Shown here piece by piece: positions 1-64,000 of a DNA stretch of 64,000 bases. The position numbers and the translations under genes were made by a program. Location of the stretch: NCBI GenBank assembly GCA_903905455.1, contig CAIVGN010000097.1, forward strand, positions 1 to 64,000, read 5' to 3'. The stretch is from an uncultured Archangium sp. Its GTDB lineage: Bacteria; Myxococcota; Myxococcia; Myxococcales; Myxococcaceae. The notes beneath the pieces were generated by a model. The model worked only from the letters and a program-made list of their open reading frames with translations. It did no database searches and was not told where the DNA came from. Numbering within the stretch: the stretch's first letter is position 1; every line of letters begins with the position of its first letter.

Positions 1-2
1 CC

Positions 3-191
3 TTCGCCGACTCGGCGGGTACGGGGATGATCTCCTGCGACCTGGTCGAGACCGTGGGCGGAGGCTCCGGCACCAGGGCAACGGGCTCGCTGACCGTCTC
101 GTATTTCGGTGATTCGCAGATCTCGCGCTGCACGAACGGGGGCAGCGCCTTGGCGACGTATACGACTGAGCTGACGCTGACGGAGCAGTAG
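3..191 (+). CDS. C-terminal end of a hypothetical, probably secreted protein (cut by window edge)
   Basis: An open frame runs from the left edge to a TAG at 189-191 and gives 62 residues. The tail is rich in Ser, Thr and Gly, with alternating polar and hydrophobic residues that suggest a beta-rich extracellular domain. Two cysteines (in MISCDLVE and SRCTNGG) could form a disulfide. The start and most of the protein lie outside the window, so no family can be named. Myxobacterial lipoproteins often end in such beta domains, but this is only an inference from composition. Confidence 0.5.
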   Translation, partial: FADSAGTGMISCDLVETVGGGSGTRATGSLTVSYFGDSQISRCTNGGSALATYTTELTLTEQ

Positions 192-309
192 GGCGAGGTG
201 CGAGCTTCAGGTTCGTTGGCTGTTCAACCCGAATGGCTGTCGGCGTGCCGTCCGCTGGTAGTATCCTCGGAACCTCGCAGAGCACGGTTGCCATGGGGCG
301 GGAGGGTTC

Positions 310-855
310 ATGGTCGCATCATTGACTGGATTTGATGCACCACGATTGGCGGCACTGTGCCGACGCGTCGTGGTGAGTTTGGCGCTCATCACCTTTGCTC
401 CTTTGGCTTGGGCCGGTGGCGGCGGGCATTCCGGCGGCGGGCATTCCGGTGCAGGGCTGAGCCCGAATGACCAGAGGTCGAACGCGCTCAACCCGAACAA
501 CTCTGCCTACCAATCGGCTCTCGATAATCGCTCCAACCAACTCAATCCGAACAACTCAGCGTTTCGCTCGAGCAGAATCGGGAACCAGGAGGAGTTGGGC
601 TCGCCCTCGGGGGACGATGGCCTCGGCCCTGGGTTTGCGAACGACGATGGAATGGTGACCGCACCTCGACCGCCCTCGGGTGGCGGGATGGTGGCGCCGA
701 ATCTCGTTCCGACAGCCGACCGACCCTTCGGTCACGAAAGGTCGACGCAGGGTGTTGCTGGATGGGTACTTCGCGGCCTTGGTATTCTTGGCGGTGGGGC
801 GTTTCTCGCTTTCCTCGCGATGGCGGCGTTTGTTCGCTCGCGTCGCCCGTTCTGA
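310..855 (+). CDS. LNPNN-repeat protein with signal peptide and C-terminal membrane anchor, unknown function
   Basis: 181 residues. The ATG at 310 follows a GGGAGG ribosome site. An N-terminal hydrophobic stretch (about 20-36) ends in AWA, a good signal peptidase I site. After it come a Gly/His stretch (GGGHSGGGHSG) and two imperfect copies of an 18-residue unit, each starting Arg-Ser-Asn and containing LNPNNSA, at about residues 57-92. A Pro/Gly-rich linker follows, then a membrane segment (about 151-174) and a basic tail (RSRRPF). The layout fits an exported protein held in the membrane by its C-terminus. I know of similar Asn-Pro-Asn-Asn repeats in uncharacterised bacterial proteins, but no function can be assigned. 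The gene reads visibly less GC-biased than most of the window, which hints at transfer. Confidence 0.7.
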   Translation: MVASLTGFDAPRLAALCRRVVVSLALITFAPLAWAGGGGHSGGGHSGAGLSPNDQRSNALNPNNSAYQSALDNRSNQLNPNNSAFRSSRIGNQEELGSPSGDDGLGPGFANDDGMVTAPRPPSGGGMVAPNLVPTADRPFGHERSTQGVAGWVLRGLGILGGGAFLAFLAMAAFVRSRRPF

Positions 856-909
856 AGAAGAGGAACTACCGCGTGTGGGCTGCCAGCAAGGTCGGCCGCA
901 AATACGCGT

Positions 910-939
910 GCCCGGCTCGCCGGGCGCAATGCGTTGCGC
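910..939. other. Two overlapping GC hairpins in the 856-1020 gap
   Basis: GCCCGG (910-915) pairs with CCGGGC (920-925) around a CTCG loop. GCGCAA (924-929) pairs with TTGCGC (934-939) around TGCG. The stems share bases, so only one can form at a time. No T run follows on either strand, so this is a weak candidate terminator or an RNA switch element between the two flanking genes. Nothing else is visible in the gap apart from a GGAGG ribosome site just before 1021. Confidence 0.3.
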
Positions 940-1020
940 GTTCGCCGCGCCTGGGCTTCGGCTTCAGGCGCGACGTCAGCCTGCAGTGATGGTCAACTCG
1001 AGGTCCCAGCGGAGGCTGCC

Positions 1021-2016
1021 ATGGCGATTGATGACGAGGTGGTGGTGCTCGTGCCGAGTCCGTCCGGTCTCAAGGCGGGCAGCCACGAAGACTTCTTGCG
1101 GCGCTTTGGCCAGGCACGGACGACGGTGATCGGGGCGCTTCGCCGGCTGCCCGAGTTTGCCGATGCGCTGGCGGGGCTTCAGAAGGACCGCAAGTTCACC
1201 ATCGAGTGGCCGGCGGGCATTCGCGAAGCGGTCGAGAACGGGCGCGCGAACTGGCGGCAGTACGCCGACGGCACGTACTCGGTGGTCATTCGCGACGGTG
1301 CGAACAAGGACATCGTCAAGCACTTGAGGCTCAAGCGCGAGGATCTGCCGGTCGATGCCGTGAAGGGCTTCTCCGGCATGGCGCTGCAGAGCGCGCTCGC
1401 GGACATCTCCCAGAAGATCGAGGAACTCGACGCCAAGCTCGACAAGCTGGCGATCGGCGCCAGTGCCGAACGGATCGGGCGGGTGATCGCGGCCCGTGAC
1501 GTCTACCAGCAGGCCCGGGTGGCCACTTCGGATGAGACGCGCCGGCTCCTGCTCGGAGCGGCGATTCAGACCGCCGCGGAGGCTCGCGCGGTGCTGCTCA
1601 AGAACATCCAGTTGCGGGTCGAGGCGCTCGAGGTTCCAGCCCTCGCCAGCCAGTGGATGAAGTCCGTGCCGTTCATGGACACTCCGTCCGAGAAGTTCGG
1701 GGACGAACTGGTCGCGTTGACCGACGAGTTCAAGGCTGCGCTCGTGGCCACCCAGTTGATGGCTGACGTGCACTCCGCGGCGGGGGAGGACGCGATGGCC
1801 CGGGTGGCCGTCGAGCAGTTCAATGCATCGGTGGCCGTGCTCGCGCCCCGGTTTGCGTCGCTACTTCGATTCGCGCCGCGGGCCCGAGTCGAGCATGCGG
1901 AGACCCTCTGGTCTGGGGTTTCGCAGCGCTTGCTCCCGGCATCCCTGGGGGCGCAGCGCATGCTCTCTTCTTCGACGTTGTCCTTCGAGTTGGACGCTGA
2001 AGCACTCACGGAGTGA
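1021..2016 (+). CDS. Hypothetical protein with central coiled coil
   Basis: 331 residues, unrecognised. The ATG at 1021 is chosen because GGAGG sits 6 bases upstream; an in-frame ATG at 934 would only add a low-complexity Arg/Ala stretch. There is no signal peptide or membrane segment. The N-terminal part (1-130) is mixed alpha/beta. Residues about 120-200 contain heptad-like helices (ISQKIEELDAKLDKLAIGAS), and the rest is Ala-rich helix. Its stop overlaps the ribosome-site region of the next small gene, so the two are probably translated together. A soluble helical partner for the small membrane protein downstream is a reasonable guess. I see no catalytic motif. Confidence 0.65.
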   Translation: MAIDDEVVVLVPSPSGLKAGSHEDFLRRFGQARTTVIGALRRLPEFADALAGLQKDRKFTIEWPAGIREAVENGRANWRQYADGTYSVVIRDGANKDIVKHLRLKREDLPVDAVKGFSGMALQSALADISQKIEELDAKLDKLAIGASAERIGRVIAARDVYQQARVATSDETRRLLLGAAIQTAAEARAVLLKNIQLRVEALEVPALASQWMKSVPFMDTPSEKFGDELVALTDEFKAALVATQLMADVHSAAGEDAMARVAVEQFNASVAVLAPRFASLLRFAPRARVEHAETLWSGVSQRLLPASLGAQRMLSSSTLSFELDAEALTE

Positions 2017-2021
2017 ACGCG

Positions 2022-2210
2022 ATGGGAGCTTGTTCAAAGTGCGGACGGCCACTGCTCACTGGCGAGACCGCGTTGTGTCCCGCCTGCAAGGCCGCGAAGC
2101 ACGAGACGGGCGGTAAGTGGCTGAAGGCGCTGGCCACCATTGCCACGGTCGTGGGCGGAGTCGTCATCACGGTGGTGACCAGGGGCAAGGTCCGACCGAA
2201 GGGTCGCTGA
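2022..2210 (+). CDS. Small zinc-ribbon protein with one membrane segment
   Basis: 62 residues. The ATG at 2022 has GGAG at 2010-2013, within the end of the preceding gene; a GTG at 2013 that overlaps the upstream stop is the alternative start. Residues 4-22 hold CSKCGRP and CPACKA, two CxxC knuckles typical of a minimal zinc ribbon. A Gly/Val/Ile-rich segment (about 37-54) should cross the membrane once, and the protein ends in a basic tail. Such zinc-ribbon plus membrane-helix proteins are common in bacteria and mostly uncharacterised. Its tight coupling to the upstream unknown suggests a joint role. Confidence 0.7.
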   Translation: MGACSKCGRPLLTGETALCPACKAAKHETGGKWLKALATIATVVGGVVITVVTRGKVRPKGR

Positions 2211-2328
2211 GAGAGGGAATCGGCGGCCCCGCTCCTCGGCTCCCGCTTCCTTCTTCAAAAGAAGGTGGTACCCACGCCACTCACCTTCCGCAGGGCATTT
2301 CCCGCCCGCGCCCCCAGGAGTGCCTTCG

Positions 2329-4794
2329 ATGCGTGACCCCCTCTGGCGTGCGGCGATCGCCCTGCTCGTGTTCCTCGGCGGCTGCGCCTGTGAGGCCCCG
2401 GAGGCGTTCTGTGGGCCCGAGCGCTGCGCGACGGGCTGCTGCGATTCGATGGGCGTGTGCGTCGACGGGCAGACGACCCTGACGTGCGGCCAGTGCGGGG
2501 CGGCCTGCGCGACCTGCCAGGCGGGCGACGAGTGTGTCCAGGCCGCGTGCGTGCCTGCCCTCGTGGTGCCTGGGGACGCGGGTCAACCGCTCGCCGATGC
2601 CGGTGCGGTCGATTCCGGAATCCAGGACTCCGGAGTCCGAGACGCAGGAACGCCCGACGCCGGAATCCCCGACGCCGGCCACCCGCTGCCCGATGCGGGG
2701 ACTCCGGATGCCGGCCGCCCCGTTCCCGACGCCGGCCTGTATGACGCGGGCCTCCCACCGCAGGCCGATGGCGGCCTCTTCTGCGTCGCTTCGACGTCCA
2801 TCAGCCTCAGCTACGACGTCGCCCCGGTGACGGTCAGCGGCACCCTGACGATCAACGGCCAACCGCTCCCCGCGGGTACTCGGGGCAGCGTGGAGTTCAT
2901 CGACCGCGAGTGGGGCATGGTGTTGCCCGCGACGCTCGCGACCTCCGGGCCGGCGACGTTCTCGGCGCAGTTGCTGCGAGGCACCTACGACGTCCGGTAC
3001 CACAGCGGTTCACAGCCGGGCCTCCCCAGCGGCTGGGGCAAGCTCGCGAGTGGCCTGGTGGTCAGCGCCTCGAGCACCCAGGCCTGGAACCTCGACACCG
3101 TCGTCGTCTCGGGAACGGTCACCATCGACGGCGTCGCTCCTCCCGAGGTCGGCCAGTACGACGACCGCGGGTTGATCACCTTCCGCGACGCCGCGGGCCT
3201 GACCTCGGTTTCGTTCCACCTCGCGCGCACCGGCGCTCCCACGTACTCCGGGCCCCTCTTCGCGGGCACGCTCGACGTGACGTTCGCCTCGACGGTGCCG
3301 CAGAGCACCAAGGCCGTCTTCGCGAAGGCCGTACCCTTCACCACCACCACGACCCGGGTCGACGACTTGCCCTTCACCACGTTGACCGCCACCGTCACGC
3401 TCGACGGCCAATCCGTGAATTGGCTGAACCTCGCGCTGGTGTCCCTTGAGTTCGTCGACATCGAGACTGGGGAGAACCGCTACGCCAACGTGAGCGCCTC
3501 GAGCCCTTCGACCTTCACCCTGGTCGCACCGCGTCGCACCTACGACGTCTTCCTCGTCACCAACGCCCAGCCTGCGCCACCTGCTCCCGCAGGCGCGAGA
3601 TCGTTGCTGGCCCGCAACGTGACCGTGGGCGCCACCGCGAACTTCGCCTGGCAGTTGCGCGGGTACGATCTCACCACCACCTTGACGCTCGACGGATTGA
3701 CCTTCCCCGATCGAGGCGGGTCCGAGCGCGGTTCGATCTCGTTTCACGATCGCGTGGGCTCGCAGGAGACGACGGTGCCGCTGCCTCTCACCGGGCCCGC
3801 GACGGTGACCGCGCACCTCGCCGAGGGGACCTACGACGTGATCTACCGGCACGCCAACGGCAGCTTCACCGGCGTGCCTGACCTGGACCGGGTGGTGATC
3901 GCCCGCGGCGTGGGGCTGTCGGCCAACACCGTGCTGCCGCTCCGGCTCGACACCACCTCGCTCGACGTTTCCTTTTCCATCGACGGCGTCCTGCGCAACG
4001 GCATCGCCTGGTACGACTCGATCGAATTGACGAACGCCTGGGCGGGCCGCTCCGGGCAGCTCTTCCCGCTGGGCCTCGCGGCGCGGATGCCGGTGCTGGT
4101 CTACAAGAACATGCCGCTCGACGTGGGGGCCTACGCCTTCGACACCGGGCCTGCCGCGGCGAGTGGAGGGGTGACCGTCCTGCGCGGGGCTTCCTTCACG
4201 GCCCCCGGGACGCTGGCGCTCAACGCCACCACCGTCTCTGCCTCGGGCACGGTCACCGTCAACGGCCAGCCCGTCACGGACGGCGGCACCAACGACCGCG
4301 GCCTGCTCGAGGTCGTGAACTACGTCTCGGGCAATCCCGACCGGTTCACCATCGGCGCTGGGGGGCCGGTGTCCTTCCCTCCGAAGCGGATCTTCGGGGG
4401 CCCCGTGGACATCGCCATCTCCCCGCCGTCGGCCGCGCCCTTCAACCTCACGGGAGGCCAGTCGCGCTACCTCAAGCGGGCGTGCATGGCCTCGGAGTGC
4501 CGCACCACGAGCACCAACCTCACCGGGACCTGGCTGATGCATGGGCCCGGGGTCTACGATCAGTCGCACCGGTTCCACCTGGTGGAGACCGCCACCGGCA
4601 TCACCGGCGAGGTGGTCGAACCCTCGGCCTACTACGCGATCGAACGCTCGACGCGCACCGGCAACACCATTCGCTGGACGACGTCGGCGTACAACCCGGC
4701 GATCTACACCGTGGAGCTCGAGTCACCGTGCCGCATGACGGGCACCATGGAGGTGCCTGGCTACGGCACCTACCCGTTCACCGCGATTCGCTGA
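2329..4794 (+). CDS. Large lipoprotein with Cys-rich N-terminus, PDAG linker and beta-sandwich-like repeats
   Basis: 821 residues from the ATG at 2329, which has AGGAG 8 bases upstream (a GTG at 2320 is less likely). A signal peptide ends in a lipobox LGGC with Cys19. Residues 20-75 contain about a dozen cysteines. About 15 short units of the form xDAG/xDSG follow (residues 80-150), a linker frequent in myxobacterial surface lipoproteins. The remaining 650 residues are repeated beta-rich modules of about 90-100 residues. Several open with TLTxDG or TVTINGQ and close with GTYDVxYxxG, as in bacterial carboxypeptidase-regulatory or Ig-like folds. It is probably exposed on the outer membrane. There is no enzyme motif, so binding or structural roles are guesses. 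It converges on the kinase gene, with only five bases between the stops. Confidence 0.8.
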   Translation: MRDPLWRAAIALLVFLGGCACEAPEAFCGPERCATGCCDSMGVCVDGQTTLTCGQCGAACATCQAGDECVQAACVPALVVPGDAGQPLADAGAVDSGIQDSGVRDAGTPDAGIPDAGHPLPDAGTPDAGRPVPDAGLYDAGLPPQADGGLFCVASTSISLSYDVAPVTVSGTLTINGQPLPAGTRGSVEFIDREWGMVLPATLATSGPATFSAQLLRGTYDVRYHSGSQPGLPSGWGKLASGLVVSASSTQAWNLDTVVVSGTVTIDGVAPPEVGQYDDRGLITFRDAAGLTSVSFHLARTGAPTYSGPLFAGTLDVTFASTVPQSTKAVFAKAVPFTTTTTRVDDLPFTTLTATVTLDGQSVNWLNLALVSLEFVDIETGENRYANVSASSPSTFTLVAPRRTYDVFLVTNAQPAPPAPAGARSLLARNVTVGATANFAWQLRGYDLTTTLTLDGLTFPDRGGSERGSISFHDRVGSQETTVPLPLTGPATVTAHLAEGTYDVIYRHANGSFTGVPDLDRVVIARGVGLSANTVLPLRLDTTSLDVSFSIDGVLRNGIAWYDSIELTNAWAGRSGQLFPLGLAARMPVLVYKNMPLDVGAYAFDTGPAAASGGVTVLRGASFTAPGTLALNATTVSASGTVTVNGQPVTDGGTNDRGLLEVVNYVSGNPDRFTIGAGGPVSFPPKRIFGGPVDIAISPPSAAPFNLTGGQSRYLKRACMASECRTTSTNLTGTWLMHGPGVYDQSHRFHLVETATGITGEVVEPSAYYAIERSTRTGNTIRWTTSAYNPAIYTVELESPCRMTGTMEVPGYGTYPFTAIR

Positions 4795-4799
4795 ACGGC

Positions 4800-6107
4800 C
4801 TACTGCGCCCAGTACGCCTCGTCATCCAGGCCCTCTTCGCGCTCGGGCAACCCACGCGTGAGCCGGGGCGAGGACTGCACCAGCACCTGGTAGCTCACCC
4901 GGTTCGCATACCGGCAGACCTGGCTCATCGACGAATAGGTGAGGAACTCCCGCACGTGCTTCGCGGAGTTGGGCACGCGCGCGCGGTGGTAGCGATTGGC
5001 CGCCATGTCGTGCAGCAAGGCCGCCAGGGCCGCGTCTCCGGCGCCGTTGGTGCTGGTGATGCGCTCGGGACCGCCATGGTACGGCGCGATGTGAGCGAAG
5101 ACCTTCACCGGCTTCACGCACGCCGCGCGGGACATGGGCCGGCTGAACTCGTAGCGGTTGAACTCGGGGATGGCGCCGGGCAGCAGCGGGTACCGCGTCT
5201 CGCGCTTCACCGCGTCGTCGGTGTAGCCCGCGAGGTACAGGCCCGTGGCGCCGGCGGTGCACAGCACCATGTCCGCAAACTCCAGCGCGGCCTCGCAGGC
5301 GAGCAGGGGGTCTGAGAACCCGGTCAGCGCCTCGCCCTCCTCCTCGTTCATCGCCAGGATGTCGATGTTCTCCTTGATGAACGCGCGCCAGAACTCCGGG
5401 CGCTCGGCGATCACGAAGCGGGTCCCCAGGGTGAGGATCACCGGCACGCCCCGCGCACGCGCGAGCGAGATGGCCCGCGCCGTGGCCTCGGGCATCGGGT
5501 CGCCTTCCTTGCACCGCAGCAGGTAGGCGGAGATCACCAGGCACGACGCGTCGTCGAACACCTGCTCGGGGATGCTCTCGGCGCGCAGGCCGTTCATCTG
5601 GCCCGCGCTGATGGCGAAGGTGCGCTCGCCGTCAGGGGTCACCAGCGCGAAGCAGCGGCCGATGGGCCCCGCGACCGGCTGCAGGTGATCGAGGTTCACC
5701 CGGCTCGAGGTGTTCGAGAGGTACCGGTAGCCCGACGTGCCGACGCGGATCTCCTCGCTCATCACGCCGAGGAGGATCGACGCGTCATCGGCGAGCAGCG
5801 AGTAGTTGTGCAGCGTGTTGCCGATGGTCCCGCCGGCGAACTCGTAGGAGATCAGCTTCCCCTCGAGCAGCTCGTCGTAGAGCTTCACCGCCAGTTGATC
5901 GGGGATCACCGTCGAGGCGCCCTTGGGCAGCTCGTACCGCTGGATCAGGCTCTCGGGGACGCGGGCGTCGATGTCGACGAGCGTCTGGTCCACTCCGACC
6001 ACGTGGGTCTTCGTCTGGTGCTGATCGACCCCCGTGCGCTGAAGGAGGGGATCGCGGGTTTGAACGGGGAAGTAGTGCTTGTGCTTACGACGTCCAGGGA
6101 AGCGCAC
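4800..6107 (-). CDS. gsk: Inosine/guanosine kinase (PfkB family)
   Basis: 435 residues, matching the length of E. coli Gsk (434) and strikingly close to it along the whole chain: it opens MRFPGRRKHKHYFP and ends SPRLTRGLPERE. It phosphorylates inosine and guanosine with ATP to IMP and GMP (purine salvage, cytoplasm). The ribokinase-fold features are present: GGTIGNTLHNYSLLADD (about 93-109) for substrate binding, and the PfkB signature NGAGDAALAALLHD with catalytic base Asp358. It is the last gene of a minus-strand operon, 48 bases behind the AmmeMemoRadiSam radical SAM gene. The resemblance to the gammaproteobacterial enzyme may reflect old transfer. Confidence 0.93.
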   Translation of the reverse strand: MRFPGRRKHKHYFPVQTRDPLLQRTGVDQHQTKTHVVGVDQTLVDIDARVPESLIQRYELPKGASTVIPDQLAVKLYDELLEGKLISYEFAGGTIGNTLHNYSLLADDASILLGVMSEEIRVGTSGYRYLSNTSSRVNLDHLQPVAGPIGRCFALVTPDGERTFAISAGQMNGLRAESIPEQVFDDASCLVISAYLLRCKEGDPMPEATARAISLARARGVPVILTLGTRFVIAERPEFWRAFIKENIDILAMNEEEGEALTGFSDPLLACEAALEFADMVLCTAGATGLYLAGYTDDAVKRETRYPLLPGAIPEFNRYEFSRPMSRAACVKPVKVFAHIAPYHGGPERITSTNGAGDAALAALLHDMAANRYHRARVPNSAKHVREFLTYSSMSQVCRYANRVSYQVLVQSSPRLTRGLPEREEGLDDEAYWAQ

Positions 6108-6155
6108 GGTGCCTCCTCTTGGCGGATTTCCGTGCCCCTGTCTGCCCCCGTGGCG

Positions 6156-7232
6156 TCACAACGCGGCGCTCATCACCACCGGCTGGCGCTTCCGCCCCCA
6201 GGTGCCCGGCTTCGTGTCGAAGCACCCGGCGACCGGGGTGTCGCAGTGCTCGCAGGTGCCCTTGGTGGTCACGTGGTACTCGAGCAGCTGGTACCAATCC
6301 CGCACGATGAGTGGCTCGTGGCACCCGTGGCAGAACGTGGTGTCGCCTTCCACGTCGTGCACGTTGCCCGTGTAGACGTAGCGGAGCCCGGCCTCCATCG
6401 CCTGGCGGCGCGCGCGGCGCAGCGTCTCGAGCGGCGTGGGCGGCACGTCACGCATCTTGTAGTCGGGGTGAAAGGCCGAGAAGTGCAGCGGCACGTCGGG
6501 GCCGAGCTTCTTCACCACCCACTCCGAGAGCTGGGCGATCTCCTGCATCGAGTCGTTGTACCCGGGGATGAGCAGGGTGGTCAGTTCGGTCCACACCTTC
6601 GCTTCCTTCACCAGGTACTCGATGGTCTCGAGCACCGGCTGCAGCTTCCCGAAGGTGACGCGGTGGTAGAAATCCTCCGTGAAGGCCTTGAGGTCGACGT
6701 TGGCCGCGTCCATCACCGCGTACAGCTCGCGCCGGGGCTCCGCGTTGATGTAGCCGGCCGTCACCGCCACGGTCTTGATGCCCAGCTCGCGACAGGCCAC
6801 GGCCGTGTCGATGGCGTACTCCGCGAAGATGGTGGGGTCGTTGTAGGTGAAGGCCACCGACTTGCAGCCCAGTTGCTTCGCGCGTTCGGCGATGGCCCGG
6901 GGCGAGGCCTGGTCCGCCAGGGTGTCCCACTCGGTGGCCTTGGAGATGTCCCAGTTCTGGCAGTAGCGGCAGCCGAGGTTGCAGCCCGCGGTGCCGAACG
7001 AGAACACGCTGCTGCCCGGGTAGAAATGGGCGAGCGGCTTCTTCTCGATGGGGTCCACGCAGAAGCCCGACGAGCGGCCCCAGGTCTTGAGCACCAGCTG
7101 GTCGCCTTCGCGCGCGCGCACGAAGCAGAAGGCGCGCTGGCCTTCGTGCAGCTTGCATTCGCGTGGGCACAGGTCGCACTGCACGCGGCCGTCTTCGAGG
7201 CGATGCCACCATTTGGCAGGGTGCGAGGTCAT
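6156..7232 (-). CDS. amrS: AmmeMemoRadiSam system radical SAM enzyme
   Basis: 358 residues from the ATG at 7232, whose ATG overlaps the stop of the AMMECR1 gene (ATGA). The radical SAM motif is C84xxxC88xxC91 (GCNLGCRYCQNW). The N-terminus has a cysteine set (C19, C22, C26, C36; CDLCPREC) and the C-terminus two more CxxC pairs (FCHGCHEP and CEHCDTPVAGC), probably zinc or auxiliary-cluster sites. The core follows the pyruvate-formate-lyase-activating-enzyme style barrel. This protein always travels with AMMECR1 and Memo homologues, as here; the trio's reaction is not established to my knowledge. A longer ATG frame upstream would run through the AMMECR1 gene and is rejected. Confidence 0.92.
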   Translation of the reverse strand: MTSHPAKWWHRLEDGRVQCDLCPRECKLHEGQRAFCFVRAREGDQLVLKTWGRSSGFCVDPIEKKPLAHFYPGSSVFSFGTAGCNLGCRYCQNWDISKATEWDTLADQASPRAIAERAKQLGCKSVAFTYNDPTIFAEYAIDTAVACRELGIKTVAVTAGYINAEPRRELYAVMDAANVDLKAFTEDFYHRVTFGKLQPVLETIEYLVKEAKVWTELTTLLIPGYNDSMQEIAQLSEWVVKKLGPDVPLHFSAFHPDYKMRDVPPTPLETLRRARRQAMEAGLRYVYTGNVHDVEGDTTFCHGCHEPLIVRDWYQLLEYHVTTKGTCEHCDTPVAGCFDTKPGTWGRKRQPVVMSAAL

Positions 7233-7783
7233 GGCTCCTCCCAGTGTGTCGCGGTGAAACGCTCGACCTTCGTGCCCGGCAGCCAGCTGGCCGGGGGCAG
7301 CCCCGCCTTGCGCTTGAGGTGCTGCAGGAACGCGCGCTTGTCGGGCAGCTCCTTCCACACCTCGGGGATGAACAGGCCCGAGCGGAACTCGTGAGAGAGC
7401 ACCACGCCGTCGACACCCTCGCGCAGTTCGCCCAGCAGTTCTTCTTCGCTGTGCACCTCGAGCCGCTCGAGCGGGGAGAGCACCGAGACCTCGAGGCGCA
7501 CCTGCTCCAGTTCGTGGGGCTGCAGGGGAATGAAGCGCGAGTCATGGAACGCCGCGGACACGGCCGCCTCGCGTACCGCCTCGAAGAGCGGATAGCGGGC
7601 GACGATCTGCCCCACGCAGCCGCGGAGGTCGCCGCCCAGCTTGAGGGTGACGAAGACCGCGCGCTTCTCGTCGAGCCACGCCTCGTGGGTGGGGCGGGTG
7701 ACGGGGGGGGCGCCGAAGCGCTCGGCGATGCTGGCGCGGGCGAGGGACAGCAACAGCGGTCCCCTGTTTTCCGCAGGGGTCAT
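7229..7783 (-). CDS. amrA: AmmeMemoRadiSam system protein A (AMMECR1 domain)
   Basis: 184 residues. The family hallmark LRGCVGQI is at residues 53-60, followed by the conserved SAAFHDSRFIPL segment. The length is normal for bacterial AMMECR1 proteins. It overlaps the Memo gene upstream and the radical SAM gene downstream by 4 bases each (ATGA), so the three are translationally coupled. AMMECR1 has no proven activity; the conserved Cys suggests it carries or is modified by an intermediate, which is inference. Confidence 0.92.
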   Translation of the reverse strand: MTPAENRGPLLLSLARASIAERFGAPPVTRPTHEAWLDEKRAVFVTLKLGGDLRGCVGQIVARYPLFEAVREAAVSAAFHDSRFIPLQPHELEQVRLEVSVLSPLERLEVHSEEELLGELREGVDGVVLSHEFRSGLFIPEVWKELPDKRAFLQHLKRKAGLPPASWLPGTKVERFTATHWEEP

Positions 7784-8592
7784 GACCGCGCCCCCGCAGT
7801 GAAGGCGAAAGCGCCGTAGCCGACGACGCGGTCTCGATCTCCCGCGGTCTCGCCGGAGTTGCGCAGGTCGAGCAGGTGCACCTCGAGCCCGTGTTCACGC
7901 GCGGCCACGAGCAACCCGCGGACCGGCTGCGCGCCACAGGCCTGGTCGGCCGCGAGGGCCGTGTCGTCGAGGGCCGCGATGTTCAGCGCCGTGTGCGCGT
8001 CGAGTTCGCGGGCCTCGTCGAAGGGCAGGTAGTGCGAGAGATCCGAGCTGACGAGGATCAACGTCTCGTCCCCGCCCCACACCGCGTCGAGCACGGCGGC
8101 GATGTCGGCCGGTGACGCGCGCCCCACGAGCAAGGGCAGCACGGTGAAGGTCCCCAGCGCCCGTTGCAGGAAGGGGAGCTGCACTTCGAGCGAGTGTTCG
8201 CGTTCGTGGGCCAGCGCGCTCTCTTGCACGAAGGGGAAGGCGCGCACCTTCTCGGCCAGGTCCTGGTCGACGGGCACGAGGCCCAGCGGGGTCGCGAGCG
8301 CGTCGGCATCCGGCAACGCGAGCCCGCGGAAGCCCAGGTGGTGCGCCGGGCCCAACAGCACGACCTTCGTCGGCTTCGGGTTCATCGCCGCGACCACGGC
8401 ATAGGCGCTGGCCGCGATGGGGCCCGAGTAGACGTAGCCCGCGTGGGGCACGATGAGCGCCTTGGGCCGCACCGCCAGGGTCCGCGCGTGGACGAGGAAC
8501 GAATCCACCGCGCTGGCCAGGGCCTCGGGCTGACGCGGATAAAAGGTGCCAGCGACCGCTGCCGGTCGGACTGCGTGTGCTGCGTGGCGCAT
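7780..8592 (-). CDS. amrB: AmmeMemoRadiSam system protein B (Memo-like)
   Basis: 270 residues. Memo proteins share a fold with class III extradiol dioxygenases. The expected metal-site residues appear in PHAGYVYSG (His50), GPAHHLG (His84/85) and SSDLSHY (181-187), with EHSLEVQLPFL at 131-141 and an Asp-x-x-Ala-Cys-Gly near 216-221. The start MRHAAHAVRPAAVAGTFYP places the conserved RPAAVAGTFYP at the usual distance from the N-terminus. It is the first gene of the amrB-amrA-amrS-gsk operon, so its promoter should lie in about 8593-8729. Confidence 0.92.
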   Translation of the reverse strand: MRHAAHAVRPAAVAGTFYPRQPEALASAVDSFLVHARTLAVRPKALIVPHAGYVYSGPIAASAYAVVAAMNPKPTKVVLLGPAHHLGFRGLALPDADALATPLGLVPVDQDLAEKVRAFPFVQESALAHEREHSLEVQLPFLQRALGTFTVLPLLVGRASPADIAAVLDAVWGGDETLILVSSDLSHYLPFDEARELDAHTALNIAALDDTALAADQACGAQPVRGLLVAAREHGLEVHLLDLRNSGETAGDRDRVVGYGAFAFTAGARS

Positions 8593-8729
8593 GAAGGTGG
8601 TCTCCCCCGCGGCCGCGTCTCGTCACGGCCACCCCACCAGTAATGCAGCGTGATCGCGGAACAAGCGGTGTGGCGGAATGGTGGCCGCCGGGTCAGGCAG
8701 GTGGCCGGCGCTCGCGCAGCAACGAAAAG

Positions 8730-8766
8730 GTCGCGGCGGAGGCGAATCAATCGCCTCCGCCGCGAC
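8730..8766 (-). terminator. Perfect 16-bp hairpin followed by TTTT on the minus strand
   Basis: Bases 8730-8745 are the exact reverse complement of 8751-8766, with a 5-base loop at 8746-8750. On the minus strand the stem is followed by C then TTTT, the form of an intrinsic terminator. It would stop transcripts coming from the small minus-strand gene at 8868-9029 or from the glycosidase gene beyond, before they enter the amrB operon. Confidence 0.65.
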
Positions 8767-8867
8767 GGAACCAGGTCTCCCCGCGGAGCCATGGGGCGAA
8801 GACGTGCTTCGCCAGTTCGATGGAGACGCGCGGGCCGGTGAGGGGCCACGCGTCGGTCAGGCGAGGC

Positions 8868-9029
8868 TCAACGCGCGTCGCCGTCGTGGTCCGCGTCGCC
8901 GCCGGCCCCGCGCGAGATGGTGACCTTGTCGGTCGGGACGTCGGCGACGGGCGCCTTCGGTGCGGCGGGTGCTGCAGGGCGGGGCGACGGGGAGATGGAC
9001 GGGGTGCTGCCGACGGGACCGACGCTCAT
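8868..9029 (-). CDS. Small Pro/Ala-rich hypothetical protein (53 residues)
   Basis: The ATG at 9029 is preceded by GGAG 5 bases upstream on the minus strand, and the frame ends in TGA at 8868-8870. The product is Ser/Pro/Ala-rich in its first half. Its second half carries VPTDKVTISRGAGGDADHD, resembling short proteins common in myxobacterial genomes that end in Asp/His/Gly-rich tails. It lies between the exoprotein gene (stop at 9139) and the hairpin terminator, which would close its transcript. No function is known. The ribosome site and the terminator support it as a real gene, but it is short. Confidence 0.45.
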   Translation of the reverse strand: MSVGPVGSTPSISPSPRPAAPAAPKAPVADVPTDKVTISRGAGGDADHDGDAR

Positions 9030-9138
9030 GACTGCTCCATTTCGCAGGCCGGAGAGATTCCGAACCTGACCTTGGGGTTGCAGTCAGTCGTCGGCACGCC
9101 CTTGAAGTTCCTGAAGAAACTGAGGCAACTGACCCCTC

Positions 9139-11166
9139 TCAGCGGGGGCGTGGGGCGCGACGGCGGCGTTGCGCCCCAAGGAGCACGCACAGCAGCGAGA
9201 AAGACCCCGGCGCGCTGCTCGACGAGGAGCAACCGCGCGCCCGTGCGCTGACGTCCGGAGCGCCCCCGTCTGCGTCAGCGGTCCCCGCGTCGCTCGGGGC
9301 CTGGCAATCGGTGCAGGGTGCCCCGCTGTCGCTCGGGTCGCAGTCGGAGGCGCAGCTCTCGACGGTCTCGGTGCCGCCGCAGGTGCCGTCGCCGCAGGTG
9401 CCGCAGCTGCCACAGTCGGCGCCGCACGACGCGCAGTCCTCGGCGCCGTCGCACACGCCGTCTCCGCAGCAGGCCCCGCAGTCGGCGGCGCAGGTGTCAC
9501 ACGCCTCGCTGCCGGTGCAGGCCCCGTCGCCACAGGTGGGGCAGGCGCCGCAGTCGGCCGCGCAGGTGCCGCAGGCCTCGGTCTCGTCGCACACGCCGTT
9601 GCCGCAGCACGCGCCGCAGTCTCCCGCGCAGGTCTCGCAGGTCTCGGCGCCGTTGCAGGTGCCGTCGCCGCAGGTGGGGCAGGGGCCGCAGTCTCCCGCG
9701 CAGGTGGTGCAGGTCTCGGTGCCATTGCAGGTGCCGTCACCGCACGCGGGGCCCGCGGGCACGAGGCGGACCGCGTCGGCGGTGATGCGGCTCCCGGCGG
9801 GCACGGTGATCGTGGGGTGGTTGTCGAAGAGGCGCACGAACTGGTCTCCGCCCGCGGCGAAGTGGAAGGTACCCAGGGTGTGCCAGCCGGTGCCCGTCGA
9901 CTGGTTCACCGTCACCGGGTGGCTCACGCCGTTGGCGAAGATCTCGTAGCGGGTGCTGGCGAACTTCGCGTACGCGGCGTCGACCGAGAACTCGACGCGG
10001 TAGTCACCGGCGGCGGCCAGCTCGAGCCGCCACCACGCCCAGTTGTCAGCGCGGGGGCCGGTGAAGGCGTTGGTCCACACGAGGTTGCCGCCTTGTCCTG
10101 CGGCCGCGCTGCGCCACGTGGCGGCCGGGCCGAAGCTCCGGAAGCAGGCGCCGGTGTTGTCCAGCGTGCCGCCCGTCGCGGGGAGCACCTGGCACGCGGC
10201 GGAGCTCGAGCAGTGCCCGGGCCGTGCCGGCTTGCCGCTGGAGGTGCCGGCGAAGACGCCCCAGTGGTTGAGCACCGAACGCAGGCCGGTGCCGTTGTTG
10301 TTGCCGTTGTAGTCGTTGAGGTACCCGGTGCCCTGCTTCCACAGCTGCGACGAGCCGCCACCGTCGAGGTTGAAGGCCTGCCACGCGCCGAGCTTGTGGA
10401 TCGTCTCGGCGAGCTCGGTGCCGTACATGCCGGCCGACGTGGTGGTGCGGCCGTCGACCACGAGGAGGATCATCGTGCGGCGATCAGCGGTCAGGCCCAT
10501 GGCCGTGCGCGGGTGGCGCGCCCGCATGTCGGAGCGATCGGGGAAACACGTCGTCGCCGTGGGGCTGGTGCAGGTGGCGCGCACGCCCTCGGTGACCAGC
10601 TCGGGGAACCCGCTGACCAGCGCGAGCGCATCGGGCGGGAAAGTGGCCGTCACGGTGCCCGGCTTCCAGCCTCCGAGCGTCCGGGTGCCGGGGTTCGCCT
10701 TCACCTGCCTGGTGTGGCTGAACTCGACGCCGTCGTAGCCGAAGGAAAACCAGCCCGCGTCCTTGTAGTACCACTCGGTCGCGTACGCGGGATCGAAGCC
10801 CGTGGCGGTCGAGGGCCACGGCACGCCGTCACCCACGGACTGGCCGTAGACGCGGGTGGGGCTCGCCTTGAAGAAGTCACCGTTGGTGGCGAGCTGCGCG
10901 CCCTGGCCCTGCGCCCAGGTGCCCGCGGGGGTGAAGCCGCTCGAGTACTTCGTGGCGTCGACGTGAATGCCGGCCGCGCAGAGGTCGACGAAGACGGCCC
11001 ACGCGTTGGCCGAGGGGCTGGCGGTCCGGTACTTGCGAAGGGTGACGCCGGGCCACGGGGTCGTCTCCGAGACCTTGGTGAGGGTCACCGCGCCGGCGGG
11101 AAGGGCCGCGACGAGACTGATCGCGAGCAGCAGGGCAGGGCAGGCCGAGACGAGCTTCGAAGGCAT
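9139..11166 (-). CDS. Secreted phosphodiester glycosidase-like protein with Cys-rich repeats and MYXO-CTERM-like tail
   Basis: 675 residues. A signal peptide (1-26) is followed by a domain of about 300 residues resembling the phosphodiester glycosidase (NAGPA, DUF2233) family: LATNGDFF, GLTADRRTMILLVVDGR and AFNLDGGGSSQLW are its typical motifs. Next comes a beta domain (about 320-465) like the golvesin/xanthan-lyase C-terminal module (WAWWRLEL, ADAVRLV). Six Cys-rich repeats of about 23 residues (CGDGTCNGxETC type) cover about 470-608. The C-terminus (RGCSSSS, a hydrophobic stretch, RRRR) matches the MYXO-CTERM sorting signal, processed by a myxosortase at the Cys. It is expected at the cell surface or released. 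The substrate is unknown; NAGPA family members cleave sugar-phosphodiesters. Confidence 0.85.
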   Translation of the reverse strand: MPSKLVSACPALLLAISLVAALPAGAVTLTKVSETTPWPGVTLRKYRTASPSANAWAVFVDLCAAGIHVDATKYSSGFTPAGTWAQGQGAQLATNGDFFKASPTRVYGQSVGDGVPWPSTATGFDPAYATEWYYKDAGWFSFGYDGVEFSHTRQVKANPGTRTLGGWKPGTVTATFPPDALALVSGFPELVTEGVRATCTSPTATTCFPDRSDMRARHPRTAMGLTADRRTMILLVVDGRTTTSAGMYGTELAETIHKLGAWQAFNLDGGGSSQLWKQGTGYLNDYNGNNNGTGLRSVLNHWGVFAGTSSGKPARPGHCSSSAACQVLPATGGTLDNTGACFRSFGPAATWRSAAAGQGGNLVWTNAFTGPRADNWAWWRLELAAAGDYRVEFSVDAAYAKFASTRYEIFANGVSHPVTVNQSTGTGWHTLGTFHFAAGGDQFVRLFDNHPTITVPAGSRITADAVRLVPAGPACGDGTCNGTETCTTCAGDCGPCPTCGDGTCNGAETCETCAGDCGACCGNGVCDETEACGTCAADCGACPTCGDGACTGSEACDTCAADCGACCGDGVCDGAEDCASCGADCGSCGTCGDGTCGGTETVESCASDCDPSDSGAPCTDCQAPSDAGTADADGGAPDVSARARGCSSSSSAPGSFSLLCVLLGAQRRRRAPRPR
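9340..9760 (-). repeat. Coding tandem repeat of about 69 bp (six Cys-rich units)
   Basis: Within the exoprotein gene, six consecutive units of about 22-24 codons each carry the pattern CGxGxCxxxExCxxCxxDCGxC. The units differ in detail, so this is an old, diverged tandem array and not a recent expansion. The conserved cysteine spacing argues for one small disulfide- or metal-held fold per unit, acting as a stalk between the enzyme domains and the sorting tail. Confidence 0.75.
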
Positions 11167-11247
11167 GAGGTGGAGCGTCGCATGGGCGGCGGGGCCCCGT
11201 CGCGAGGGTCGCTCAGGCCGTCGCGCCGGCGTGACAGGGGCGACGGC

Positions 11248-12315
11248 TCACATCGCGGGTGCGGCGTTGATCAACACCGCCAGCCTCGCCACCACCTCGT
11301 CGAGCGTCGCGGTCTGCTTCTGCAGTTCGGTCGCCGCGGCGGCGCTCTGCTCGGCCATCGCCGCGTTGCCCTGGGTGATGCTCTCCACGGAGGTCACCGC
11401 CTGGTTGACCTGCTCGATGCCGGTGGCCTGTTGGCTCGAGTCGACGGCCACCTGCGCCGAGAGTGATTCGACCGAGCGGGCCTTTTCCACGATGGCCTCG
11501 AGCCCCCGCGAGACGCGGTCGCCCAGGGCCCGGGCTTCCTTCGTGCGCGCGGTCGCGGTGGCGATCTTCTCTTCTGATTCCTTCGCGGCGTCGGCCGCCT
11601 GGTGGGCCAGCGAGCGGACCTCTTCGGCGACCACCGCGAAGCCCGCGCCCGCTTCTCCCGCGCGCGCCGCTTCGACCGCGGCGTTGAGCGCGAGGAGGTT
11701 GGTCTGGAAGGCGATGGTGTCGATGGTCTTCACGATGCGGCTCACGTCTTCCGAGGCGGCGCTCATCGCGGTCAGCGCGTGGCCGAGCGCCTCCATGTCG
11801 GTCGCGCCGGCGTCGGCGGCTTCCCGGGTCTGCCGCGCGAGCTGGTTGGCCTGCTGGACCCGCGCCGTGGTCTGGCCGGCCATGGCGGAGATCTGGTTCA
11901 TCGCCGCCGCGGTCTCCTCGAGCGAGGCGCTCTGCCTGGTCGCGCCGTTGGCGAGGCTGGTGCTCGCCTCGGCTACCTGGTGGGTGGAACTCTGGCTCTG
12001 GTGGGAGATCTCGTTGAGCTCTTCCGAGGCCTGCTTCAGGGAGATACCGAGGGACCGGCCGATCCACACCAGGTTCACCACGCACACGCCCATGGCGAGC
12101 GGCACGAGGGTGAACGACGCGACGAGGTTGGGAATCCCGCCGAGCTGGCCCCAGACCAGGCCGGTCGCCACCAGCGCCGTGAGCCCGGGCACCAGCTTCA
12201 TGAAGAGGACCTCCGAGAGGCCTCGCCCCTGGATCGCCCGAATCGCCCACACGATGGGCCACACCGCACCCGCGGCAATCACGGCCACCAGCACCACCTG
12301 CAGTCCCAGATTCAT
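11248..12315 (-). CDS. Methyl-accepting chemotaxis protein without periplasmic sensor domain
   Basis: 355 residues. Three hydrophobic segments (about 5-28, 40-60, 63-88) with very short loops form the N-terminal third, so no ligand-binding domain and no clear HAMP domain are present. The cytoplasmic signalling hairpin follows; its tip is at about 203-237 and contains [21 protein letters not shown], the most conserved MCP region, with flanking Glu/Gln-rich methylation helices. It would control a CheA/CheW complex in response to membrane or internal cues. No che genes are nearby, so it must couple to a pathway elsewhere. Confidence 0.92.
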
Positions 12316-12558
12316 GGTCGCCTGTCCCCTTCGACCCCCCTGTGCAAGCGATGCGCCCCGAGGTGTGGCGCGCGGTTGCGAGGCCTTAGCCGCGCGTCAG
12401 TGGTGTCGAGCTTCCCGGGATCGATGTGCGCCTGACCCACGGCCGGGCGCAGGTCAGCGGAACTCCGACGGGCTAGAACGCTCGCATGCGCGATCAGCCC
12501 TGGCGTCGAGAGAGCCCCACGACGCCGAGGCCTGGCGGGTGACGCCGGGGAAGAAGCC

Positions 12559-12882
12559 GAGCCCTGCCCGGTGCTCTACGTGAGCTTCCCCTCGCTCAAG
12601 GACCCCGCGCTCGCCGCCCGCGCCGACGCGAAGCACACTGCCGAGGTGGTGACCTTCGTGCGCTACGCCGACTTCGAGGCCCTCAAGCACGACATGGAAC
12701 GGGTGCTCCTGCGGCAGCTCCTGGCCCGGCTGCCGAAGCTCGCCCCCCTGTTCGACTTCGTGGAGCTCTCGACGCCGCTGTCGACGGAGCACTTCGTGCG
12801 GCCGGCCCAGGGGTCCATCTACGGCCTCGAGCCCACCCCCACGCGCTTCGCCAACCGCGCGCTGCGTCCCCGGTCGATGTAG
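12559..12882 (+). pseudogene. 3' remnant of a carotenoid desaturase/isomerase-type FAD oxidoreductase
   Basis: From a GTG at 12571, 103 residues (MLYVSFPSLKDPAL to RPRSM) match the C-terminal end of phytoene-dehydrogenase/CrtISO-like FAD oxidoreductases, including KHTAEVVTFV, LFDFVELSTPLSTEHF and GSIYGLEPTP. The full proteins have about 500 residues and begin with a dinucleotide-binding Gly motif, which is absent here. Upstream of about 12559 the reading frame no longer resembles the family. The piece is therefore a truncated leftover with no cofactor domain. A short functional protein cannot be excluded but is unlikely. Confidence 0.7.
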
Positions 12883-13094
12883 GCAGGTTCGTCGCCAAAC
12901 ACGCCCGCCCCTCGACTTCGGCTGCCTGATGTCACCGAAATCAGGGAGCCGATCGGCCGCCACGCTGCACTTCTGACGCGCCTCTCCGGGCCGACGCAGC
13001 TTCTGCGCAAGTTCGCTTGATTCCCCCGAATGCAAAGGGGTTGGCGACGCCCTTGCACAGAGGCGCGCGCAGCGACCACCCCGGAGGTTGTTTC
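12883..13094. promoter_or_regulatory. Gap before the CBS-kor-nuo gene run; inverted repeat
   Basis: This 212-base gap should carry the promoter of the long plus-strand series that starts with the CBS gene. It contains an inverted repeat, CCTGAT (12925-12930) and ATCAGG (12940-12945) with 9 bases between, of operator size. GGAGG at 13083-13087 serves the CBS start. I cannot identify convincing -35/-10 boxes. Confidence 0.3.
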
Positions 13095-13598
13095 ATGAGC
13101 AGCACACGGCGGGCACAACCGAGCCCGAAGACGCGAAAAGTGTCCCCGAAGAAGACGGGCTCGATGGCGGTTGGCGTCGCCTCGATCATGACGAAGCGCG
13201 TCCAGTCGGTGCGGCCGGACACGAGCCTCGAGATGGCGATGGAGTTGCTCATGTCCCGGGACATCAGCCACCTGCCGGTCATCGAAGACGGCCTGCTGGT
13301 CGGCGTGCTGTCGAAGACCGACCTGGTGCGCGAGCGCATGCTCAACGGCTCGAACTCGACGCGCGACGTGGGCATGGCCGGCTTCCACGAAGACGAAGAG
13401 GGGCTGCGCACCGTCTCGGACATCATGAGCACCAAGGTGCGCCAGGTGAGCGTCGAGAGCACGATCGCCGAGGCGGCCATCGCCATGACGAAGTTCCGCA
13501 TTCACGGCCTGCCGGTGGTCAACGAGCGCGGCGGCGTGGCGGGCTTCGTGTCCACGCTCGACATCGTGCGGTGGGTAGCCCAGTCCTCAGGCAGTTGA
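13095..13598 (+). CDS. CBS-domain-pair protein
   Basis: 167 residues from the ATG at 13095, with GGAGG 7 bases before it. A basic, Ser/Thr-rich N-terminus (1-25) precedes two CBS domains (about 30-80 and 107-160). Each opens with the usual IMTKRVQSVRPDTSLEMA or IMSTKVRQVSVESTIAEA and contains SHLPVIEDGLLVGVLSKTDL or HGLPVVNERGG. Stand-alone CBS pairs bind adenosine ligands (AMP, ATP, NADH, SAM) and regulate partner enzymes. It lies 63 bases ahead of korA in the same direction, so it may sense energy state for the oxidoreductase/complex I genes; that is inference from position. Confidence 0.88.
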   Translation: MSSTRRAQPSPKTRKVSPKKTGSMAVGVASIMTKRVQSVRPDTSLEMAMELLMSRDISHLPVIEDGLLVGVLSKTDLVRERMLNGSNSTRDVGMAGFHEDEEGLRTVSDIMSTKVRQVSVESTIAEAAIAMTKFRIHGLPVVNERGGVAGFVSTLDIVRWVAQSSGS

Positions 13599-13661
13599 AC
13601 AACAGACCTTCGACCCGCGCGCCTCGACCAGGTGCGCTTGCGAAACGGGAGTAACTCCTCA

Positions 13662-15452
13662 ATGGTGACAGACATCGTGATTGGCATGGCCGGCTCCGGC
13701 GGAGACGGCATCGTGAGCGCGGGTGACTCGCTCGTGTCGGCGGCGGCCCGGGAAGGGTTCCACGCCGTGATGACCAAGAGCTTCGGCCCCCAGATTCGGG
13801 GTGGCGAGTCTTCGTGTCGCGTGCGGCTCTCGACCGAGCGGCTGCACAACCCCGGTGGCGCGCTCGACGTGGCCGTGGCCCTCAACTGGGACGACTTCCT
13901 CAAGTTCGGCGCCGAGCTCAAGGTGGATGGCCACACCATCGTGGTCTACGACAGCAAGACCGGCATCGCGCCCGACAAGCTCCCGCTCGTGGGCGTCATG
14001 CCCGCCGAGGTGTTCTCGGTGCCGCTGACCGACCTGACCAAGTCCTCCGCCGGGACCGAGAAGGCCAAGACCAGCGTGGTCCTGGGTCTCCTCTCGGGGT
14101 GGATCGGCCTGTCGCGCGAGGTGCTGCTCGCGGGCCTCAAGCGCAAGTTCGGCAAGAAGGGCGAAGAGTTGCTCGCGGCCAACGAGCGCGCCTTCGAGGC
14201 GGGCTTCACCTACGCGGCCGAGCACCCCATGAAGAAGCCGCTGCTCATGCAGCAGCCGCTGACCAAGGGCATGGGCAAGCTGCTGACCGACGGCAACGAC
14301 ATCACCGCCGCGGCCGCGCTGTTCTCGGGCTGCCAGTTCTTCGGCGGCTACCCCATCACCCCGTCCACCGAGGTGATGCAGTTGCTGGGTCGCGAGATCT
14401 GGAAGTACGGCGGCGCGATGGTGCAGGCCGAAGACGAGATCGCGGGCATCGGCATGACCGTCGGCGCCTCGTTCGCCGGCAAGAAGGCGATGACGGCCAC
14501 CTCGGGCCCCGGCATGGACCTCAAGACCGAGGTGCTGGGCCTGGCGTCGATCGCCGAGCTGCCCCTGGTGCTGCTCAACGTGATGCGCGGCGGGCCTTCC
14601 ACGGGCCTGCCCACCAAGCCCGAGCAGAGCGACCTCTTCCAGGCGTGCTTCTCGGCGCACGGTGACGTGCTGCGCCCGGTGCTCGCCCCGACCTGCGTCG
14701 CCGACTCGTTCGACGTGACCGTCGAGGCCTTCAACCTCGCCGAGCACTACCAGACGCCGGTGATCATCCTCTCGGACCAGGAGATCGCCCAGCGCAAGGA
14801 GACCGTCGACCCCATCGACGCCTCGAAGTACACGGTGCTCGAGCGGCGCAAGCCCACCGAGTCGGAGCTGCAGAAGTACGCGCGCTTCGCCCCCACCGAG
14901 ACCGGCATCAGCCCCATCAGCAACCCGGGCATGCAGGGCGGCGCCTACCTGGCGTCGGGCATCGAGCACAACGAGCTGGGCGCCCCGTCGGCCAGCGGCG
15001 CGGTGCACTCGCGCATGAACGAAAAGCGTTTCCGCAAGTTCGCCACGCTGCACCAGCGCCGCGACCTGGTTCGCGTCGAGGGTGACCCCGAGGCGCCGCT
15101 GGCGTTGATCGCCTGGGGCTCCATCGCCGGGGTGTGCCGCGAGGCGTTGGGCAAGGCGAAGGCCGAGGGCCTGCCGGTGAAGCTGCTGGTGCCCACGCTG
15201 GTGTACCCGTTCGTCGAAGACGTGTGGCGCGAGTTCCTGATGTCGGTGAAGGCAGGCCTCGTCGTCGAGCAGTCGTACCAGGGGCAGCTGTACCGCATGA
15301 TGCGCATGTTCCTCGACGTGCCCCCGGGCATCTCGTCGTTCGCGCGCAGCGGCGCCAACCCCTTCCAACCGGTCGAGGTGCTCGCGCGCCTCAAAGAGCT
15401 GAGCTTCTCGTTGCAGGGCCGCGTCTCTGAGACGCAGCGGAGGGACGCGTAA
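13662..15452 (+). CDS. korA: 2-oxoacid:acceptor oxidoreductase, fused gamma-alpha subunit
   Basis: 596 residues. The ATG at 13662 is chosen because the family starts directly with the IVIGMAGSGGDGI motif. Residues 1-185 form the gamma domain (GGDGIVSAG, KSFGPQIRGGESSCRVRLS); about 205-596 form the alpha domain (GCQFFGGYPITPSTEVM and GGPSTGLPTKPEQSDLF). With the beta subunit it oxidises a 2-oxoacid, most likely 2-oxoglutarate, and CoA to acyl-CoA and CO2, reducing ferredoxin. The pyrimidine ring site of thiamine diphosphate is on the alpha domain. No iron-sulfur delta domain is present, so the cluster is in the beta subunit. The stop overlaps the korB start (TAATG). Confidence 0.93.
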   Translation: MVTDIVIGMAGSGGDGIVSAGDSLVSAAAREGFHAVMTKSFGPQIRGGESSCRVRLSTERLHNPGGALDVAVALNWDDFLKFGAELKVDGHTIVVYDSKTGIAPDKLPLVGVMPAEVFSVPLTDLTKSSAGTEKAKTSVVLGLLSGWIGLSREVLLAGLKRKFGKKGEELLAANERAFEAGFTYAAEHPMKKPLLMQQPLTKGMGKLLTDGNDITAAAALFSGCQFFGGYPITPSTEVMQLLGREIWKYGGAMVQAEDEIAGIGMTVGASFAGKKAMTATSGPGMDLKTEVLGLASIAELPLVLLNVMRGGPSTGLPTKPEQSDLFQACFSAHGDVLRPVLAPTCVADSFDVTVEAFNLAEHYQTPVIILSDQEIAQRKETVDPIDASKYTVLERRKPTESELQKYARFAPTETGISPISNPGMQGGAYLASGIEHNELGAPSASGAVHSRMNEKRFRKFATLHQRRDLVRVEGDPEAPLALIAWGSIAGVCREALGKAKAEGLPVKLLVPTLVYPFVEDVWREFLMSVKAGLVVEQSYQGQLYRMMRMFLDVPPGISSFARSGANPFQPVEVLARLKELSFSLQGRVSETQRRDA

Positions 15453-16318
15453 TGACGACTCTTTCTCCCAACGTCTTCAAGAGTGAGTTGAAGCCCATCT
15501 GGTGCCCGGGCTGCGGTGACTACGGCGTGGTGCAGGCGCTCTACCGGGCGCTCTCGGCCATCGGCCGGCCCCCGCACGAGGTGGCGTTCATTTCGGGCAT
15601 CGGCTGCTCGTCGCGCATTCCCGGCTACTCCACGGCCTACGGCTTCAACACCGTGCACGGCCGCGCGTTGCCGGTGGCGCAGGGCGTGAAGATGGCCAAC
15701 CCCGACCTGCTGGTGCTGGTGGCCGGCGGCGACGGTGACGGCTTCTCCATCGGCGGTGGGCACGTGCCCCACGCCATCCGCCGCAACATGGATCTCACCT
15801 ACCTGGTGATGGACAACCAGGTGTACGGGCTCACCAAGGGCCAGCTCTCGCCGACCTCGCCGCGGGGCCTCGAGACGGTGACCTCGGTCTACGGCAGCTT
15901 CGAGCAGCCCATCAACCCGCTGCTGACCGTGCTCTCGGCGGGCGCGGGCTTCGTGGCGCAGGGCACGCCGGCCGACATGCCGGGCCTGGCGACGCTGGTC
16001 GAAGAGGCCATCCGTTACCCGGGCTTCGCGTTCATCAACGTGCAGTCGCCCTGCGTGACCTACGGCGAAGACGACCAGCAGTTGCGCGCCCACAAGACGC
16101 GCATGAAGTCGCTGGACAGCGTGGGCCACGACCCGAGCAACTTCATGCAGGCCCTCGAGAAGTCGACGCAGTACGGCACCGAGCTGTACACCGGCGTCTT
16201 CTACCGAAACCCCAATCCCCCGAAGAGCTACGACGTGTTGGTGCGCGAACGGCAGGAAACGCTGAAGCCGGCCGCCGTCCCCCGCGAGCGCATGCTCGAC
16301 ATGTTCCTGCAGAAGTGA
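15452..16318 (+). CDS. korB: 2-oxoacid:ferredoxin oxidoreductase beta subunit
   Basis: 288 residues. IWCPGCGDYGVVQAL (about 14-28) provides two of the cluster cysteines, and GIGCSSRIPGY a third. GGDGDGFSIGGGH followed by NQVYGLTKGQLSPTS is the thiamine-diphosphate/Mg site. A fourth Cys lies in QSPCVTYGED (about 196). The enzyme carries one [4Fe-4S] cluster that passes electrons to ferredoxin. It is translationally coupled to korA and is followed after 14 bases by a ferritin-like gene, then by nuoA. The substrate (2-oxoglutarate or pyruvate) cannot be fixed from sequence alone; the two-gene, gamma-alpha plus beta form is typical of KorAB. Confidence 0.92.
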   Translation: MTTLSPNVFKSELKPIWCPGCGDYGVVQALYRALSAIGRPPHEVAFISGIGCSSRIPGYSTAYGFNTVHGRALPVAQGVKMANPDLLVLVAGGDGDGFSIGGGHVPHAIRRNMDLTYLVMDNQVYGLTKGQLSPTSPRGLETVTSVYGSFEQPINPLLTVLSAGAGFVAQGTPADMPGLATLVEEAIRYPGFAFINVQSPCVTYGEDDQQLRAHKTRMKSLDSVGHDPSNFMQALEKSTQYGTELYTGVFYRNPNPPKSYDVLVRERQETLKPAAVPRERMLDMFLQK

Positions 16319-16332
16319 TCGGAGACACGACG

Positions 16333-16854
16333 ATGGCAACCAAGGGAATCGACTTCGCCAAGCTGAACCTGCGCGACGCGTTGGACCTCGCGGTGTTGAT
16401 CGAAGAAGAGGCGCGCGACCGCTACGAGGAACTGGCCGAGCAGCTGGAGGTGCACCACACCCCGGCGGCGGCGGTGTTCTTCCGCAAGATGGTGCGGGTC
16501 GAGGAGATTCACCGCAGCGAGCTGGAGAAGCGCCGCGAGCAACTCTTCGGCAAGTCGCCGGTGATGGTCAGCCGGGCGGCGATCTTCGACATCGAGGCGC
16601 CGGAGTACGACGTGGTGCGCGCGTCGATGACGCCCTTCGAGGCGCTCGAGGCGGCGATGAAGAGCGAGGTGAAGGCCCACGACTTCTTCGCCGCCGTGGT
16701 GCCGCGGGTCAGCGACCCCGAGGTGAAGAAGCTCTTCGAAGAGCTGCGGCTGGAAGAGGTCGAGCACCAGCAGTGGCTGAAGGTCGAGATGCAGAAGACG
16801 CCGGCGGTGAAGGACGTCCCCGGCGACCAGTCCGACGGCCCCAACGAGCAGTGA
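16333..16854 (+). CDS. Ferritin-like di-iron protein (rubrerythrin type without rubredoxin domain)
   Basis: 173 residues from the ATG at 16333. It is a four-helix bundle. The diiron ligand pattern is visible as EEEARDRYEEL (about 26-36), VRVEEIHRSELE (about 56-67), MKSEVKAHDFF and LRLEEVEHQQWLK (about 135-147), each with Glu/ExxH-type ligands. The usual C-terminal rubredoxin CxxC pairs are missing; the tail is short and acidic. Rubrerythrins reduce peroxide or handle iron and protect oxygen-sensitive iron-sulfur enzymes. Its place between korB (14 bases) and nuoA (21 bases) suggests it guards the KorAB/ferredoxin branch. Confidence 0.85.
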   Translation: MATKGIDFAKLNLRDALDLAVLIEEEARDRYEELAEQLEVHHTPAAAVFFRKMVRVEEIHRSELEKRREQLFGKSPVMVSRAAIFDIEAPEYDVVRASMTPFEALEAAMKSEVKAHDFFAAVVPRVSDPEVKKLFEELRLEEVEHQQWLKVEMQKTPAVKDVPGDQSDGPNEQ

Positions 16855-16875
16855 GCTTCACCCCCGGAGTGTTCC

Positions 16876-17235
16876 ATGCAGAGCTGGATCCCCATCCTGG
16901 TGTACCTCGCCATCGCTTCGTCGGTGGGGTTCCTGATGCTGGGTGCGTCGCGCGTGCTGCGCGTACGCGCGAAGGACGTGCCCCCGACCCGCGAGCTCAC
17001 CTACGAGAGTGGTGAAGAGCCCGTGGGCAACGCGTGGATCCGCTTTCACCCGCGGTACTACGTGGTGGCGCTGGTCTTCATCTTGTTCGACGTCGAGACG
17101 GCGTTCCTCGTGCCGTGGGCGCTCAACGTCCGCGCGCTGGGCCGCTTCGCCATCGTCGAGATGATCGTCTTCGTGGTGATCCTCCTCCTGGGGTGGGTCT
17201 ACGCGCTGCGCAAAGGGGCGCTCAAATGGCAGTGA
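16876..17235 (+). CDS. nuoA: NADH-quinone oxidoreductase subunit A
   Basis: 119 residues, three membrane helices (about 5-25, 62-82, 90-110). The family signature ESGEEPVGNAWIRFHPRYY sits in the first loop, followed by FILFDVETAFLVPWA in helix two with the conserved Asp and Glu. It is part of the membrane arm of complex I at the junction with the Q module. First gene of an 11-gene nuo run; its stop lies inside the start of nuoB (overlap of 10 bases). Confidence 0.95.
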   Translation: MQSWIPILVYLAIASSVGFLMLGASRVLRVRAKDVPPTRELTYESGEEPVGNAWIRFHPRYYVVALVFILFDVETAFLVPWALNVRALGRFAIVEMIVFVVILLLGWVYALRKGALKWQ

Positions 17236-18044
17236 AGGTCGACGAGAGCGCGCGGAACTACGAGCACCCGCTCTATGACTACTTGTTGCGCGTGCCGGGC
17301 CTCGACGTGGCCGTGGCGAGCGTCGACCAGTTGTTGACGTGGGGCGCGACGAACTCCATCTGGATCTTCCCGATGGCCACCAGTTGTTGCGGCATCGAGT
17401 TCATGGCCGCGGCTGCCAGCCGGGTGGACCTCGATCGCATGGGCGCGATCATGCGCGCCACGCCGCGCCAGTGCGACGTGATGATCGTCGCGGGCACCAT
17501 CACCGTGAAGATGGCCCCGCGCGTCAAGCGCCTGTGGGACCAGATGCCCGAGCCCAAGTGGTGCATCGCCATGGGCAGTTGCGCGATCAGCGGTGACTTC
17601 TACCGCGACATCTACAGCGTCATTCCCGGCATCGACACCGCGATCCCCGTCGACGTCTACGTCCCGGGCTGCCCTCCGAACCCGGAGGCGGTGATGGAAG
17701 GCCTGCTGCGCCTGCAGGACAAGGTGCGCCTGCGCCGCGAGGGCAAGCCGGTGGTGAAGGAAGAGCGCCCCGAGGTCTTCGAGCGCACCATTCACCCGAA
17801 GATCGGCCAGTACACGCGGCGGCAGGAGAAGGACGCCGACGATCCGATCTCCATCGGCCAGCTCGAGTCGGCCCTGAAGCTCCAGGTGCGCGGGTTCCCG
17901 CTGCCCGAGGGCGTGGCGTACCCGGTGGAGGTCGAGCCGGCGAAGCCCGTGGTGGCCACGCCCGCGGCGCCTGCCGCAGCGGCCCCCGTGGCTGCGCCGG
18001 CCGCCGCCCCCGCGCCGGTGAAGGACCCCGAGGTGAAGCCGTGA
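17226..18044 (+). CDS. nuoB: NADH-quinone oxidoreductase subunit B with Ala/Pro-rich C-terminal tail
   Basis: 272 residues from the ATG at 17226, overlapping nuoA. The core (1-170) is standard. Cluster N2 ligands are Cys54, Cys55, Cys119 and Cys149 ([24 protein letters not shown]). N2 is the last cluster before quinone. After about residue 175 there is a long extension: residues 175-235 are mixed, and 236-272 are nearly all Ala, Pro and Val, ending in KDPEVKP. Typical bacterial NuoB has about 160-220 residues, so the tail is extra. A similar tail occurs on NuoI in this same run. Confidence 0.94.
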
Positions 18045-18652
18045 GCGAGGAGACGATTCCCGGGCCGCCGGTGCTGGAAGGGGCCGCGGCCGTGATGCCC
18101 GGCAAGCCCGAGGCCGAGATGCGCGCCGCCCTGGCTGCCGCGAGCCCCGCCGTGGCCGAGCGCAACGCGCGCCAGGTGGCGCTGCGCTCCGAGCGCGCCA
18201 CGAAGTTCGAAGGGATCCTGCGCGACCGCTTCGCCGTGGAGCCCGACGCGGCCAACGGCGGCCCGCTCATTCCGCGCGAGCGCCACGCCGAGCTGGCCCG
18301 GGTGCTCAAGGAAGAGCTCGGCTACCGGCACTACGTCACGGTGTGCGCCAGCCACTGGCCCGCGCTCAAGGACGTGCCCGAGCGCTTCGAGGTGGCCACG
18401 GCGTTGCGCACGGTGGGGGAGGGTTCCCACGTGGCGAGCTGGCGCGTGCGGCTCGAGGTGGGCGAGACCATCGTCTCGCTGGTGCCGCTCTTCGCCGGCG
18501 CTGATTGGCAGGAGCGCGAGCAGTTCGACCTCGTGGGCATTCGCTTCGAGGGTCACCCCGACCTGCGCCGCCTGATGATGCCCGACGAGTGGGAAGGCCA
18601 CCCGCTGCGCAAGGACTACGCGATCGACACGAGGTGCGCGCCATGGCGCTGA
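18041..18652 (+). CDS. nuoC: NADH-quinone oxidoreductase subunit C (30 kDa)
   Basis: 203 residues from a GTG at 18041 that overlaps the nuoB stop (GTGA). The 30-kDa subunit signature is clear: [19 protein letters not shown], then [20 protein letters not shown] and RKDY near the C-terminus. The first 50 residues are a low-complexity Ala/Pro/Glu stretch ahead of the domain, longer than usual. NuoC is separate from NuoD here (they are fused in E. coli). It belongs to the peripheral Q module. Confidence 0.93.
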
Positions 18653-19830
18653 TTCCGACGAAGGCCTTCGTCGCCGACCCGTACCTCGATCTCGAGACGT
18701 ACCAGGCCGACGCCGACCTGATGACGCTCTCGCTGGGGCCCCAGCACCCGTCGACGCACGGCGTGTTCCGCGTGGTGTTGCACATGGATGGCGAGATGAT
18801 CGTCAAGGCCGTGCCCCACGCCGGCTACCTGCACCGCGGCGTGGAGAAGCTCTGCGAGAAGCTCTCGTACAGCAACATCACGCCCATCCTGGACAAGAAC
18901 GACTACGTCTCGCCGATGATCAACGAGCAGGCCGCGAACATGGCCTTCGAGAAGATCATGAACATCGAGGTGCCGTTGCGCGCGAAGTACCTGCGTACGG
19001 TGCTCGCGGAGATGCAGCGCATCGCCTCGCACCTGCTGTGGCTGGGCACCTTCGCCATCGACCTCGGCGGCGCCATGGGCGGCGGCACCACGGTCTTCAT
19101 GTACTGCTTCCGCGAGCGGGAGCTGATCCTCGACCTCTTCGAGGCGCTGACCGGCTGTCGCTTTCACTACAACACGCACTGCGTGGGCGGGAACCGCCAC
19201 GACGTGCCGCCAGGCTGGTCGCAGGGCGTGCACCAGGCACTCGACCTCATCGAAGCCCGGCTCGCCGAATACCTCGGCATGTTCGACCACCCGATCTTCG
19301 TCGACCGCACCAGGGGCGTGGGCACCCTCGACGCAGAACTCGCGCTCGAGCTGGGCGTCACCGGGCCGCTGCTGCGCGCGAGCGGGGTGGACCACGACCT
19401 GCGCCGCGACGCGCCGTACCACGTGTACGACCTGGTCGATCTCAAGGTGGCCGTGGCCAGCGGGGGCGACTGCCTCGCGCGCTACCAGGTGCGCGTCGAA
19501 GAGATGAAGGAGAGCGCCCGCATCGTGCGCCTGCTCATCGACAACCTGCCTGCCGGGCCCCTGTCGTCGACCAAGCCGCTGAACATGGTCACGCAGTTCA
19601 AGGCCACCGCCGGCCAGGTGTACGTGGGCGTCGAGACGCCGCGCGGCGAGCTGGGCACCTGGCTCATCGCCGACGGGAAGAAGGCCACCAGCCCGTACCG
19701 CATGAAGATCCGCCCGCCGAGCCTGCACAACGCGGCGGTCATTCCCTATGTCCTGCCCGGGCACACGTTGAGCGACGCCATCGCCATCCTGGGCTCGCTC
19801 GACCCGATCATGGGCGAGGTAGACCGATGA
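18643..19830 (+). CDS. nuoD: NADH-quinone oxidoreductase subunit D (49 kDa)
   Basis: 395 residues from the ATG at 18643, which overlaps the nuoC stop. Key motifs: [13 protein letters not shown] (about 31-43, with the quinone-site His), the [13 protein letters not shown] segment, and DPIMGEVDR at the C-terminus, the degenerate remnant of a hydrogenase nickel site. It forms the quinone-binding pocket with NuoB. Length and motifs are regular. It overlaps nuoH by 4 bases (ATGA). Confidence 0.95.
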
Positions 19831-20801
19831 TGGAGAACCCCTGGATCAGTGGCCTCGTCTACAGCGCGGTGTTGGTGACCGTGCTCATGACGGCCATCGC
19901 GTGGATCAGCTGGTTCGAGCGCAAGGTCGCCGGCCGCATGCAGAGCCGCCTGGGTCCCACCCTTGTGGGGCCGTTCGGGCTCTTCCAGCCGCTGGCCGAC
20001 GCGCTCAAGGCCCTGCAGAAGGAAGGCATCGTCCCCAAGGACGCCGACCCCTTCCTCTACCGCTTCGCCCCTCCGCTCACGATGGCGCTGGCGCTGGGTA
20101 CGGCCGCGGTCATTCCCTTCACGCCGCACTTCCTCGGGTCTGATCTCGACATCGGCGTGCTCTACGCGCTGGCGCTGTCGGGGATGATGGCCTTCCCCAT
20201 CTGGATCGCGAGCTGGGCGTCGAACAACAAGTACGCGCTCATCGGCGGCATGCGCATGGTGGCCCAGGGCATCTCCTACGAGATCCCCATGGTGCTCGCG
20301 GCGCTGGTGCCGGTGGTGCTCTCGGGCTCGCTGAGCCTGGGGGACATCGTCGAGTACCAGCACGTCAACGGCTGGTTCGTGCTCTGGCCGCCGGGCGTGG
20401 GCCTGGGTGCGTTCATGCTCTTCTTCACCACCGCGCTGGCCGAAGGCAACCGCATCCCCTTCGACATTCCGGAGGCCGAGTCGGAGCTCGTGGCCGGCCC
20501 CACCACCGAATACACCGCGATCAACTGGACCATCTTCGCGGCCTCCGAATACGGCCACTCGGTGATCACCAGCGCGCTTGCATCGACGCTCTTCCTCGGT
20601 GGTTGGAGCGGCCCCTGGCTGCCCCCGCTGGCGTGGATGGTGATCAAGACCAGCGTGCTCTTCGTGACCATCACCTGGATTCGCTGGTCGCTGCTTCGCC
20701 TGCGTTCGGACCAGCTCATGGCGCTGTGCTGGAAGTACCTGGTCCCCTTCGCCCTGATGCTGCTGCTGGTGGCCGGCATCTGGACCCACGTGAGGCCGTG
20801 A
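19827..20801 (+). CDS. nuoH: NADH-quinone oxidoreductase subunit H
   Basis: 324 residues with eight predicted membrane helices. Conserved motifs include ERKVAGRMQSRLGP (first matrix-side loop), GPFGLFQPLADALK, and the long polar loop EGNRIPFDIPEAESELVAG, which contributes to the quinone channel and the E-channel. The start ATG at 19827 overlaps the nuoD stop. nuoG, which usually lies before nuoH, is absent: nuoD joins nuoH directly. Confidence 0.95.
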   Translation: MMENPWISGLVYSAVLVTVLMTAIAWISWFERKVAGRMQSRLGPTLVGPFGLFQPLADALKALQKEGIVPKDADPFLYRFAPPLTMALALGTAAVIPFTPHFLGSDLDIGVLYALALSGMMAFPIWIASWASNNKYALIGGMRMVAQGISYEIPMVLAALVPVVLSGSLSLGDIVEYQHVNGWFVLWPPGVGLGAFMLFFTTALAEGNRIPFDIPEAESELVAGPTTEYTAINWTIFAASEYGHSVITSALASTLFLGGWSGPWLPPLAWMVIKTSVLFVTITWIRWSLLRLRSDQLMALCWKYLVPFALMLLLVAGIWTHVRP

Positions 20802-20802
20802 C

Positions 20803-21378
20803 ATGGGGTACCTGACCGCTACCGTTCAGTCGCTGTACACGACGCTGCGCGAATCGCTGCGCACCCCGTCGACCATCGAGTACCCGAAGGTGAAGCGGGT
20901 CCGCGCCCCGCGCATTCGCGCCAGCTTCGCCCTGACCAGGGACGCCCAGGGCGACGAGAACTGCATCGGTTGCAAGAAGTGCGAGAAGGTCTGCCCCTCG
21001 GAGGTGATCGCGGTGACGATGGCCAAGAAGCCCTCGCCGGTCACCACCAAGGCCCGCGGCTACGCGACGGACTTCACGCTCAACCTGCAGGCCTGCATCG
21101 TGTGCGAGCTCTGCGTGCAGGTCTGCCCCACCGACGCGATCATCATGGTCAAGGACCAGGAGAAGCCGGGCTACGAGCGGGAAGACCTCACGCTGACCAT
21201 GGACCGGCTGTACCGCAACGGCGAGTCCAAGGAGCGCTGGGCCTGGTCGAACGCCACCATCCTGGGCGAGCACCAGAAGCCGCCCGAGGCCCCCAAGCCG
21301 CCTGCGCCCGCCGTGGCCGCCGCTCCGGCCGCCGCCCCCGCTCCCGTCCCTGCGCCTGAGAAGAAGGAGGGCGCCTGA
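20803..21378 (+). CDS. nuoI: NADH-quinone oxidoreductase subunit I (two [4Fe-4S]) with Ala/Pro-rich tail
   Basis: 191 residues. Two ferredoxin-type motifs, CIGCKKCEKVCP (Cys54, 57, 60, 64) and CIVCELCVQVCP (Cys98, 101, 104, 108), bind clusters N6a and N6b. Residues 159-187 are a low-complexity Pro/Ala stretch ending in KKEGA, not found in ordinary NuoI and similar to the NuoB tail. With nuoEFG missing, NuoI would be the outermost electron carrier and the expected docking point for an external donor such as ferredoxin. Confidence 0.94.
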   Translation: MGYLTATVQSLYTTLRESLRTPSTIEYPKVKRVRAPRIRASFALTRDAQGDENCIGCKKCEKVCPSEVIAVTMAKKPSPVTTKARGYATDFTLNLQACIVCELCVQVCPTDAIIMVKDQEKPGYEREDLTLTMDRLYRNGESKERWAWSNATILGEHQKPPEAPKPPAPAVAAAPAAAPAPVPAPEKKEGA

Positions 21379-21938
21379 TGCTCGAACAAGTCGCGTTTTT
21401 CGTCGTCGCGGTGGTGATGCTGCTGGCCGCCTTCCGGGTGGTGACGGCCACCAACCTGGTGCACACGGTGCTCTGGCTGGGCGTGACGCTCGGGGGCACC
21501 GCGGTGGCCTTCATCCTGCTGGAGGCGCACTTCCTCGCGGCCATCCAGATCATCCTCTACACGGGCGGCGTGCTCACCCTGATGCTCTTCGGGGTGATGC
21601 TCACCCAGCGCCAGCAGGGCGTCACCACGGTGGGCAACCCCAGCCACCACCTCCCCGCCGGCTTCGTGCTCGCGGCGGCGGTCTTCGCCATGCTCGCCGG
21701 CGCCATCTTCCGGACGCCGCTGCCCAACGCCGTCGCCCAGGGCTCGAACACCAGGGCGCTCGGCGTGGCGTTCCTGACCGAGCACGTGCTCGCGTTCGAG
21801 GCGCTCTCGCTGCTGCTGCTCGGCGCGGTGCTGGGCGCCATCGTCATCGCGCGTCGCCGTGACGCGGGCGACGAGAGCGAAATCGCGGGGCCGGCCATTC
21901 CCGCACGTCGCAAGCTCGAAATCGGAGGGTCACGCTGA
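21378..21938 (+). CDS. nuoJ: NADH-quinone oxidoreductase subunit J
   Basis: 186 residues, five membrane helices. Typical features are ATNLVHTVLWLGVTLGGTA, the ILLEAHFLAAIQIILYTGGV region with the conserved Glu and Tyr, and VLTLMLFGVML. The start ATG at 21378 overlaps the nuoI TGA by one base, and the stop overlaps the nuoK ATG. NuoJ lies between the Q module and the antiporter-like subunits. Confidence 0.94.
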   Translation: MLEQVAFFVVAVVMLLAAFRVVTATNLVHTVLWLGVTLGGTAVAFILLEAHFLAAIQIILYTGGVLTLMLFGVMLTQRQQGVTTVGNPSHHLPAGFVLAAAVFAMLAGAIFRTPLPNAVAQGSNTRALGVAFLTEHVLAFEALSLLLLGAVLGAIVIARRRDAGDESEIAGPAIPARRKLEIGGSR

Positions 21939-22237
21939 TGGGTCTCATCGGGTACCTCCTGCTGGCCGCGGGTCTCTTCTCGCTGGGCGTCTTTGGCCTG
22001 GTGACGAGGAAGAACGCCGTCGGGGTGATGGTGGCAGTGGAGTTGATGGCGAACGCGGTGAACCTGAACCTGGTGGCTTTCTCGCGCTTTCACGGCGGGA
22101 ACACGGGGCAGGTCTTCGCGCTGTTCTCCATCGCGATCACCGTGGCGGAGGTCGTGGTCGGCCTCGCGCTCGTCATTCTGCTCTTCCGGGCTCGCGGCGA
22201 CGTGACGCTCGACCTCGCCAGCGAGCTCAAGGAGTAA
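21938..22237 (+). CDS. nuoK: NADH-quinone oxidoreductase subunit K
   Basis: 99 residues, three membrane helices, the normal length. Conserved membrane acids are visible: the Glu in VGVMVAVELMANAVNLNLV (helix 2) and the Glu in ITVAEVVVGLALVI (helix 3), both part of the proton path. It overlaps nuoJ by one base. Confidence 0.95.
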   Translation: MGLIGYLLLAAGLFSLGVFGLVTRKNAVGVMVAVELMANAVNLNLVAFSRFHGGNTGQVFALFSIAITVAEVVVGLALVILLFRARGDVTLDLASELKE

Positions 22238-22240
22238 GCG

Positions 22241-24076
22241 GTGCGCGCGATTGACTGGGCCCTGTTGTCGACCTTCCTGCCGCTGGCCACGGCGTTGTTG
22301 CTGGTGTTGGTCTCCCCCCTGCGTCGCACCGGCCTGGGAGCGGGCCTGGTGTCCGTGGTCAGCGCGGTGGCGACGTTCGTCGGCGCGGTGATGGTGCTCG
22401 CCAGCCGCTTCGGCGCCGAGGCGGGCGTGGTGCACCGCACCATCCAGTGGTTGCCGCACAGCGCGCTGGGCGGGGTGGCCCACGGGCGGGGCGCCATCGA
22501 GCTGGGCGTTCACGTCGACGGCATCTCGGCCACCATGCTGGTGGTGGTCACCTTCGTCGCGCTCTGCGTGCAGGTGTTCTCCATTGGCTACATGGCCGAG
22601 GAGCCCAAGGCCGACTTCGGGCGCTACTTCACCTGGCAGTCGCTCTTCCTCTTCGCGATGAACTCCCTGGTCATCGCGCCCAACCTGCTGCAGCTCTTCC
22701 TTGGCTGGGAGCTGGTCGGCCTCGTGAGCTACCTGCTCATCGGCTACTGGTGGAAGAAGCCCTCGGCGGCCCGCGCGGCGCTCAAGGCCTTCTGGATCAC
22801 CAAGTTCGCCGACATGGGCCTGCTGGCCGGGCTCATCGTGCTCTTCCTCGCCACCGGCACCTTCGACTGGACGGTGACCACGGCGGCGGCGGGCACGGTG
22901 ACGCTGCTGCTCTTCGTGGCGGTGATGGGCAAGTCCGCCCAGTTCCCGCTGCACATATGGCTGCCGGACGCGATGGAGGGCCCGACGCCGGTCTCCGCGC
23001 TGCTGCACGCGGCGACCATGGTGGCCGCCGGCGTGTTCCTCGTGGTGCGCGCCTTCCCCCTCTTCGAGCAGGCGCCCAACACCCTGACGGTGATGGCCTA
23101 CGTCGGCTCGTTCACCGCGCTCTTCGCCGCGGTGGTGGCGGTGGTGCAGACCGACATCAAGAAGGTGCTCGCCTACAGCACGTGCTCGCAGCTGGGGTAC
23201 ATGGTGTGCGCGCTGGGCGCCGGGAGCCAGGCCGCCGGCTTCTTCCACCTCACCACCCACGCCTTCTTCAAGGCGCTCCTCTTCCTCGCCGCGGGCAGCC
23301 TGATTCACGGCGTGCACTCGAACGAGCTGAGCCACATGGGTGGGCTGCTCAAGAAGATGAAGGTGACGTCCGGGGCCTTCATCATCGGCTCGCTGGCGTT
23401 GGCCGGGGTGCCGGGCCTCGCGGGCTTCTTCTCGAAGGACCTCATTCTCGAGGAGGTGCTGCACCGCGGGCTGTGGGCGCCGCTGGGGGCGCTGCTCGTC
23501 GCCGCGTTCCTCACGGCCTTCTACATGGGCCGGGTGATGTGGGTCGCCTTGCTGGGCGAGCCGTCGGAGCACGCCAAGCACGCCCACGAGTCAGGCCCGT
23601 CGATGTTGGCGCCGCTCATCGGCCTCTCGGTGCTCGCCATCGGCGTGGGCTACTTCGGGGGCACGCTCTCCGGCCTGTACGGGGAGCCGGTGCACTTTCA
23701 CCTGAGCGCCATCGGCATCGTGGCCACGGTGCTGGGGCTCTCGGGCCTGGGAATTTCGTACTGGATGTTCGGGGCGCCGCAGGGTGGCAAGGCGATCCTC
23801 GAGGCCTTCGCCCCGGTCGGTCGCCTCGCGCGCTCGGGCGCGGTGAACGGCTTCTTCGCGTGGAGCTACCGCAGCGTGATGACTCGCGTCGCGGCGGCCA
23901 TTGGTTGGTTCGACCGCTACGTCATCGACGGGCTGATCAACGGCATCGCCTACGGAACGCTCGAGGCGGGGTCGCGGTTGCGGGTCATTCAGACCGGTCG
24001 AGTGCAGGACTACGTCTACGTCGTCGTCGCCGCGATGCTGCTCATCGGGCTGTACGGCGCCTTCTGGGGAAGGTGA
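22241..24076 (+). CDS. nuoL: NADH-quinone oxidoreductase subunit L (antiporter-like)
   Basis: 611 residues from a GTG at 22241, three bases after nuoK. It has the long Mrp/antiporter-like membrane domain with about 15-16 helices and the lateral helix at the C-terminus. Signature stretches: LGWELVGLVSYLLIGYW (helix 5 Glu region), FPLHIWLPDAMEGPTPVSAL, KKVLAYSTCSQLGYM, and HLTTHAFFKALLFLAAGS. It is the distal pump of the membrane arm. Length matches ordinary NuoL. Confidence 0.95.
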   Translation: MRAIDWALLSTFLPLATALLLVLVSPLRRTGLGAGLVSVVSAVATFVGAVMVLASRFGAEAGVVHRTIQWLPHSALGGVAHGRGAIELGVHVDGISATMLVVVTFVALCVQVFSIGYMAEEPKADFGRYFTWQSLFLFAMNSLVIAPNLLQLFLGWELVGLVSYLLIGYWWKKPSAARAALKAFWITKFADMGLLAGLIVLFLATGTFDWTVTTAAAGTVTLLLFVAVMGKSAQFPLHIWLPDAMEGPTPVSALLHAATMVAAGVFLVVRAFPLFEQAPNTLTVMAYVGSFTALFAAVVAVVQTDIKKVLAYSTCSQLGYMVCALGAGSQAAGFFHLTTHAFFKALLFLAAGSLIHGVHSNELSHMGGLLKKMKVTSGAFIIGSLALAGVPGLAGFFSKDLILEEVLHRGLWAPLGALLVAAFLTAFYMGRVMWVALLGEPSEHAKHAHESGPSMLAPLIGLSVLAIGVGYFGGTLSGLYGEPVHFHLSAIGIVATVLGLSGLGISYWMFGAPQGGKAILEAFAPVGRLARSGAVNGFFAWSYRSVMTRVAAAIGWFDRYVIDGLINGIAYGTLEAGSRLRVIQTGRVQDYVYVVVAAMLLIGLYGAFWGR

Positions 24077-24081
24077 GGGCG

Positions 24082-25647
24082 ATGTCCTTCATCAACGATC
24101 ACCTGTTGTCGATCATCGTGGCGGCGCCGGCTGTGGCGGCGGTGCTGCTGCTCATCGTCGACGACGAGGCGCGGCTCACCATGCGCTTCATCTCGCTCAT
24201 CGGCGCCACCGTCTCTCTGGCCGGGAGCATCCAGGTCGCGCTGACCTACGGCATGGCCCAGGGCGGCCTGCAGCGGCCCGAGAAGTACCCGCTGGTGCCT
24301 TCGCTGGGCATCGACCTCTCGCTGGCCGTCGACGGCTGGGGCGTGTCGCTGCTCCTGCTGACGGGGATCATCATCTTCGCCGGGGTGTGGGCCACGTGGA
24401 CGCTCACGGACCGGGCCCGCGAGTTCTACATCCTGCTGCTGCTGCTGGTCTCCGGCGTGCTCGGCGTCTTCGTCTGCCAGGACCTCTTCATCTTCTTCCT
24501 GTTCTACGAGATCGCCGTGCTGCCCATGTACCTGCTCATCGGCATCTGGGGCAGCCGGGGCAAGGTCGCCGCCGACGGGCCCTTCGCCTTCGTGTGGAAG
24601 CGCTTCGACGTGGGCGGGCGCGAGTACGCGGCGATGAAGCTGACGCTGATGCTGCTGGTGGGCTCGGCCGCGATCCTCGTGGTGATCTTCGCCATGTACT
24701 TCAGCGCCGGGGGCCGCACCTTCGACCTGACGGTGCTCGGCCACGCCAGCTACCCGCGGCAGATGCAGCTGTGGGCCTTCCCGCTGCTCTGGCTGGGCTT
24801 CGGCTCGCTGGCCGGCGTGTTCCCCTTCCACACCTGGTCGCCCGACGGTCACGCCGCGGCGCCCACGGCCGTCTCCATGCTGCACGCCGGCGTGCTGATG
24901 AAGCTCGGCGCCTTCGGCGTCATCCGCATCGGCATGATGATGCTCCCCGAGGGCGCGGCGTACTGGGCGCCCTACGTGGGCGGGGTGGCGGTGATCAACG
25001 TGCTGTACGGGGCGATCTCGGCGATGAGCCAGAAGGACCTCAAGTACGTCATCGCCTACTCATCCGTCAGCCACATGGGCGTGGTGATGCTCGGCGCGGC
25101 GACCCTCACCGTGGACGGCTGGAACGGCGCCATCTACCAGATGTTCGCGCACGGCATGATGACCGGCCTGTTCTTCGCGCTGGTCGGCCTCGTCTACGAC
25201 CGGGCGCACACGCGCTGGGTGCCGAGCATGGGCGGCTTCGCCAAGGAGATGCCCTGGGTGGCCTCGTTCTTCGTGCTCGCCTGCCTCTCGTCGCTGGGCC
25301 TGCCGGGGCTCGCGGGCTTCGTCGCCGAGTTCCTCGTCTTCCTCGGGGCGTGGCAGAGCACGCACTGGTGGTGGGCGCTGCCGGGCATCGTGGGCGCCTG
25401 GGTCACCGCGGTGTACGTGCTGCGCGCGGTGCGAGACATCTTCTTTGGCGAGGGGCCGCGCTCGAAGGAGATCCACCATCTCCACGACGCGCACGGCACC
25501 GAGTGGGGCGCGCTGTGGGTGCTGGGCATCGGCCTGGTCGTCTTCGGCAGCTACCCCCGCCTCATCCTCGACTTCATTCACCTGGCCACCAACGAGTACC
25601 TGCCGCGCGTGGCGAGCATCGCCGCGCAGCTGGCCCAGGCTCCGTGA
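24082..25647 (+). CDS. nuoM: NADH-quinone oxidoreductase subunit M (antiporter-like)
   Basis: 521 residues. The ATG at 24082 is used; the open frame extends far upstream through nuoL but has no family resemblance there. Motifs: FFLFYEIAVLPMYLLIGIWG (Glu of helix 5), FPFHTWSPDGHAAAPTAVSM, KDLKYVIAYSSVSHMG. A polar insertion of about 15-20 residues (around 170-190, SRGKVAADGPFAF) separates helices 5 and 6 and is longer than in E. coli NuoM. Confidence 0.95.
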   Translation: MSFINDHLLSIIVAAPAVAAVLLLIVDDEARLTMRFISLIGATVSLAGSIQVALTYGMAQGGLQRPEKYPLVPSLGIDLSLAVDGWGVSLLLLTGIIIFAGVWATWTLTDRAREFYILLLLLVSGVLGVFVCQDLFIFFLFYEIAVLPMYLLIGIWGSRGKVAADGPFAFVWKRFDVGGREYAAMKLTLMLLVGSAAILVVIFAMYFSAGGRTFDLTVLGHASYPRQMQLWAFPLLWLGFGSLAGVFPFHTWSPDGHAAAPTAVSMLHAGVLMKLGAFGVIRIGMMMLPEGAAYWAPYVGGVAVINVLYGAISAMSQKDLKYVIAYSSVSHMGVVMLGAATLTVDGWNGAIYQMFAHGMMTGLFFALVGLVYDRAHTRWVPSMGGFAKEMPWVASFFVLACLSSLGLPGLAGFVAEFLVFLGAWQSTHWWWALPGIVGAWVTAVYVLRAVRDIFFGEGPRSKEIHHLHDAHGTEWGALWVLGIGLVVFGSYPRLILDFIHLATNEYLPRVASIAAQLAQAP

Positions 25648-25656
25648 GGAACCGTC

Positions 25657-27114
25657 ATGCCGACCGCTGATGATCTCCGCCCGCTCGCCGTAGACCTCGC
25701 GCTGCTGGGCGCCACCTTGATGTTGTTCGCCGTGGACCTGGGGCTGCCCCACGGCCGCAAGCGCTGGCTGGGCGTGCTCAGCTCCGCGCTGCTCGCCGGG
25801 CTCTTCGTGCTCACCTTCTTCGTCGACACCGAGGGTAGCGCCTTCGGGGGCTCGTACGTCGGCGGCGCCTGGCCCCTCCTCTTCAAGCGCATCGCGCTGG
25901 CGGCCGGCGCGCTGGCGGCGCTGGGCTCCGTGGACCACGTCGACCGCCACTTCCCGACGCGGCAGGGCGAGTTCTACCTGCTGATGATGTTCAGCCTCAT
26001 GGGCATGACCCTCTTGCCCGGGGCGCGCGACCTGCTGCTCTTCGTGGTGGCCTTCGAGATGATGGGCATCCCCCTGGCGATGATGGCCAGCTACGCCAAG
26101 ACCGAAGACTTGAAGGGCGTGCACCGCCACGCGGCCGAGGCCGGCCTCAAGCTGTACCTGATCAGCGCGGTGAGCACGGCGATCACCCTCTTCGGTCTCT
26201 CCTACGTGTACGGCCTCACCGGCTCCACGCGGCTCGACGTCATCGCCCAGGCGCCGCTCTCGCCGCTGCTGGGCGTGGGCATGATGCTCACCGTGGCCGG
26301 CATGTCCTTCAAGGTCGGCGCGGTGCCCTTCCACATGTGGGTGCCCGACACGTACCAGGGCGCGCCGACGCCCTTCGTGGCGTTCCTCTCGGTGGCCCCC
26401 AAGGCCTCGGGCTTCGCCGCCATGACCGCGATGCTGCTGGTGGCGTTCAAGAACAACCGCGAGCAGGTGCTCTCGGTGGTGCTCCTGATGTCGCTGGCGT
26501 CGATCACCATCGGCAACCTGCTGGCGCTTCCGCAGAAAGACGTGAAGCGGCTGCTGGCCTACTCGGGCATCGCGCAGGTCGGCTACATGCTCATCGGCCT
26601 GGTCGCCGGCGGCTCGTATGGCGTGGGCATGCTGCTGTTCTTCGTGTCGGGCTACGTGGCCACCAACATGGGCGCGTTCCTGGTGCTCGAGGCCATCGCC
26701 CCGCAGCGCACCGGCATCACCCTGGACGACGTGAAGGGCCTCTCCCGGCGCTCCCCCTGGCTCGCGGCGGCGCTGCTGCTCTTCCTGCTCTCGCTGGCGG
26801 GCATTCCGTTCGTGGTGGGCTTCTGGGGCAAGCTGATGGTCTTCATGGCCGCGTACCAGGCCGGCTACGGCTGGCTGGTGCTCTTCGGCGCGCTGATGGC
26901 CATCGTCTCGCTCTGGTACTACCTGCAGGTCGCGCGGGCGGCCTACATGGGTGACGCACCGACGGAAGAGGTCGTTCCCGTCAAGGTGACGCCGACGCTG
27001 GCCACGGCGATCGCCGTCTGCCTCACGCTGGTGCTGGGCATGGGCGCGTACCCCCGGCCCTTCATCGAACAGGCGTCGGCGGCGGCCCGGAGCTTCCTGG
27101 GGGAAGCCCCGTGA
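25657..27114 (+). CDS. nuoN: NADH-quinone oxidoreductase subunit N (antiporter-like)
   Basis: 485 residues with about 13-14 membrane helices. Motifs: FVVAFEMMGIPLAMMASYAK (helix 5 Glu), VPFHMWVPDTYQGAPTPFVA, KDVKRLLAYSGIAQVGYM. It is the third antiporter-like subunit, next to NuoK/J. It closes the run nuoABCDHIJKLMN. Its stop at 27112-27114 is 26 bases from the end of the convergent ferredoxin gene; a short inverted repeat there (AACCCC/GGGGTT, about 27130-27153) may act as a shared terminator. Confidence 0.95.
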   Translation: MPTADDLRPLAVDLALLGATLMLFAVDLGLPHGRKRWLGVLSSALLAGLFVLTFFVDTEGSAFGGSYVGGAWPLLFKRIALAAGALAALGSVDHVDRHFPTRQGEFYLLMMFSLMGMTLLPGARDLLLFVVAFEMMGIPLAMMASYAKTEDLKGVHRHAAEAGLKLYLISAVSTAITLFGLSYVYGLTGSTRLDVIAQAPLSPLLGVGMMLTVAGMSFKVGAVPFHMWVPDTYQGAPTPFVAFLSVAPKASGFAAMTAMLLVAFKNNREQVLSVVLLMSLASITIGNLLALPQKDVKRLLAYSGIAQVGYMLIGLVAGGSYGVGMLLFFVSGYVATNMGAFLVLEAIAPQRTGITLDDVKGLSRRSPWLAAALLLFLLSLAGIPFVVGFWGKLMVFMAAYQAGYGWLVLFGALMAIVSLWYYLQVARAAYMGDAPTEEVVPVKVTPTLATAIAVCLTLVLGMGAYPRPFIEQASAAARSFLGEAP

Positions 27115-27140
27115 TGACCGCCGCCGAGAACCCCGTCACG

Positions 27141-27473
<333 letters not shown>

Positions 27474-27584
27474 TTCGGTTTCCTCGGTGAGAGACCGGGG
27501 CACCATACCTTTCGATCGACGAGTCGTCATGACCGCTTTGTTCGCTCGCAGAGACGAAGCCAAACCGCCTGATGGGAGGTAGCG

Positions 27585-27983
27585 ATGGAACTGAAACTGG
27601 TCCGGAAGAACCTGATGTCGCAGCACGAGACGCTGCGGGGCCTGATGACCGACCTGGAAGGCGCGCTCGTCACGGGCGCTGACACCACGGCGCTGATCAA
27701 GGGGCTGCACGACGCGCTGGTGTCGCACAACGCCGCCGAGGAAGCGGTGCTGGTGCCCATCCTCACGCACATCGATGCCTGGGGGCCCACGCGGGTGGAG
27801 CTCATGCTCACCGAGCACCGCTCCGAGCACGCGCTGCTGGTCGAGAAGCTGTCCCCCACTGCGCCCGCCGAGACGCTGCGCGAGCTCATCACCCACATGC
27901 GCGGGCACATGGCCTACGAAGAAGAGCACCTGCTCAGCGCCAAGCTGCTGCAGGACGACGTGGTGATCGTCGACGCCGACTGA
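27585..27983 (+). CDS. Hemerythrin HHE-domain protein
   Basis: 132 residues; GGAGGT precedes the ATG at 27585. It is a single four-helix hemerythrin-like domain with likely iron ligands His14 (SQHETL), His48 and Glu52 (SHNAAEE), His78/His82 (EHRSEH), His104/His108 and the EEEHLL segment near the end. Such proteins bind O2 or NO or protect iron proteins. The gene is divergent from the ferredoxin gene, sharing a 111-base gap, and its oxygen- or NO-binding role would suit that neighbourhood. Confidence 0.9.
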
Positions 27984-27987
27984 AAGG

Positions 27988-29292
27988 TCAGCGCGTGCCC
28001 CAGCGCTCGTCGCGCACCGTGACGAGCGCCCACGGCAGGATCCACTGCAGCATCACCACCGAGAAGGCCGCGTAGAGCACGCCGTAGACCCAGCGGAAGC
28101 TCCGCTCGAAGCGCAGGTAGTAGGCCGCCGAGAACACCGCGCCCAGGCCCAGGGCCACGAGGCTGCGCCCCACGGTGTTCATGTTGGTGTCGAAGAGCCG
28201 CGGCAGCTCCATCAGGGCCACGGCCACCAGCACGAAGCGCAGGTTCGACACGAAGAACGTGACGATGGGCATCAGCCGGTTGTCGGTGCGGTAGCGCGTG
28301 AACATGAAGCGCGCGAACGAGAACCCCTCGACGATGTAGCTGCGGTCCCAGCGCAGGAACATGCGCGAGAGCTGGTTGTAGTTGGTGGGCACCAGGGTGT
28401 GGACCACGGCCGTGCGCTGGTAGACGGTGTCGAAGCCCTGGCGCAGCACGATGTTGGTCAGCGCCTGGTCTTCACCGTGGTTGACGGGCCGGCCCAGGAA
28501 GCGCTGGTTCTCCCACTCGTCCATGTACGGAAGGATGATGTCCTTGCGGAAGCTCGAGAGGGCGCCGGGGCAGCAGGCCACCGCGCGGTATGCCGACTGG
28601 GCGGCGCGGCCGTAGTCGAAGGCCAGGGCGAACTGCACCTCCAGCATGCGGCTGATCATCGTGTCGCGGTTGAGCACCGACACCCGGCCGGCCACGGCGC
28701 CGATCTTCGGGTCGGCGAGGAAGGGCGCGACCATCTCGTGCACGGTGTTGGGGTTGATCTCGCTGTCCGAGTCGATGGTCACGAGGATCGAGCCGGTCGC
28801 CGCGCGGAACCCCGCCACCAGGGCCGAGCGCTTGCCGCGGTTGCCGATGAAGCGCACCAGCTTCACCAGGTCGGGGAACTCCCGCCGCAGGTACTGCATG
28901 TGGAAGAAGGTGTCGTCGCGCGAGCCGTCGTCGACGACGATCACCTCGAGCTTGTCCTTGGGGTAGTTGCACGCGGCCACCGAGCGGATGCTGCGGGCCA
29001 CCATGGGCCCCTCGTTGAACGCGGGGATGACCACCGTCACCTTCGGCCACTCCACGCCTTCCGGGGCCTTGAAGACGCGGTAGCGCATCCACAGCAGGCT
29101 CAAGATCGCGGTGTAGATGGCCTGGATGATGGCGATGGCCCCGAAGGGGTGGCTCGCCATGGCCAGCACCTTGGACGACGTGCTCTCGGTGGACCCGTTG
29201 GACCACCCGAGCCACACCAGCGAGACCACCGCGCCGAACAGGGGCGCCGCACCGGCCAGCGTCCCTCCGAATTTTCGCCAGCGCTGTTTCAC
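27988..29292 (-). CDS. Processive-type glycosyltransferase family 2, membrane-bound
   Basis: 434 residues. Two N-terminal membrane helices (about 13-32 and 50-69), a GT-A catalytic domain (85-320), and three or four C-terminal helices give the hyaluronan/chitin synthase (NodC-like) layout. Motifs: VVDDGSRDD (Asp121/122), DSDSEIN (Asp174/176), GEDQAL (Glu274/Asp275, catalytic base region), and MFLRWDRS (311-318) at the QxxRW position, where Met replaces the usual Gln. It polymerises or adds sugar from a UDP donor at the inner membrane. Its start overlaps the stop of the large ATPase gene upstream (ATGA), so the two are translated together. Confidence 0.88.
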
Positions 29293-32200
29293 GTCTTCTT
29301 CCCCTCGGTGAGGATCCTCCGCAGGACTCCGTCAGGCAGCGAGTATGCCTCGGGTGAGGTCATGTCGCCGTGCGCCTCGAGCAACCGAGACTCGGCCATC
29401 AGGCGCACCATCACCGTGCCGGCCTCCTGGGCGCGCCGCTTGAGCTCCGCGGGGGCGAGGTGCGCGGTCAGGCCCGTCTCGATGAAGCGCTGCATCACCT
29501 GGTTCTCGAGCAGCTTCGTCAGCGCCGCCACCGACACTCGACTCTCCTGCGCCAGCGCGCGCAAGAGCAGCCCCGCCGATGTGTCGGCCTGGGCGATCTC
29601 CGACTCCACCCACACGCGCAGGGGAGAACCGCCACGCTCCTCGCGACGGATGGCCTCGGTCGCGCCCTCGATGCCGATGCGCACCGCGCCCAGGGCCCCC
29701 TGGCGCGCGCGGTCGGCGTCGTAGAGCTCGAGCACCGAGGTGCCCAGGCGCCGCAGCAGCAGGGGCACGCCGTGCGAGGCCTTGACCAGCGCCGCCAGCG
29801 CGTCGTCTTCGAAGCGGATGCCCTGGCGCGAACCCAGGCCCCGCATCATGGCGAAGGCCGCGTCGTCGTCGAGGGCCGGCACGCAGATCGAAGGGAAGGC
29901 CCCCATGATCGACTGCCCGCCGAGCGTGGAGAGCGGCGCCCACAGCAGCGGGTGCAGGGCGGCGCAGAGGATCACGCTCACCGAGCTGCCGGCATGGGGC
30001 GACGAGGGCTCCGAGAAGGCGCTGCGCAGGCGGCCGGTGAGGGTGGCCATCACCTCGAGCGCGCGGCCCAGCTTTTCCGGGGGCGCCGAGAGCAGCTGTT
30101 CGACCTCGTCGAGGACCAGCAACATCGGAGGGGGCGGGGTGCCGCTCGAGGTGCCGCAGGCGCTCGAGAGCGCCCGCAACCAGCCGGCCAGCGTCGGCGC
30201 GTCGAGGGCGCCGGTGGGCATCGGGGGCACGGCCGCGGCCGGGTACCGGGCGGTGGCCGAGTCGGACAGGCGCATCACCAGGGTGCGCAAGATGGCCTCG
30301 ACGGCCACGGCCGGGGTCTCTCCGTACGAGACCTCGTGGTGGAAGCCGGCGAGATCGACGTAGGCGGAGGGGCCGTTGGTGCGCCGGGCGACCTCGAGGG
30401 CGAGCGACGACTTGCCGAAGCGCCGCAGGCCGGTGACCACCACCCAGTGGCCCGCGCGGGCCTCGGTGAGCAGGCCGGCGACGAGGCGCTCGCGGTTCCA
30501 GAACTGGCTGGAGCTGCGCACCGGGCCGCGCACCTCGAAGGGGTTGCCGCGCAGGCTGGTGGCCTCGACGAGGTCGAGCAGGTCTTCGTCGCGGGTGGCC
30601 CAGGCCAGGCGCGAGAGCGCCAGCGGGAGCACCTGCACCGCGCGCGTGCCGCCGCGGGCCGCCCAGTCGAGCGTGGCGCGCACGGCGCCGAGATCGGGCA
30701 CCGCGGTGTCGGGGTGGAGCAGGAACACCACCCGCAGGTTCTCGCGCATCGCCATGGCCGCGGCGTGGTTCACGTCGGCCTCGCGCAGCGCCGAAGCGGA
30801 CGGCGAGAGCACGGCGATGGCCTCGGCGCCCCAGCGCTCCCAGGCCGGCGTGTTGGGCAGCTCGAGGGTCAGCACGTCGTGGCGGTCGGGCAGGAGCAGT
30901 CGCAGCGGGTCAGGCGTCGCCTTGAGGCCCAGCGCGTCGAGGCTCTCGCGGATGCTGCGCATGGGGCCGGCGAAGACCCGGCGCGCGCGCCGCAGGCGCA
31001 GGAACCACAGCAACCCGAGGATCGCCAGGCCCACGGCGACGGCGCTGGCGATGCTGATGCGACGGTACCGGTACCAGGTGGTGTCGAGCTGCGCGGTGAG
31101 CTCGCAGTCGTAGCCGGTGCCGGCGCCGCGGCAGGCCTCGCAGCGCTCCCGGGGCATGCCCAGGGCCTCGCAGGCCGGCTCCTGGTTGAGCGTGTGCTGC
31201 ACCCAGGCGCCGTAGAGCTCGGCCTCTTCCATGCGCGACTTCTCCAGCGGCAGCTGGCCGGTGGCGTCGAGGCGCCAGGGCGAGGCGCTGACCGGCTCGC
31301 CCAGGTCCTGCGCGATGGCGGCCAGGGCGGCGAGCGTCTGCTCGAAGCGGCCGTCGGTGCCCGCGCGCTGGTCACAGGCGTGGCGCAGCTGGGTCATCAC
31401 GCTCTCGTTCTCGTCGTCCACCTTCACCTGCTCCTCGGGGGAGTGGGGGAAGATGAGGGCGGTGCCGCTCCACAGCAGGGTGGCGATCTTCTGGCAGACC
31501 TGGGTGTCGGGCGAGGCGTCGGCGGCCAGCGGGGTGTGGGCCCACAGCGCGATGGTGGTCAGCGGCTCCGGGCGCTCCACGCCGCAGCCCTTGGTCTCGA
31601 GGCGCTGGAAGGCGCGCACGGCCCGGCCGCAGCGATCGATGGCGTCGCCTTCGCGCACGTACTGCTGGAACTCGTCGACCAGCGGCAGGACCCGGCCGTC
31701 GGTCTGCTTGGGCGTGGGCAGCCGCGTGGCGACCCACTTGGCGTACGAGGCGTCGCCCTCGGTGTCGGCGAGGTAGCAGAGGAAGAGCTTGCTCTTCGCG
31801 GCGGCCGAGAGCTCGGCGAGCACCGCCTGCTTGTCCTTGGAGCGGCTGGTGGGGAAGTCCTGCAGCCAGGCGCGCACCGTGTCCGGGCTCAGCGCGTCGC
31901 AAGGCGTGGCGTACATCTCCTCGACGCGGCGGCGTACGATGAGCGGGCCGGTGTCGTCGAGCAGCTCGACCAGCTGGCGGGCGCGGCCGCACTCGCTGGA
32001 GTCGGCGCGGTCTTCGCAGTTGGAGATCTCGAGGAACGACAGGGCGACGCGCAGGGCGGCGGTCAACGGGGGGCCGGCGGGGCCCGCGGGCTCGGCGTGC
32101 TCGCCGTTGGCCTCGGTGATGAACCCCTCGGGCAGCGGCCCGCGCGAGTCGAAGAAGGCGTCGATGGCCACGCCGCCCTGGCCCTTGAGGCGGCCCCAGG

Positions 32201-32750
32201 TGTTCGGCGCGGTGAGCCGGAAGGCGGCGATGAGCAGGCGCCGGTTCCACAGCGGCATGCCGGTGCGCGCGCCGAGCAGGCGGCCCAGCCGGCGCTCCGG
32301 GTCGGAGGTGCCCAGCGGCCGGGGCAACACGTCGGAGCTCCCGGTGGCGTAGTCGTCGAGCTGCGTCAGCGACTTGGAGATCGCGAACCACCCGTTGAGC
32401 AGTGCCTGCACCTGGGCCTGGGTGTTGGCCGGAACGCAGGCGCCGACGCCGCGCGAGGTGCCCTGGAGCAACGAGGCGGCCATGGCCGCGGCCTCCTCGC
32501 ACAGCGCGTCCTTCTGGGCGACGCAGGCCTCGACCTTGCCGATGGTGGCGGTGGTCTTGTCGTTGGCGTCCTGCAGCTCGGCTTCGCAGCGATCGCGCGC
32601 GGCCTGGTGGCTCCGCGTGGACTCGTTGCAGGCCGTGAGCGCCCGCTGGGTGGTGGACAGGCGCTGCTCGACTTCGACGCAGCTCACGCCTCCGTCAGTC
32701 GCGGCGAGCGCAGGTGAAGACACGATCAGGAGTGCGAGGAGGTACTTCAT
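29289..32750 (-). CDS. Membrane-spanning AAA/STAND-type ATPase with periplasmic domain
   Basis: 1153 residues from the ATG at 32750, which gives a clear signal peptide (MKYLLALLIVSSPALA). Residues about 20-560 should be periplasmic: helical, with scattered cysteines and a coiled-coil start. A membrane helix follows (about 563-584). The cytoplasmic part (about 600-1153) contains a P-loop, GLRRFGKSS (about 773-781), and a Walker B, MLLVLDEVEQLL (about 876-887), then a winged-helix-like tail, as in prokaryotic ATPases of the STAND/AAA class. An open frame upstream to 33251 is not used because it lies over the divergent sulfatase. The ATP-driven switch plausibly controls the coupled glycosyltransferase. 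Confidence 0.8.
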   Translation of the reverse strand: MKYLLALLIVSSPALAATDGGVSCVEVEQRLSTTQRALTACNESTRSHQAARDRCEAELQDANDKTTATIGKVEACVAQKDALCEEAAAMAASLLQGTSRGVGACVPANTQAQVQALLNGWFAISKSLTQLDDYATGSSDVLPRPLGTSDPERRLGRLLGARTGMPLWNRRLLIAAFRLTAPNTWGRLKGQGGVAIDAFFDSRGPLPEGFITEANGEHAEPAGPAGPPLTAALRVALSFLEISNCEDRADSSECGRARQLVELLDDTGPLIVRRRVEEMYATPCDALSPDTVRAWLQDFPTSRSKDKQAVLAELSAAAKSKLFLCYLADTEGDASYAKWVATRLPTPKQTDGRVLPLVDEFQQYVREGDAIDRCGRAVRAFQRLETKGCGVERPEPLTTIALWAHTPLAADASPDTQVCQKIATLLWSGTALIFPHSPEEQVKVDDENESVMTQLRHACDQRAGTDGRFEQTLAALAAIAQDLGEPVSASPWRLDATGQLPLEKSRMEEAELYGAWVQHTLNQEPACEALGMPRERCEACRGAGTGYDCELTAQLDTTWYRYRRISIASAVAVGLAILGLLWFLRLRRARRVFAGPMRSIRESLDALGLKATPDPLRLLLPDRHDVLTLELPNTPAWERWGAEAIAVLSPSASALREADVNHAAAMAMRENLRVVFLLHPDTAVPDLGAVRATLDWAARGGTRAVQVLPLALSRLAWATRDEDLLDLVEATSLRGNPFEVRGPVRSSSQFWNRERLVAGLLTEARAGHWVVVTGLRRFGKSSLALEVARRTNGPSAYVDLAGFHHEVSYGETPAVAVEAILRTLVMRLSDSATARYPAAAVPPMPTGALDAPTLAGWLRALSSACGTSSGTPPPPMLLVLDEVEQLLSAPPEKLGRALEVMATLTGRLRSAFSEPSSPHAGSSVSVILCAALHPLLWAPLSTLGGQSIMGAFPSICVPALDDDAAFAMMRGLGSRQGIRFEDDALAALVKASHGVPLLLRRLGTSVLELYDADRARQGALGAVRIGIEGATEAIRREERGGSPLRVWVESEIAQADTSAGLLLRALAQESRVSVAALTKLLENQVMQRFIETGLTAHLAPAELKRRAQEAGTVMVRLMAESRLLEAHGDMTSPEAYSLPDGVLRRILTEGKKT

Positions 32751-32829
32751 CGCTGGTGGGACCGTGAAATGCCCTCCTCTGGGCGCGGTGGGAAGTGTGA
32801 AATGGCGCGGGCAGGGTATAGGGGCCCCC
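32751..32829. promoter_or_regulatory. Divergent promoter gap between ATPase and sulfatase genes
   Basis: 79 bases separate the two opposite starts. They must hold both promoters or ribosome sites if the starts are right. I see no confident -35/-10 pairs; the TATA-like GGGTATAGGGG at about 32814-32824 is a candidate -10 region for the plus strand. The closeness suggests co-regulation of the two envelope genes. Confidence 0.3.
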
Positions 32830-34983
32830 GTGGAGTCCTCAGCCGCCCCTACTGCCGGTCTGCGCCGTGGGTTCCTTTCGGGCCTCAGCGCGGTGGCGAT
32901 CCTCTTCGTCGCGGCCTTCCCGTCGCGCCTGTCCCTCGCCATTCGCGGGTGGGGATCGTTCTTCAGTCGGGGCGAAAAGGCCCTGGCCGGCACGCTCCTC
33001 GACCTGTCGGCGGTGGTGCTGGTCATCACCCCCTTCGTGGCCCTGATGACGCTGCTGGTGCCGGTGGTGCTGCGCCGCGCGCGCACGCCCGGCTGGCAGC
33101 GCCTGGGCACGGTGCTGTGGGCCCTGCCGTTCGGCTTCGCGCTGTGGGTGCTCACGGTCCTGGCGCAGGAGGTGAAGTCGGAGCGCGGATCGTTCCCCAC
33201 CATGTTCGACCTCCTCGAGGGCGGCTCCAACGCGTCCTTCGTCGAGGGCACGGTGGGGTTCCTGCGCTACGAGCGCATCTGGGTGCCTGCGTCCGTGGGG
33301 ACCGCGGCGGCGGTGGTGGCGCTGACGCTGCTCTGGCGGTGGAAGGGCACGGCGGCGCTGGGCCGCTGGCGCACCTGGGCCATCGGCATGGTGACCGGCC
33401 TGGGCACCGGGGCCGCCGGGGTGTTCCTGCTGGCGCTGACGCTCTCGGCCCTGGCCAACCGCTTCACCGCCGCCGCCCTGGGAGACCCGCTGACGGGGCT
33501 GGTGGAGAGCACCCTCGATCTCCTGCAGCACCGTGGGCCGGCGACGCCGCGGCAGCTGGTGCTCGACGCCGAGCTCCCCCCGCAGGCCCTGTCCGAGGGC
33601 GTGGCCCTGCTGGGCTGGCCTCCGTCGAAGCCCGGGCCGCACCCGCACGCGCGCCCCCTCGACTTCACCTCCGAGCCGATGACGAAGGACCCCCGGGGCC
33701 GCAAGCTGGTCGCGGCGCTCACCCGTGCCTCGAAGGCCCTGTTTCCCCCGGACGAACCGAACGTCGCGGTCTTTCACCTCTCGCTCGAGGGCTTCCGCGC
33801 CGACGACGTCCACGCGCTCAACCCACTGGCGCCCAAGGACATCGCGCCCTTCACCAGCTCGCTCTACGACGCGGGGGAAGGGGTGCTCACCAGCCGCAAG
33901 ATGTTCCAGGCGGGCGTGCGCACGGCCCACTGCCTGGGGGCGATGACCTGCGGGCTGGGCACGCTGCCCTACAACCTGAGCTTCATCCGCGACCTGCAGC
34001 CGTTCCCCGTGCGCTGCACCTCCGACGTGCTGCACGACGCCGGCTTCGCGCACTCGTTCTTCTACGGCTCCGACGCCACCTTCGACGAGATGCACCGCTA
34101 TTTCTCCGAGCACGGGTACACGAAGCTCGTCACCCAGGCCGAGCTGCCGCAGGACCTGCCCAAGGGCACCTGGGACGGGGTGACCGACTTCGCGGTGTTC
34201 GACCTCGCGGTGAAAGAAGTCGCCGAGGCGGTCAAGACCGGGCCCCAGTTCTCGCTGCTCATGTCGCTGTCGAACCACTCGCCGTTCACCAGCCCGCAGG
34301 ATCTCCCGGCCTTCGTCACCGAGCGCGTCGATCGCGGGCTCGAGACGGCGGTCAACCGGGCGGACGCCGACGATCGCCTGCGGCTGGTGACCTACTCGTA
34401 CACCGACGCCGCGGTGGAGCGGGTCTTCGCGCAGCTCGAGACCCTGGGCATCGCGGAGCGGAGCATCGTGATGCTCATGGCGGATCACTCCACGGGCCAC
34501 GCCTACGTGTGGGGCAAGGAAGATCCGGAGAGTGACGCGGCCAAGTCGCAGATCCCCTTCGCCATCGTGATTCCCCCCGCGTTCCTCGCGCGCGCGGTGG
34601 ACCCGGTGGCGCTCAAGGCGGCCCTGGCTGAGGCGAAGGCGCTGATCGACGAGGCACCGCTTTCACAGAACGACGTGCCCACGCTGCTGCTGGCCCTGCT
34701 CTCGGCGCACCCGGGACTGCGTGCGTTGCCGGCGGAGCAGCGCTGGCACACGCTTGGCGGCCAGGTGACGAGCCCGTACTTCGCGCCCGGAGGAGACCCC
34801 TCGAGCTACATCCTGGGCATCAACGGGGTCAGCGAGCTCTTCACGCTGGACCGCACCGGGGCGCGGGTCGGCAGCTACGAAGACTCGGTGTTCTTGAAGA
34901 CGAGGGCGGATCGCTACCGGGTGACGCCGCGGCTCATTCCCGTCACGGCGGCGCTGATTGAGACGATGAAGTCCGCGAAGTGA
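32830..34983 (+). CDS. LTA-synthase-like membrane sulfatase / phosphoglycerol transferase
   Basis: 717 residues from a GTG at 32830. Four or five membrane helices occupy residues about 17-205, followed by an extracytoplasmic alkaline-phosphatase/sulfatase domain. Family landmarks are FHLSLEGF (metal-binding Glu), GVRTAHCLGAMTCGLGTLP with the likely nucleophile Thr (about 363), SLSNHSPF, and MLMADHSTGHAY (about 548-559; Asp and His metal ligands). These enzymes move phosphoglycerol or phosphoethanolamine groups to envelope glycans. It is divergent from the ATPase/glycosyltransferase pair. The last 41 bases overlap the convergent PIG-L gene. The start could also be further upstream. Confidence 0.85.
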   Translation: MESSAAPTAGLRRGFLSGLSAVAILFVAAFPSRLSLAIRGWGSFFSRGEKALAGTLLDLSAVVLVITPFVALMTLLVPVVLRRARTPGWQRLGTVLWALPFGFALWVLTVLAQEVKSERGSFPTMFDLLEGGSNASFVEGTVGFLRYERIWVPASVGTAAAVVALTLLWRWKGTAALGRWRTWAIGMVTGLGTGAAGVFLLALTLSALANRFTAAALGDPLTGLVESTLDLLQHRGPATPRQLVLDAELPPQALSEGVALLGWPPSKPGPHPHARPLDFTSEPMTKDPRGRKLVAALTRASKALFPPDEPNVAVFHLSLEGFRADDVHALNPLAPKDIAPFTSSLYDAGEGVLTSRKMFQAGVRTAHCLGAMTCGLGTLPYNLSFIRDLQPFPVRCTSDVLHDAGFAHSFFYGSDATFDEMHRYFSEHGYTKLVTQAELPQDLPKGTWDGVTDFAVFDLAVKEVAEAVKTGPQFSLLMSLSNHSPFTSPQDLPAFVTERVDRGLETAVNRADADDRLRLVTYSYTDAAVERVFAQLETLGIAERSIVMLMADHSTGHAYVWGKEDPESDAAKSQIPFAIVIPPAFLARAVDPVALKAALAEAKALIDEAPLSQNDVPTLLLALLSAHPGLRALPAEQRWHTLGGQVTSPYFAPGGDPSSYILGINGVSELFTLDRTGARVGSYEDSVFLKTRADRYRVTPRLIPVTAALIETMKSAK

Positions 34984-35980
34984 GCCGCACCCCGGCGGCC
35001 GCGAAGCCCTCGGGGCCCCACTGGTTCCACTCCTCGAAGGACCCCATCGCCTTCACCCGCTCGGTGGGGCTGATGGCCCTCGAGCCTTCCTGCACCCAGC
35101 GGGGGCCTTCCCTCACGTAGCGCTCGGTAAAGAAGGCCTCCTCGCGGCGAGCGAAGGACGACAGCCAGTCGAGCCGCGGCTGCGTGCCTGCCTGCGAGGT
35201 GTACTTGCCGATGGCGGTGAGCTTGCGCTGCGCGTCGGCCGTGAGGCGCTCGTCGGGGGTGTACGCGGCGAGGGACTTCGGCAGCGGGGGAAGGGGCGCG
35301 TCGGGGGTGAAGTAGTGCGCGCAGTCCGAGGGCCAACAGGGGCCGGCATGCACCACGCCGCGGTGCACCCGGGCGGGCGCCACCGGCACCTGGTCGAGCG
35401 CGCGGCGGAAGTAGACGTAGGTCATCGCGTGATCGGGGTGATCGTCCAGGGCGTGGGCCAGGTACACCTCGTGGGGCGAAAGCCGGGTGAGCAGGGCCAC
35501 GAGATCGCCCACCAGCGCGGTCGACGTCCACTCGGCGGGCTGGCCGGTGCGCCGGGTGTGCTCGTCGAGGCGGCCCGCGCCGCGATCGGCGTAGGTGCCG
35601 GTGCGGGCGATGCACTGCCCGGTCGCGTCGCGGTGCTCCATGGGCGGCAGCGGCTCGGCGCTGAGCTTGGCCAGCGCGCCGTCGGGGTAGCCCAGGAAGT
35701 GCACGTTCTCTTCGCTCACGCCCAGGGTCTTGAGCGCGGCGATGCTCTCGGCCTCGCGCAAGTACCCGTCGCGCTCGCAGGTGTAGTCGCCGTTGGTGAC
35801 GATGATCACCGCCACGCGCTGGCCGGCCTTCACCGCGCGCTCCATCACGCCACCGGCCAACAGCACCTCGTCGTCGGGGTGGGGCGCCACCACGAGCACG
35901 TCGAGGCGATCGATGGTCGGCACGGGCCGCGCGCAGGCACTCAGCAGGGCGAAGGTGACGACGAGACCGCGTGAGGTCAC
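34943..35980 (-). CDS. PIG-L/LmbE-type deacetylase lipoprotein
   Basis: 345 residues. A short signal ends in LLSAC (lipobox, Cys16), so it is probably anchored outside the cytoplasm, unusual for the family. The metal site APHPDDEVLLAGG is at 32-44, and the second metal motif, ALDDHPDHAM, is near 177-186. LmbE-like enzymes remove acetyl groups from N-acetylglucosamine-containing substrates using zinc. The start overlaps the stop of the K+ channel gene (ATGA). Its C-terminus overlaps the sulfatase gene tail-to-tail by 41 bases. Confidence 0.9.
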   Translation of the reverse strand: MTSRGLVVTFALLSACARPVPTIDRLDVLVVAPHPDDEVLLAGGVMERAVKAGQRVAVIIVTNGDYTCERDGYLREAESIAALKTLGVSEENVHFLGYPDGALAKLSAEPLPPMEHRDATGQCIARTGTYADRGAGRLDEHTRRTGQPAEWTSTALVGDLVALLTRLSPHEVYLAHALDDHPDHAMTYVYFRRALDQVPVAPARVHRGVVHAGPCWPSDCAHYFTPDAPLPPLPKSLAAYTPDERLTADAQRKLTAIGKYTSQAGTQPRLDWLSSFARREEAFFTERYVREGPRWVQEGSRAISPTERVKAMGSFEEWNQWGPEGFAAAGVRLTSRTSSSQSAPP

Positions 35981-37008
35981 GGCTGGCTCCGCTCTCCGGT
36001 CACCGCGCGCGCGAGGGCGGCCAGCTGCTCGGAGGTGCCCAGGGACAGCAGGTGATCGCCGGCCACGAGCACGAAGTCGCCGCGCGGGTTGGCGGTCGGC
36101 ACCCCGTCGCGCACGACCGCGAGCACCGCGGCCCCGGTCTTCGCCGCGAGCTGCAGTTGCTCGAGCGGCTGCCCGTCGGCGCCGCGGCCCGGGGCGATCA
36201 CCACGTCTTCGATCGACAGCGAGCGGTTACCCTGGGTCATCGCCGTCTCGAGGAAGTCCACCACCCGGGGGCTGATGAGGAGGTGCGCCAGCCGCCGCCC
36301 GCCGATGGCGTAGGGGCTGATGGCGCGGTTGGCGCCGGCGCGCACCAGCTTGGGCACCGAGGCCTCGTCGACGGCGCGGCTGGCGATGAAGCAGCTCGCG
36401 TTGAGCAGCCGGGCGCTCAGGATCACGTAGAGGTTGGTCGCGTCGCTCGAGGTGGTGGTGATCAGCCCCCGGGCCCGGGTGATGCCCGCGGCGTGCAGCG
36501 TGGCGTCGTCGGTGGCGTCGCCCTTGATGAAGGGGCACTCGAGCTGCGCGGCGATGGCCTCGATCTCGGGGCTGGGGTCGACCAGCAGGAAGGTCGCCCC
36601 CGAAGAGCGGAGCTCGATCGCGGCCTCCCGCCCCACGCGCCCGACCCCTGCCACGATGAAGTGCCCGGTGAGGGCGTCGATGGACTTCTGCATCTTGCGT
36701 CTCCTGCGCGCGGCCCGGACCTGGTCGCTGGCGGCGTACTCGAGCACCACGGTGAAGGTATAGAAGAGGCTGCCGATGCCGCTGCCGGAGATCGCCATGG
36801 TCAACAGGCGGCCCGCGGTGCCCAGCGGGTGCACCTCGGCGAACCCGATGGTGGTGATGGTGATGAAGGTCATGAACAGGGCGTCGAACCAGGTTCCCAC
36901 GGGCTGCCACAGCGCGTGGTAGCCGGCGGCCCCCACGACGTGCGTGAAGAGGAGCAGCAGCGCCGGGACCCTCAACCGTTCCGCGAGCATCTTGCGCTCG
37001 GGCGTCAT
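35977..37008 (-). CDS. Two-helix K+ channel with RCK (TrkA-N/TrkA-C) domain
   Basis: 343 residues from the ATG at 37008 (the open frame extends further upstream without resemblance and overlaps the divergent gene). Two membrane helices (about 13-33 and 68-90) flank a pore loop with the filter TTIGFAEVHP (52-61), a variant of the K+ signature TVGYGD. A basic linker leads to a Rossmann RCK domain, VAGVGRVGREAA (119-130), and a TrkA-C domain (about 260-340). It should be a ligand-gated K+ channel of the inner membrane, MthK-like. It is the first gene of a pair with the PIG-L deacetylase. Confidence 0.88.
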   Translation of the reverse strand: MTPERKMLAERLRVPALLLLFTHVVGAAGYHALWQPVGTWFDALFMTFITITTIGFAEVHPLGTAGRLLTMAISGSGIGSLFYTFTVVLEYAASDQVRAARRRRKMQKSIDALTGHFIVAGVGRVGREAAIELRSSGATFLLVDPSPEIEAIAAQLECPFIKGDATDDATLHAAGITRARGLITTTSSDATNLYVILSARLLNASCFIASRAVDEASVPKLVRAGANRAISPYAIGGRRLAHLLISPRVVDFLETAMTQGNRSLSIEDVVIAPGRGADGQPLEQLQLAAKTGAAVLAVVRDGVPTANPRGDFVLVAGDHLLSLGTSEQLAALARAVTGERSQP

Positions 37009-37060
37009 GATGACGTTCACCGCGCCAGAGAAACACCGATCGAATAGAGACGCGAGCCGC

Positions 37061-37552
37061 GTGGAGCCCTCGACCCTTTCGACCGCTGAGTCCATCGTGC
37101 TCGACGGGGCCAACGGGGTCACGCGCGCCCCCCACGAGCACTTCCCCTCGGCCGGGCTCTCGGGGGGCCTGTTCCTGATCGCCGCGCTGGTCACCGCGGT
37201 GCTGGTGCGCCGGGGCCCGCGGTGGCCGTTGGGGGCGCTCCTCGCCCTGGCCGCGGTGCCCGGGTTGATCCACGTGCTCGTGCTGCGCGCCGATGCGCCC
37301 GCGTCGCGAGGGGCGATGGCGGACACGATCAGCCGCACGCTCGGCGAACTTCGCGCCCGCGCGCCGTGGCCCCAGTCGAGCGTGGTGATCGCCCGCGAAG
37401 ATGACGACGTGCTGTTTCCTTTGACGCGCTACGCGGTGCCTGGGCGGCTTGCGCCCACCGGCCCGGCGATCGAGCTCGAGACGCGCGGCGCGCTGCTGGG
37501 CCAGCCCTGCCGCACCGAAGGCGCTCGGGTGACCTGCGGGGCCGGACCATGA
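37061..37552 (+). CDS. Hypothetical small membrane protein
   Basis: 163 residues from a GTG at 37061, in frame and 52 bases from the divergent channel start; a longer version would overlap the channel gene. Two membrane helices (about 30-49 and 54-72) are followed by a soluble domain of about 90 residues (ISRTLGELRARAPWPQSS, EDDDVLFPLTRYAVPG). No known family. It overlaps the next membrane protein gene by 4 bases (ATGA), so they form a unit; it may be an accessory of that putative glycosyltransferase. Confidence 0.6.
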   Translation: MEPSTLSTAESIVLDGANGVTRAPHEHFPSAGLSGGLFLIAALVTAVLVRRGPRWPLGALLALAAVPGLIHVLVLRADAPASRGAMADTISRTLGELRARAPWPQSSVVIAREDDDVLFPLTRYAVPGRLAPTGPAIELETRGALLGQPCRTEGARVTCGAGP

Positions 37553-38781
37553 TCGCAATCGTCGGAGCCCTCGTGGTGCACCTGCTCGGCGGGGCCGCCC
37601 GCCACCTCGCGACGCGGTGCGGGTTGGCGGTCGCGCTCCGATCACCGACGACCTTCTTCTTCGGCCTCGCGGTGCTCTACGCGTTCTCGCTGGGGCCGGC
37701 GGGGCTCGTGGTGTTGGCGGCGCTGGGCATCGGCGTCTCGCTCGGTGTGCGTCCCGAACCCGCGGTGGGCCTCTCGCCGCGGGCGGGGCTGGGGTTGGCG
37801 GGGCTCGCCGCGGTGGTGCTCGCGCGGCCCTGGGTGCCCACGCAGTGGGACGAGTTCGTGTGGCTGGCCAAGGCGCGCTTCGCCTCGTTGGGCTTCGCCG
37901 CGGGCGTGCAGGCCGCGCTCGACCCCGCGCAGAAGCTGGTGCCCCCCGGCTACCCGCCGTTGTGGCCCCTGGCCGTGGGCTGGGTGTCGCTGGGCGTCGA
38001 CGCGCTGGATGCGCACGTGGTCGCCGCGAGCCTGCTGGTGGTGCTCTGCGTGGCGGTGGCGGTCGAGTCGTGGAAGGCGTCGCTGGGTTCAGTGCCGCGC
38101 TGGAGCCTGCTGCTCCTCGTCGCCGCGCCTCTCGTGCTGGTGCACCTTCGCTCGACCTACGTCGACCTGCCCATCGGGTTGCTCGGGCTCGCCTTGCTGG
38201 GCCAGCTCCTGCAGGGGTCCGACCGTCCTGCCCCGGCGGCCCTCGCGCTCGCGGTCACGCTGGCGGGCTTCAAAGACGAAGGCCTCGCGCACGTGCTCGC
38301 CGCGACCGCGGCTGCCTGGTTCCTCTCGCCACGCCTCCAGTCCTGGAGGCTCGCCGTTCCTGCGCTCGTGGCCCTGCTCACCTTTGCCACCTGGCGGGTG
38401 CTCGTACGGCTCAGCGGCGTCGCGCTCTTCGATCACGCGCTGGGTCTTCCCCAGTGGGACTGGGCGCCGCGGTTCCTGCAACTGCTGGTGTTGCACGCCA
38501 GCGATCTGCCCTCGTGGGGTGTCTTCTGGGCGGTGGTGCTCGGCGTTCTCTTCACCAGGCCTGGGTCGTCATCGGCCCGAGCCCTGCGCTTCATGTTCGC
38601 CTTCAACCTCTGCTTCACGGCGGCCGCGCTGCTCAGCGGTCCGGAGCGGGTTCGTGTGTTCGCGGAGAACGGCACGTTGATCAATCGGTTGCTGGTTCAG
38701 CTGTGGCCAGGTGCCCTCGTGCTGGTGTTCAGCACGTTGCGCCCGACGACCACGTCAGCCATCAGTTCCCGAGGAGCTTGA
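37549..38781 (+). CDS. Polytopic membrane protein, probable GT-C type glycosyltransferase
   Basis: 410 residues with about 9-11 membrane helices. The first large loop carries WDEFVWLAKARF and VPPGYPPLWPL; the following regions have STYVDLPIGLLGL and FKDEGLAH. An acidic pair in the first loop and such aromatic/Pro motifs are the pattern of GT-C enzymes that use polyprenyl-phosphate sugars (ArnT/PMT-like). The assignment rests on pattern only. It is coupled to the hypothetical gene upstream, and its last 20 bases overlap the convergent flagellin gene. Confidence 0.65.
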   Translation: MIAIVGALVVHLLGGAARHLATRCGLAVALRSPTTFFFGLAVLYAFSLGPAGLVVLAALGIGVSLGVRPEPAVGLSPRAGLGLAGLAAVVLARPWVPTQWDEFVWLAKARFASLGFAAGVQAALDPAQKLVPPGYPPLWPLAVGWVSLGVDALDAHVVAASLLVVLCVAVAVESWKASLGSVPRWSLLLLVAAPLVLVHLRSTYVDLPIGLLGLALLGQLLQGSDRPAPAALALAVTLAGFKDEGLAHVLAATAAAWFLSPRLQSWRLAVPALVALLTFATWRVLVRLSGVALFDHALGLPQWDWAPRFLQLLVLHASDLPSWGVFWAVVLGVLFTRPGSSSARALRFMFAFNLCFTAAALLSGPERVRVFAENGTLINRLLVQLWPGALVLVFSTLRPTTTSAISSRGA

Positions 38782-39592
38782 GGGCGATCTGCGGGGCCTG
38801 GTTGGCCTGGGCGAGGACCGAGACGCCGGCCTGCATCATCACCTGGGTGCGCGCCATCTTGGACGTCTCTTCGGCCACGTCGACGTCGCGGATGCGGCTG
38901 TTGGCGGCCGAGAGCGACTCCGCGGAGGTCTGGATGGTCTGGATGACCGAGCTGAGGCGGTTGCCGGCGGCGCCGAAGCCCGAGCGGGCGAGCGAGACGG
39001 CGCTGAGGCCGGCGTCGATGACGCTCAAGGCAGCCTGGGAAGCGGCCTGGGTCGAGAAGTCCAGGGCGCTCACGCCGAGGGTCGCGGCCGTCGCGTCGAC
39101 GGTGGTGACGGCGATCTGGTCGTTGGCCGCCACGTTGCGGATGCCGACCTGGAAGGTGAGCGTGGTCGCCGCAGAGTTGAGGAGCGCCTGGCCGTTGAAC
39201 TCGGCCGCGTTCGCGATGCGGTTGATTTCCGTGATCAGCGCCGAGTTCTCAGTCTGGATGTAGCCGCGCTCGGTGTTGCCCACGCCGCTGGACGCCGACT
39301 GCATGGCCAGTTCGCGCATGCGGGTGAGGAGCTCGGTGGTCTGGTTCAGGTTCGCCTCGGCCGTCTGGATGAGCGACTGGGCGTCCATGGAGTTGCGGTT
39401 GGCCTGGTTGAACGACCGGATCTGGGCGCCGAGGTTGACCGAGATGCCGAGGCCGGCCGCGTCGTCACCGGCCTGCGTGATGCGGAAGCCCGAGGAGAGC
39501 TTGGCGAAGCTGCTCTCGAGCATCTGGCCCGAGTTGAAGAGGTTGCGCTGGGCGTTGAGGGAACCGACGTTGGTGCGGATTGAGAACGACAT
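38762..39592 (-). CDS. fliC: Flagellin
   Basis: 276 residues, short but complete. The N-terminal D0/D1 segment (SIRTNVGSLNAQRNL, SSFAKLSSGFRITQAGDDAAG) and the C-terminal one (GAAGNRLSSVIQTIQTSAES, SRIRDVDVAEETSKMARTQ, QANQAPQIALKLLGN) are textbook. The central variable region is only about 70 residues, giving a minimal filament protein. GGAGG lies upstream of the ATG at 39592. No other flagellar or export gene is in the window, so it depends on a machinery encoded elsewhere or is a relic. Two 13-bp direct repeats lie upstream. Confidence 0.96.
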   Translation of the reverse strand: MSFSIRTNVGSLNAQRNLFNSGQMLESSFAKLSSGFRITQAGDDAAGLGISVNLGAQIRSFNQANRNSMDAQSLIQTAEANLNQTTELLTRMRELAMQSASSGVGNTERGYIQTENSALITEINRIANAAEFNGQALLNSAATTLTFQVGIRNVAANDQIAVTTVDATAATLGVSALDFSTQAASQAALSVIDAGLSAVSLARSGFGAAGNRLSSVIQTIQTSAESLSAANSRIRDVDVAEETSKMARTQVMMQAGVSVLAQANQAPQIALKLLGN

Positions 39593-39668
39593 GATGGCCT
39601 CCGGTGAGTTGCGTGGTCTTGCTTCACACCTCGCTTCGTCACTGGATCAGGACGTACTCAGACTGAAT

Positions 39669-39734
39669 TTTCTGCCGGGTGGGGGCGGCTGATCCTGCAG
39701 CCCACCATCCCCGCGATGCCGTTTCTGCCGGGTG
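39669..39734 (-). promoter_or_regulatory. Pair of 13-bp direct repeats upstream of flagellin
   Basis: On the minus strand CACCCGGCAGAAA occurs at 39734-39722 and again at 39681-39669, 53 bases apart (about five helical turns), 77-142 bases before the flagellin start. No other obvious structure explains it. The spacing fits two sites for a dimeric activator. I see no clear sigma-54 (TGGCAC/TTGC) or sigma-28 (TAAA/GCCGATAA) promoter next to them. Confidence 0.45.
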
Positions 39735-39746
39735 CGGCCGAGGGGC

Positions 39747-40217
39747 TCACGTCACGTCGATGACGGGGTGCCCTCCGGCCTCGGGCGGCCCGATCACGGC
39801 GCTCAAGGTGCGGTGCCGTTCGTCGAGCCGCCGCACGTACTGCAACACGGTCGTTTTCACCGTGGAGGGCATGTCTTCCGTGTAGCTGACGTACCAGCGC
39901 AGCTGGTGCAGCAGATCGTGGAAGGCGTGCACCGCGCGCTGCTCCCGGGGCGTCAGCCGCGCCAGCTCGCTGAAGGTGACGGTGGTGAAGAGGCTCCGGC
40001 ACAGATCCACCAGGCCCTCGCGGGTGCGCAGGCGGCTGAAGAGGCCCACGGCCTCGTCTTGCTTCGACTCGAGGCGCCGCATCACCTGGTGCGCGTCGAG
40101 CGAGAGCAGGTGCCGCACCTTCGCGGTGTCCGCTTCCCACCGCTCGAGGCCGGGCCGGGCGAGGTCGGCGGCGCGGGGCTGCTTCTTCTTCGGGGTTGCC
40201 TTCTTCGCGCGGGCCAT
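39747..40217 (-). CDS. Conserved-looking hypothetical protein, basic N-terminus
   Basis: 156 residues. A Lys/Arg/Ala-rich tail (1-20) precedes a mainly helical domain: WEADTAKVRHLLSLDAHQVM, EQRAVHAFHDLLHQLRWYVS and TTVLQYVRRLDERH. No signal peptide, membrane segment or known motif. The ATG at 40217 is 4 bases after the SDR stop, so it is cotranscribed with that gene. Function unknown. Confidence 0.7.
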   Translation of the reverse strand: MARAKKATPKKKQPRAADLARPGLERWEADTAKVRHLLSLDAHQVMRRLESKQDEAVGLFSRLRTREGLVDLCRSLFTTVTFSELARLTPREQRAVHAFHDLLHQLRWYVSYTEDMPSTVKTTVLQYVRRLDERHRTLSAVIGPPEAGGHPVIDVT

Positions 40218-40221
40218 GGCT

Positions 40222-41016
40222 TCAGAGCCCCCGCTTGCCGGCCGCGGTGACGAGGGCCGGGTACCCGTCGGGCAACAGGCGCTGCAGCCACTGCAGGGCG
40301 ACCGCGTCGGCGCCCACCATCACCCGCTTCTTCTTGTCGTAGACCCCGCGGAGGATGATCTCCGCCGCCTTCTCGGGCGTGGTCCGCGCGGCGCGATCGA
40401 AGGTGCTGACCAGCTGCTCCTTGCCCGCGGCCCCCTTCGGCGTGCGAGCCGACCTGGCGATGTTGGTCTTGATGCCGCCGGGGTGCACCGAGACTGCGTG
40501 CACGCCGGTGCCCTCGAGCTCGTGCCACAGCGCCTCGGTGAAGCCGCGCACCGCGAACTTGGCCGCGTTGTACGTGCCCTGCCGCGGGTAGGCGATGATG
40601 CCGAAGATGCTCGAGAGGTTGACGATGGTGCCCGAGCGTTGCGCGAGCATCGTGGGGAGAAAGGCCTTCGTTCCGTACACCACGCCCCAGAAGTTGATGC
40701 CGAAGAGCCACTCGAAGTCTTCGTAGCTGACCTCCTCGATGGTGGCGTCGAGGGCCACGCCGGCGTTGTTGATCACCAGGTCGACGCGGCCGTGGCGCGC
40801 GATGACCTCGGCCGCCATGGCCTCGACCTCGGGGCGCCTGGAGACGTCGAGGGTGACGCGCTGCGAGCCGTGCTTGAGCAACGCCTGCGTCTCGCGCAGG
40901 CCCGGCTCGTCCAGGTCGCACAGCACCAGCGAGTAGTTCTCTGCGTCGAGTTGCTGGGCGAGCGCGCGACCGATGCCGCTGCTGGCGCCCGTGATGACGG
41001 CGACGGGTGATTTCAT
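40222..41016 (-). CDS. Short-chain dehydrogenase/reductase
   Basis: 264 residues from the ATG at 41016. Classical SDR: NAD(P)-binding GASSGIG (about 10-16), LCDLDEPG after beta-2 with an acidic residue that favours NAD over NADP, NNAGVA (about 84-89), catalytic Ser in NLSSIFG, and YNAAK (Tyr/Lys). PGGIKTNI follows, as in DltE/lipid-type SDRs. The C-terminal KKRVMVGADAVALQWLQRLLP resembles membrane-associated SDRs acting on acyl or sterol substrates. Substrate unknown. Confidence 0.9.
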   Translation of the reverse strand: MKSPVAVITGASSGIGRALAQQLDAENYSLVLCDLDEPGLRETQALLKHGSQRVTLDVSRRPEVEAMAAEVIARHGRVDLVINNAGVALDATIEEVSYEDFEWLFGINFWGVVYGTKAFLPTMLAQRSGTIVNLSSIFGIIAYPRQGTYNAAKFAVRGFTEALWHELEGTGVHAVSVHPGGIKTNIARSARTPKGAAGKEQLVSTFDRAARTTPEKAAEIILRGVYDKKKRVMVGADAVALQWLQRLLPDGYPALVTAAGKRGL

Positions 41017-41063
41017 GGCGGCGCACCATTGCACAGCGTCCCGGTGCGTGGTCTGCGGCGCTC

Positions 41064-42659
41064 ATGCGACGCGGGTGGTGCCTCTTCGGGTTGCTGCTCG
41101 CCGGTTGCGTGGGGCACGAACGGCCCCTCCTGCGTCCCGCGGCCCCGACCTCGCCGGCCCGCATCTTCACCGTGCGCGCGTGGGTAGACCTCGACTATCG
41201 CGACCAGGTCGTCGACTGGCACGTCCGCGTCGCCTCGCAGGTCGCGCGGGCCAGCGCGCGCACCCGGGCCGCGCTCAATGTCGAGCTGAAGCTCGTCTCC
41301 ATCGAGCCGTGGGACCACCGGGGCGACCGCGAGCCCCTCGAGGCTGCGCTCGGGACCCTCGAACGTCGGGACGGGGCAGGGGACGCCGACCTGGCCCTGG
41401 GATTCGTCTCCGGGCTGCCGGTGCTCACCGACGCCCACGAGAAGCTCGGCCTCGCGCGGTTGCTGGGTCGTCACGCCGTGCTCCGCGCGGTGGACGCCGC
41501 CGAGGAGGCCACCTTGTTGCTGCACGAATGGGCGCACGTGCTCGGCGCGCCGCACGACCTCGACGCCGACAGCCTGCTCACCGCCCGCGCTTCGCCGCAG
41601 CGTACCCAGTTCGCGCAGGGCACCCTGGCGTTGCTCGCGTCCTCCCTGGCGCAGCGGGACGCGAAGGTCGAACGGCCCACGCTCGCCAGGTCTCTGGCGG
41701 CGCGGTTGCGTGGCGCGACCCCGGGCGCGTGGGAGCCCGAGGGCCTCGAGGCGACGCTCACGCAGTTCGACGCCATCGCGGCAGGCCAGGACGCGCAGTC
41801 AGCGGCGGCCCTCCACCGACAGGACCGGGCCCGCTTCGACGAGGTGACGCGGCTGACGGCCAGCGGCCTGCCCGCGGAGGCGCTCGAGGCGCTGCGACCC
41901 CTGCTGGACCGCACGCTGGTGGTGCCTGACGCGCGGAGCCTCGCCTGCCAACTGTCGGGCACGGTCGCCCCGGCGGCCCCCGAGACGAAGGCGCTGTGCC
42001 TGGCGGCCGCGGCGGCGTCCCCGGGCGATGGGCACCCGGGGTTGATGCTCGCCCAGGCGCAGGCTGCGACGGGCGACCTCGGGGCCGCGCGGGCCCACTT
42101 CGTCGAGGCGCACCGGCTCCTCTCCGACAGCGCCCCGGACGCGGCATCGCTGGCGAAGGTCGCGCGCAGCCTGGGCTTCGTGACGTGGGCCGAGGCGTCG
42201 GCGGCGCGCGCGGTCGATGCAGAGGTGGCTGCGTGGGCCCAGAAGAAGCGGCGTTGGTTTGGGCTGCCGGCAGGCACCAGCGCACCTGCGCCCGCGGACG
42301 AGCCGGCCTATCTCGAGCGCTTCGTGCAAGCGCAAGGCGACGTGGGTGCCGGCCGGCTCACGAAGGCCGACGTGGCCATTCGCGCGCTCGAGCAGGCCTT
42401 CCCCGCGCTGCCCGGGCCGCTGGGGCTGCGCTGCGAGTTGTTCCTGCGCCGCGTCCAGAACCGGCAGGCCCGCACCGCCTGTGCGAGCGCGGCGGCCGCC
42501 TACCCCGACTCGCTGCAGGCGCACTACCTGCTGGGGTTGCTCGACTCGCTCGAGGGGCAACACCGGGACGCCGCGAAGCACTTCGAGCTCGTGCTCCAGG
42601 GCGATCCGACGGTGGAGGACGCACGTCGCCGGCTCTCCCTCGAGAGAGCCCGTCGATGA
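41064..42659 (+). CDS. Lipoprotein with metzincin-type zinc site and TPR-like region
   Basis: 531 residues from the ATG at 41064. The signal peptide ends in LLAGC (lipobox, Cys15). Residues 35-170 look like a small metalloprotease: HEWAHVLGAPHD at about 154-165 is an extended HExxHxxGxxHD zinc motif with catalytic Glu. The rest (about 230-531) is Ala/Leu-rich helical repeat of TPR type (HYLLGLLDSLEGQHRDAAKHF). It should sit on the periplasmic face of a membrane and cleave or bind proteins. The gene converges with hemB. Confidence 0.8.
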   Translation: MRRGWCLFGLLLAGCVGHERPLLRPAAPTSPARIFTVRAWVDLDYRDQVVDWHVRVASQVARASARTRAALNVELKLVSIEPWDHRGDREPLEAALGTLERRDGAGDADLALGFVSGLPVLTDAHEKLGLARLLGRHAVLRAVDAAEEATLLLHEWAHVLGAPHDLDADSLLTARASPQRTQFAQGTLALLASSLAQRDAKVERPTLARSLAARLRGATPGAWEPEGLEATLTQFDAIAAGQDAQSAAALHRQDRARFDEVTRLTASGLPAEALEALRPLLDRTLVVPDARSLACQLSGTVAPAAPETKALCLAAAAASPGDGHPGLMLAQAQAATGDLGAARAHFVEAHRLLSDSAPDAASLAKVARSLGFVTWAEASAARAVDAEVAAWAQKKRRWFGLPAGTSAPAPADEPAYLERFVQAQGDVGAGRLTKADVAIRALEQAFPALPGPLGLRCELFLRRVQNRQARTACASAAAAYPDSLQAHYLLGLLDSLEGQHRDAAKHFELVLQGDPTVEDARRRLSLERARR

Positions 42660-42669
42660 CCGGTGGTGT

Positions 42670-43638
42670 TCAGCCCCGGGCGAGCGCGTAGGGCCGCGCG
42701 GCGTAGGTGACGATCACGTCGGCGCCGGCGCGGCGAATCGACATCAACGACTCGTCGAGGGCGCGCTGGAAGTCGATCAGCCCCGCATCGGCCGCCGCGC
42801 GCATCATCGCGTACTCACCCGACACCTGGTACGCGAAGAGCGGGGCATCACAGGCCTCGCGAGCGTCGCGAATGAGGTCCAGGTTGCTCATCGCCGGCTT
42901 GACCAGCAGCGCGTCGGCGCCTTCCTCGAGATCGAGCATCAGTTCGCGGCGCGCCTCGCGGCGGTTGCTCGCGGGCATCTGGTAGCTCTTGCGATCGCCG
43001 AAGCCGGGGGCCGAGTGCGCGGCCTCGCGGAACGGGCCGTAGAACGCGCTCGCCATCTTGATCGCGTAGCTGAGGATCGAGGTGTCCTCCAGGCCGTGCT
43101 CGTCCAGCGCCTCGCGGATCGACGCGACGCGGCCGTCCATCATGTCGCTGGGGCACACGAAGTCGACGCCCCACTTCGCGAAGAGCACCGACATGTCGCT
43201 GAGCACCTTCACGCTCTCGTCGTTGAGGATCTTCTCGCCCTGCACCAGCCCGCAGTGGCCATGCGTGGTGTACGCGCAGAGGCACACGTCGGCGAAGATC
43301 GGCAGCGTGGCGGCCGCCGACTTCGACTCGGTGACCGCCTGGCGCAGCGGCTCCAACTGGGCCTCGAGGCCCTTCCCGTCGTCGCGCTTGTGCTCGGGCA
43401 CGCCGAACAGCATCACCCCACCGACGCCTGCGTGATCCAGCAACCGCACCTCTTCGCCCAGCAGATCGGCCGAGAGCTGCCACAGGCCCGAACCCGGGCG
43501 CGTCTCCCGCTTCACGCCCTTGCCGGGCACGATGAAGTAGGGCTGCACCAGCTGGCGCAGCGTGACCTCGTTCTCGGCGAAGAGCGAACGGATGGCGGGG
43601 GTCCGGCGAAGACGGCGGAGTCGAACGGTGGGCTTCAT
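42670..43638 (-). CDS. hemB: Porphobilinogen synthase (delta-aminolevulinate dehydratase)
   Basis: 322 residues from the ATG at 43638. It condenses two 5-aminolevulinate molecules to porphobilinogen. Schiff-base lysines are Lys194 (SYAIKMAS) and Lys247 (LLVKPAMSNLD). The metal segment ADVCLCAYTTHGHCG has three cysteines (119, 121, 129), i.e. the zinc-dependent form. It overlaps hemD by 4 bases on the minus strand, opposite the main heme operon. Confidence 0.96.
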   Translation of the reverse strand: MKPTVRLRRLRRTPAIRSLFAENEVTLRQLVQPYFIVPGKGVKRETRPGSGLWQLSADLLGEEVRLLDHAGVGGVMLFGVPEHKRDDGKGLEAQLEPLRQAVTESKSAAATLPIFADVCLCAYTTHGHCGLVQGEKILNDESVKVLSDMSVLFAKWGVDFVCPSDMMDGRVASIREALDEHGLEDTSILSYAIKMASAFYGPFREAAHSAPGFGDRKSYQMPASNRREARRELMLDLEEGADALLVKPAMSNLDLIRDAREACDAPLFAYQVSGEYAMMRAAADAGLIDFQRALDESLMSIRRAGADVIVTYAARPYALARG

Positions 43639-44342
43639 GCGGTCACCTCGTGGAGTGTGCTGCGGAGATCGGACGTCGTGATGGCCTCGGGCCAGCCCGC
43701 GCGGCGCAGTTCGTTCCACGCGCGGGCGGTGCTGCGGCCGAGGCACACCACCTGGTACGGGGGGCGGGCCTCGCGAAGGGCCGCGAAGAAGTGCGAGACG
43801 GCGGAAGGGCTCGAGAAGGTGATCGACCAGCCGAAGGTCGTGGCCGCGGCCAGCGCCAGGGCCAGCCGCTCCGGCGCGCGCAGCTCGTAGACCACGCGGC
43901 GGTCGACCTCGCCCAGCAGGGACAGCAGCTTCATCGCGTCGCGCTGCTCGGGCGTCTGGAGGCCGGCGTTGCTCGTGGGGTAGCGCACCAGCGTCGGCGG
44001 GCGCCCCAGCACTTCCCAGCGAGCCACGAGGTGCTCGGCGAGCGCCACCACGCCGCCCTCGACGGCCAGCGAGGGCACGAGGCCGACCTCGAGCAGGGCC
44101 CGCTCGCTCGCCGGGCTCAGCGTGACGACGTCACCCAGGGGCGGGCGGCCCGCCTGGTCCCAGGCCCTGACGGTGCGCCGGCTGGTGAAGAGCGTGACGC
44201 CCGCGGCCTCGGCCCAGGGCCACGCGCGCCACGAGGTCTCGACGCACGGCACTTCGATGACGGGCAGGCCGCGCGCGTCGAGCGGCTCGCGATCGGAGCG
44301 CGCGTCATCAGCTTCACGGGTGAGCAACCACGTGCTGGGCAT
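43635..44342 (-). CDS. hemD: Uroporphyrinogen-III synthase
   Basis: 235 residues. HemD is poorly conserved, but the two-lobed pattern is visible: TLFTSRRTVRAW in the first lobe and ITFSSPSAVSHFF (about 176-188) in the second, plus VVCLGRSTARAWNE. It closes and inverts ring D of hydroxymethylbilane. Context (directly before hemB, divergent from hemE) supports the call. It starts 83 bases from the hemE start, so the gap is a bidirectional promoter region. Confidence 0.9.
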   Translation of the reverse strand: MPSTWLLTREADDARSDREPLDARGLPVIEVPCVETSWRAWPWAEAAGVTLFTSRRTVRAWDQAGRPPLGDVVTLSPASERALLEVGLVPSLAVEGGVVALAEHLVARWEVLGRPPTLVRYPTSNAGLQTPEQRDAMKLLSLLGEVDRRVVYELRAPERLALALAAATTFGWSITFSSPSAVSHFFAALREARPPYQVVCLGRSTARAWNELRRAGWPEAITTSDLRSTLHEVTA

Positions 44343-44425
44343 GGCGCAGATCTCTCAGGCTTTGCCCGCGCGTGCCCGGCCGCATGACCAATTCGTGACA
44401 CTCCAACGATGTGCAACCGGCATTC

Positions 44426-45469
44426 ATGCTGGAGATGGAACCCCGTGAACGATTCCTCGCCGCGCTGAATGGTGCCCCGGTCGATCGCCCCCCGGTCTGG
44501 TTGATGCGGCAGGCCGGTCGCTATCTCCCCGACTACCGCGAGGTGCGAAAGCACGCGGGCTTCTGGGAGCTGTGCCACTCGCCCGAGCTGACCACCCGCG
44601 TCGCCCAGGAGCCGCTGGCGCGCTTCAAGCTCGACGCCGCGATCGTGTTCTCCGACATCCTCGTGGTGCCCGAGGCCCTCGGGCTGGGCGTCACCTTCGG
44701 CGCCGGGGAGGGCCCGCAGCTGGCCCATCGCCTCTCGGGCCCGGCGGATCTCGCGGCGTGGAAGGTCGAGGGCGCGGCGCAGCGACTGGGCTTCGTGTCC
44801 GACGCCGTGCGCCACCTCAAGGGCGCGCTCAACGGCTCACACGGCATCCTCGGTTTCGCCGGCGCCCCCTTCACGCTGCTGGCGTATTGCACCGAGGGTG
44901 GTGGCAGCGACGACTTCCTCGAGGCGCGCGTGATGCTGCACCAGCAGTCGGCGCTCGCCGAGCGCGCGCTGGCGACGCTGGCCGATCTCACCGCCGAGTA
45001 CCTCGAGGCCCAGTGCGCCGCGGGCGCCGACACGGTGCAGCTCTTCGACACCTGGGGCGGGCTGCTCGACCGCGAGGACTACATGCGCTTCTGCGTGCCG
45101 GCGATTCGACGCATCACCGAGCCGCTGCGCGCGAAGGGTCGCAAGGTGTTGCTCTTCGTGCGCGGCGGCCAGCACCTGCTGCCCGTGCTGGGGGAGGCGA
45201 ACGTCGATGGCTTCTCGCTCGACTGGCGCGTCGACTGGCGCGAGGCGCGCACCCGGTACCCGCGGCACGTGCTGCAGGGCAACCTCGACCCCGCGTTGCT
45301 GCTGGCCGGCGAGGCGCCCGTGCGCGCGGCGACCGCGTCGTTGATCCGCACCATGCGCGAGGCCGACCACGGCACGCGCTGCATCCTGAACCTGGGCCAC
45401 GGCATCCACAAAGACACGCCCCCCCAGACGGTGGCGGCGCTCTGCGACGAGGTCGCAGCCCATGGCTGA
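44426..45469 (+). CDS. hemE: Uroporphyrinogen decarboxylase
   Basis: 347 residues from the ATG at 44426 (an ATG at 44435 or a GTG at 44411 are alternatives). Both family signatures are present: PPVWLMRQAGRYLPDYRE near the N-terminus and GFAGAPFTLLAYCTEGG (about 142-158). It removes four carboxyl groups to make coproporphyrinogen III. First gene of the nine-gene plus-strand heme run; it overlaps hemG by 8 bases. Confidence 0.96.
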   Translation: MLEMEPRERFLAALNGAPVDRPPVWLMRQAGRYLPDYREVRKHAGFWELCHSPELTTRVAQEPLARFKLDAAIVFSDILVVPEALGLGVTFGAGEGPQLAHRLSGPADLAAWKVEGAAQRLGFVSDAVRHLKGALNGSHGILGFAGAPFTLLAYCTEGGGSDDFLEARVMLHQQSALAERALATLADLTAEYLEAQCAAGADTVQLFDTWGGLLDREDYMRFCVPAIRRITEPLRAKGRKVLLFVRGGQHLLPVLGEANVDGFSLDWRVDWREARTRYPRHVLQGNLDPALLLAGEAPVRAATASLIRTMREADHGTRCILNLGHGIHKDTPPQTVAALCDEVAAHG

Positions 45470-46826
45470 GTCCGTCGACGTCCTGGTGGTGGGTGGCGGG
45501 CTGGCGGGCATGACCGCCGCGCTCGAACTCCAGCGCCGGGGCCGTCGGGTGCTGATCGTCGAGAAGGGGGCGCGGCTCGGCGGCAAGGCGGGCTCCACGC
45601 ACACCTCGCTGGGCGAGTTCCCCACGGGGCCGACCAGCTTCAACGGGCGCGTCGCGGCGTTCTGGCGCTTGTTCGCGCTGCTGGGTCTGCCCGAAGACGA
45701 GGTGGTGAAGCTGCATCCCCGCTCCGGCGCCCGCTTCGTGGTGCGGGGCGGCAAGCTGCGCGGCCTCCAGCCCAACCCCTTGAGCGTGGCCTTCACCGGC
45801 GCGCTGTCCTTCGGCGAGAAGTGGTCTCTGGTGCGCGAGTTCCTCGCGCCGAAACCGCGCCGCACCGAGACCACCGACGAGTCGATGCACGAGCTGCTCG
45901 TGCGCCGCTTCGGGGCTTCGGCCGTGGAGCACTTCTTCTCCGCCGTCTTCACCGGCATCTTCGCCGGCGATCTCCGCCAGCTCTCGGCCCAGGCCTGCAT
46001 GCCCGCGCTGGTCACCGCGGAGAAGGAATACGGCAGCGTGCTCAAGGGCGCGCTCCGGGCGCTCGAACACCACGAGCCCGGCACCCGGCCCGGGCTCTTC
46101 ACCTTCAAGCAGGGTTTCGGCGTGCTGGGCGAGCGCGCCGCCACGCTCGTGCCGTGCCTGCTGGGCACCACCCTCGACTCGCTCACCGTCGACGCTCACG
46201 GGGTCGCCGCCCAGGCCGGCGCCACGCGCATCACCGCGAGCTCCGTGGTGCTGGCCACCGAGGCCGAGGTCGCGGCGCCCCTGCTGGCGCCCTCGTTGCC
46301 CGCGACCGCCGGAGTGCTGTCGGGCTTCGGCTACGCCCCCATCGCCCTCGTGCAGTGGGCCGAGCGCACGCCCGGCGAGTCGCGCCTGCCCAACGGCTTC
46401 GGGTACCTCTCGGCGCCGGTGGAGGCGCTCTTCTCGCTCGGGGCGCTCTTCGTGGGCGATCTCCGAGGCGAGTCCCCGCGCCGCTTCTCCTCGTTCGTGG
46501 GCGGGGCGCTGCAGGCCGCGCGCGCGGCGTTGCCCGACGCCGAGCTCATCGCCGGGGTGCAGGCCGATCTCCTGCGCCTCACCGGCGGCACCCTGGGCGA
46601 GGTCGTCAACATCGTTCGGTGGGACCGGGCCGTGTTCCAGCCGGCCGTGGGCCACGCCGACTCGCTGCGCCGCCTCGAGGCGTCGCTCGCCGGGGTGCCG
46701 GTGGCGCTGGCCGGCAGCTACTTCGGTGGCGCTGCGATGAAAGACGCCATCCACAGCGGCTTCGCGGCGGCCGACCGGGCCTTCGCGTTCCCGGCCTCGG
46801 CGCCGGTCCTGCGGAGCGCCTCGTGA
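45462..46826 (+). CDS. hemG: Protoporphyrinogen oxidase, oxygen-dependent FAD type
   Basis: 454 residues. The FAD-binding motif VLVVGGGLAGMTAALELQRRG lies at 8-28, followed by VEKGARLGGKAGS. The C-terminal FAD contact ALAGSYFGGAAMKDAIHSG matches the HemY/PPOX family. It oxidises protoporphyrinogen IX to protoporphyrin IX with O2. In database usage this type is often labelled hemG or hemY. It overlaps hemE and hemA. Confidence 0.92.
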   Translation: MAESVDVLVVGGGLAGMTAALELQRRGRRVLIVEKGARLGGKAGSTHTSLGEFPTGPTSFNGRVAAFWRLFALLGLPEDEVVKLHPRSGARFVVRGGKLRGLQPNPLSVAFTGALSFGEKWSLVREFLAPKPRRTETTDESMHELLVRRFGASAVEHFFSAVFTGIFAGDLRQLSAQACMPALVTAEKEYGSVLKGALRALEHHEPGTRPGLFTFKQGFGVLGERAATLVPCLLGTTLDSLTVDAHGVAAQAGATRITASSVVLATEAEVAAPLLAPSLPATAGVLSGFGYAPIALVQWAERTPGESRLPNGFGYLSAPVEALFSLGALFVGDLRGESPRRFSSFVGGALQAARAALPDAELIAGVQADLLRLTGGTLGEVVNIVRWDRAVFQPAVGHADSLRRLEASLAGVPVALAGSYFGGAAMKDAIHSGFAAADRAFAFPASAPVLRSAS

Positions 46827-47896
46827 GCCCTCCGCTGGCGGTGGTCGGCGTTTCGTGGCGCTCGTCGAGCACGCTGGTGCGCTCGCAGTTCGCGTCCATC
46901 GCCCACGAGATCGAGCCGCTCGCCTCGCTGCGCGCCGCCGGTTACGTCACCGGCGCGGCGTGCATCACCACCTGCTCGCGCACCGAGTGGATCATCACCG
47001 GCGAGCAGCCCGAGTGGGCCGGCAACCTCCTGCGCAGCGCGCTGTCGTCGCGGCTGCCCGAGGTGATGCCCGAGTCGGTGCAGGTGCGCGCGGGCGCGGC
47101 CGCCATTCACTACCTGCTGCGCGTGGCCGTGGGCCTCGACTCCGTCGCCGAGGGGGAAGGGGCCGTCGGCCGCCAGGTGCTCAAGGCCTTCGAGCAGGCG
47201 CGCCGCGAGGGCGTGTCTGACGGCCGGCTCCACCGCGTGTGGCGTCACGTCGAGCGGCTCATTCACCAGCGCCGCGACGCGGTGCCCGCTTCCCGCAGCC
47301 TCGGGGTGCAGGCCCTGGTGCGCGAGGCGCTGCGGGACCATTCCCCGAAGACCGTGGCCATCCTCGGGCGCGGCGAGTTCGGGTTGGCCATGGAGCGCAG
47401 CCTCGCGGCCGTCAGCGGCTGGACGGTCAGCAGCTGGAGCCGCCAGTCCCTGCCCACGCTGCTCGAGACCATCGCGGCCTACGACGCGGTGGTGGTGTGC
47501 ACCGGCGCCGCGAGCGCCTGGCTGGAGCTCCCCGCGCGGCACCGGGGGCTGTGCATCGACGCCGGCTCTCCGCCGCAGGTGCGCGCGGCCCCGGGGTGGA
47601 CCTCGATCGGCCTCGACGCCTTGCTCGCCCGGCCGGAGCTCCAGCTGTCCGAAGGGGAGCGCGAGCGCCTCGAGGAGCTGGTGGAGCACGCCACCTCTTC
47701 GCTGACCTCCGAGCTCCATGCCCCGGCCCCGGCCTCCATGCTGGCGGCCCTCGACGCCGAGCGCTCGTCCTTCCTCAACGAGCAGCTCCCCGCGCTGCTC
47801 TCGAGTCTTTCCCCGAAGGAGGCGCGGCGGGTCCGGCAGGCCGTCGGCGCCTTCACCCACCGTTTGTTGCTCCGCACCCGTGAGGCGTCGTCATGA
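46823..47896 (+). CDS. hemA: Glutamyl-tRNA reductase, short divergent form
   Basis: 357 residues from a GTG at 46823 (overlap GTGA with hemG). The catalytic Cys is in ITTCSRTEW (TCNRxE motif), and GLDSVAEGEGAVGRQVLKAF corresponds to the GLDS-GE-QI stretch. The NADPH domain has ILGRGEFG where IGAGE is usual. Normal enzymes have about 410-430 residues, so the C-terminal dimerisation part is shortened, and the N-terminal H-T-A substrate motif reads WRSSS. It converts glutamyl-tRNA to glutamate-1-semialdehyde; hemL two genes on takes the product. The context makes the call firm despite divergence. Confidence 0.88.
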   Translation: MSPPLAVVGVSWRSSSTLVRSQFASIAHEIEPLASLRAAGYVTGAACITTCSRTEWIITGEQPEWAGNLLRSALSSRLPEVMPESVQVRAGAAAIHYLLRVAVGLDSVAEGEGAVGRQVLKAFEQARREGVSDGRLHRVWRHVERLIHQRRDAVPASRSLGVQALVREALRDHSPKTVAILGRGEFGLAMERSLAAVSGWTVSSWSRQSLPTLLETIAAYDAVVVCTGAASAWLELPARHRGLCIDAGSPPQVRAAPGWTSIGLDALLARPELQLSEGERERLEELVEHATSSLTSELHAPAPASMLAALDAERSSFLNEQLPALLSSLSPKEARRVRQAVGAFTHRLLLRTREASS

Positions 47897-48784
47897 GGCA
47901 GTTCACCGTCGGCACGCGAGGCTCAGCCCTCGCCCTGTGGCAGACCCGGCACGTCAGCGCGCTGGTCACGAAGCACGGCGCCTCGGTCGTCGAGCGCATC
48001 ATCACCACCCAGGGCGACACCAACCTGTCCGAGCGCCTCGTGGGCAAGCTCGAGAAGGGCTTCTTCACCCAGGAGCTCGAGACCGCGCTCCACGAGAAGC
48101 AGATCGACTGGGCGGTGCACTCGCTCAAGGACCTGCCCACGCGCATGCCTCCGGGCCTGGTGCTCGGCGCCGTGCTCGAGCGCGCGCCGGCGGCCGATCT
48201 CCTGCTGGTGCGACCCGAGTTCGTCGAGGAAGGCGGGGCCTTGCCGCTCAAGGCGGGCGCGCGCATCGGCTCCTGTTCGCTGCGCCGGGAGGCCATGCTC
48301 AAGCACTTCGCGCCCAAGGCGACCGCGGTGCCGCTGCGGGGCAACGTGCCCACGCGGGTCAACAAGCTGCGCGAGGGCCTGTACGACGGCGTGCTCCTCG
48401 CCGAGGCGGGCGTGTCGCGGCTCCAACTCCCGCTGGAGGGCCTCGCGGTCTTCCGGCTCAACCCGGCCCGCTGGCAGTGCGCGCCGGGGCAGGGCGCCGT
48501 CGCGGTGCAGTGCCGCGCCGAGGACGCCGAGGTGCTCGCGCTGCTCTCGCCGCTGAACCACGCGCCCACCGCCCGGGCCACGGGCCTCGAGCGCGACTTC
48601 CTGCGCGTGCTCGAGGGCGGTTGCACCACGCCCTTTGGCTGCTTCATCGACGGCAACCGCGCTTCGCTGGGCCTCGCCACCGAGCAGGGCTGGGCGCGAC
48701 GCACCCTCGAGCTCCCGGCCGTACCTTCACCTGCATGGCTCGCCGCGCAGCTCGACGAGCTTCCCCACCACCAGGAGGACTCCA

Positions 48785-48810
<26 letters not shown>
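47893..48810 (+). CDS. hemC: Hydroxymethylbilane synthase (porphobilinogen deaminase)
   Basis: 305 residues. It starts with FTVGTRGSALALWQT. AVHSLKDLPT (about 74-83) includes the catalytic Asp, GSCSLRRE is the substrate site, and LEGGCTTPFG holds Cys244, which carries the dipyrromethane cofactor. It polymerises four porphobilinogens. It overlaps hemA by 4 bases and hemL by 26. Confidence 0.96.
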
Positions 48811-50044
<1,234 letters not shown>

Positions 50045-50057
50045 TACGTCTGCCACC

Positions 50058-51042
50058 ATGAACCGAGCGAGACAGTGGTTGTCCCGAAACGTCGACGTCA
50101 TCCTCTTCGCGGCTTCGCTCGCGAGCGTGGGGCCGTTGATGGCGTGGTGGTCCGTGCTGGTGCGGCGGAACATCCTCGGCACGGACGCCCTGCTGCGCGC
50201 GCAGATCGACGTCACCTTCACCGGCGTCGAGCGCTTCGCCCGGCTCGCTTCGCTCGACGCGGCGACCAAGCGCCAGCTGTTCATGATCTCCGGTGAGTCG
50301 GCGCTCGCCGGCTGCCTGCTGTGCGTGCTGGCGGTGGTGCTCTTCGCCGTGGCCCGGCACCGGCAACACGAGACGCAGCGGCTCCAGTCGATGCTGCAGC
50401 TCACCACCCACCAGCTCAAGACCCCGCTGGCAGGCGTGCGCGCGCTGCTGCAGAGCCTGGGCAACGGGAGCATTCCCCCCGAGCTCCAGGCGCGCTTCAT
50501 CACCCAGGGCGTCGGCGAGTGCGACCGCCTCGAGCACCTCGTCGAGACCACGCTCGCCTACCAGCGGGCCGTGTCCCACCAGGCCGCGCGCATCGAGGTG
50601 GTGCCCACCGGCCAGCTCGTCTCCCGCATCCTCGAGCACCGTCGCGCCAGCTTCCCCGAAGACGAGGTGCGCTGGCAGCCGAGCGCCGCGCTGTCCGTGG
50701 CGTGCGACCCCGACGCGGTGCGGGTGGTGCTCGAGAACCTGCTCGACAACGCCCGCAAGTACGGCGGCGGCAAGGTGGAGATCGCCGACGCGATGAACGG
50801 CGCCCGCTGGCGCCTCGAGGTGCGCGACCGCGGCCAGGGCTTCGCGACCCACGACGCCGAGCGGCTGTTCGAACCTTTTGAACGTGGAGGAGGTACCGGC
50901 GTGGCGCACGGCAGTGGGTTGGGGCTCTACATCTCGCGGCAGCTCGCGCGGCGCATGCATGGAGAGCTGACGGCGAAGAGCGAGGGGCCGGGCAAGGGCA
51001 GCGTGTTCGCCCTCGAGCTGCCGGTCGCGCGGGAGGTGGCCC

Positions 51043-51050
<8 letters not shown>
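50058..51050 (+). CDS. Sensor histidine kinase embedded in the heme operon
   Basis: 330 residues from the ATG at 50058. Two membrane helices (about 12-34 and 80-98) enclose a periplasmic loop of only about 45 residues. No HAMP domain is evident. HisKA: THQLKTPLAGVRALLQ with His118; ATPase: ENLLDNARKYGGGK (N box), DRGQGF and GSGLGLYISRQLARR (G boxes). It overlaps the response regulator by 8 bases, and both lie between hemL and hemH. The small loop suggests sensing within the membrane or through a partner. The signal could be heme, redox or envelope state (inference). Confidence 0.92.
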
Positions 51051-51728
<678 letters not shown>

Positions 51729-51732
<4 letters not shown>

Positions 51733-52760
51733 ACGCTCCCGTCGCAGTGTCCGCTTCTTCTTCGTTGGCCCTGCGACGCGCCGTCGTGCTCATCAACATC
51801 GGGACGCCTGACGCGCCGACCGTTCCCGCGGTGCGCAGGTACCTCGCGGAGTTCCTCGGAGATCCGAAGGTGATCGACCTCCCGGCGCCGGTGCGCTGGT
51901 TGCTCCTGCGGTTGATCATCTTGCCCTTCCGCCCGAAGCGCAGCGCCCACGCCTACCAGCAGATCTGGACCCCCGAGGGGTCGCCGCTGATGCTCAACGC
52001 GCAGGCCCAGGTGGCGGCGCTGCAGCAGGCGTTGCCCGACCGCGAGGTGGTGCTCGCCATGCGCTACGGCAACCCGGGGCTGCCCGCGGTGGTCGCCGAG
52101 CTGCGGGCGCGCGGCGTGCGCGAGTTGACCATCGTCCCCATGTACCCCCAGTTCGCCTCGGCGACGACGGGCACCACCCTCGCGCGCATCGAGCAGCTCG
52201 CCTCCGACCTGAAGCTGACCGTGGTGCCTGCCTTTCACGGCAAGCCGGGCTTCATCGAGGCCTGCGCAGCGCAGGTGCGCGAGACCGTCGCGGCGTCCGG
52301 TGCCGAGCACGTGCTCTTCAGCTACCACGGGCTCCCGCTGCGGCAGTTGAAGCCGGTGTGTGGCGCCCCCTGCAGTCCGCAGCCGTGTCCCGCCCTCGGG
52401 GCGACCAACGCGCAGTGCTACCGCGCCCAGTGCTACGCGACGAGCGCGGCGATCACCGCGGCGGCGGGCCTCACCCAGGCGTCGACGTCGTTCCAGTCGC
52501 GGCTCAAGGGCGCGACGTGGATCAGCCCCTTCACCGACGAGGCCGTGGTGGCGCTCGCCCAGCGCGGCGTCAAGCGCCTCGCCGTGGCCTGCCCCTCGTT
52601 CGTCGCCGACTGCCTCGAGACGCTCGAGGAGATCGGCCAGCGCGCCGCCGAGTCGTTCAAGGCCGCGGGCGGTGAATCGCTGACGCTCGTGCCCGCGGTC
52701 AACGCCGCCCCCCGCTTCATCACCATGCTGGCCGACGAGGTCCGCAGGAACTCCCCATGA
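51729..52760 (+). CDS. hemH: Ferrochelatase, probably [2Fe-2S]-containing
   Basis: 343 residues from the ATG at 51729. Catalytic His200 is in LFSYHGLP. Directly after it, residues 211-235 hold five cysteines (C211, C215, C220, C230, C235; VCGAPCSPQPC). An internal Cys-rich insert carrying a [2Fe-2S] cluster is established for ferrochelatases of the Myxococcus/Caulobacter type, and this fits. It inserts Fe2+ into protoporphyrin IX at the membrane. It is coupled to the response regulator upstream and hemN downstream. Confidence 0.94.
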
Positions 52761-54112
52761 CCGCGACTGAGTTGCTGGCGAAGTACGACATCCCCGGTCC
52801 TCGCTACACGAGCTACCCCACGGTGCCCTACTGGGGCCGCGCCCCGTCGCCCGACGAGTGGCTCACGCACCTGGAGGGCGCCATCACCCGCAGCCGCGCC
52901 GCGGGGCAGGGCGGGGCGATGTACATCCACGTGCCGTTCTGCCGTTCGCTCTGCCACTACTGCGGCTGCAACACGCACATCGGCCGCGACACGAAGGTGA
53001 GCGCGGCCTACGTCGAGACGCTGCTCGCCGAATGGGCGCTCTACACGGCGCGCCTGGGCAAGGTGCGAATCGACGAACTCCACGTCGGCGGGGGCACGCC
53101 CACCTACCTCTCGCCCGAGCAGCTCGAGCGCATGCTCGGCGGGGTGCTCTCGACCGTCGACCTGGGACCCGGCGCCGAGCTGGGCATCGAGGCCGATCCC
53201 CGCGTGACGACCCGGGAGCAGCTCGAGGTGTTGGCGCGGCTCGGCTTCCGGCGCCTCTCGCTGGGCATCCAGGACTTCGACCCCGTGGTGCAGCACGCGG
53301 TCAACCGCCACCAGACCGTGGAGGAGGTGCGGGTGGTGACCGAGCACGCCCGCGCGCTGGGCTTCACCAGCATCAACTACGACCTGATCTACGGCCTGCC
53401 GAAGCAGACGGCCGCGGGCATCCAGCGCACCGTGGACGAGGTGCGAAAGCTGCGGCCCGATCGCCTCGCGTTCTACGGCTACGCCCACGTGCCGTGGATG
53501 AAGAGCTTCCAGCGCAAGTTCGAAGATTCCGACGTGCCCGCCGGCGCCGAGAAGCGCGCGCTGTACGAGCTGGGTCGCGAGCAGTTGCTGGCCACCGGCT
53601 ACCGGGAGATCGGCCTCGATCACTTCGCCCTCGAGAGCGATGGCCTGTGGCAGGCCTACCGGGAGAAGCGCATGCACCGGAACTTCATGGGCTACACCGA
53701 TCGCTCGACGATGCCCCTCTTCGCCCTGGGCGTCTCGGCCATCGGCGACACGTGGACCGCCTTCGCCCAGAACGAGAAGACCGTCGACGCCTGGACCGCG
53801 GCGATCACCCAGGGGGCCTTGCCGATCACCAAGGGCCACGTGCTCGACGCGGAAGACCTGCTGCTGCGCCGGCACATCCTCGACGTGATGACGCGCTTCG
53901 AGACGCAGTGGGACACCGCGGCGTTGCCGTACTTCGCGCAGCTCTCGCAGACCCTGGGGGAGCTCCAGCGTGACGGCCTGGTGCAGCTCTCGGGCTCGTC
54001 GCTCTCGGTGACCGAAGAGGGCAAGCCCTTCGTGCGCAACGTGTGCATGGCCTTCGATGCCCGGCTCGCGCGCAAGGCGCCGGACCGGCCGCTCTTCAGC
54101 CGCACGGTGTGA
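52757..54112 (+). CDS. hemN: Oxygen-independent coproporphyrinogen III oxidase
   Basis: 451 residues. Radical SAM motif Cys62-x3-Cys66-x2-Cys69 with the extra Cys71 (HVPFCRSLCHYCGCNTHIG), characteristic of true HemN and not of its HutW/ChuW or RSAD1 relatives. PGPRYTSYPTVPYW opens the protein as in E. coli HemN, and the C-terminal HemN domain (MDVMTRFE-like region) is present. It oxidatively decarboxylates coproporphyrinogen without O2. Last gene of the heme run; its stop is 3 bases from the convergent methyltransferase gene. Confidence 0.95.
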   Translation: MTATELLAKYDIPGPRYTSYPTVPYWGRAPSPDEWLTHLEGAITRSRAAGQGGAMYIHVPFCRSLCHYCGCNTHIGRDTKVSAAYVETLLAEWALYTARLGKVRIDELHVGGGTPTYLSPEQLERMLGGVLSTVDLGPGAELGIEADPRVTTREQLEVLARLGFRRLSLGIQDFDPVVQHAVNRHQTVEEVRVVTEHARALGFTSINYDLIYGLPKQTAAGIQRTVDEVRKLRPDRLAFYGYAHVPWMKSFQRKFEDSDVPAGAEKRALYELGREQLLATGYREIGLDHFALESDGLWQAYREKRMHRNFMGYTDRSTMPLFALGVSAIGDTWTAFAQNEKTVDAWTAAITQGALPITKGHVLDAEDLLLRRHILDVMTRFETQWDTAALPYFAQLSQTLGELQRDGLVQLSGSSLSVTEEGKPFVRNVCMAFDARLARKAPDRPLFSRTV

Positions 54113-54115
54113 CGC

Positions 54116-54973
54116 TCAGGGCTGCGGGGGCATGCCCATGGCGGCCCGCACCTCGAGGAACGCGGGCGTCCACTTCGACTGGGCGTCCCGCACCACGAGC
54201 TCGCGCGTGATCAGCGGCGCGGGCTTGCGGGCCATCACGTCCACCATCACCAGCACGTCCTTCCCCGCACGCGGCACCACGTCGAGGTGCTCGATGACGT
54301 GGAGCCCCGCGGCCTTCGCGGCGTTGACCACGCGGTCGGCCTCGAGCGCCGCGGTACACACCACGAAGCGCCCCTCGGGCGTGAGCCAGCGCGCGGCGGC
54401 GAGCGCGTATTCCTCGATGCCCCCGCGGGCCTCGAAGCGACAGGGGCCGGCGTGGGTCTTCTCGCTCTCCGGCCCGGTGCCGATGGGGAAGTAGGGCGGG
54501 GTGCCGGTGATCAGCGGGAAGAGGCCTTCGAGCGTGCCCGGCTCGCGCAGGTCGCCGTCGATGATCCGGCATCGCGACTCGGCGCCGTTGAAGGCGATCG
54601 ATCTCCGGCCCATGGCGGCGCGGTCGTCCTGGGCCTCGATGCCGGTGACGTCCGCGTCGGGGAAGCGCCAGGCCATCATCATCAACACGCTGCCCAGCCC
54701 GCACCCGAGGTCGAGCAGCCGCTTCGCGTCGAGCGCCTGCGCGTGGGGGATGGCCACCCAGGCCGTCACCAGGTCGTCGAGGCTCCAGCGGTGCCCGCGC
54801 TGCTTCTGGAACAGGCGCCACTCGCCGGTGAGGAAGCAGAGATCTTCGTCGTCGGCGGGCTCCAGCTCGGGGCGACCGTCGGCACCGCGCGGCTGCGGTC
54901 CCGGAGGTACCCAACCCGTCGGTCGTCTCGCTGTCCTGATGATCCCGGCCACGGGCGGGACATACACGTTCAC
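54116..54973 (-). CDS. tRNA1(Val) A37 N6-methyltransferase-like (TrmN6/YfiC family)
   Basis: 285 residues from a GTG at 54973; the family domain begins near residue 50, so a later start is possible. Class I SAM fold: LLDLGCGLGSVLMMMA (about 86-101) and the catalytic motif TGTPPYFP, where N-P-P-Y is usual. WRLFQKQRGHRWSLDDLVTAW corresponds to the YfiC N-terminal motif (FKQxxxGxRxSxDxxLL). N6-adenine modification of tRNA is the likely activity, but other substrates are possible. It follows the small membrane-protein gene with one base between. Confidence 0.82.
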   Translation of the reverse strand: MNVYVPPVAGIIRTARRPTGWVPPGPQPRGADGRPELEPADDEDLCFLTGEWRLFQKQRGHRWSLDDLVTAWVAIPHAQALDAKRLLDLGCGLGSVLMMMAWRFPDADVTGIEAQDDRAAMGRRSIAFNGAESRCRIIDGDLREPGTLEGLFPLITGTPPYFPIGTGPESEKTHAGPCRFEARGGIEEYALAAARWLTPEGRFVVCTAALEADRVVNAAKAAGLHVIEHLDVVPRAGKDVLVMVDVMARKPAPLITRELVVRDAQSKWTPAFLEVRAAMGMPPQP

Positions 54974-54974
54974 C

Positions 54975-55205
54975 TCACGCGGAGCACGGGACCGACGCGT
55001 CCGGGGCCTCCTGGGGCTTGCAGGGAGGCGCGTCGGAGAGCAGGCGCGCCGGCTCGGGGACGACGACGGCGGGGGGCTCCCGGTGGTCGTGCTGCCGGCT
55101 GACCACCCCGGGCTGACCGGCGAGCGCGGCGAGGGCTCCCGCGGCCAGCGCGGTCCAGCCGAAGAAGATGAGCGCTGCGAAGAGGACGAGGTTGGAGGGT
55201 TTCAT
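54975..55205 (-). CDS. Small single-pass membrane protein (hypothetical)
   Basis: 76 residues from the ATG at 55205: a membrane helix (about 5-29, NLVLFAALIFFGWTALAAG) and a Pro-rich, mostly polar tail ending in VPCSA. The frame stays open upstream to an ATG at 55376, which would add two CxxCH motifs and overlap the end of the sigma-54 activator gene. The ribosome site is weak for either start. It resembles no family I know. It directly precedes the methyltransferase gene. Confidence 0.5.
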   Translation of the reverse strand: MKPSNLVLFAALIFFGWTALAAGALAALAGQPGVVSRQHDHREPPAVVVPEPARLLSDAPPCKPQEAPDASVPCSA

Positions 55206-55292
55206 GGCGGGACCGGGCACAGCAGACGGCGTGCCGCCCGCCGGGCTGACCAACGTCCCGAAACTTCGCCTCGAACCGGGGCCGCCGACGGT

Positions 55293-55328
55293 GTGGCAGG
55301 TGTTGCACCCGTGGCAGGTGTTGCACCC
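55293..55328. repeat. Exact 18-bp tandem duplication
   Basis: GTGGCAGGTGTTGCACCC occurs twice head-to-tail, 55293-55310 and 55311-55328, just past the stop of the sigma-54 activator gene (55331-55333). Read on the minus strand in the frame of the small gene below, each copy encodes Gly-Cys-Asn-Thr-Cys-His, a heme-c type CxxCH box. The identity of the copies points to a recent duplication. Confidence 0.8.
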
Positions 55329-55330
55329 GG

Positions 55331-56704
55331 TCAGGTGCGGTAGTTGCGCGGGTCGAGCTGGTAGCGCGCCATCCACCGTTGAATCTGCATGCGCGCCTTG
55401 CCCATCGCCCGGGCCACGGCCGACACGTTGCCGCCGTGCCCCCGCAGCAGCGTCTCGAGCTCCCGCTTGCGCGCGTCGTCGAGCTCGTCCTCGTCGCCTT
55501 GACGCCGGCGCACAGGCACGGGGTTGCGCAGCGCCTGGGGCAGGTGCTCGAGTTCGATGGTGCCGCTGCCGGCCAGCACCAGGGCCGCCTCGATGGCCTT
55601 CTCGAGCTCGCGCACGTTGAGCGGCCAGTCCCAGGTGAAGAGCGCGCGCGCCGCGGTGATGCCCAGCTGCAGCGAGAACACCCGCTGCGGGGCGAAGCGG
55701 TGCAGCAGCGCGCTCAAGATGAGGCCCAGGTCTTCCCGGCGGGCGACCAGCGGGGGGAGCTCGGCCTGGTAGCCGGTCAACCGCGCCCGTAGATCGTCGC
55801 GGAAGAGCCCCTGCGCGGAGAGCGTCTCGAGCGAGCGGTGGGTCGCCGACAGCACGCGCACGTCGACGGCGATGGGCGTGGTGCCCCCCACGGGCAGCAG
55901 CTGCTTCTCCTGCAGCACGCGCAGCAGCGCCGGCTGGGCCTCGAGCGGCAGGTCGCCGACCTCGTCGAGGAACAACGTGCCCCCGTGGGCTGCGCGAATG
56001 AGCCCGGGTCGATCTTCGAGCGCCCCCGAGAACGCGCCCTTCTTGTGGCCGAAGAGCTGCGACTCCACGAGCTCGTCGGGCAGGGCGCCACAGTTGATCG
56101 CCACGAAGGGGCCGGTGCGCCCGCTGAGCACGTGGATCGCCCGGGCCAGCACCTCCTTGCCGCTCCCCGAGGGGCCGGCGAGCGCGATGCTCACGTTCGA
56201 GGGCGCCAGCTTCGCCAGCTCGGTGAACCGGGCCTCGAGCGCTGGAGAGAGCGTGCCCAGGCCCGCAGCCGGTGGGTGCAGCGCTTCGCTCTCGAGATCG
56301 CCGGCCAGCGGCTCCGCGAGGCGCACCACGAAGAAGGTCCGACCCAGCTCGATCACGTCGCCGTCGGCCAGCTCGGCGCGCGTGGTGGGCTCTGCGTTGC
56401 GCCGCAGCCCGTTCTTCGACTTCGTGTTTTCCAGCACCCAGGTGCGCATCACCCGGGACAGCCGCGCGTGCTGGCTCGACATCCAGCGGTCGGTGATGCC
56501 CAGCTTGAGGGTGCGCTTGCCGCCCGCGTCGGTGCGGGTGATCTCCCGGCTGTCGGCGCGGCCCAGCAGCACCTCGTCGAGGCCCTCCAGGCAGAAGCGG
56601 CCCGAGGAGGACGCGGGGCGATCGGCGTCGAGCACGCGGTAGAGGAAGGCCGCGGTCTTCGCGCCGGCGCGTTCGCCCAGCCCCTCGGTCAGCGTGCTGG
56701 TCAC
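55331..56704 (-). CDS. FHA-domain sigma-54-dependent transcriptional activator
   Basis: 457 residues from a GTG at 56704. An FHA domain (about 25-130: VLLGRADS, WMSSQHARLSR, ENTKSKNGLRRN) reads phosphothreonine. The AAA+ domain (about 150-390) has Walker A GPSGSGKE, Walker B GGTLFLDEVGDLP and the sigma-54 contact loop GAFSGA, in which Ser replaces the usual Thr of GAFTGA. A Fis-type HTH (about 415-450, GHGGNVSAVARAMGKARMQI) ends the chain. FHA-bEBPs are a myxobacterial speciality and are controlled by Ser/Thr kinases. The kinase gene immediately upstream (one base apart) is the obvious partner. Confidence 0.93.
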   Translation of the reverse strand: MTSTLTEGLGERAGAKTAAFLYRVLDADRPASSSGRFCLEGLDEVLLGRADSREITRTDAGGKRTLKLGITDRWMSSQHARLSRVMRTWVLENTKSKNGLRRNAEPTTRAELADGDVIELGRTFFVVRLAEPLAGDLESEALHPPAAGLGTLSPALEARFTELAKLAPSNVSIALAGPSGSGKEVLARAIHVLSGRTGPFVAINCGALPDELVESQLFGHKKGAFSGALEDRPGLIRAAHGGTLFLDEVGDLPLEAQPALLRVLQEKQLLPVGGTTPIAVDVRVLSATHRSLETLSAQGLFRDDLRARLTGYQAELPPLVARREDLGLILSALLHRFAPQRVFSLQLGITAARALFTWDWPLNVRELEKAIEAALVLAGSGTIELEHLPQALRNPVPVRRRQGDEDELDDARKRELETLLRGHGGNVSAVARAMGKARMQIQRWMARYQLDPRNYRT

Positions 56705-56705
56705 G

Positions 56706-59324
<2,619 letters not shown>

Positions 59325-59357
59325 CGGAAGGAAAGAAGGAGAGAGCGGGCGCGCGGA

Positions 59358-59942
59358 CTACCGACCGCGCCCACCTTTGCTGCTCTTCGGCGCGGCCCTG
59401 GGCGAGTCGTCCGACGCCCCAGCGCCCTTCTCGAGGCGGTCCTGCTCGGAGGCGGCCTCCTGGTCCTGGTTGGTCTCGGACGGCAGGCCCTTCTCGACGG
59501 CCACCGCGCCGCCCTCGACTTCCTTCTCTTCGAGGGTGACCGGGTTCTCGTCGGAGAAGCCCTTCTGCACCTGGATGTCCTTGGCCGGCTTCTTCCCGTT
59601 CTTCGCGGCCTCGTCGGCGGCCTTCTTCTCCTTGTCGGCCAGGTCCTTCACCAGCGCCTTCTGCTCGGCGTAGCCGGCGCGGTCCTTCTTCATCGACTCG
59701 CGCGCCCACTGCTTGGCGTCGACGCCATTCTTGTCGAGGACGGCCTTGTCCGCGGCCGACTGGTCCTTGACCATCTGCCGGCGCTCGTCGGGGCTGAGCT
59801 CGGAAGACTTCTTGTTGCCGTACTTCGCGCCGACGTCGGCCTGCGCCTTCTGTTGCTCCCGCGTGACGACCGCGGCTTTCTCAGCAGGGATCGGCTCGTC
59901 GGAGACGAGGGCCAGACAGAGCGTGACGAGGTGAAGCGACAT
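59358..59942 (-). CDS. Highly charged exported protein, unknown function
   Basis: 194 residues. A short hydrophobic N-terminus (MSLHLVTLCLALVS) may be a signal peptide. The rest is Lys/Glu/Ala/Asp-rich, predicted mostly helical and coiled (REQQKAQADVGAKYG, ADKEKKAADEAAKNG), ending in a Ser/Lys/Gly tail. No motif. It lies 33 bases upstream of the kinase gene on the same strand, so it may belong to the same transcript; a ligand or accessory of the kinase propeller is conceivable. Confidence 0.65.
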   Translation of the reverse strand: MSLHLVTLCLALVSDEPIPAEKAAVVTREQQKAQADVGAKYGNKKSSELSPDERRQMVKDQSAADKAVLDKNGVDAKQWARESMKKDRAGYAEQKALVKDLADKEKKAADEAAKNGKKPAKDIQVQKGFSDENPVTLEEKEVEGGAVAVEKGLPSETNQDQEAASEQDRLEKGAGASDDSPRAAPKSSKGGRGR

Positions 59943-59971
59943 GACGACCTCCAGCGGGGGAGGCTACACGG

Positions 59972-60289
59972 TCACTTCTTGCAGGTGGAGCACGACTCGT
60001 TGAAGCGGGCGCACTCCTCCTGGGCGGTAACGCAGTGCTTCTGGTAGTCGGCGCGATCCGCGTAGCGCCCGGCGATCTCGCAGGCGGTCTCCGAGAGGCC
60101 GCACACCTTGGTCTTGAGCGAGCACGTCTCGGAGCACTCGGTGCCCGTCTTGGTGGCGTACTCCTCGAGCTTCGAGGCGATGGTGTCCATCTTCTCGTCG
60201 TCGGTGCCGCCGAAGGTCGGGCCCGGGGCCGTCTTGGGGCACGCGAGGAGCATCAACGACGCGGCAGCAGCCAGCAGCAGGCGGTTCAT
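59972..60289 (-). CDS. Small Cys-rich lipoprotein
   Basis: 105 residues. The signal peptide ends in MLLAC (lipobox, Cys17). The mature part has about nine further cysteines (TECSETCSLKTKVCGLSETAC, HCVTAQEECARFNESCSTC), spaced in CxxxC-type pairs as in disulfide-rich helical hairpins. Similar short lipoproteins are frequent in Myxococcota, without known function. It is 29 bases ahead of the charged protein gene. Confidence 0.8.
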   Translation of the reverse strand: MNRLLLAAAASLMLLACPKTAPGPTFGGTDDEKMDTIASKLEEYATKTGTECSETCSLKTKVCGLSETACEIAGRYADRADYQKHCVTAQEECARFNESCSTCKK

Positions 60290-60329
60290 CGCTCGCGTGT
60301 AAACCGCGCTCCTGGTGACAGCAACCTTT

Positions 60330-60785
60330 TCACGGGCTGGCGGGCTGCACCGTGGGGCGTTTCTCGGGCGGCGGCCGGGGCTTGTGCTGCTCGCGCCAGT
60401 AGAAGAAGGCGGTGAGGGCGAGCACCACCACGATGGCCAGGCGGCGCAGCCACTCGTCGCGGTTCCGGTCGGGTGACGCCGCGTACGCCTGGGCCGCCTC
60501 CGCCAACCGCGCCTGGAGCGGCGCCCGGTGGGCCTTCAACAGCTCCAGCAGCTCCCGCTCCCTCACCCCGTCCCGCTCCGCGCCGTCACGCACGCGCTCC
60601 GACCCACCCGAGCGCACATCGACCAGGGCCCGGAACACCAGCACCTCGGCTTCGGGGAGGCCCACGTCGAACAACTGGGCCACCTGCTCGAGGCCCAGGC
60701 CGTCCAGGGCGACCCGGCGCACGATCTCCGCCGAGCGCGGGGGCGCCTCGGTCAACAACCGGAACAAGGCATCGACCTGGGACAT
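60330..60785 (-). CDS. Single-pass membrane protein with sigma-region-4-like helix-turn-helix
   Basis: 151 residues from the ATG at 60785. Residues about 12-50 (SAEIVRRVALDGLGLEQVAQ, then PEAEVLVFRAL) look like the helix-turn-helix of sigma-70 region 4 or of sigma-like regulators. A charged helical middle (about 60-105) is followed by a membrane helix (about 113-131) and a Pro-rich basic tail. A DNA-binding-like domain held at the membrane would suit a regulator. The resemblance is modest and no sigma region 2 is present. It may begin the minus-strand signalling series. Confidence 0.55.
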   Translation of the reverse strand: MSQVDALFRLLTEAPPRSAEIVRRVALDGLGLEQVAQLFDVGLPEAEVLVFRALVDVRSGGSERVRDGAERDGVRERELLELLKAHRAPLQARLAEAAQAYAASPDRNRDEWLRRLAIVVVLALTAFFYWREQHKPRPPPEKRPTVQPASP

Positions 60786-60846
60786 GGGTGTCCCCGTCCT
60801 GCCAAATTCTTGAGCCCGTGTCGTGGGTTCGTACGCTGCGTGCTCC

Positions 60847-61920
60847 ATGCGCGTCCTCCTGGCCCTGCTGCTCTCCTCCGCTGCCTTCGCCTCCGAGACG
60901 ATGCGCATCGCGGTGGGGCCCGACTCCTCGAAGGTGGTGCTGGAAGGCGACGCGCTGCGCGTGGGCGCGGACTCCGACGAGGCGAGCTACGAGCCGTTCA
61001 GTGCCGCGAAGGTCACGCTGTCTCTGGCCGCCGGCAAGCTGCAGGTCGAAGGCGCGCCGTCCCCTTCACCGGCGCTGCGCTTCCGGTCGGGTGAAGACGG
61101 GGCGGGCATCATCCAGGTCAACGGCGTGCGCGTGCGCGGCGACGTGGTGGTGCTCTTCGGCAAGACGCAGCTCGCGGCGGTCAACGTGTTGCCCCTCGAG
61201 GACTACCTGGTGGGCGTGCTGGGCAGCGAGATGCCCAAGTCGTTTCCCCCCGAGGCGCTCAAGGCCCAGGCCGTGGCCGCGCGCACCTACGCGCTCAACA
61301 AGAAGCTCGAGCAGTATGGGCAGCCGTACCACCTGGGCAGCTCGGTGATCTCCCAGGTCTACAAGGGTCTCGACGTCGAAGACCCGCGCACCCGCGAGGC
61401 CGTGGAATCGACGCGCGGCCAGGTGATGACCTTCCAGCTCCAGCCCATCGAGGCCTACTTCCACGCGAGCTGTGGGGGCCGCACCGAGACCGGGCTCGAC
61501 GCGCTGGGCCGCGATCTCCCGTATCTCCAGGCCGTGGACTGCCCCTGTGGCCGCCTCGCCACGAGCCACTGGACGCTCAACCTGAAGCCGGCCGACCTCA
61601 AGCCGCTGGGGGCCGCGAAGGGCGGGGCGATCAAGGTGCAGGGCCGCTCGTCGACGGGGCGCGCGCGGCGGGTCGAGGTGGGCACCCGCTCCATGGACGC
61701 GGTCACCTTCCGCGAGCGCATCGGGTACATGAAGTTGAAGAGCCTGAACTTCGAGATCGAGAAGTCCCGCGACGGCTGGACGCTCGAAGGCTCCGGCTTC
61801 GGTCACGGCGCGGGCATGTGCCAGTGGGGCGCGCGCGTGTACGCCGAGAAGGGCTGGGACTACCGGAAGATCCTCCAGCACTACTACCCGGGCACCGAGC
61901 TGCAGACCCTCTACGAATGA
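60847..61920 (+). CDS. SpoIID/LytB-domain protein (amidase-enhancer/lytic transglycosylase family)
   Basis: 357 residues from the ATG at 60847 (MRVLLALLLSSAAFA, signal peptide). The SpoIID domain follows from about residue 100: LPLEDYLVGVLGSEMPKSF, EALKAQAVAARTYAL, SCGGRTE and GSGFGHGAGMCQWGA near the C-terminus. SpoIID cleaves denuded glycan strands in Bacillus. In Gram-negatives the domain acts on peptidoglycan in the periplasm. Its stop overlaps the start of the hydrolase gene by 4 bases. Confidence 0.92.
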   Translation: MRVLLALLLSSAAFASETMRIAVGPDSSKVVLEGDALRVGADSDEASYEPFSAAKVTLSLAAGKLQVEGAPSPSPALRFRSGEDGAGIIQVNGVRVRGDVVVLFGKTQLAAVNVLPLEDYLVGVLGSEMPKSFPPEALKAQAVAARTYALNKKLEQYGQPYHLGSSVISQVYKGLDVEDPRTREAVESTRGQVMTFQLQPIEAYFHASCGGRTETGLDALGRDLPYLQAVDCPCGRLATSHWTLNLKPADLKPLGAAKGGAIKVQGRSSTGRARRVEVGTRSMDAVTFRERIGYMKLKSLNFEIEKSRDGWTLEGSGFGHGAGMCQWGARVYAEKGWDYRKILQHYYPGTELQTLYE

Positions 61921-62558
61921 GCTGGGAACTCGCCACCCACGAAGGGCTGCCGTACCGGTACCTGCTGCCACCGGGCTACGACCCGTTTCACCAGCGCTAC
62001 CCGGTGATCCTCTTCCTCCACGGGAGCGGCGAGCGCGGTGACGACACACAGGCCCACCTCAAGAACGGCGTCGAGTCGCTCGTGGGCCAGCCGGCGATCA
62101 TCGTGGCGCCGCAGTGCCCGGCCGACGACACCTGGGGCGGCAGTTGGTACGGCGGCGACTCGCGCACCCAGCGCACCGTGGTGAGCCTGGTGCGGGAGCT
62201 CGGGCGAAGGCGCTCCGTCGACGCGGGGCGGATCAGCCTCATCGGCTACTCGATGGGGGCCATCGGCTCGTGGGCGATCATCGCGCGCTACCCCGAGCTG
62301 TTCTGCGCGGCGGTGCCCATCGCGGGCGATCTCGAGCCCGAGTCGGCCCGCGGCCTCGCGCAGTTCCCCCTCTGGGCCTTCAATGGCGCGGACGATCGCC
62401 TCGTGTTGCCCGAGCACACCCGGCAGGTCGCCTCGATGATGAAGCAGCTCGGGGGCGTCTTCCGCTACACCGAGTTTCCCGGGGTGGGCCACGACGCATG
62501 GAAGCCCGCGTTCGCCACCCCGGAGCTGATGCCCTGGCTGCTCAGCCAGCGTCGCTGA
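61917..62558 (+). CDS. Alpha/beta-hydrolase (esterase / phospholipase-carboxylesterase type)
   Basis: 213 residues from the ATG at 61917 (ATGA overlap with the SpoIID gene). Oxyanion-hole motif LFLHGSGERG (33-42), nucleophile Ser112 in GYSMGA, acid in FNGADDRLV, His in GVGHDAW. There is no signal peptide, so it is cytoplasmic. The short length and motifs match dienelactone-hydrolase-like/PHB-depolymerase-like esterases. Substrate unknown. Confidence 0.88.
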   Translation: MSWELATHEGLPYRYLLPPGYDPFHQRYPVILFLHGSGERGDDTQAHLKNGVESLVGQPAIIVAPQCPADDTWGGSWYGGDSRTQRTVVSLVRELGRRRSVDAGRISLIGYSMGAIGSWAIIARYPELFCAAVPIAGDLEPESARGLAQFPLWAFNGADDRLVLPEHTRQVASMMKQLGGVFRYTEFPGVGHDAWKPAFATPELMPWLLSQRR

Positions 62559-62618
62559 GCTTTTCCGCTTCGGATCTTCAACTGGGGCATGGTGGGTCCG
62601 TCCGGAAAGGGGCGTCCC

Positions 62619-64000
62619 ATGCCTTCAGCCCACGACTTCCTCGTCACGCTCGCCCTCGTCCTGGGGGTGGCGGCCGTGACCACGGTCGTCTTCCACTCGC
62701 TGCGGCAGCCGGTGGTGCTGGGGTACCTGGTGGCGGGCGTGCTGGTGGGGCCGCACTTCTCGGCGTTCCCGCTCACCGCTGACACCTCGCTCATCCAGGC
62801 CCTCTCGGAGCTGGGCGTCATCTTGCTGATGTTCTCGCTGGGCCTCGAGTTCAGGCTGGGGGCGTTGGCGCGGGTGGGGCCCACCGCGCTGGTGACCGGG
62901 CTGTTCGAGAGCAGCGCCATGGTGTGGTTGGGTTACCTCGCGGCGCGCGCCTTCGGGTGGACGTCGCTGGAGAGCATCTTCACGGGCGCGGTGGTGGCCA
63001 TCTCCAGCACCACCATCGTCGCGCGGGCCTTCGACGACCTGAAGGTGAAGGACCCGGTCAAGGGCCTGGTGGTGGGCGTGCTGCTGGTCGAAGACCTCGT
63101 GGCCATCGTGCTCATGGCCTCGCTGACGGCGCTGGCCACCGGGGCCGGGCTCTCGGCCGGCGCGGTGGGGCTGACCCTCGCGCGGTTGGGAGCGTTCCTC
63201 GCGGCGCTGCTGATCGGTGGGTTGTTGCTGGTGCCGCGGGTGATGCGCCTGGTGCTCCGGCAGGGCCGCGACGAGATGGTGGTGGTGACCGCGGTCGGGC
63301 TCTCGTTCGGCTTCGCGCTGCTCGCGTCGTCCGCCGGCTACTCCGTGGCCCTCGGCGCGTTCATCGCCGGCTCGCTGGTGGCCGAGACGGGCGAAGGGCA
63401 CCGCGTGGAGCGCGCCGTTCGCCCGGTGCGCGATCTCTTCGCCGCGGTGTTCTTCGTCTCGGTGGGCATGCTGCTCGACCCGGCGCTGCTGACGACCGCC
63501 TGGCCCCTGGTGCTGGCCCTCGCGGCGCTGGTGCTGGTGGGCAAGGTGGTGCTGGTGACGCTGGGCGCCTTCATCACCGGCAACGGGGTGCGCACCGCGG
63601 TGCAGTCCGGCCTGAGCCTCGGGCAGATCGGCGAGTTCTCCTTCATCATCGCCGGCCTGGGTCTCTCGCTGGGCGCGACGGGACCCTCGCTGTACCCGGT
63701 GGCGGTCGCCGTCTCTGCGCTGACCACGCTGGTGACGCCGGCGCTCATTCGCGCCTCTCCGAAGCTGGCCGACGCGGTCGATCGCCGGCTGCCGCGCCGG
63801 CTGCAGACGCTGGTCTCGCTCTACGGGAGCTGGCTCGAGCGCCTCAAGCTGCACCGCCCGGGGTCGGTGTCCGCGGTGCGCAAGTACGTGCGCCTGCTGT
63901 TGATCGACGCGGGCTCGATCGTCGCCACCTTGATCGGCCTGTCGTTGCTCGAGTCGCGGCTGGTGGGCCTGTGGCGTTTCGGGTTGTTCGCGCTGGGCGG
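62619..64000 (+). CDS. CPA2-family cation/proton antiporter (KefB-like), cut by window edge
   Basis: The first 460 residues are inside the window; the frame is still open at 64000. The ATG at 62619 follows GGAAAGGGG. About 12 membrane helices with family motifs: QPVVLGYLVAGVLVGPHF (helix 2), ELGVILLMFSLGLEF, VAISSTTIVARAF, GVLLVEDLVAIVLM (Glu-Asp ion site), and SVALGAFIAGSLVAET. Beyond residue 420 a second membrane region begins (VRKYVRLLLIDAGSIVATLI) that differs from the usual TrkA-N tail. K+ or Na+ in exchange for H+ is the expected activity. Confidence 0.9.
   Translation, partial: MPSAHDFLVTLALVLGVAAVTTVVFHSLRQPVVLGYLVAGVLVGPHFSAFPLTADTSLIQALSELGVILLMFSLGLEFRLGALARVGPTALVTGLFESSAMVWLGYLAARAFGWTSLESIFTGAVVAISSTTIVARAFDDLKVKDPVKGLVVGVLLVEDLVAIVLMASLTALATGAGLSAGAVGLTLARLGAFLAALLIGGLLLVPRVMRLVLRQGRDEMVVVTAVGLSFGFALLASSAGYSVALGAFIAGSLVAETGEGHRVERAVRPVRDLFAAVFFVSVGMLLDPALLTTAWPLVLALAALVLVGKVVLVTLGAFITGNGVRTAVQSGLSLGQIGEFSFIIAGLGLSLGATGPSLYPVAVAVSALTTLVTPALIRASPKLADAVDRRLPRRLQTLVSLYGSWLERLKLHRPGSVSAVRKYVRLLLIDAGSIVATLIGLSLLESRLVGLWRFGLFALG

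Follow-up and report, generated by a model that had tools for sequence, protein, structure and literature searches.

A gene cluster in the window (the whole stretch of 64,000 nucleotides analysed here, from an uncultured Archangium sp.) encodes a membrane-anchored ATPase of the STAND/archaeal type, an adjoining NodC/hyaluronan-synthase-like glycosyltransferase (GT2), an LTA-synthase-like enzyme on the opposite strand, a de-N-acetylase and two further membrane proteins. The cluster probably constitutes one envelope-glycan locus. Regulation of the synthase by the STAND protein is proposed tentatively, entirely on the basis of gene linkage and domain architecture, and the scheme as a whole, namely an envelope glycan locus placed under a transmembrane STAND-type ATP switch, is offered with the same reserve.

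Gene arrangement and distribution

The GT2 gene (27988..29292, reverse strand, 434 aa) lies directly downstream of the receptor gene (29289..32750, reverse strand, 1153 aa). The first-pass annotation described these genes as coupled by ATGA; the overlap of the ATPase stop and GT2 start is in fact GTGA, the synthase starting with GTG. Its placement of these two open reading frames and of the LTA-synthase-like gene (32830..34983, forward strand, 717 aa from a GTG start) was correct, as was the divergent gap of 79 bases between the latter and the receptor gene (32751..32829). Beyond these genes lie a PIG-L/LmbE-type de-N-acetylase gene (34943..35980, reverse strand, 345 aa), a gene for a small membrane protein, in which hydropathy shows two hydrophobic helices (36944..37552, forward strand), the true start of which is probably downstream of 36944, and a gene for a polytopic GT-C-like membrane protein (37549..38781, forward strand, 410 aa), the ATG of which overlaps the stop codon of the small membrane protein gene, conserved beside it. 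The deacetylase, two-helix and GT-C-like genes were absent from the first-pass annotation, as were the endonuclease-fold domain of the receptor and the altered QxxRW motif of the GT2 described below.

The receptor is present in 18 of 195 Myxococcota genomes, and all 18 carry an orthologous GT2 (60% identity or more). The two genes adjoin in 14 of the 18, and are located on separate contigs in the other four (G036, G155, G157 and G159); at G031 and G081, and also at loci L065 and L068, the orientation is convergent with the neighbourhood still kept. The LTA-synthase-like gene was found in 15/15 receptor bearers within the window's family and in 0/3 outside it, being a direct divergent neighbour of the receptor gene in seven of the family bearers, within the same cluster in nine and on another contig in six. 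The predicted linkage of three genes in relatives thus holds for the ATPase and GT2, and in part for the transferase. Since orthologues at 40-91% identity in other genera keep the genes and much of their order, the arrangement exceeds chance.

Among 24 genomes sampled from the family, the receptor, GT2, LTA-synthase-like and GT-C-like genes are all present in nine and all absent from 15; the PIG-L deacetylase gene is present in eight of the nine bearers, being absent only from a 79%-complete genome. An rpoB tree was built for 19 of the 24 genomes drawn, three having no match and two (G014 and G018) being left out as they yielded fragments only. The five bearers in the tree do not form one clade, with the best tree requiring four changes, at least two of which are forced by supported branches, indicating that the cluster genes were gained or lost together. 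The idea that the genes are neighbours by mere chance was rejected given their joint presence and absence in the family genomes. Distances between the receptor, GT2 and LTA-synthase-like proteins are correlated (r 0.89-0.94, 12 genomes), for which shared ancestry alone would suffice, and these correlations do not enter into the case for the locus. The named relatives in the lineage are all metagenome-assembled genomes. The nuoL gene was dropped as a species marker, being patchy among relatives.

It could be argued that the receptor and GT2 on the one hand, and the LTA-synthase-like, PIG-L, small membrane and GT-C-like proteins on the other, are two independent modules acting on different glycans. 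The second module is intact on a separate contig from the first in G009 (L075) and G156 (L169), and is also on another contig in G010 (L076), while three receptor bearers are without the transferase. However, the modules are co-present or co-absent in 24/24 family genomes, even though the bearers are not one clade, and two separate systems are considered unlikely relative to a single envelope-glycan locus.

Architecture of the ATPase receptor

The receptor comprises a cysteine-rich helical periplasmic domain, a membrane helix, an endonuclease-like domain and a STAND ATPase with a winged helix, hydropathy, structure modelling and fold matches bearing out the periplasmic domain, single membrane helix and P-loop ATPase recognised in the first-pass annotation. 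The hydropathy profile has a single hydrophobic stretch at the N-terminus and a single membrane helix (residues 565-583; 31002..31058, reverse strand), the latter falling inside one long helix of the model (residues 547-606). Residues 20-562 (31065..32693, reverse strand) are helical in the model, with a long helix at 25-95, and contain ten cysteines that are invariant in 17 aligned rows; together with the signal-like N-terminus, the cysteines suggest that this domain is periplasmic. The arrangement of the domains relative to each other is uncertain because the full-length model has a pTM of only 0.40.

Residues 746-1153 (29292..30515, reverse strand), which the fold-match (VIA) list for the whole receptor model mainly covers, resemble archaeal Walker ATPases and STAND regulators, with matches to 2qen (Z 17.0; 297 residues, rmsd 4.3), 2fna (Z 15.0), the plant NLR 7dfv (Z 14.9, NB-ARC) and CED-4 (Z 12.8). 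The GKS of the P-loop (GLRRFGKS, residues 774-781), lysine included, and the Walker B DE are invariant in 18 rows, in keeping with an ASCE fold, and G994 and P996 of the G-V-P motif (G255 and P257 of the ATPase alignment) are likewise invariant in 18 rows. A GxP motif followed by a winged helix is a feature of STAND/archaeal-type ATPases, and the C-terminal helices that form the winged helix lie inside the matched range (746-1149). In sequence-based searches, the Pfam AAA_16 match to the protein (1.4e-6, 29.3 bits) is below the 32.6-bit cut-off, no PDB sequence matched the whole-receptor profile at E 0.1, and profiles of the relay, periplasmic and ATPase parts, like that of the entire receptor, found nothing significant in the PDB. 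Unlike archaeal and STAND ATPases, the receptor is membrane-anchored, has an N-terminal periplasmic domain and ends after the winged helix, without the C-terminal superstructure-forming repeats that usually, if not universally, serve STAND ATPases as a sensor.

A membrane-anchored protein with a helical periplasmic domain that includes a long helix, a P-loop on the inside and tight pairing with one GT2 (18/18) could also be a working part of glycan assembly, setting chain length or coupling synthesis to export in each cycle as a co-polymerase might, and in Myxococcus xanthus such co-polymerases are important for EPS, according to PMC12004946. The cytoplasmic part of the receptor, however, matches STAND/archaeal ATPases and NLRs, i.e. 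a switch fold as opposed to a BY-kinase, and synthase-type GT2s extrude their own product. Moreover, polysaccharide co-polymerases have two membrane helices, whereas the receptor has one. A role in each cycle of assembly is therefore judged rather unlikely, and a regulatory switch remains the preferred reading.

Between the membrane helix and the ATPase lies a restriction-endonuclease-like domain (about residues 592-735; 30546..30977, reverse strand), modelled with a pLDDT of 86.4 and a pTM of 0.83. The fold is of the FokI/RPB5 type, with matches to the FokI cleavage domain (Z 10.3, rmsd 2.6 A, 129 aligned), BspD6I (Z 10.2), AF1548 (Z 9.4) and HindIII (Z 8.6), RPB5 being the top Foldseek match. 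The (D/E)xK active site of the third strand, sought in domain residues 46-61, is absent in 19/19 rows, and the domain is therefore presumably not a nuclease; nuclease function was rejected on this basis, with the caveat that active sites can migrate.

A nuclease-fold domain N-terminal to a STAND ATPase is nonetheless the layout of Avs proteins, and Avs3 (8dgc) is among the Foldseek matches (E 1e-4). The protein could accordingly be envisaged as an anti-phage system, the periplasmic domain of which would register an incoming phage, whereupon a nuclease-fold or altered-glycan effector would stop infection. The missing (D/E)xK argues against this idea, as do the neighbouring genes, which have housekeeping or envelope functions, the PADLOC models, none of which matched below E 0.02 (the best, at E 0.025, is weak), and the absence of any hit among 50,697 phage and 72,556 plasmid records. 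Defence is thus highly improbable in comparison with control of the adjacent synthase.

The glycosyltransferase and accompanying enzymes

The description of the GT2 as chitin/hyaluronan-synthase-like was borne out by Pfam matches to Glyco_tranf_2_3 (7.9e-30) and Chitin_synth_2 (9.7e-12), with Glyco_transf_21 also matching (1.3e-11). The NCBIfam NodC model matches at 1.1e-55 with 189 bits, far under its 550-bit equivalog cut-off. Hyaluronan synthases align over residues 153-433, and the DDG, DxD, GED and C-terminal WGTR motifs of NodC and class I hyaluronan synthases are kept, along with the Arg and Trp of QxxRW. The GT2 differs from these enzymes in its genetic tie to a STAND ATPase and in the QxxRW motif, the Gln of which is Met in 13/13 GT2 rows, all other D, DxD, ED and QxxRW positions being kept. 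Owing to this substitution, polymer synthesis is not certain, and the product may be long or short. The C-terminal sequence T(V/I)RDERWGT is present in 9/9 rows from receptor genomes and 0/4 from receptor-less genomes. The four less related GT2s of the receptor-less genomes (L070-L073) are located beside a sugar epimerase or GT28 gene in two cases and a trypsin/PDZ protease gene in two, and the unlinked GT2 of G036 (L074) lies beside two Pfam-less genes which encode no membrane helix and do not resemble the cluster genes.

The Met substitution and the match to Glyco_transf_21 might also suit a single-addition or short-chain transferase that supplies, for example, a lipid-linked or short oligosaccharide to the GT-C-like enzyme. 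The nearest NCBIfam model is that of NodC, an enzyme whose products are tri- to pentasaccharides (PMC4132801), and in streptococcal GacI/J/L/H a lipid-linked sugar goes together with a membrane transferase and a phosphoglycerol transferase (PMC8327497). Against this stand retention of the C-terminal WGTR and of the QxxRW Arg and Trp, which touch the diphosphate and acceptor in hyaluronan synthase according to PMC11750622, and the extent of the hyaluronan synthase alignment as far as the C-terminal loop. Single-addition or short-chain activity is quite improbable, and a synthase-type GT2 is the preferred reading. PilZ-mediated cyclic-di-GMP control of the synthase was rejected, a Pfam search at E 1 having revealed no PilZ match in the GT2, the ATPase or the sulfatase-fold enzyme.

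The LTA-synthase-like enzyme combines membrane helices with a sulfatase-fold domain (Pfam Sulfatase, 9.4e-23) and resembles the LtaS and VP1736 structures, in agreement with the first-pass annotation, although NCBIfam scores are low (LtaS 2e-07, 30 of 970 bits; OpgB 16.6 of 574 bits). The Glu, Thr nucleophile, His and Asp-His of the metal site (E320, T365, H483 and D552-H553) are retained in 10/10 rows, and the enzyme may add phosphoglycerol in the window's family, possibly with phosphatidylglycerol as donor, as in LtaS/OpgB transferases. The deacetylase matches PF02585 (4.1e-26, 92.4 bits, above the 28.2 cut-off) and has a lipoprotein-like N-terminus, a lipobox-like Cys being visible by eye in 5/5 cluster members. 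The GT-C-like protein has no Pfam match and only a weak one to NF047510 (1e-4, 21 of 100 bits, below the cut-off), its gene being present in 9/9 family bearers among the searched relatives.

Proposed mechanism and relation to known systems

In the proposed scheme, the disulfide-rich periplasmic domain would sense the state of the envelope or a ligand, and the membrane helix, continuing straight into the first helix of the inactive endonuclease-fold domain, would allow that domain to relay the signal to the STAND ATPase. Nucleotide exchange and self-assembly of the latter, perhaps in contact with the adjacent GT2, would then switch on (or hold off) the enzyme, which would make and extrude a glycan, possibly of the GlcNAc type. 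Within the window's family, the PIG-L lipoprotein might remove acetyl groups, the GT-C-like protein and its two-helix partner might add side sugars, and the LTA-synthase-like enzyme might add phosphoglycerol, all of the substrates being predicted. A bolder and somewhat unlikely reading is that an immune-type STAND ATPase has been recruited as an ATP-dependent transmembrane switch, with a dead nuclease domain attached directly to the membrane helix as its relay, that turns on the synthase upon a periplasmic signal; such a synthase would then be controlled with neither cyclic-di-GMP nor a tyrosine kinase.

The first-pass annotation knew of no described system with this composition. The parts are known, but a search of the open-access (PMC) literature found neither a STAND ATPase described together with a glycan synthase nor an account of the architecture; the pairing of a synthase with a phosphoglycerol transferase, on the other hand, is known (PMC10237404, PMC8327497). 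The OpgH/OpgB system for osmoregulated periplasmic glucans and the cyclic glucan system proposed for pseudomonads share a GT2 synthase and a sulfatase-fold phosphoglycerol transferase with the present cluster, but their GT2 is of another class and their description in PMC10237404 includes neither a STAND ATPase nor a deacetylase. The streptococcal GacI/GacJ/GacL/GacH module shares a membrane transferase and a phosphoglycerol transferase acting on GlcNAc, but is Gram-positive, employs undecaprenyl-linked GlcNAc and is described in PMC8327497 without a STAND ATPase.

STAND ATPases are mostly known as cytoplasmic regulators or immune receptors, the effectors of which kill or cut. A membrane-anchored member that has a disabled nuclease fold and is genetically linked with a glycan synthase would illustrate how a switch of this kind can be put to use for controlling the cell surface in the outside-in direction. 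Myxobacteria depend on surface polysaccharides for group behaviour, and the cluster provides a defined gene set with which to test such control.

Architecture of the receptor

The three open reading frames reported by the first-pass annotation were confirmed in position and reading, namely the 1153-residue transmembrane STAND/archaeal-type ATPase protein termed the receptor (29289–32750, minus strand), the GT2 synthase (27988–29292, minus strand) and the LTA-synthase-like transferase (32830–34983, plus strand). The ATGA overlap described between the first two is actually GTGA, since the synthase gene starts with GTG. The locus resides on a 184.6 kb contig of an 8.6 Mb genome.

Modelling of the full-length receptor gave a pLDDT of 76.7 and a pTM of 0.40. 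Residues 20–562, helical in the predicted model, contain 10 cysteines that are invariant in 17 alignment rows; taken together with an N-terminus resembling a signal sequence, this is consistent with a periplasmic domain held by disulfide bonds. The one membrane helix predicted by hydropathy (565–583) is contained in a single model helix (547–606). The succeeding relay domain (592–745), when folded alone (pLDDT 86.4, pTM 0.83), was matched to the FokI cleavage domain (Z 10.3, rmsd 2.6 Å, 129 residues aligned), BspD6I (Z 10.2) and AF1548 (Z 9.4), and by Foldseek most closely to RPB5 (E 5.6e-4); as modelled, the domain matches the restriction-endonuclease fold. The (D/E)xK signature was missing from the domain in 19 of 19 rows. 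Structural matches for residues 746–1153, in which the P-loop and Walker B residues are invariant, include archaeal Walker ATPases (2qen, Z 17.0; 2fna, Z 15.0), the plant NLR 7dfv (Z 14.9) and CED-4 (Z 12.8). Mean column identity falls from 78% in the ATPase module to 75% in the relay domain and 58% in the periplasmic domain. Separately, three loci in same-genus genomes (L021–L023) encode archaeal-type ATPases of 517–534 residues with the reverse domain order to the receptor, in which the C-terminal stretch resembles an intact nuclease motif on visual inspection.

Synthase, transferase and neighbouring genes

The closest curated model to the synthase is NodC, albeit at 189 bits against a cut-off of 550, and its closest solved proteins are hyaluronan synthases. 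Methionine occupies the glutamine position of QxxRW in all 13 rows, the other catalytic motifs being retained. An excerpt of work on hyaluronan synthase assigns essential or pivotal roles to the QxxRW arginine and tryptophan and to the WGTR loop (PMC11750622), all of which are retained here, and an excerpt on NodC describes the QxxRW motif as a whole as demonstrably essential (PMC4132801).

The transferase comprises predicted membrane helices followed by a sulfatase-fold domain. Metal and nucleophile residues expected from LtaS catalysis are retained in all 10 rows, one of which is a 55%-identical paralogue from elsewhere in the same genome; the phmmer alignment with LtaS structures spans the Thr, His and Asp-His positions. 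This second LTA-synthase-like gene (L034, 12014–14149, minus strand) adjoins an SNF2 helicase gene.

Beyond the transferase lie genes for a PIG-L deacetylase whose N-terminus resembles that of a lipoprotein (34943–35980, minus strand), a small two-helix protein (36944–37552, plus strand) and a polytopic, GT-C-like protein with weak likeness to NF047510 (37549–38781, plus strand). A TrkA-type potassium channel gene (35977–37338, minus strand) also lies inside the cluster. Within the genus, four genomes have a flagellin gene (38762–39592, minus strand; also at L024, L025/L062 and L175) tail to tail with the GT-C-like gene, even though the family's cultured myxobacteria are regarded as non-flagellated. 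Near the locus, an NADH dehydrogenase subunit (22241–24076) is 76% identical in one relative only (G022) and at most 57% identical in the other eight matches; its gene may have been acquired horizontally or replaced.

Distribution, linkage and history

Among 195 Myxococcota genomes, the periplasmic domain was detected in 18, and the relay domain in those 18 plus one marginal match (6.5e-4). The named relatives (19 loci) are from metagenome-assembled genomes with labels such as 'Archangium sp.', Myxococcaceae, Myxococcales and, once, 'Polyangiaceae'. The synthase is present in all 18 bearers, and the transferase in 15 of 15 bearers within the window's own family versus none of three outside it. 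Receptor, synthase, transferase and GT-C-like genes occur together in 9 of 24 family genomes, eight of which have the deacetylase, and are all absent from the other 15; six further receptor-bearing family genomes each have both synthase and transferase.

In 14 of 18 bearers the receptor and the synthase are neighbours no more than roughly 1.2 kb apart, co-directional in 12 and convergent in G031 and G081; in G036, G155, G157 and G159 they lie on different contigs. The synthase falls inside the flank examined at 14 of the 19 named loci; judged by length, most of these 19 are the same contigs as in the 18-bearer count. Of the 15 family bearers, seven (G000–G005, G023) have the transferase as the receptor's immediate divergent neighbour and two (G158, G160) have it beyond the synthase; in the remaining six (G009, G010, G155, G156, G157, G159) it is on a separate contig, which in G157 also carries the synthase. 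A different GT-C-like gene is close to the receptor at four of the loci outside the family (L065, L066, L068, L069). In one draft genome the receptor gene is split over two frames (L059, 8001–11386; G159, C583), indicating a pseudogene or assembly error.

When 19 family genomes, with only five bearers, one having partial rpoB, are placed on an rpoB tree, the bearers do not form one clade: the best tree has four changes, at least two being forced by supported branches. The cluster genes have therefore been gained or lost together more than once. Several forks are weak, however, and in this small set the bearer label shows no clustering beyond chance (143 of 500 shuffles scored as low).

Interpretation

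A literature search found no description of the receptor architecture, and since each enzyme is near a known class, the locus represents known parts in a combination that is new as far as that search goes. The way the receptor links periplasm and ATPase points to a role as a switch. That it controls the synthase, akin to the first-pass idea of an ATPase gating polysaccharide production, is suggested tentatively by linkage and architecture. The gene set argues for an envelope glycan that would be made, de-acetylated and decorated.
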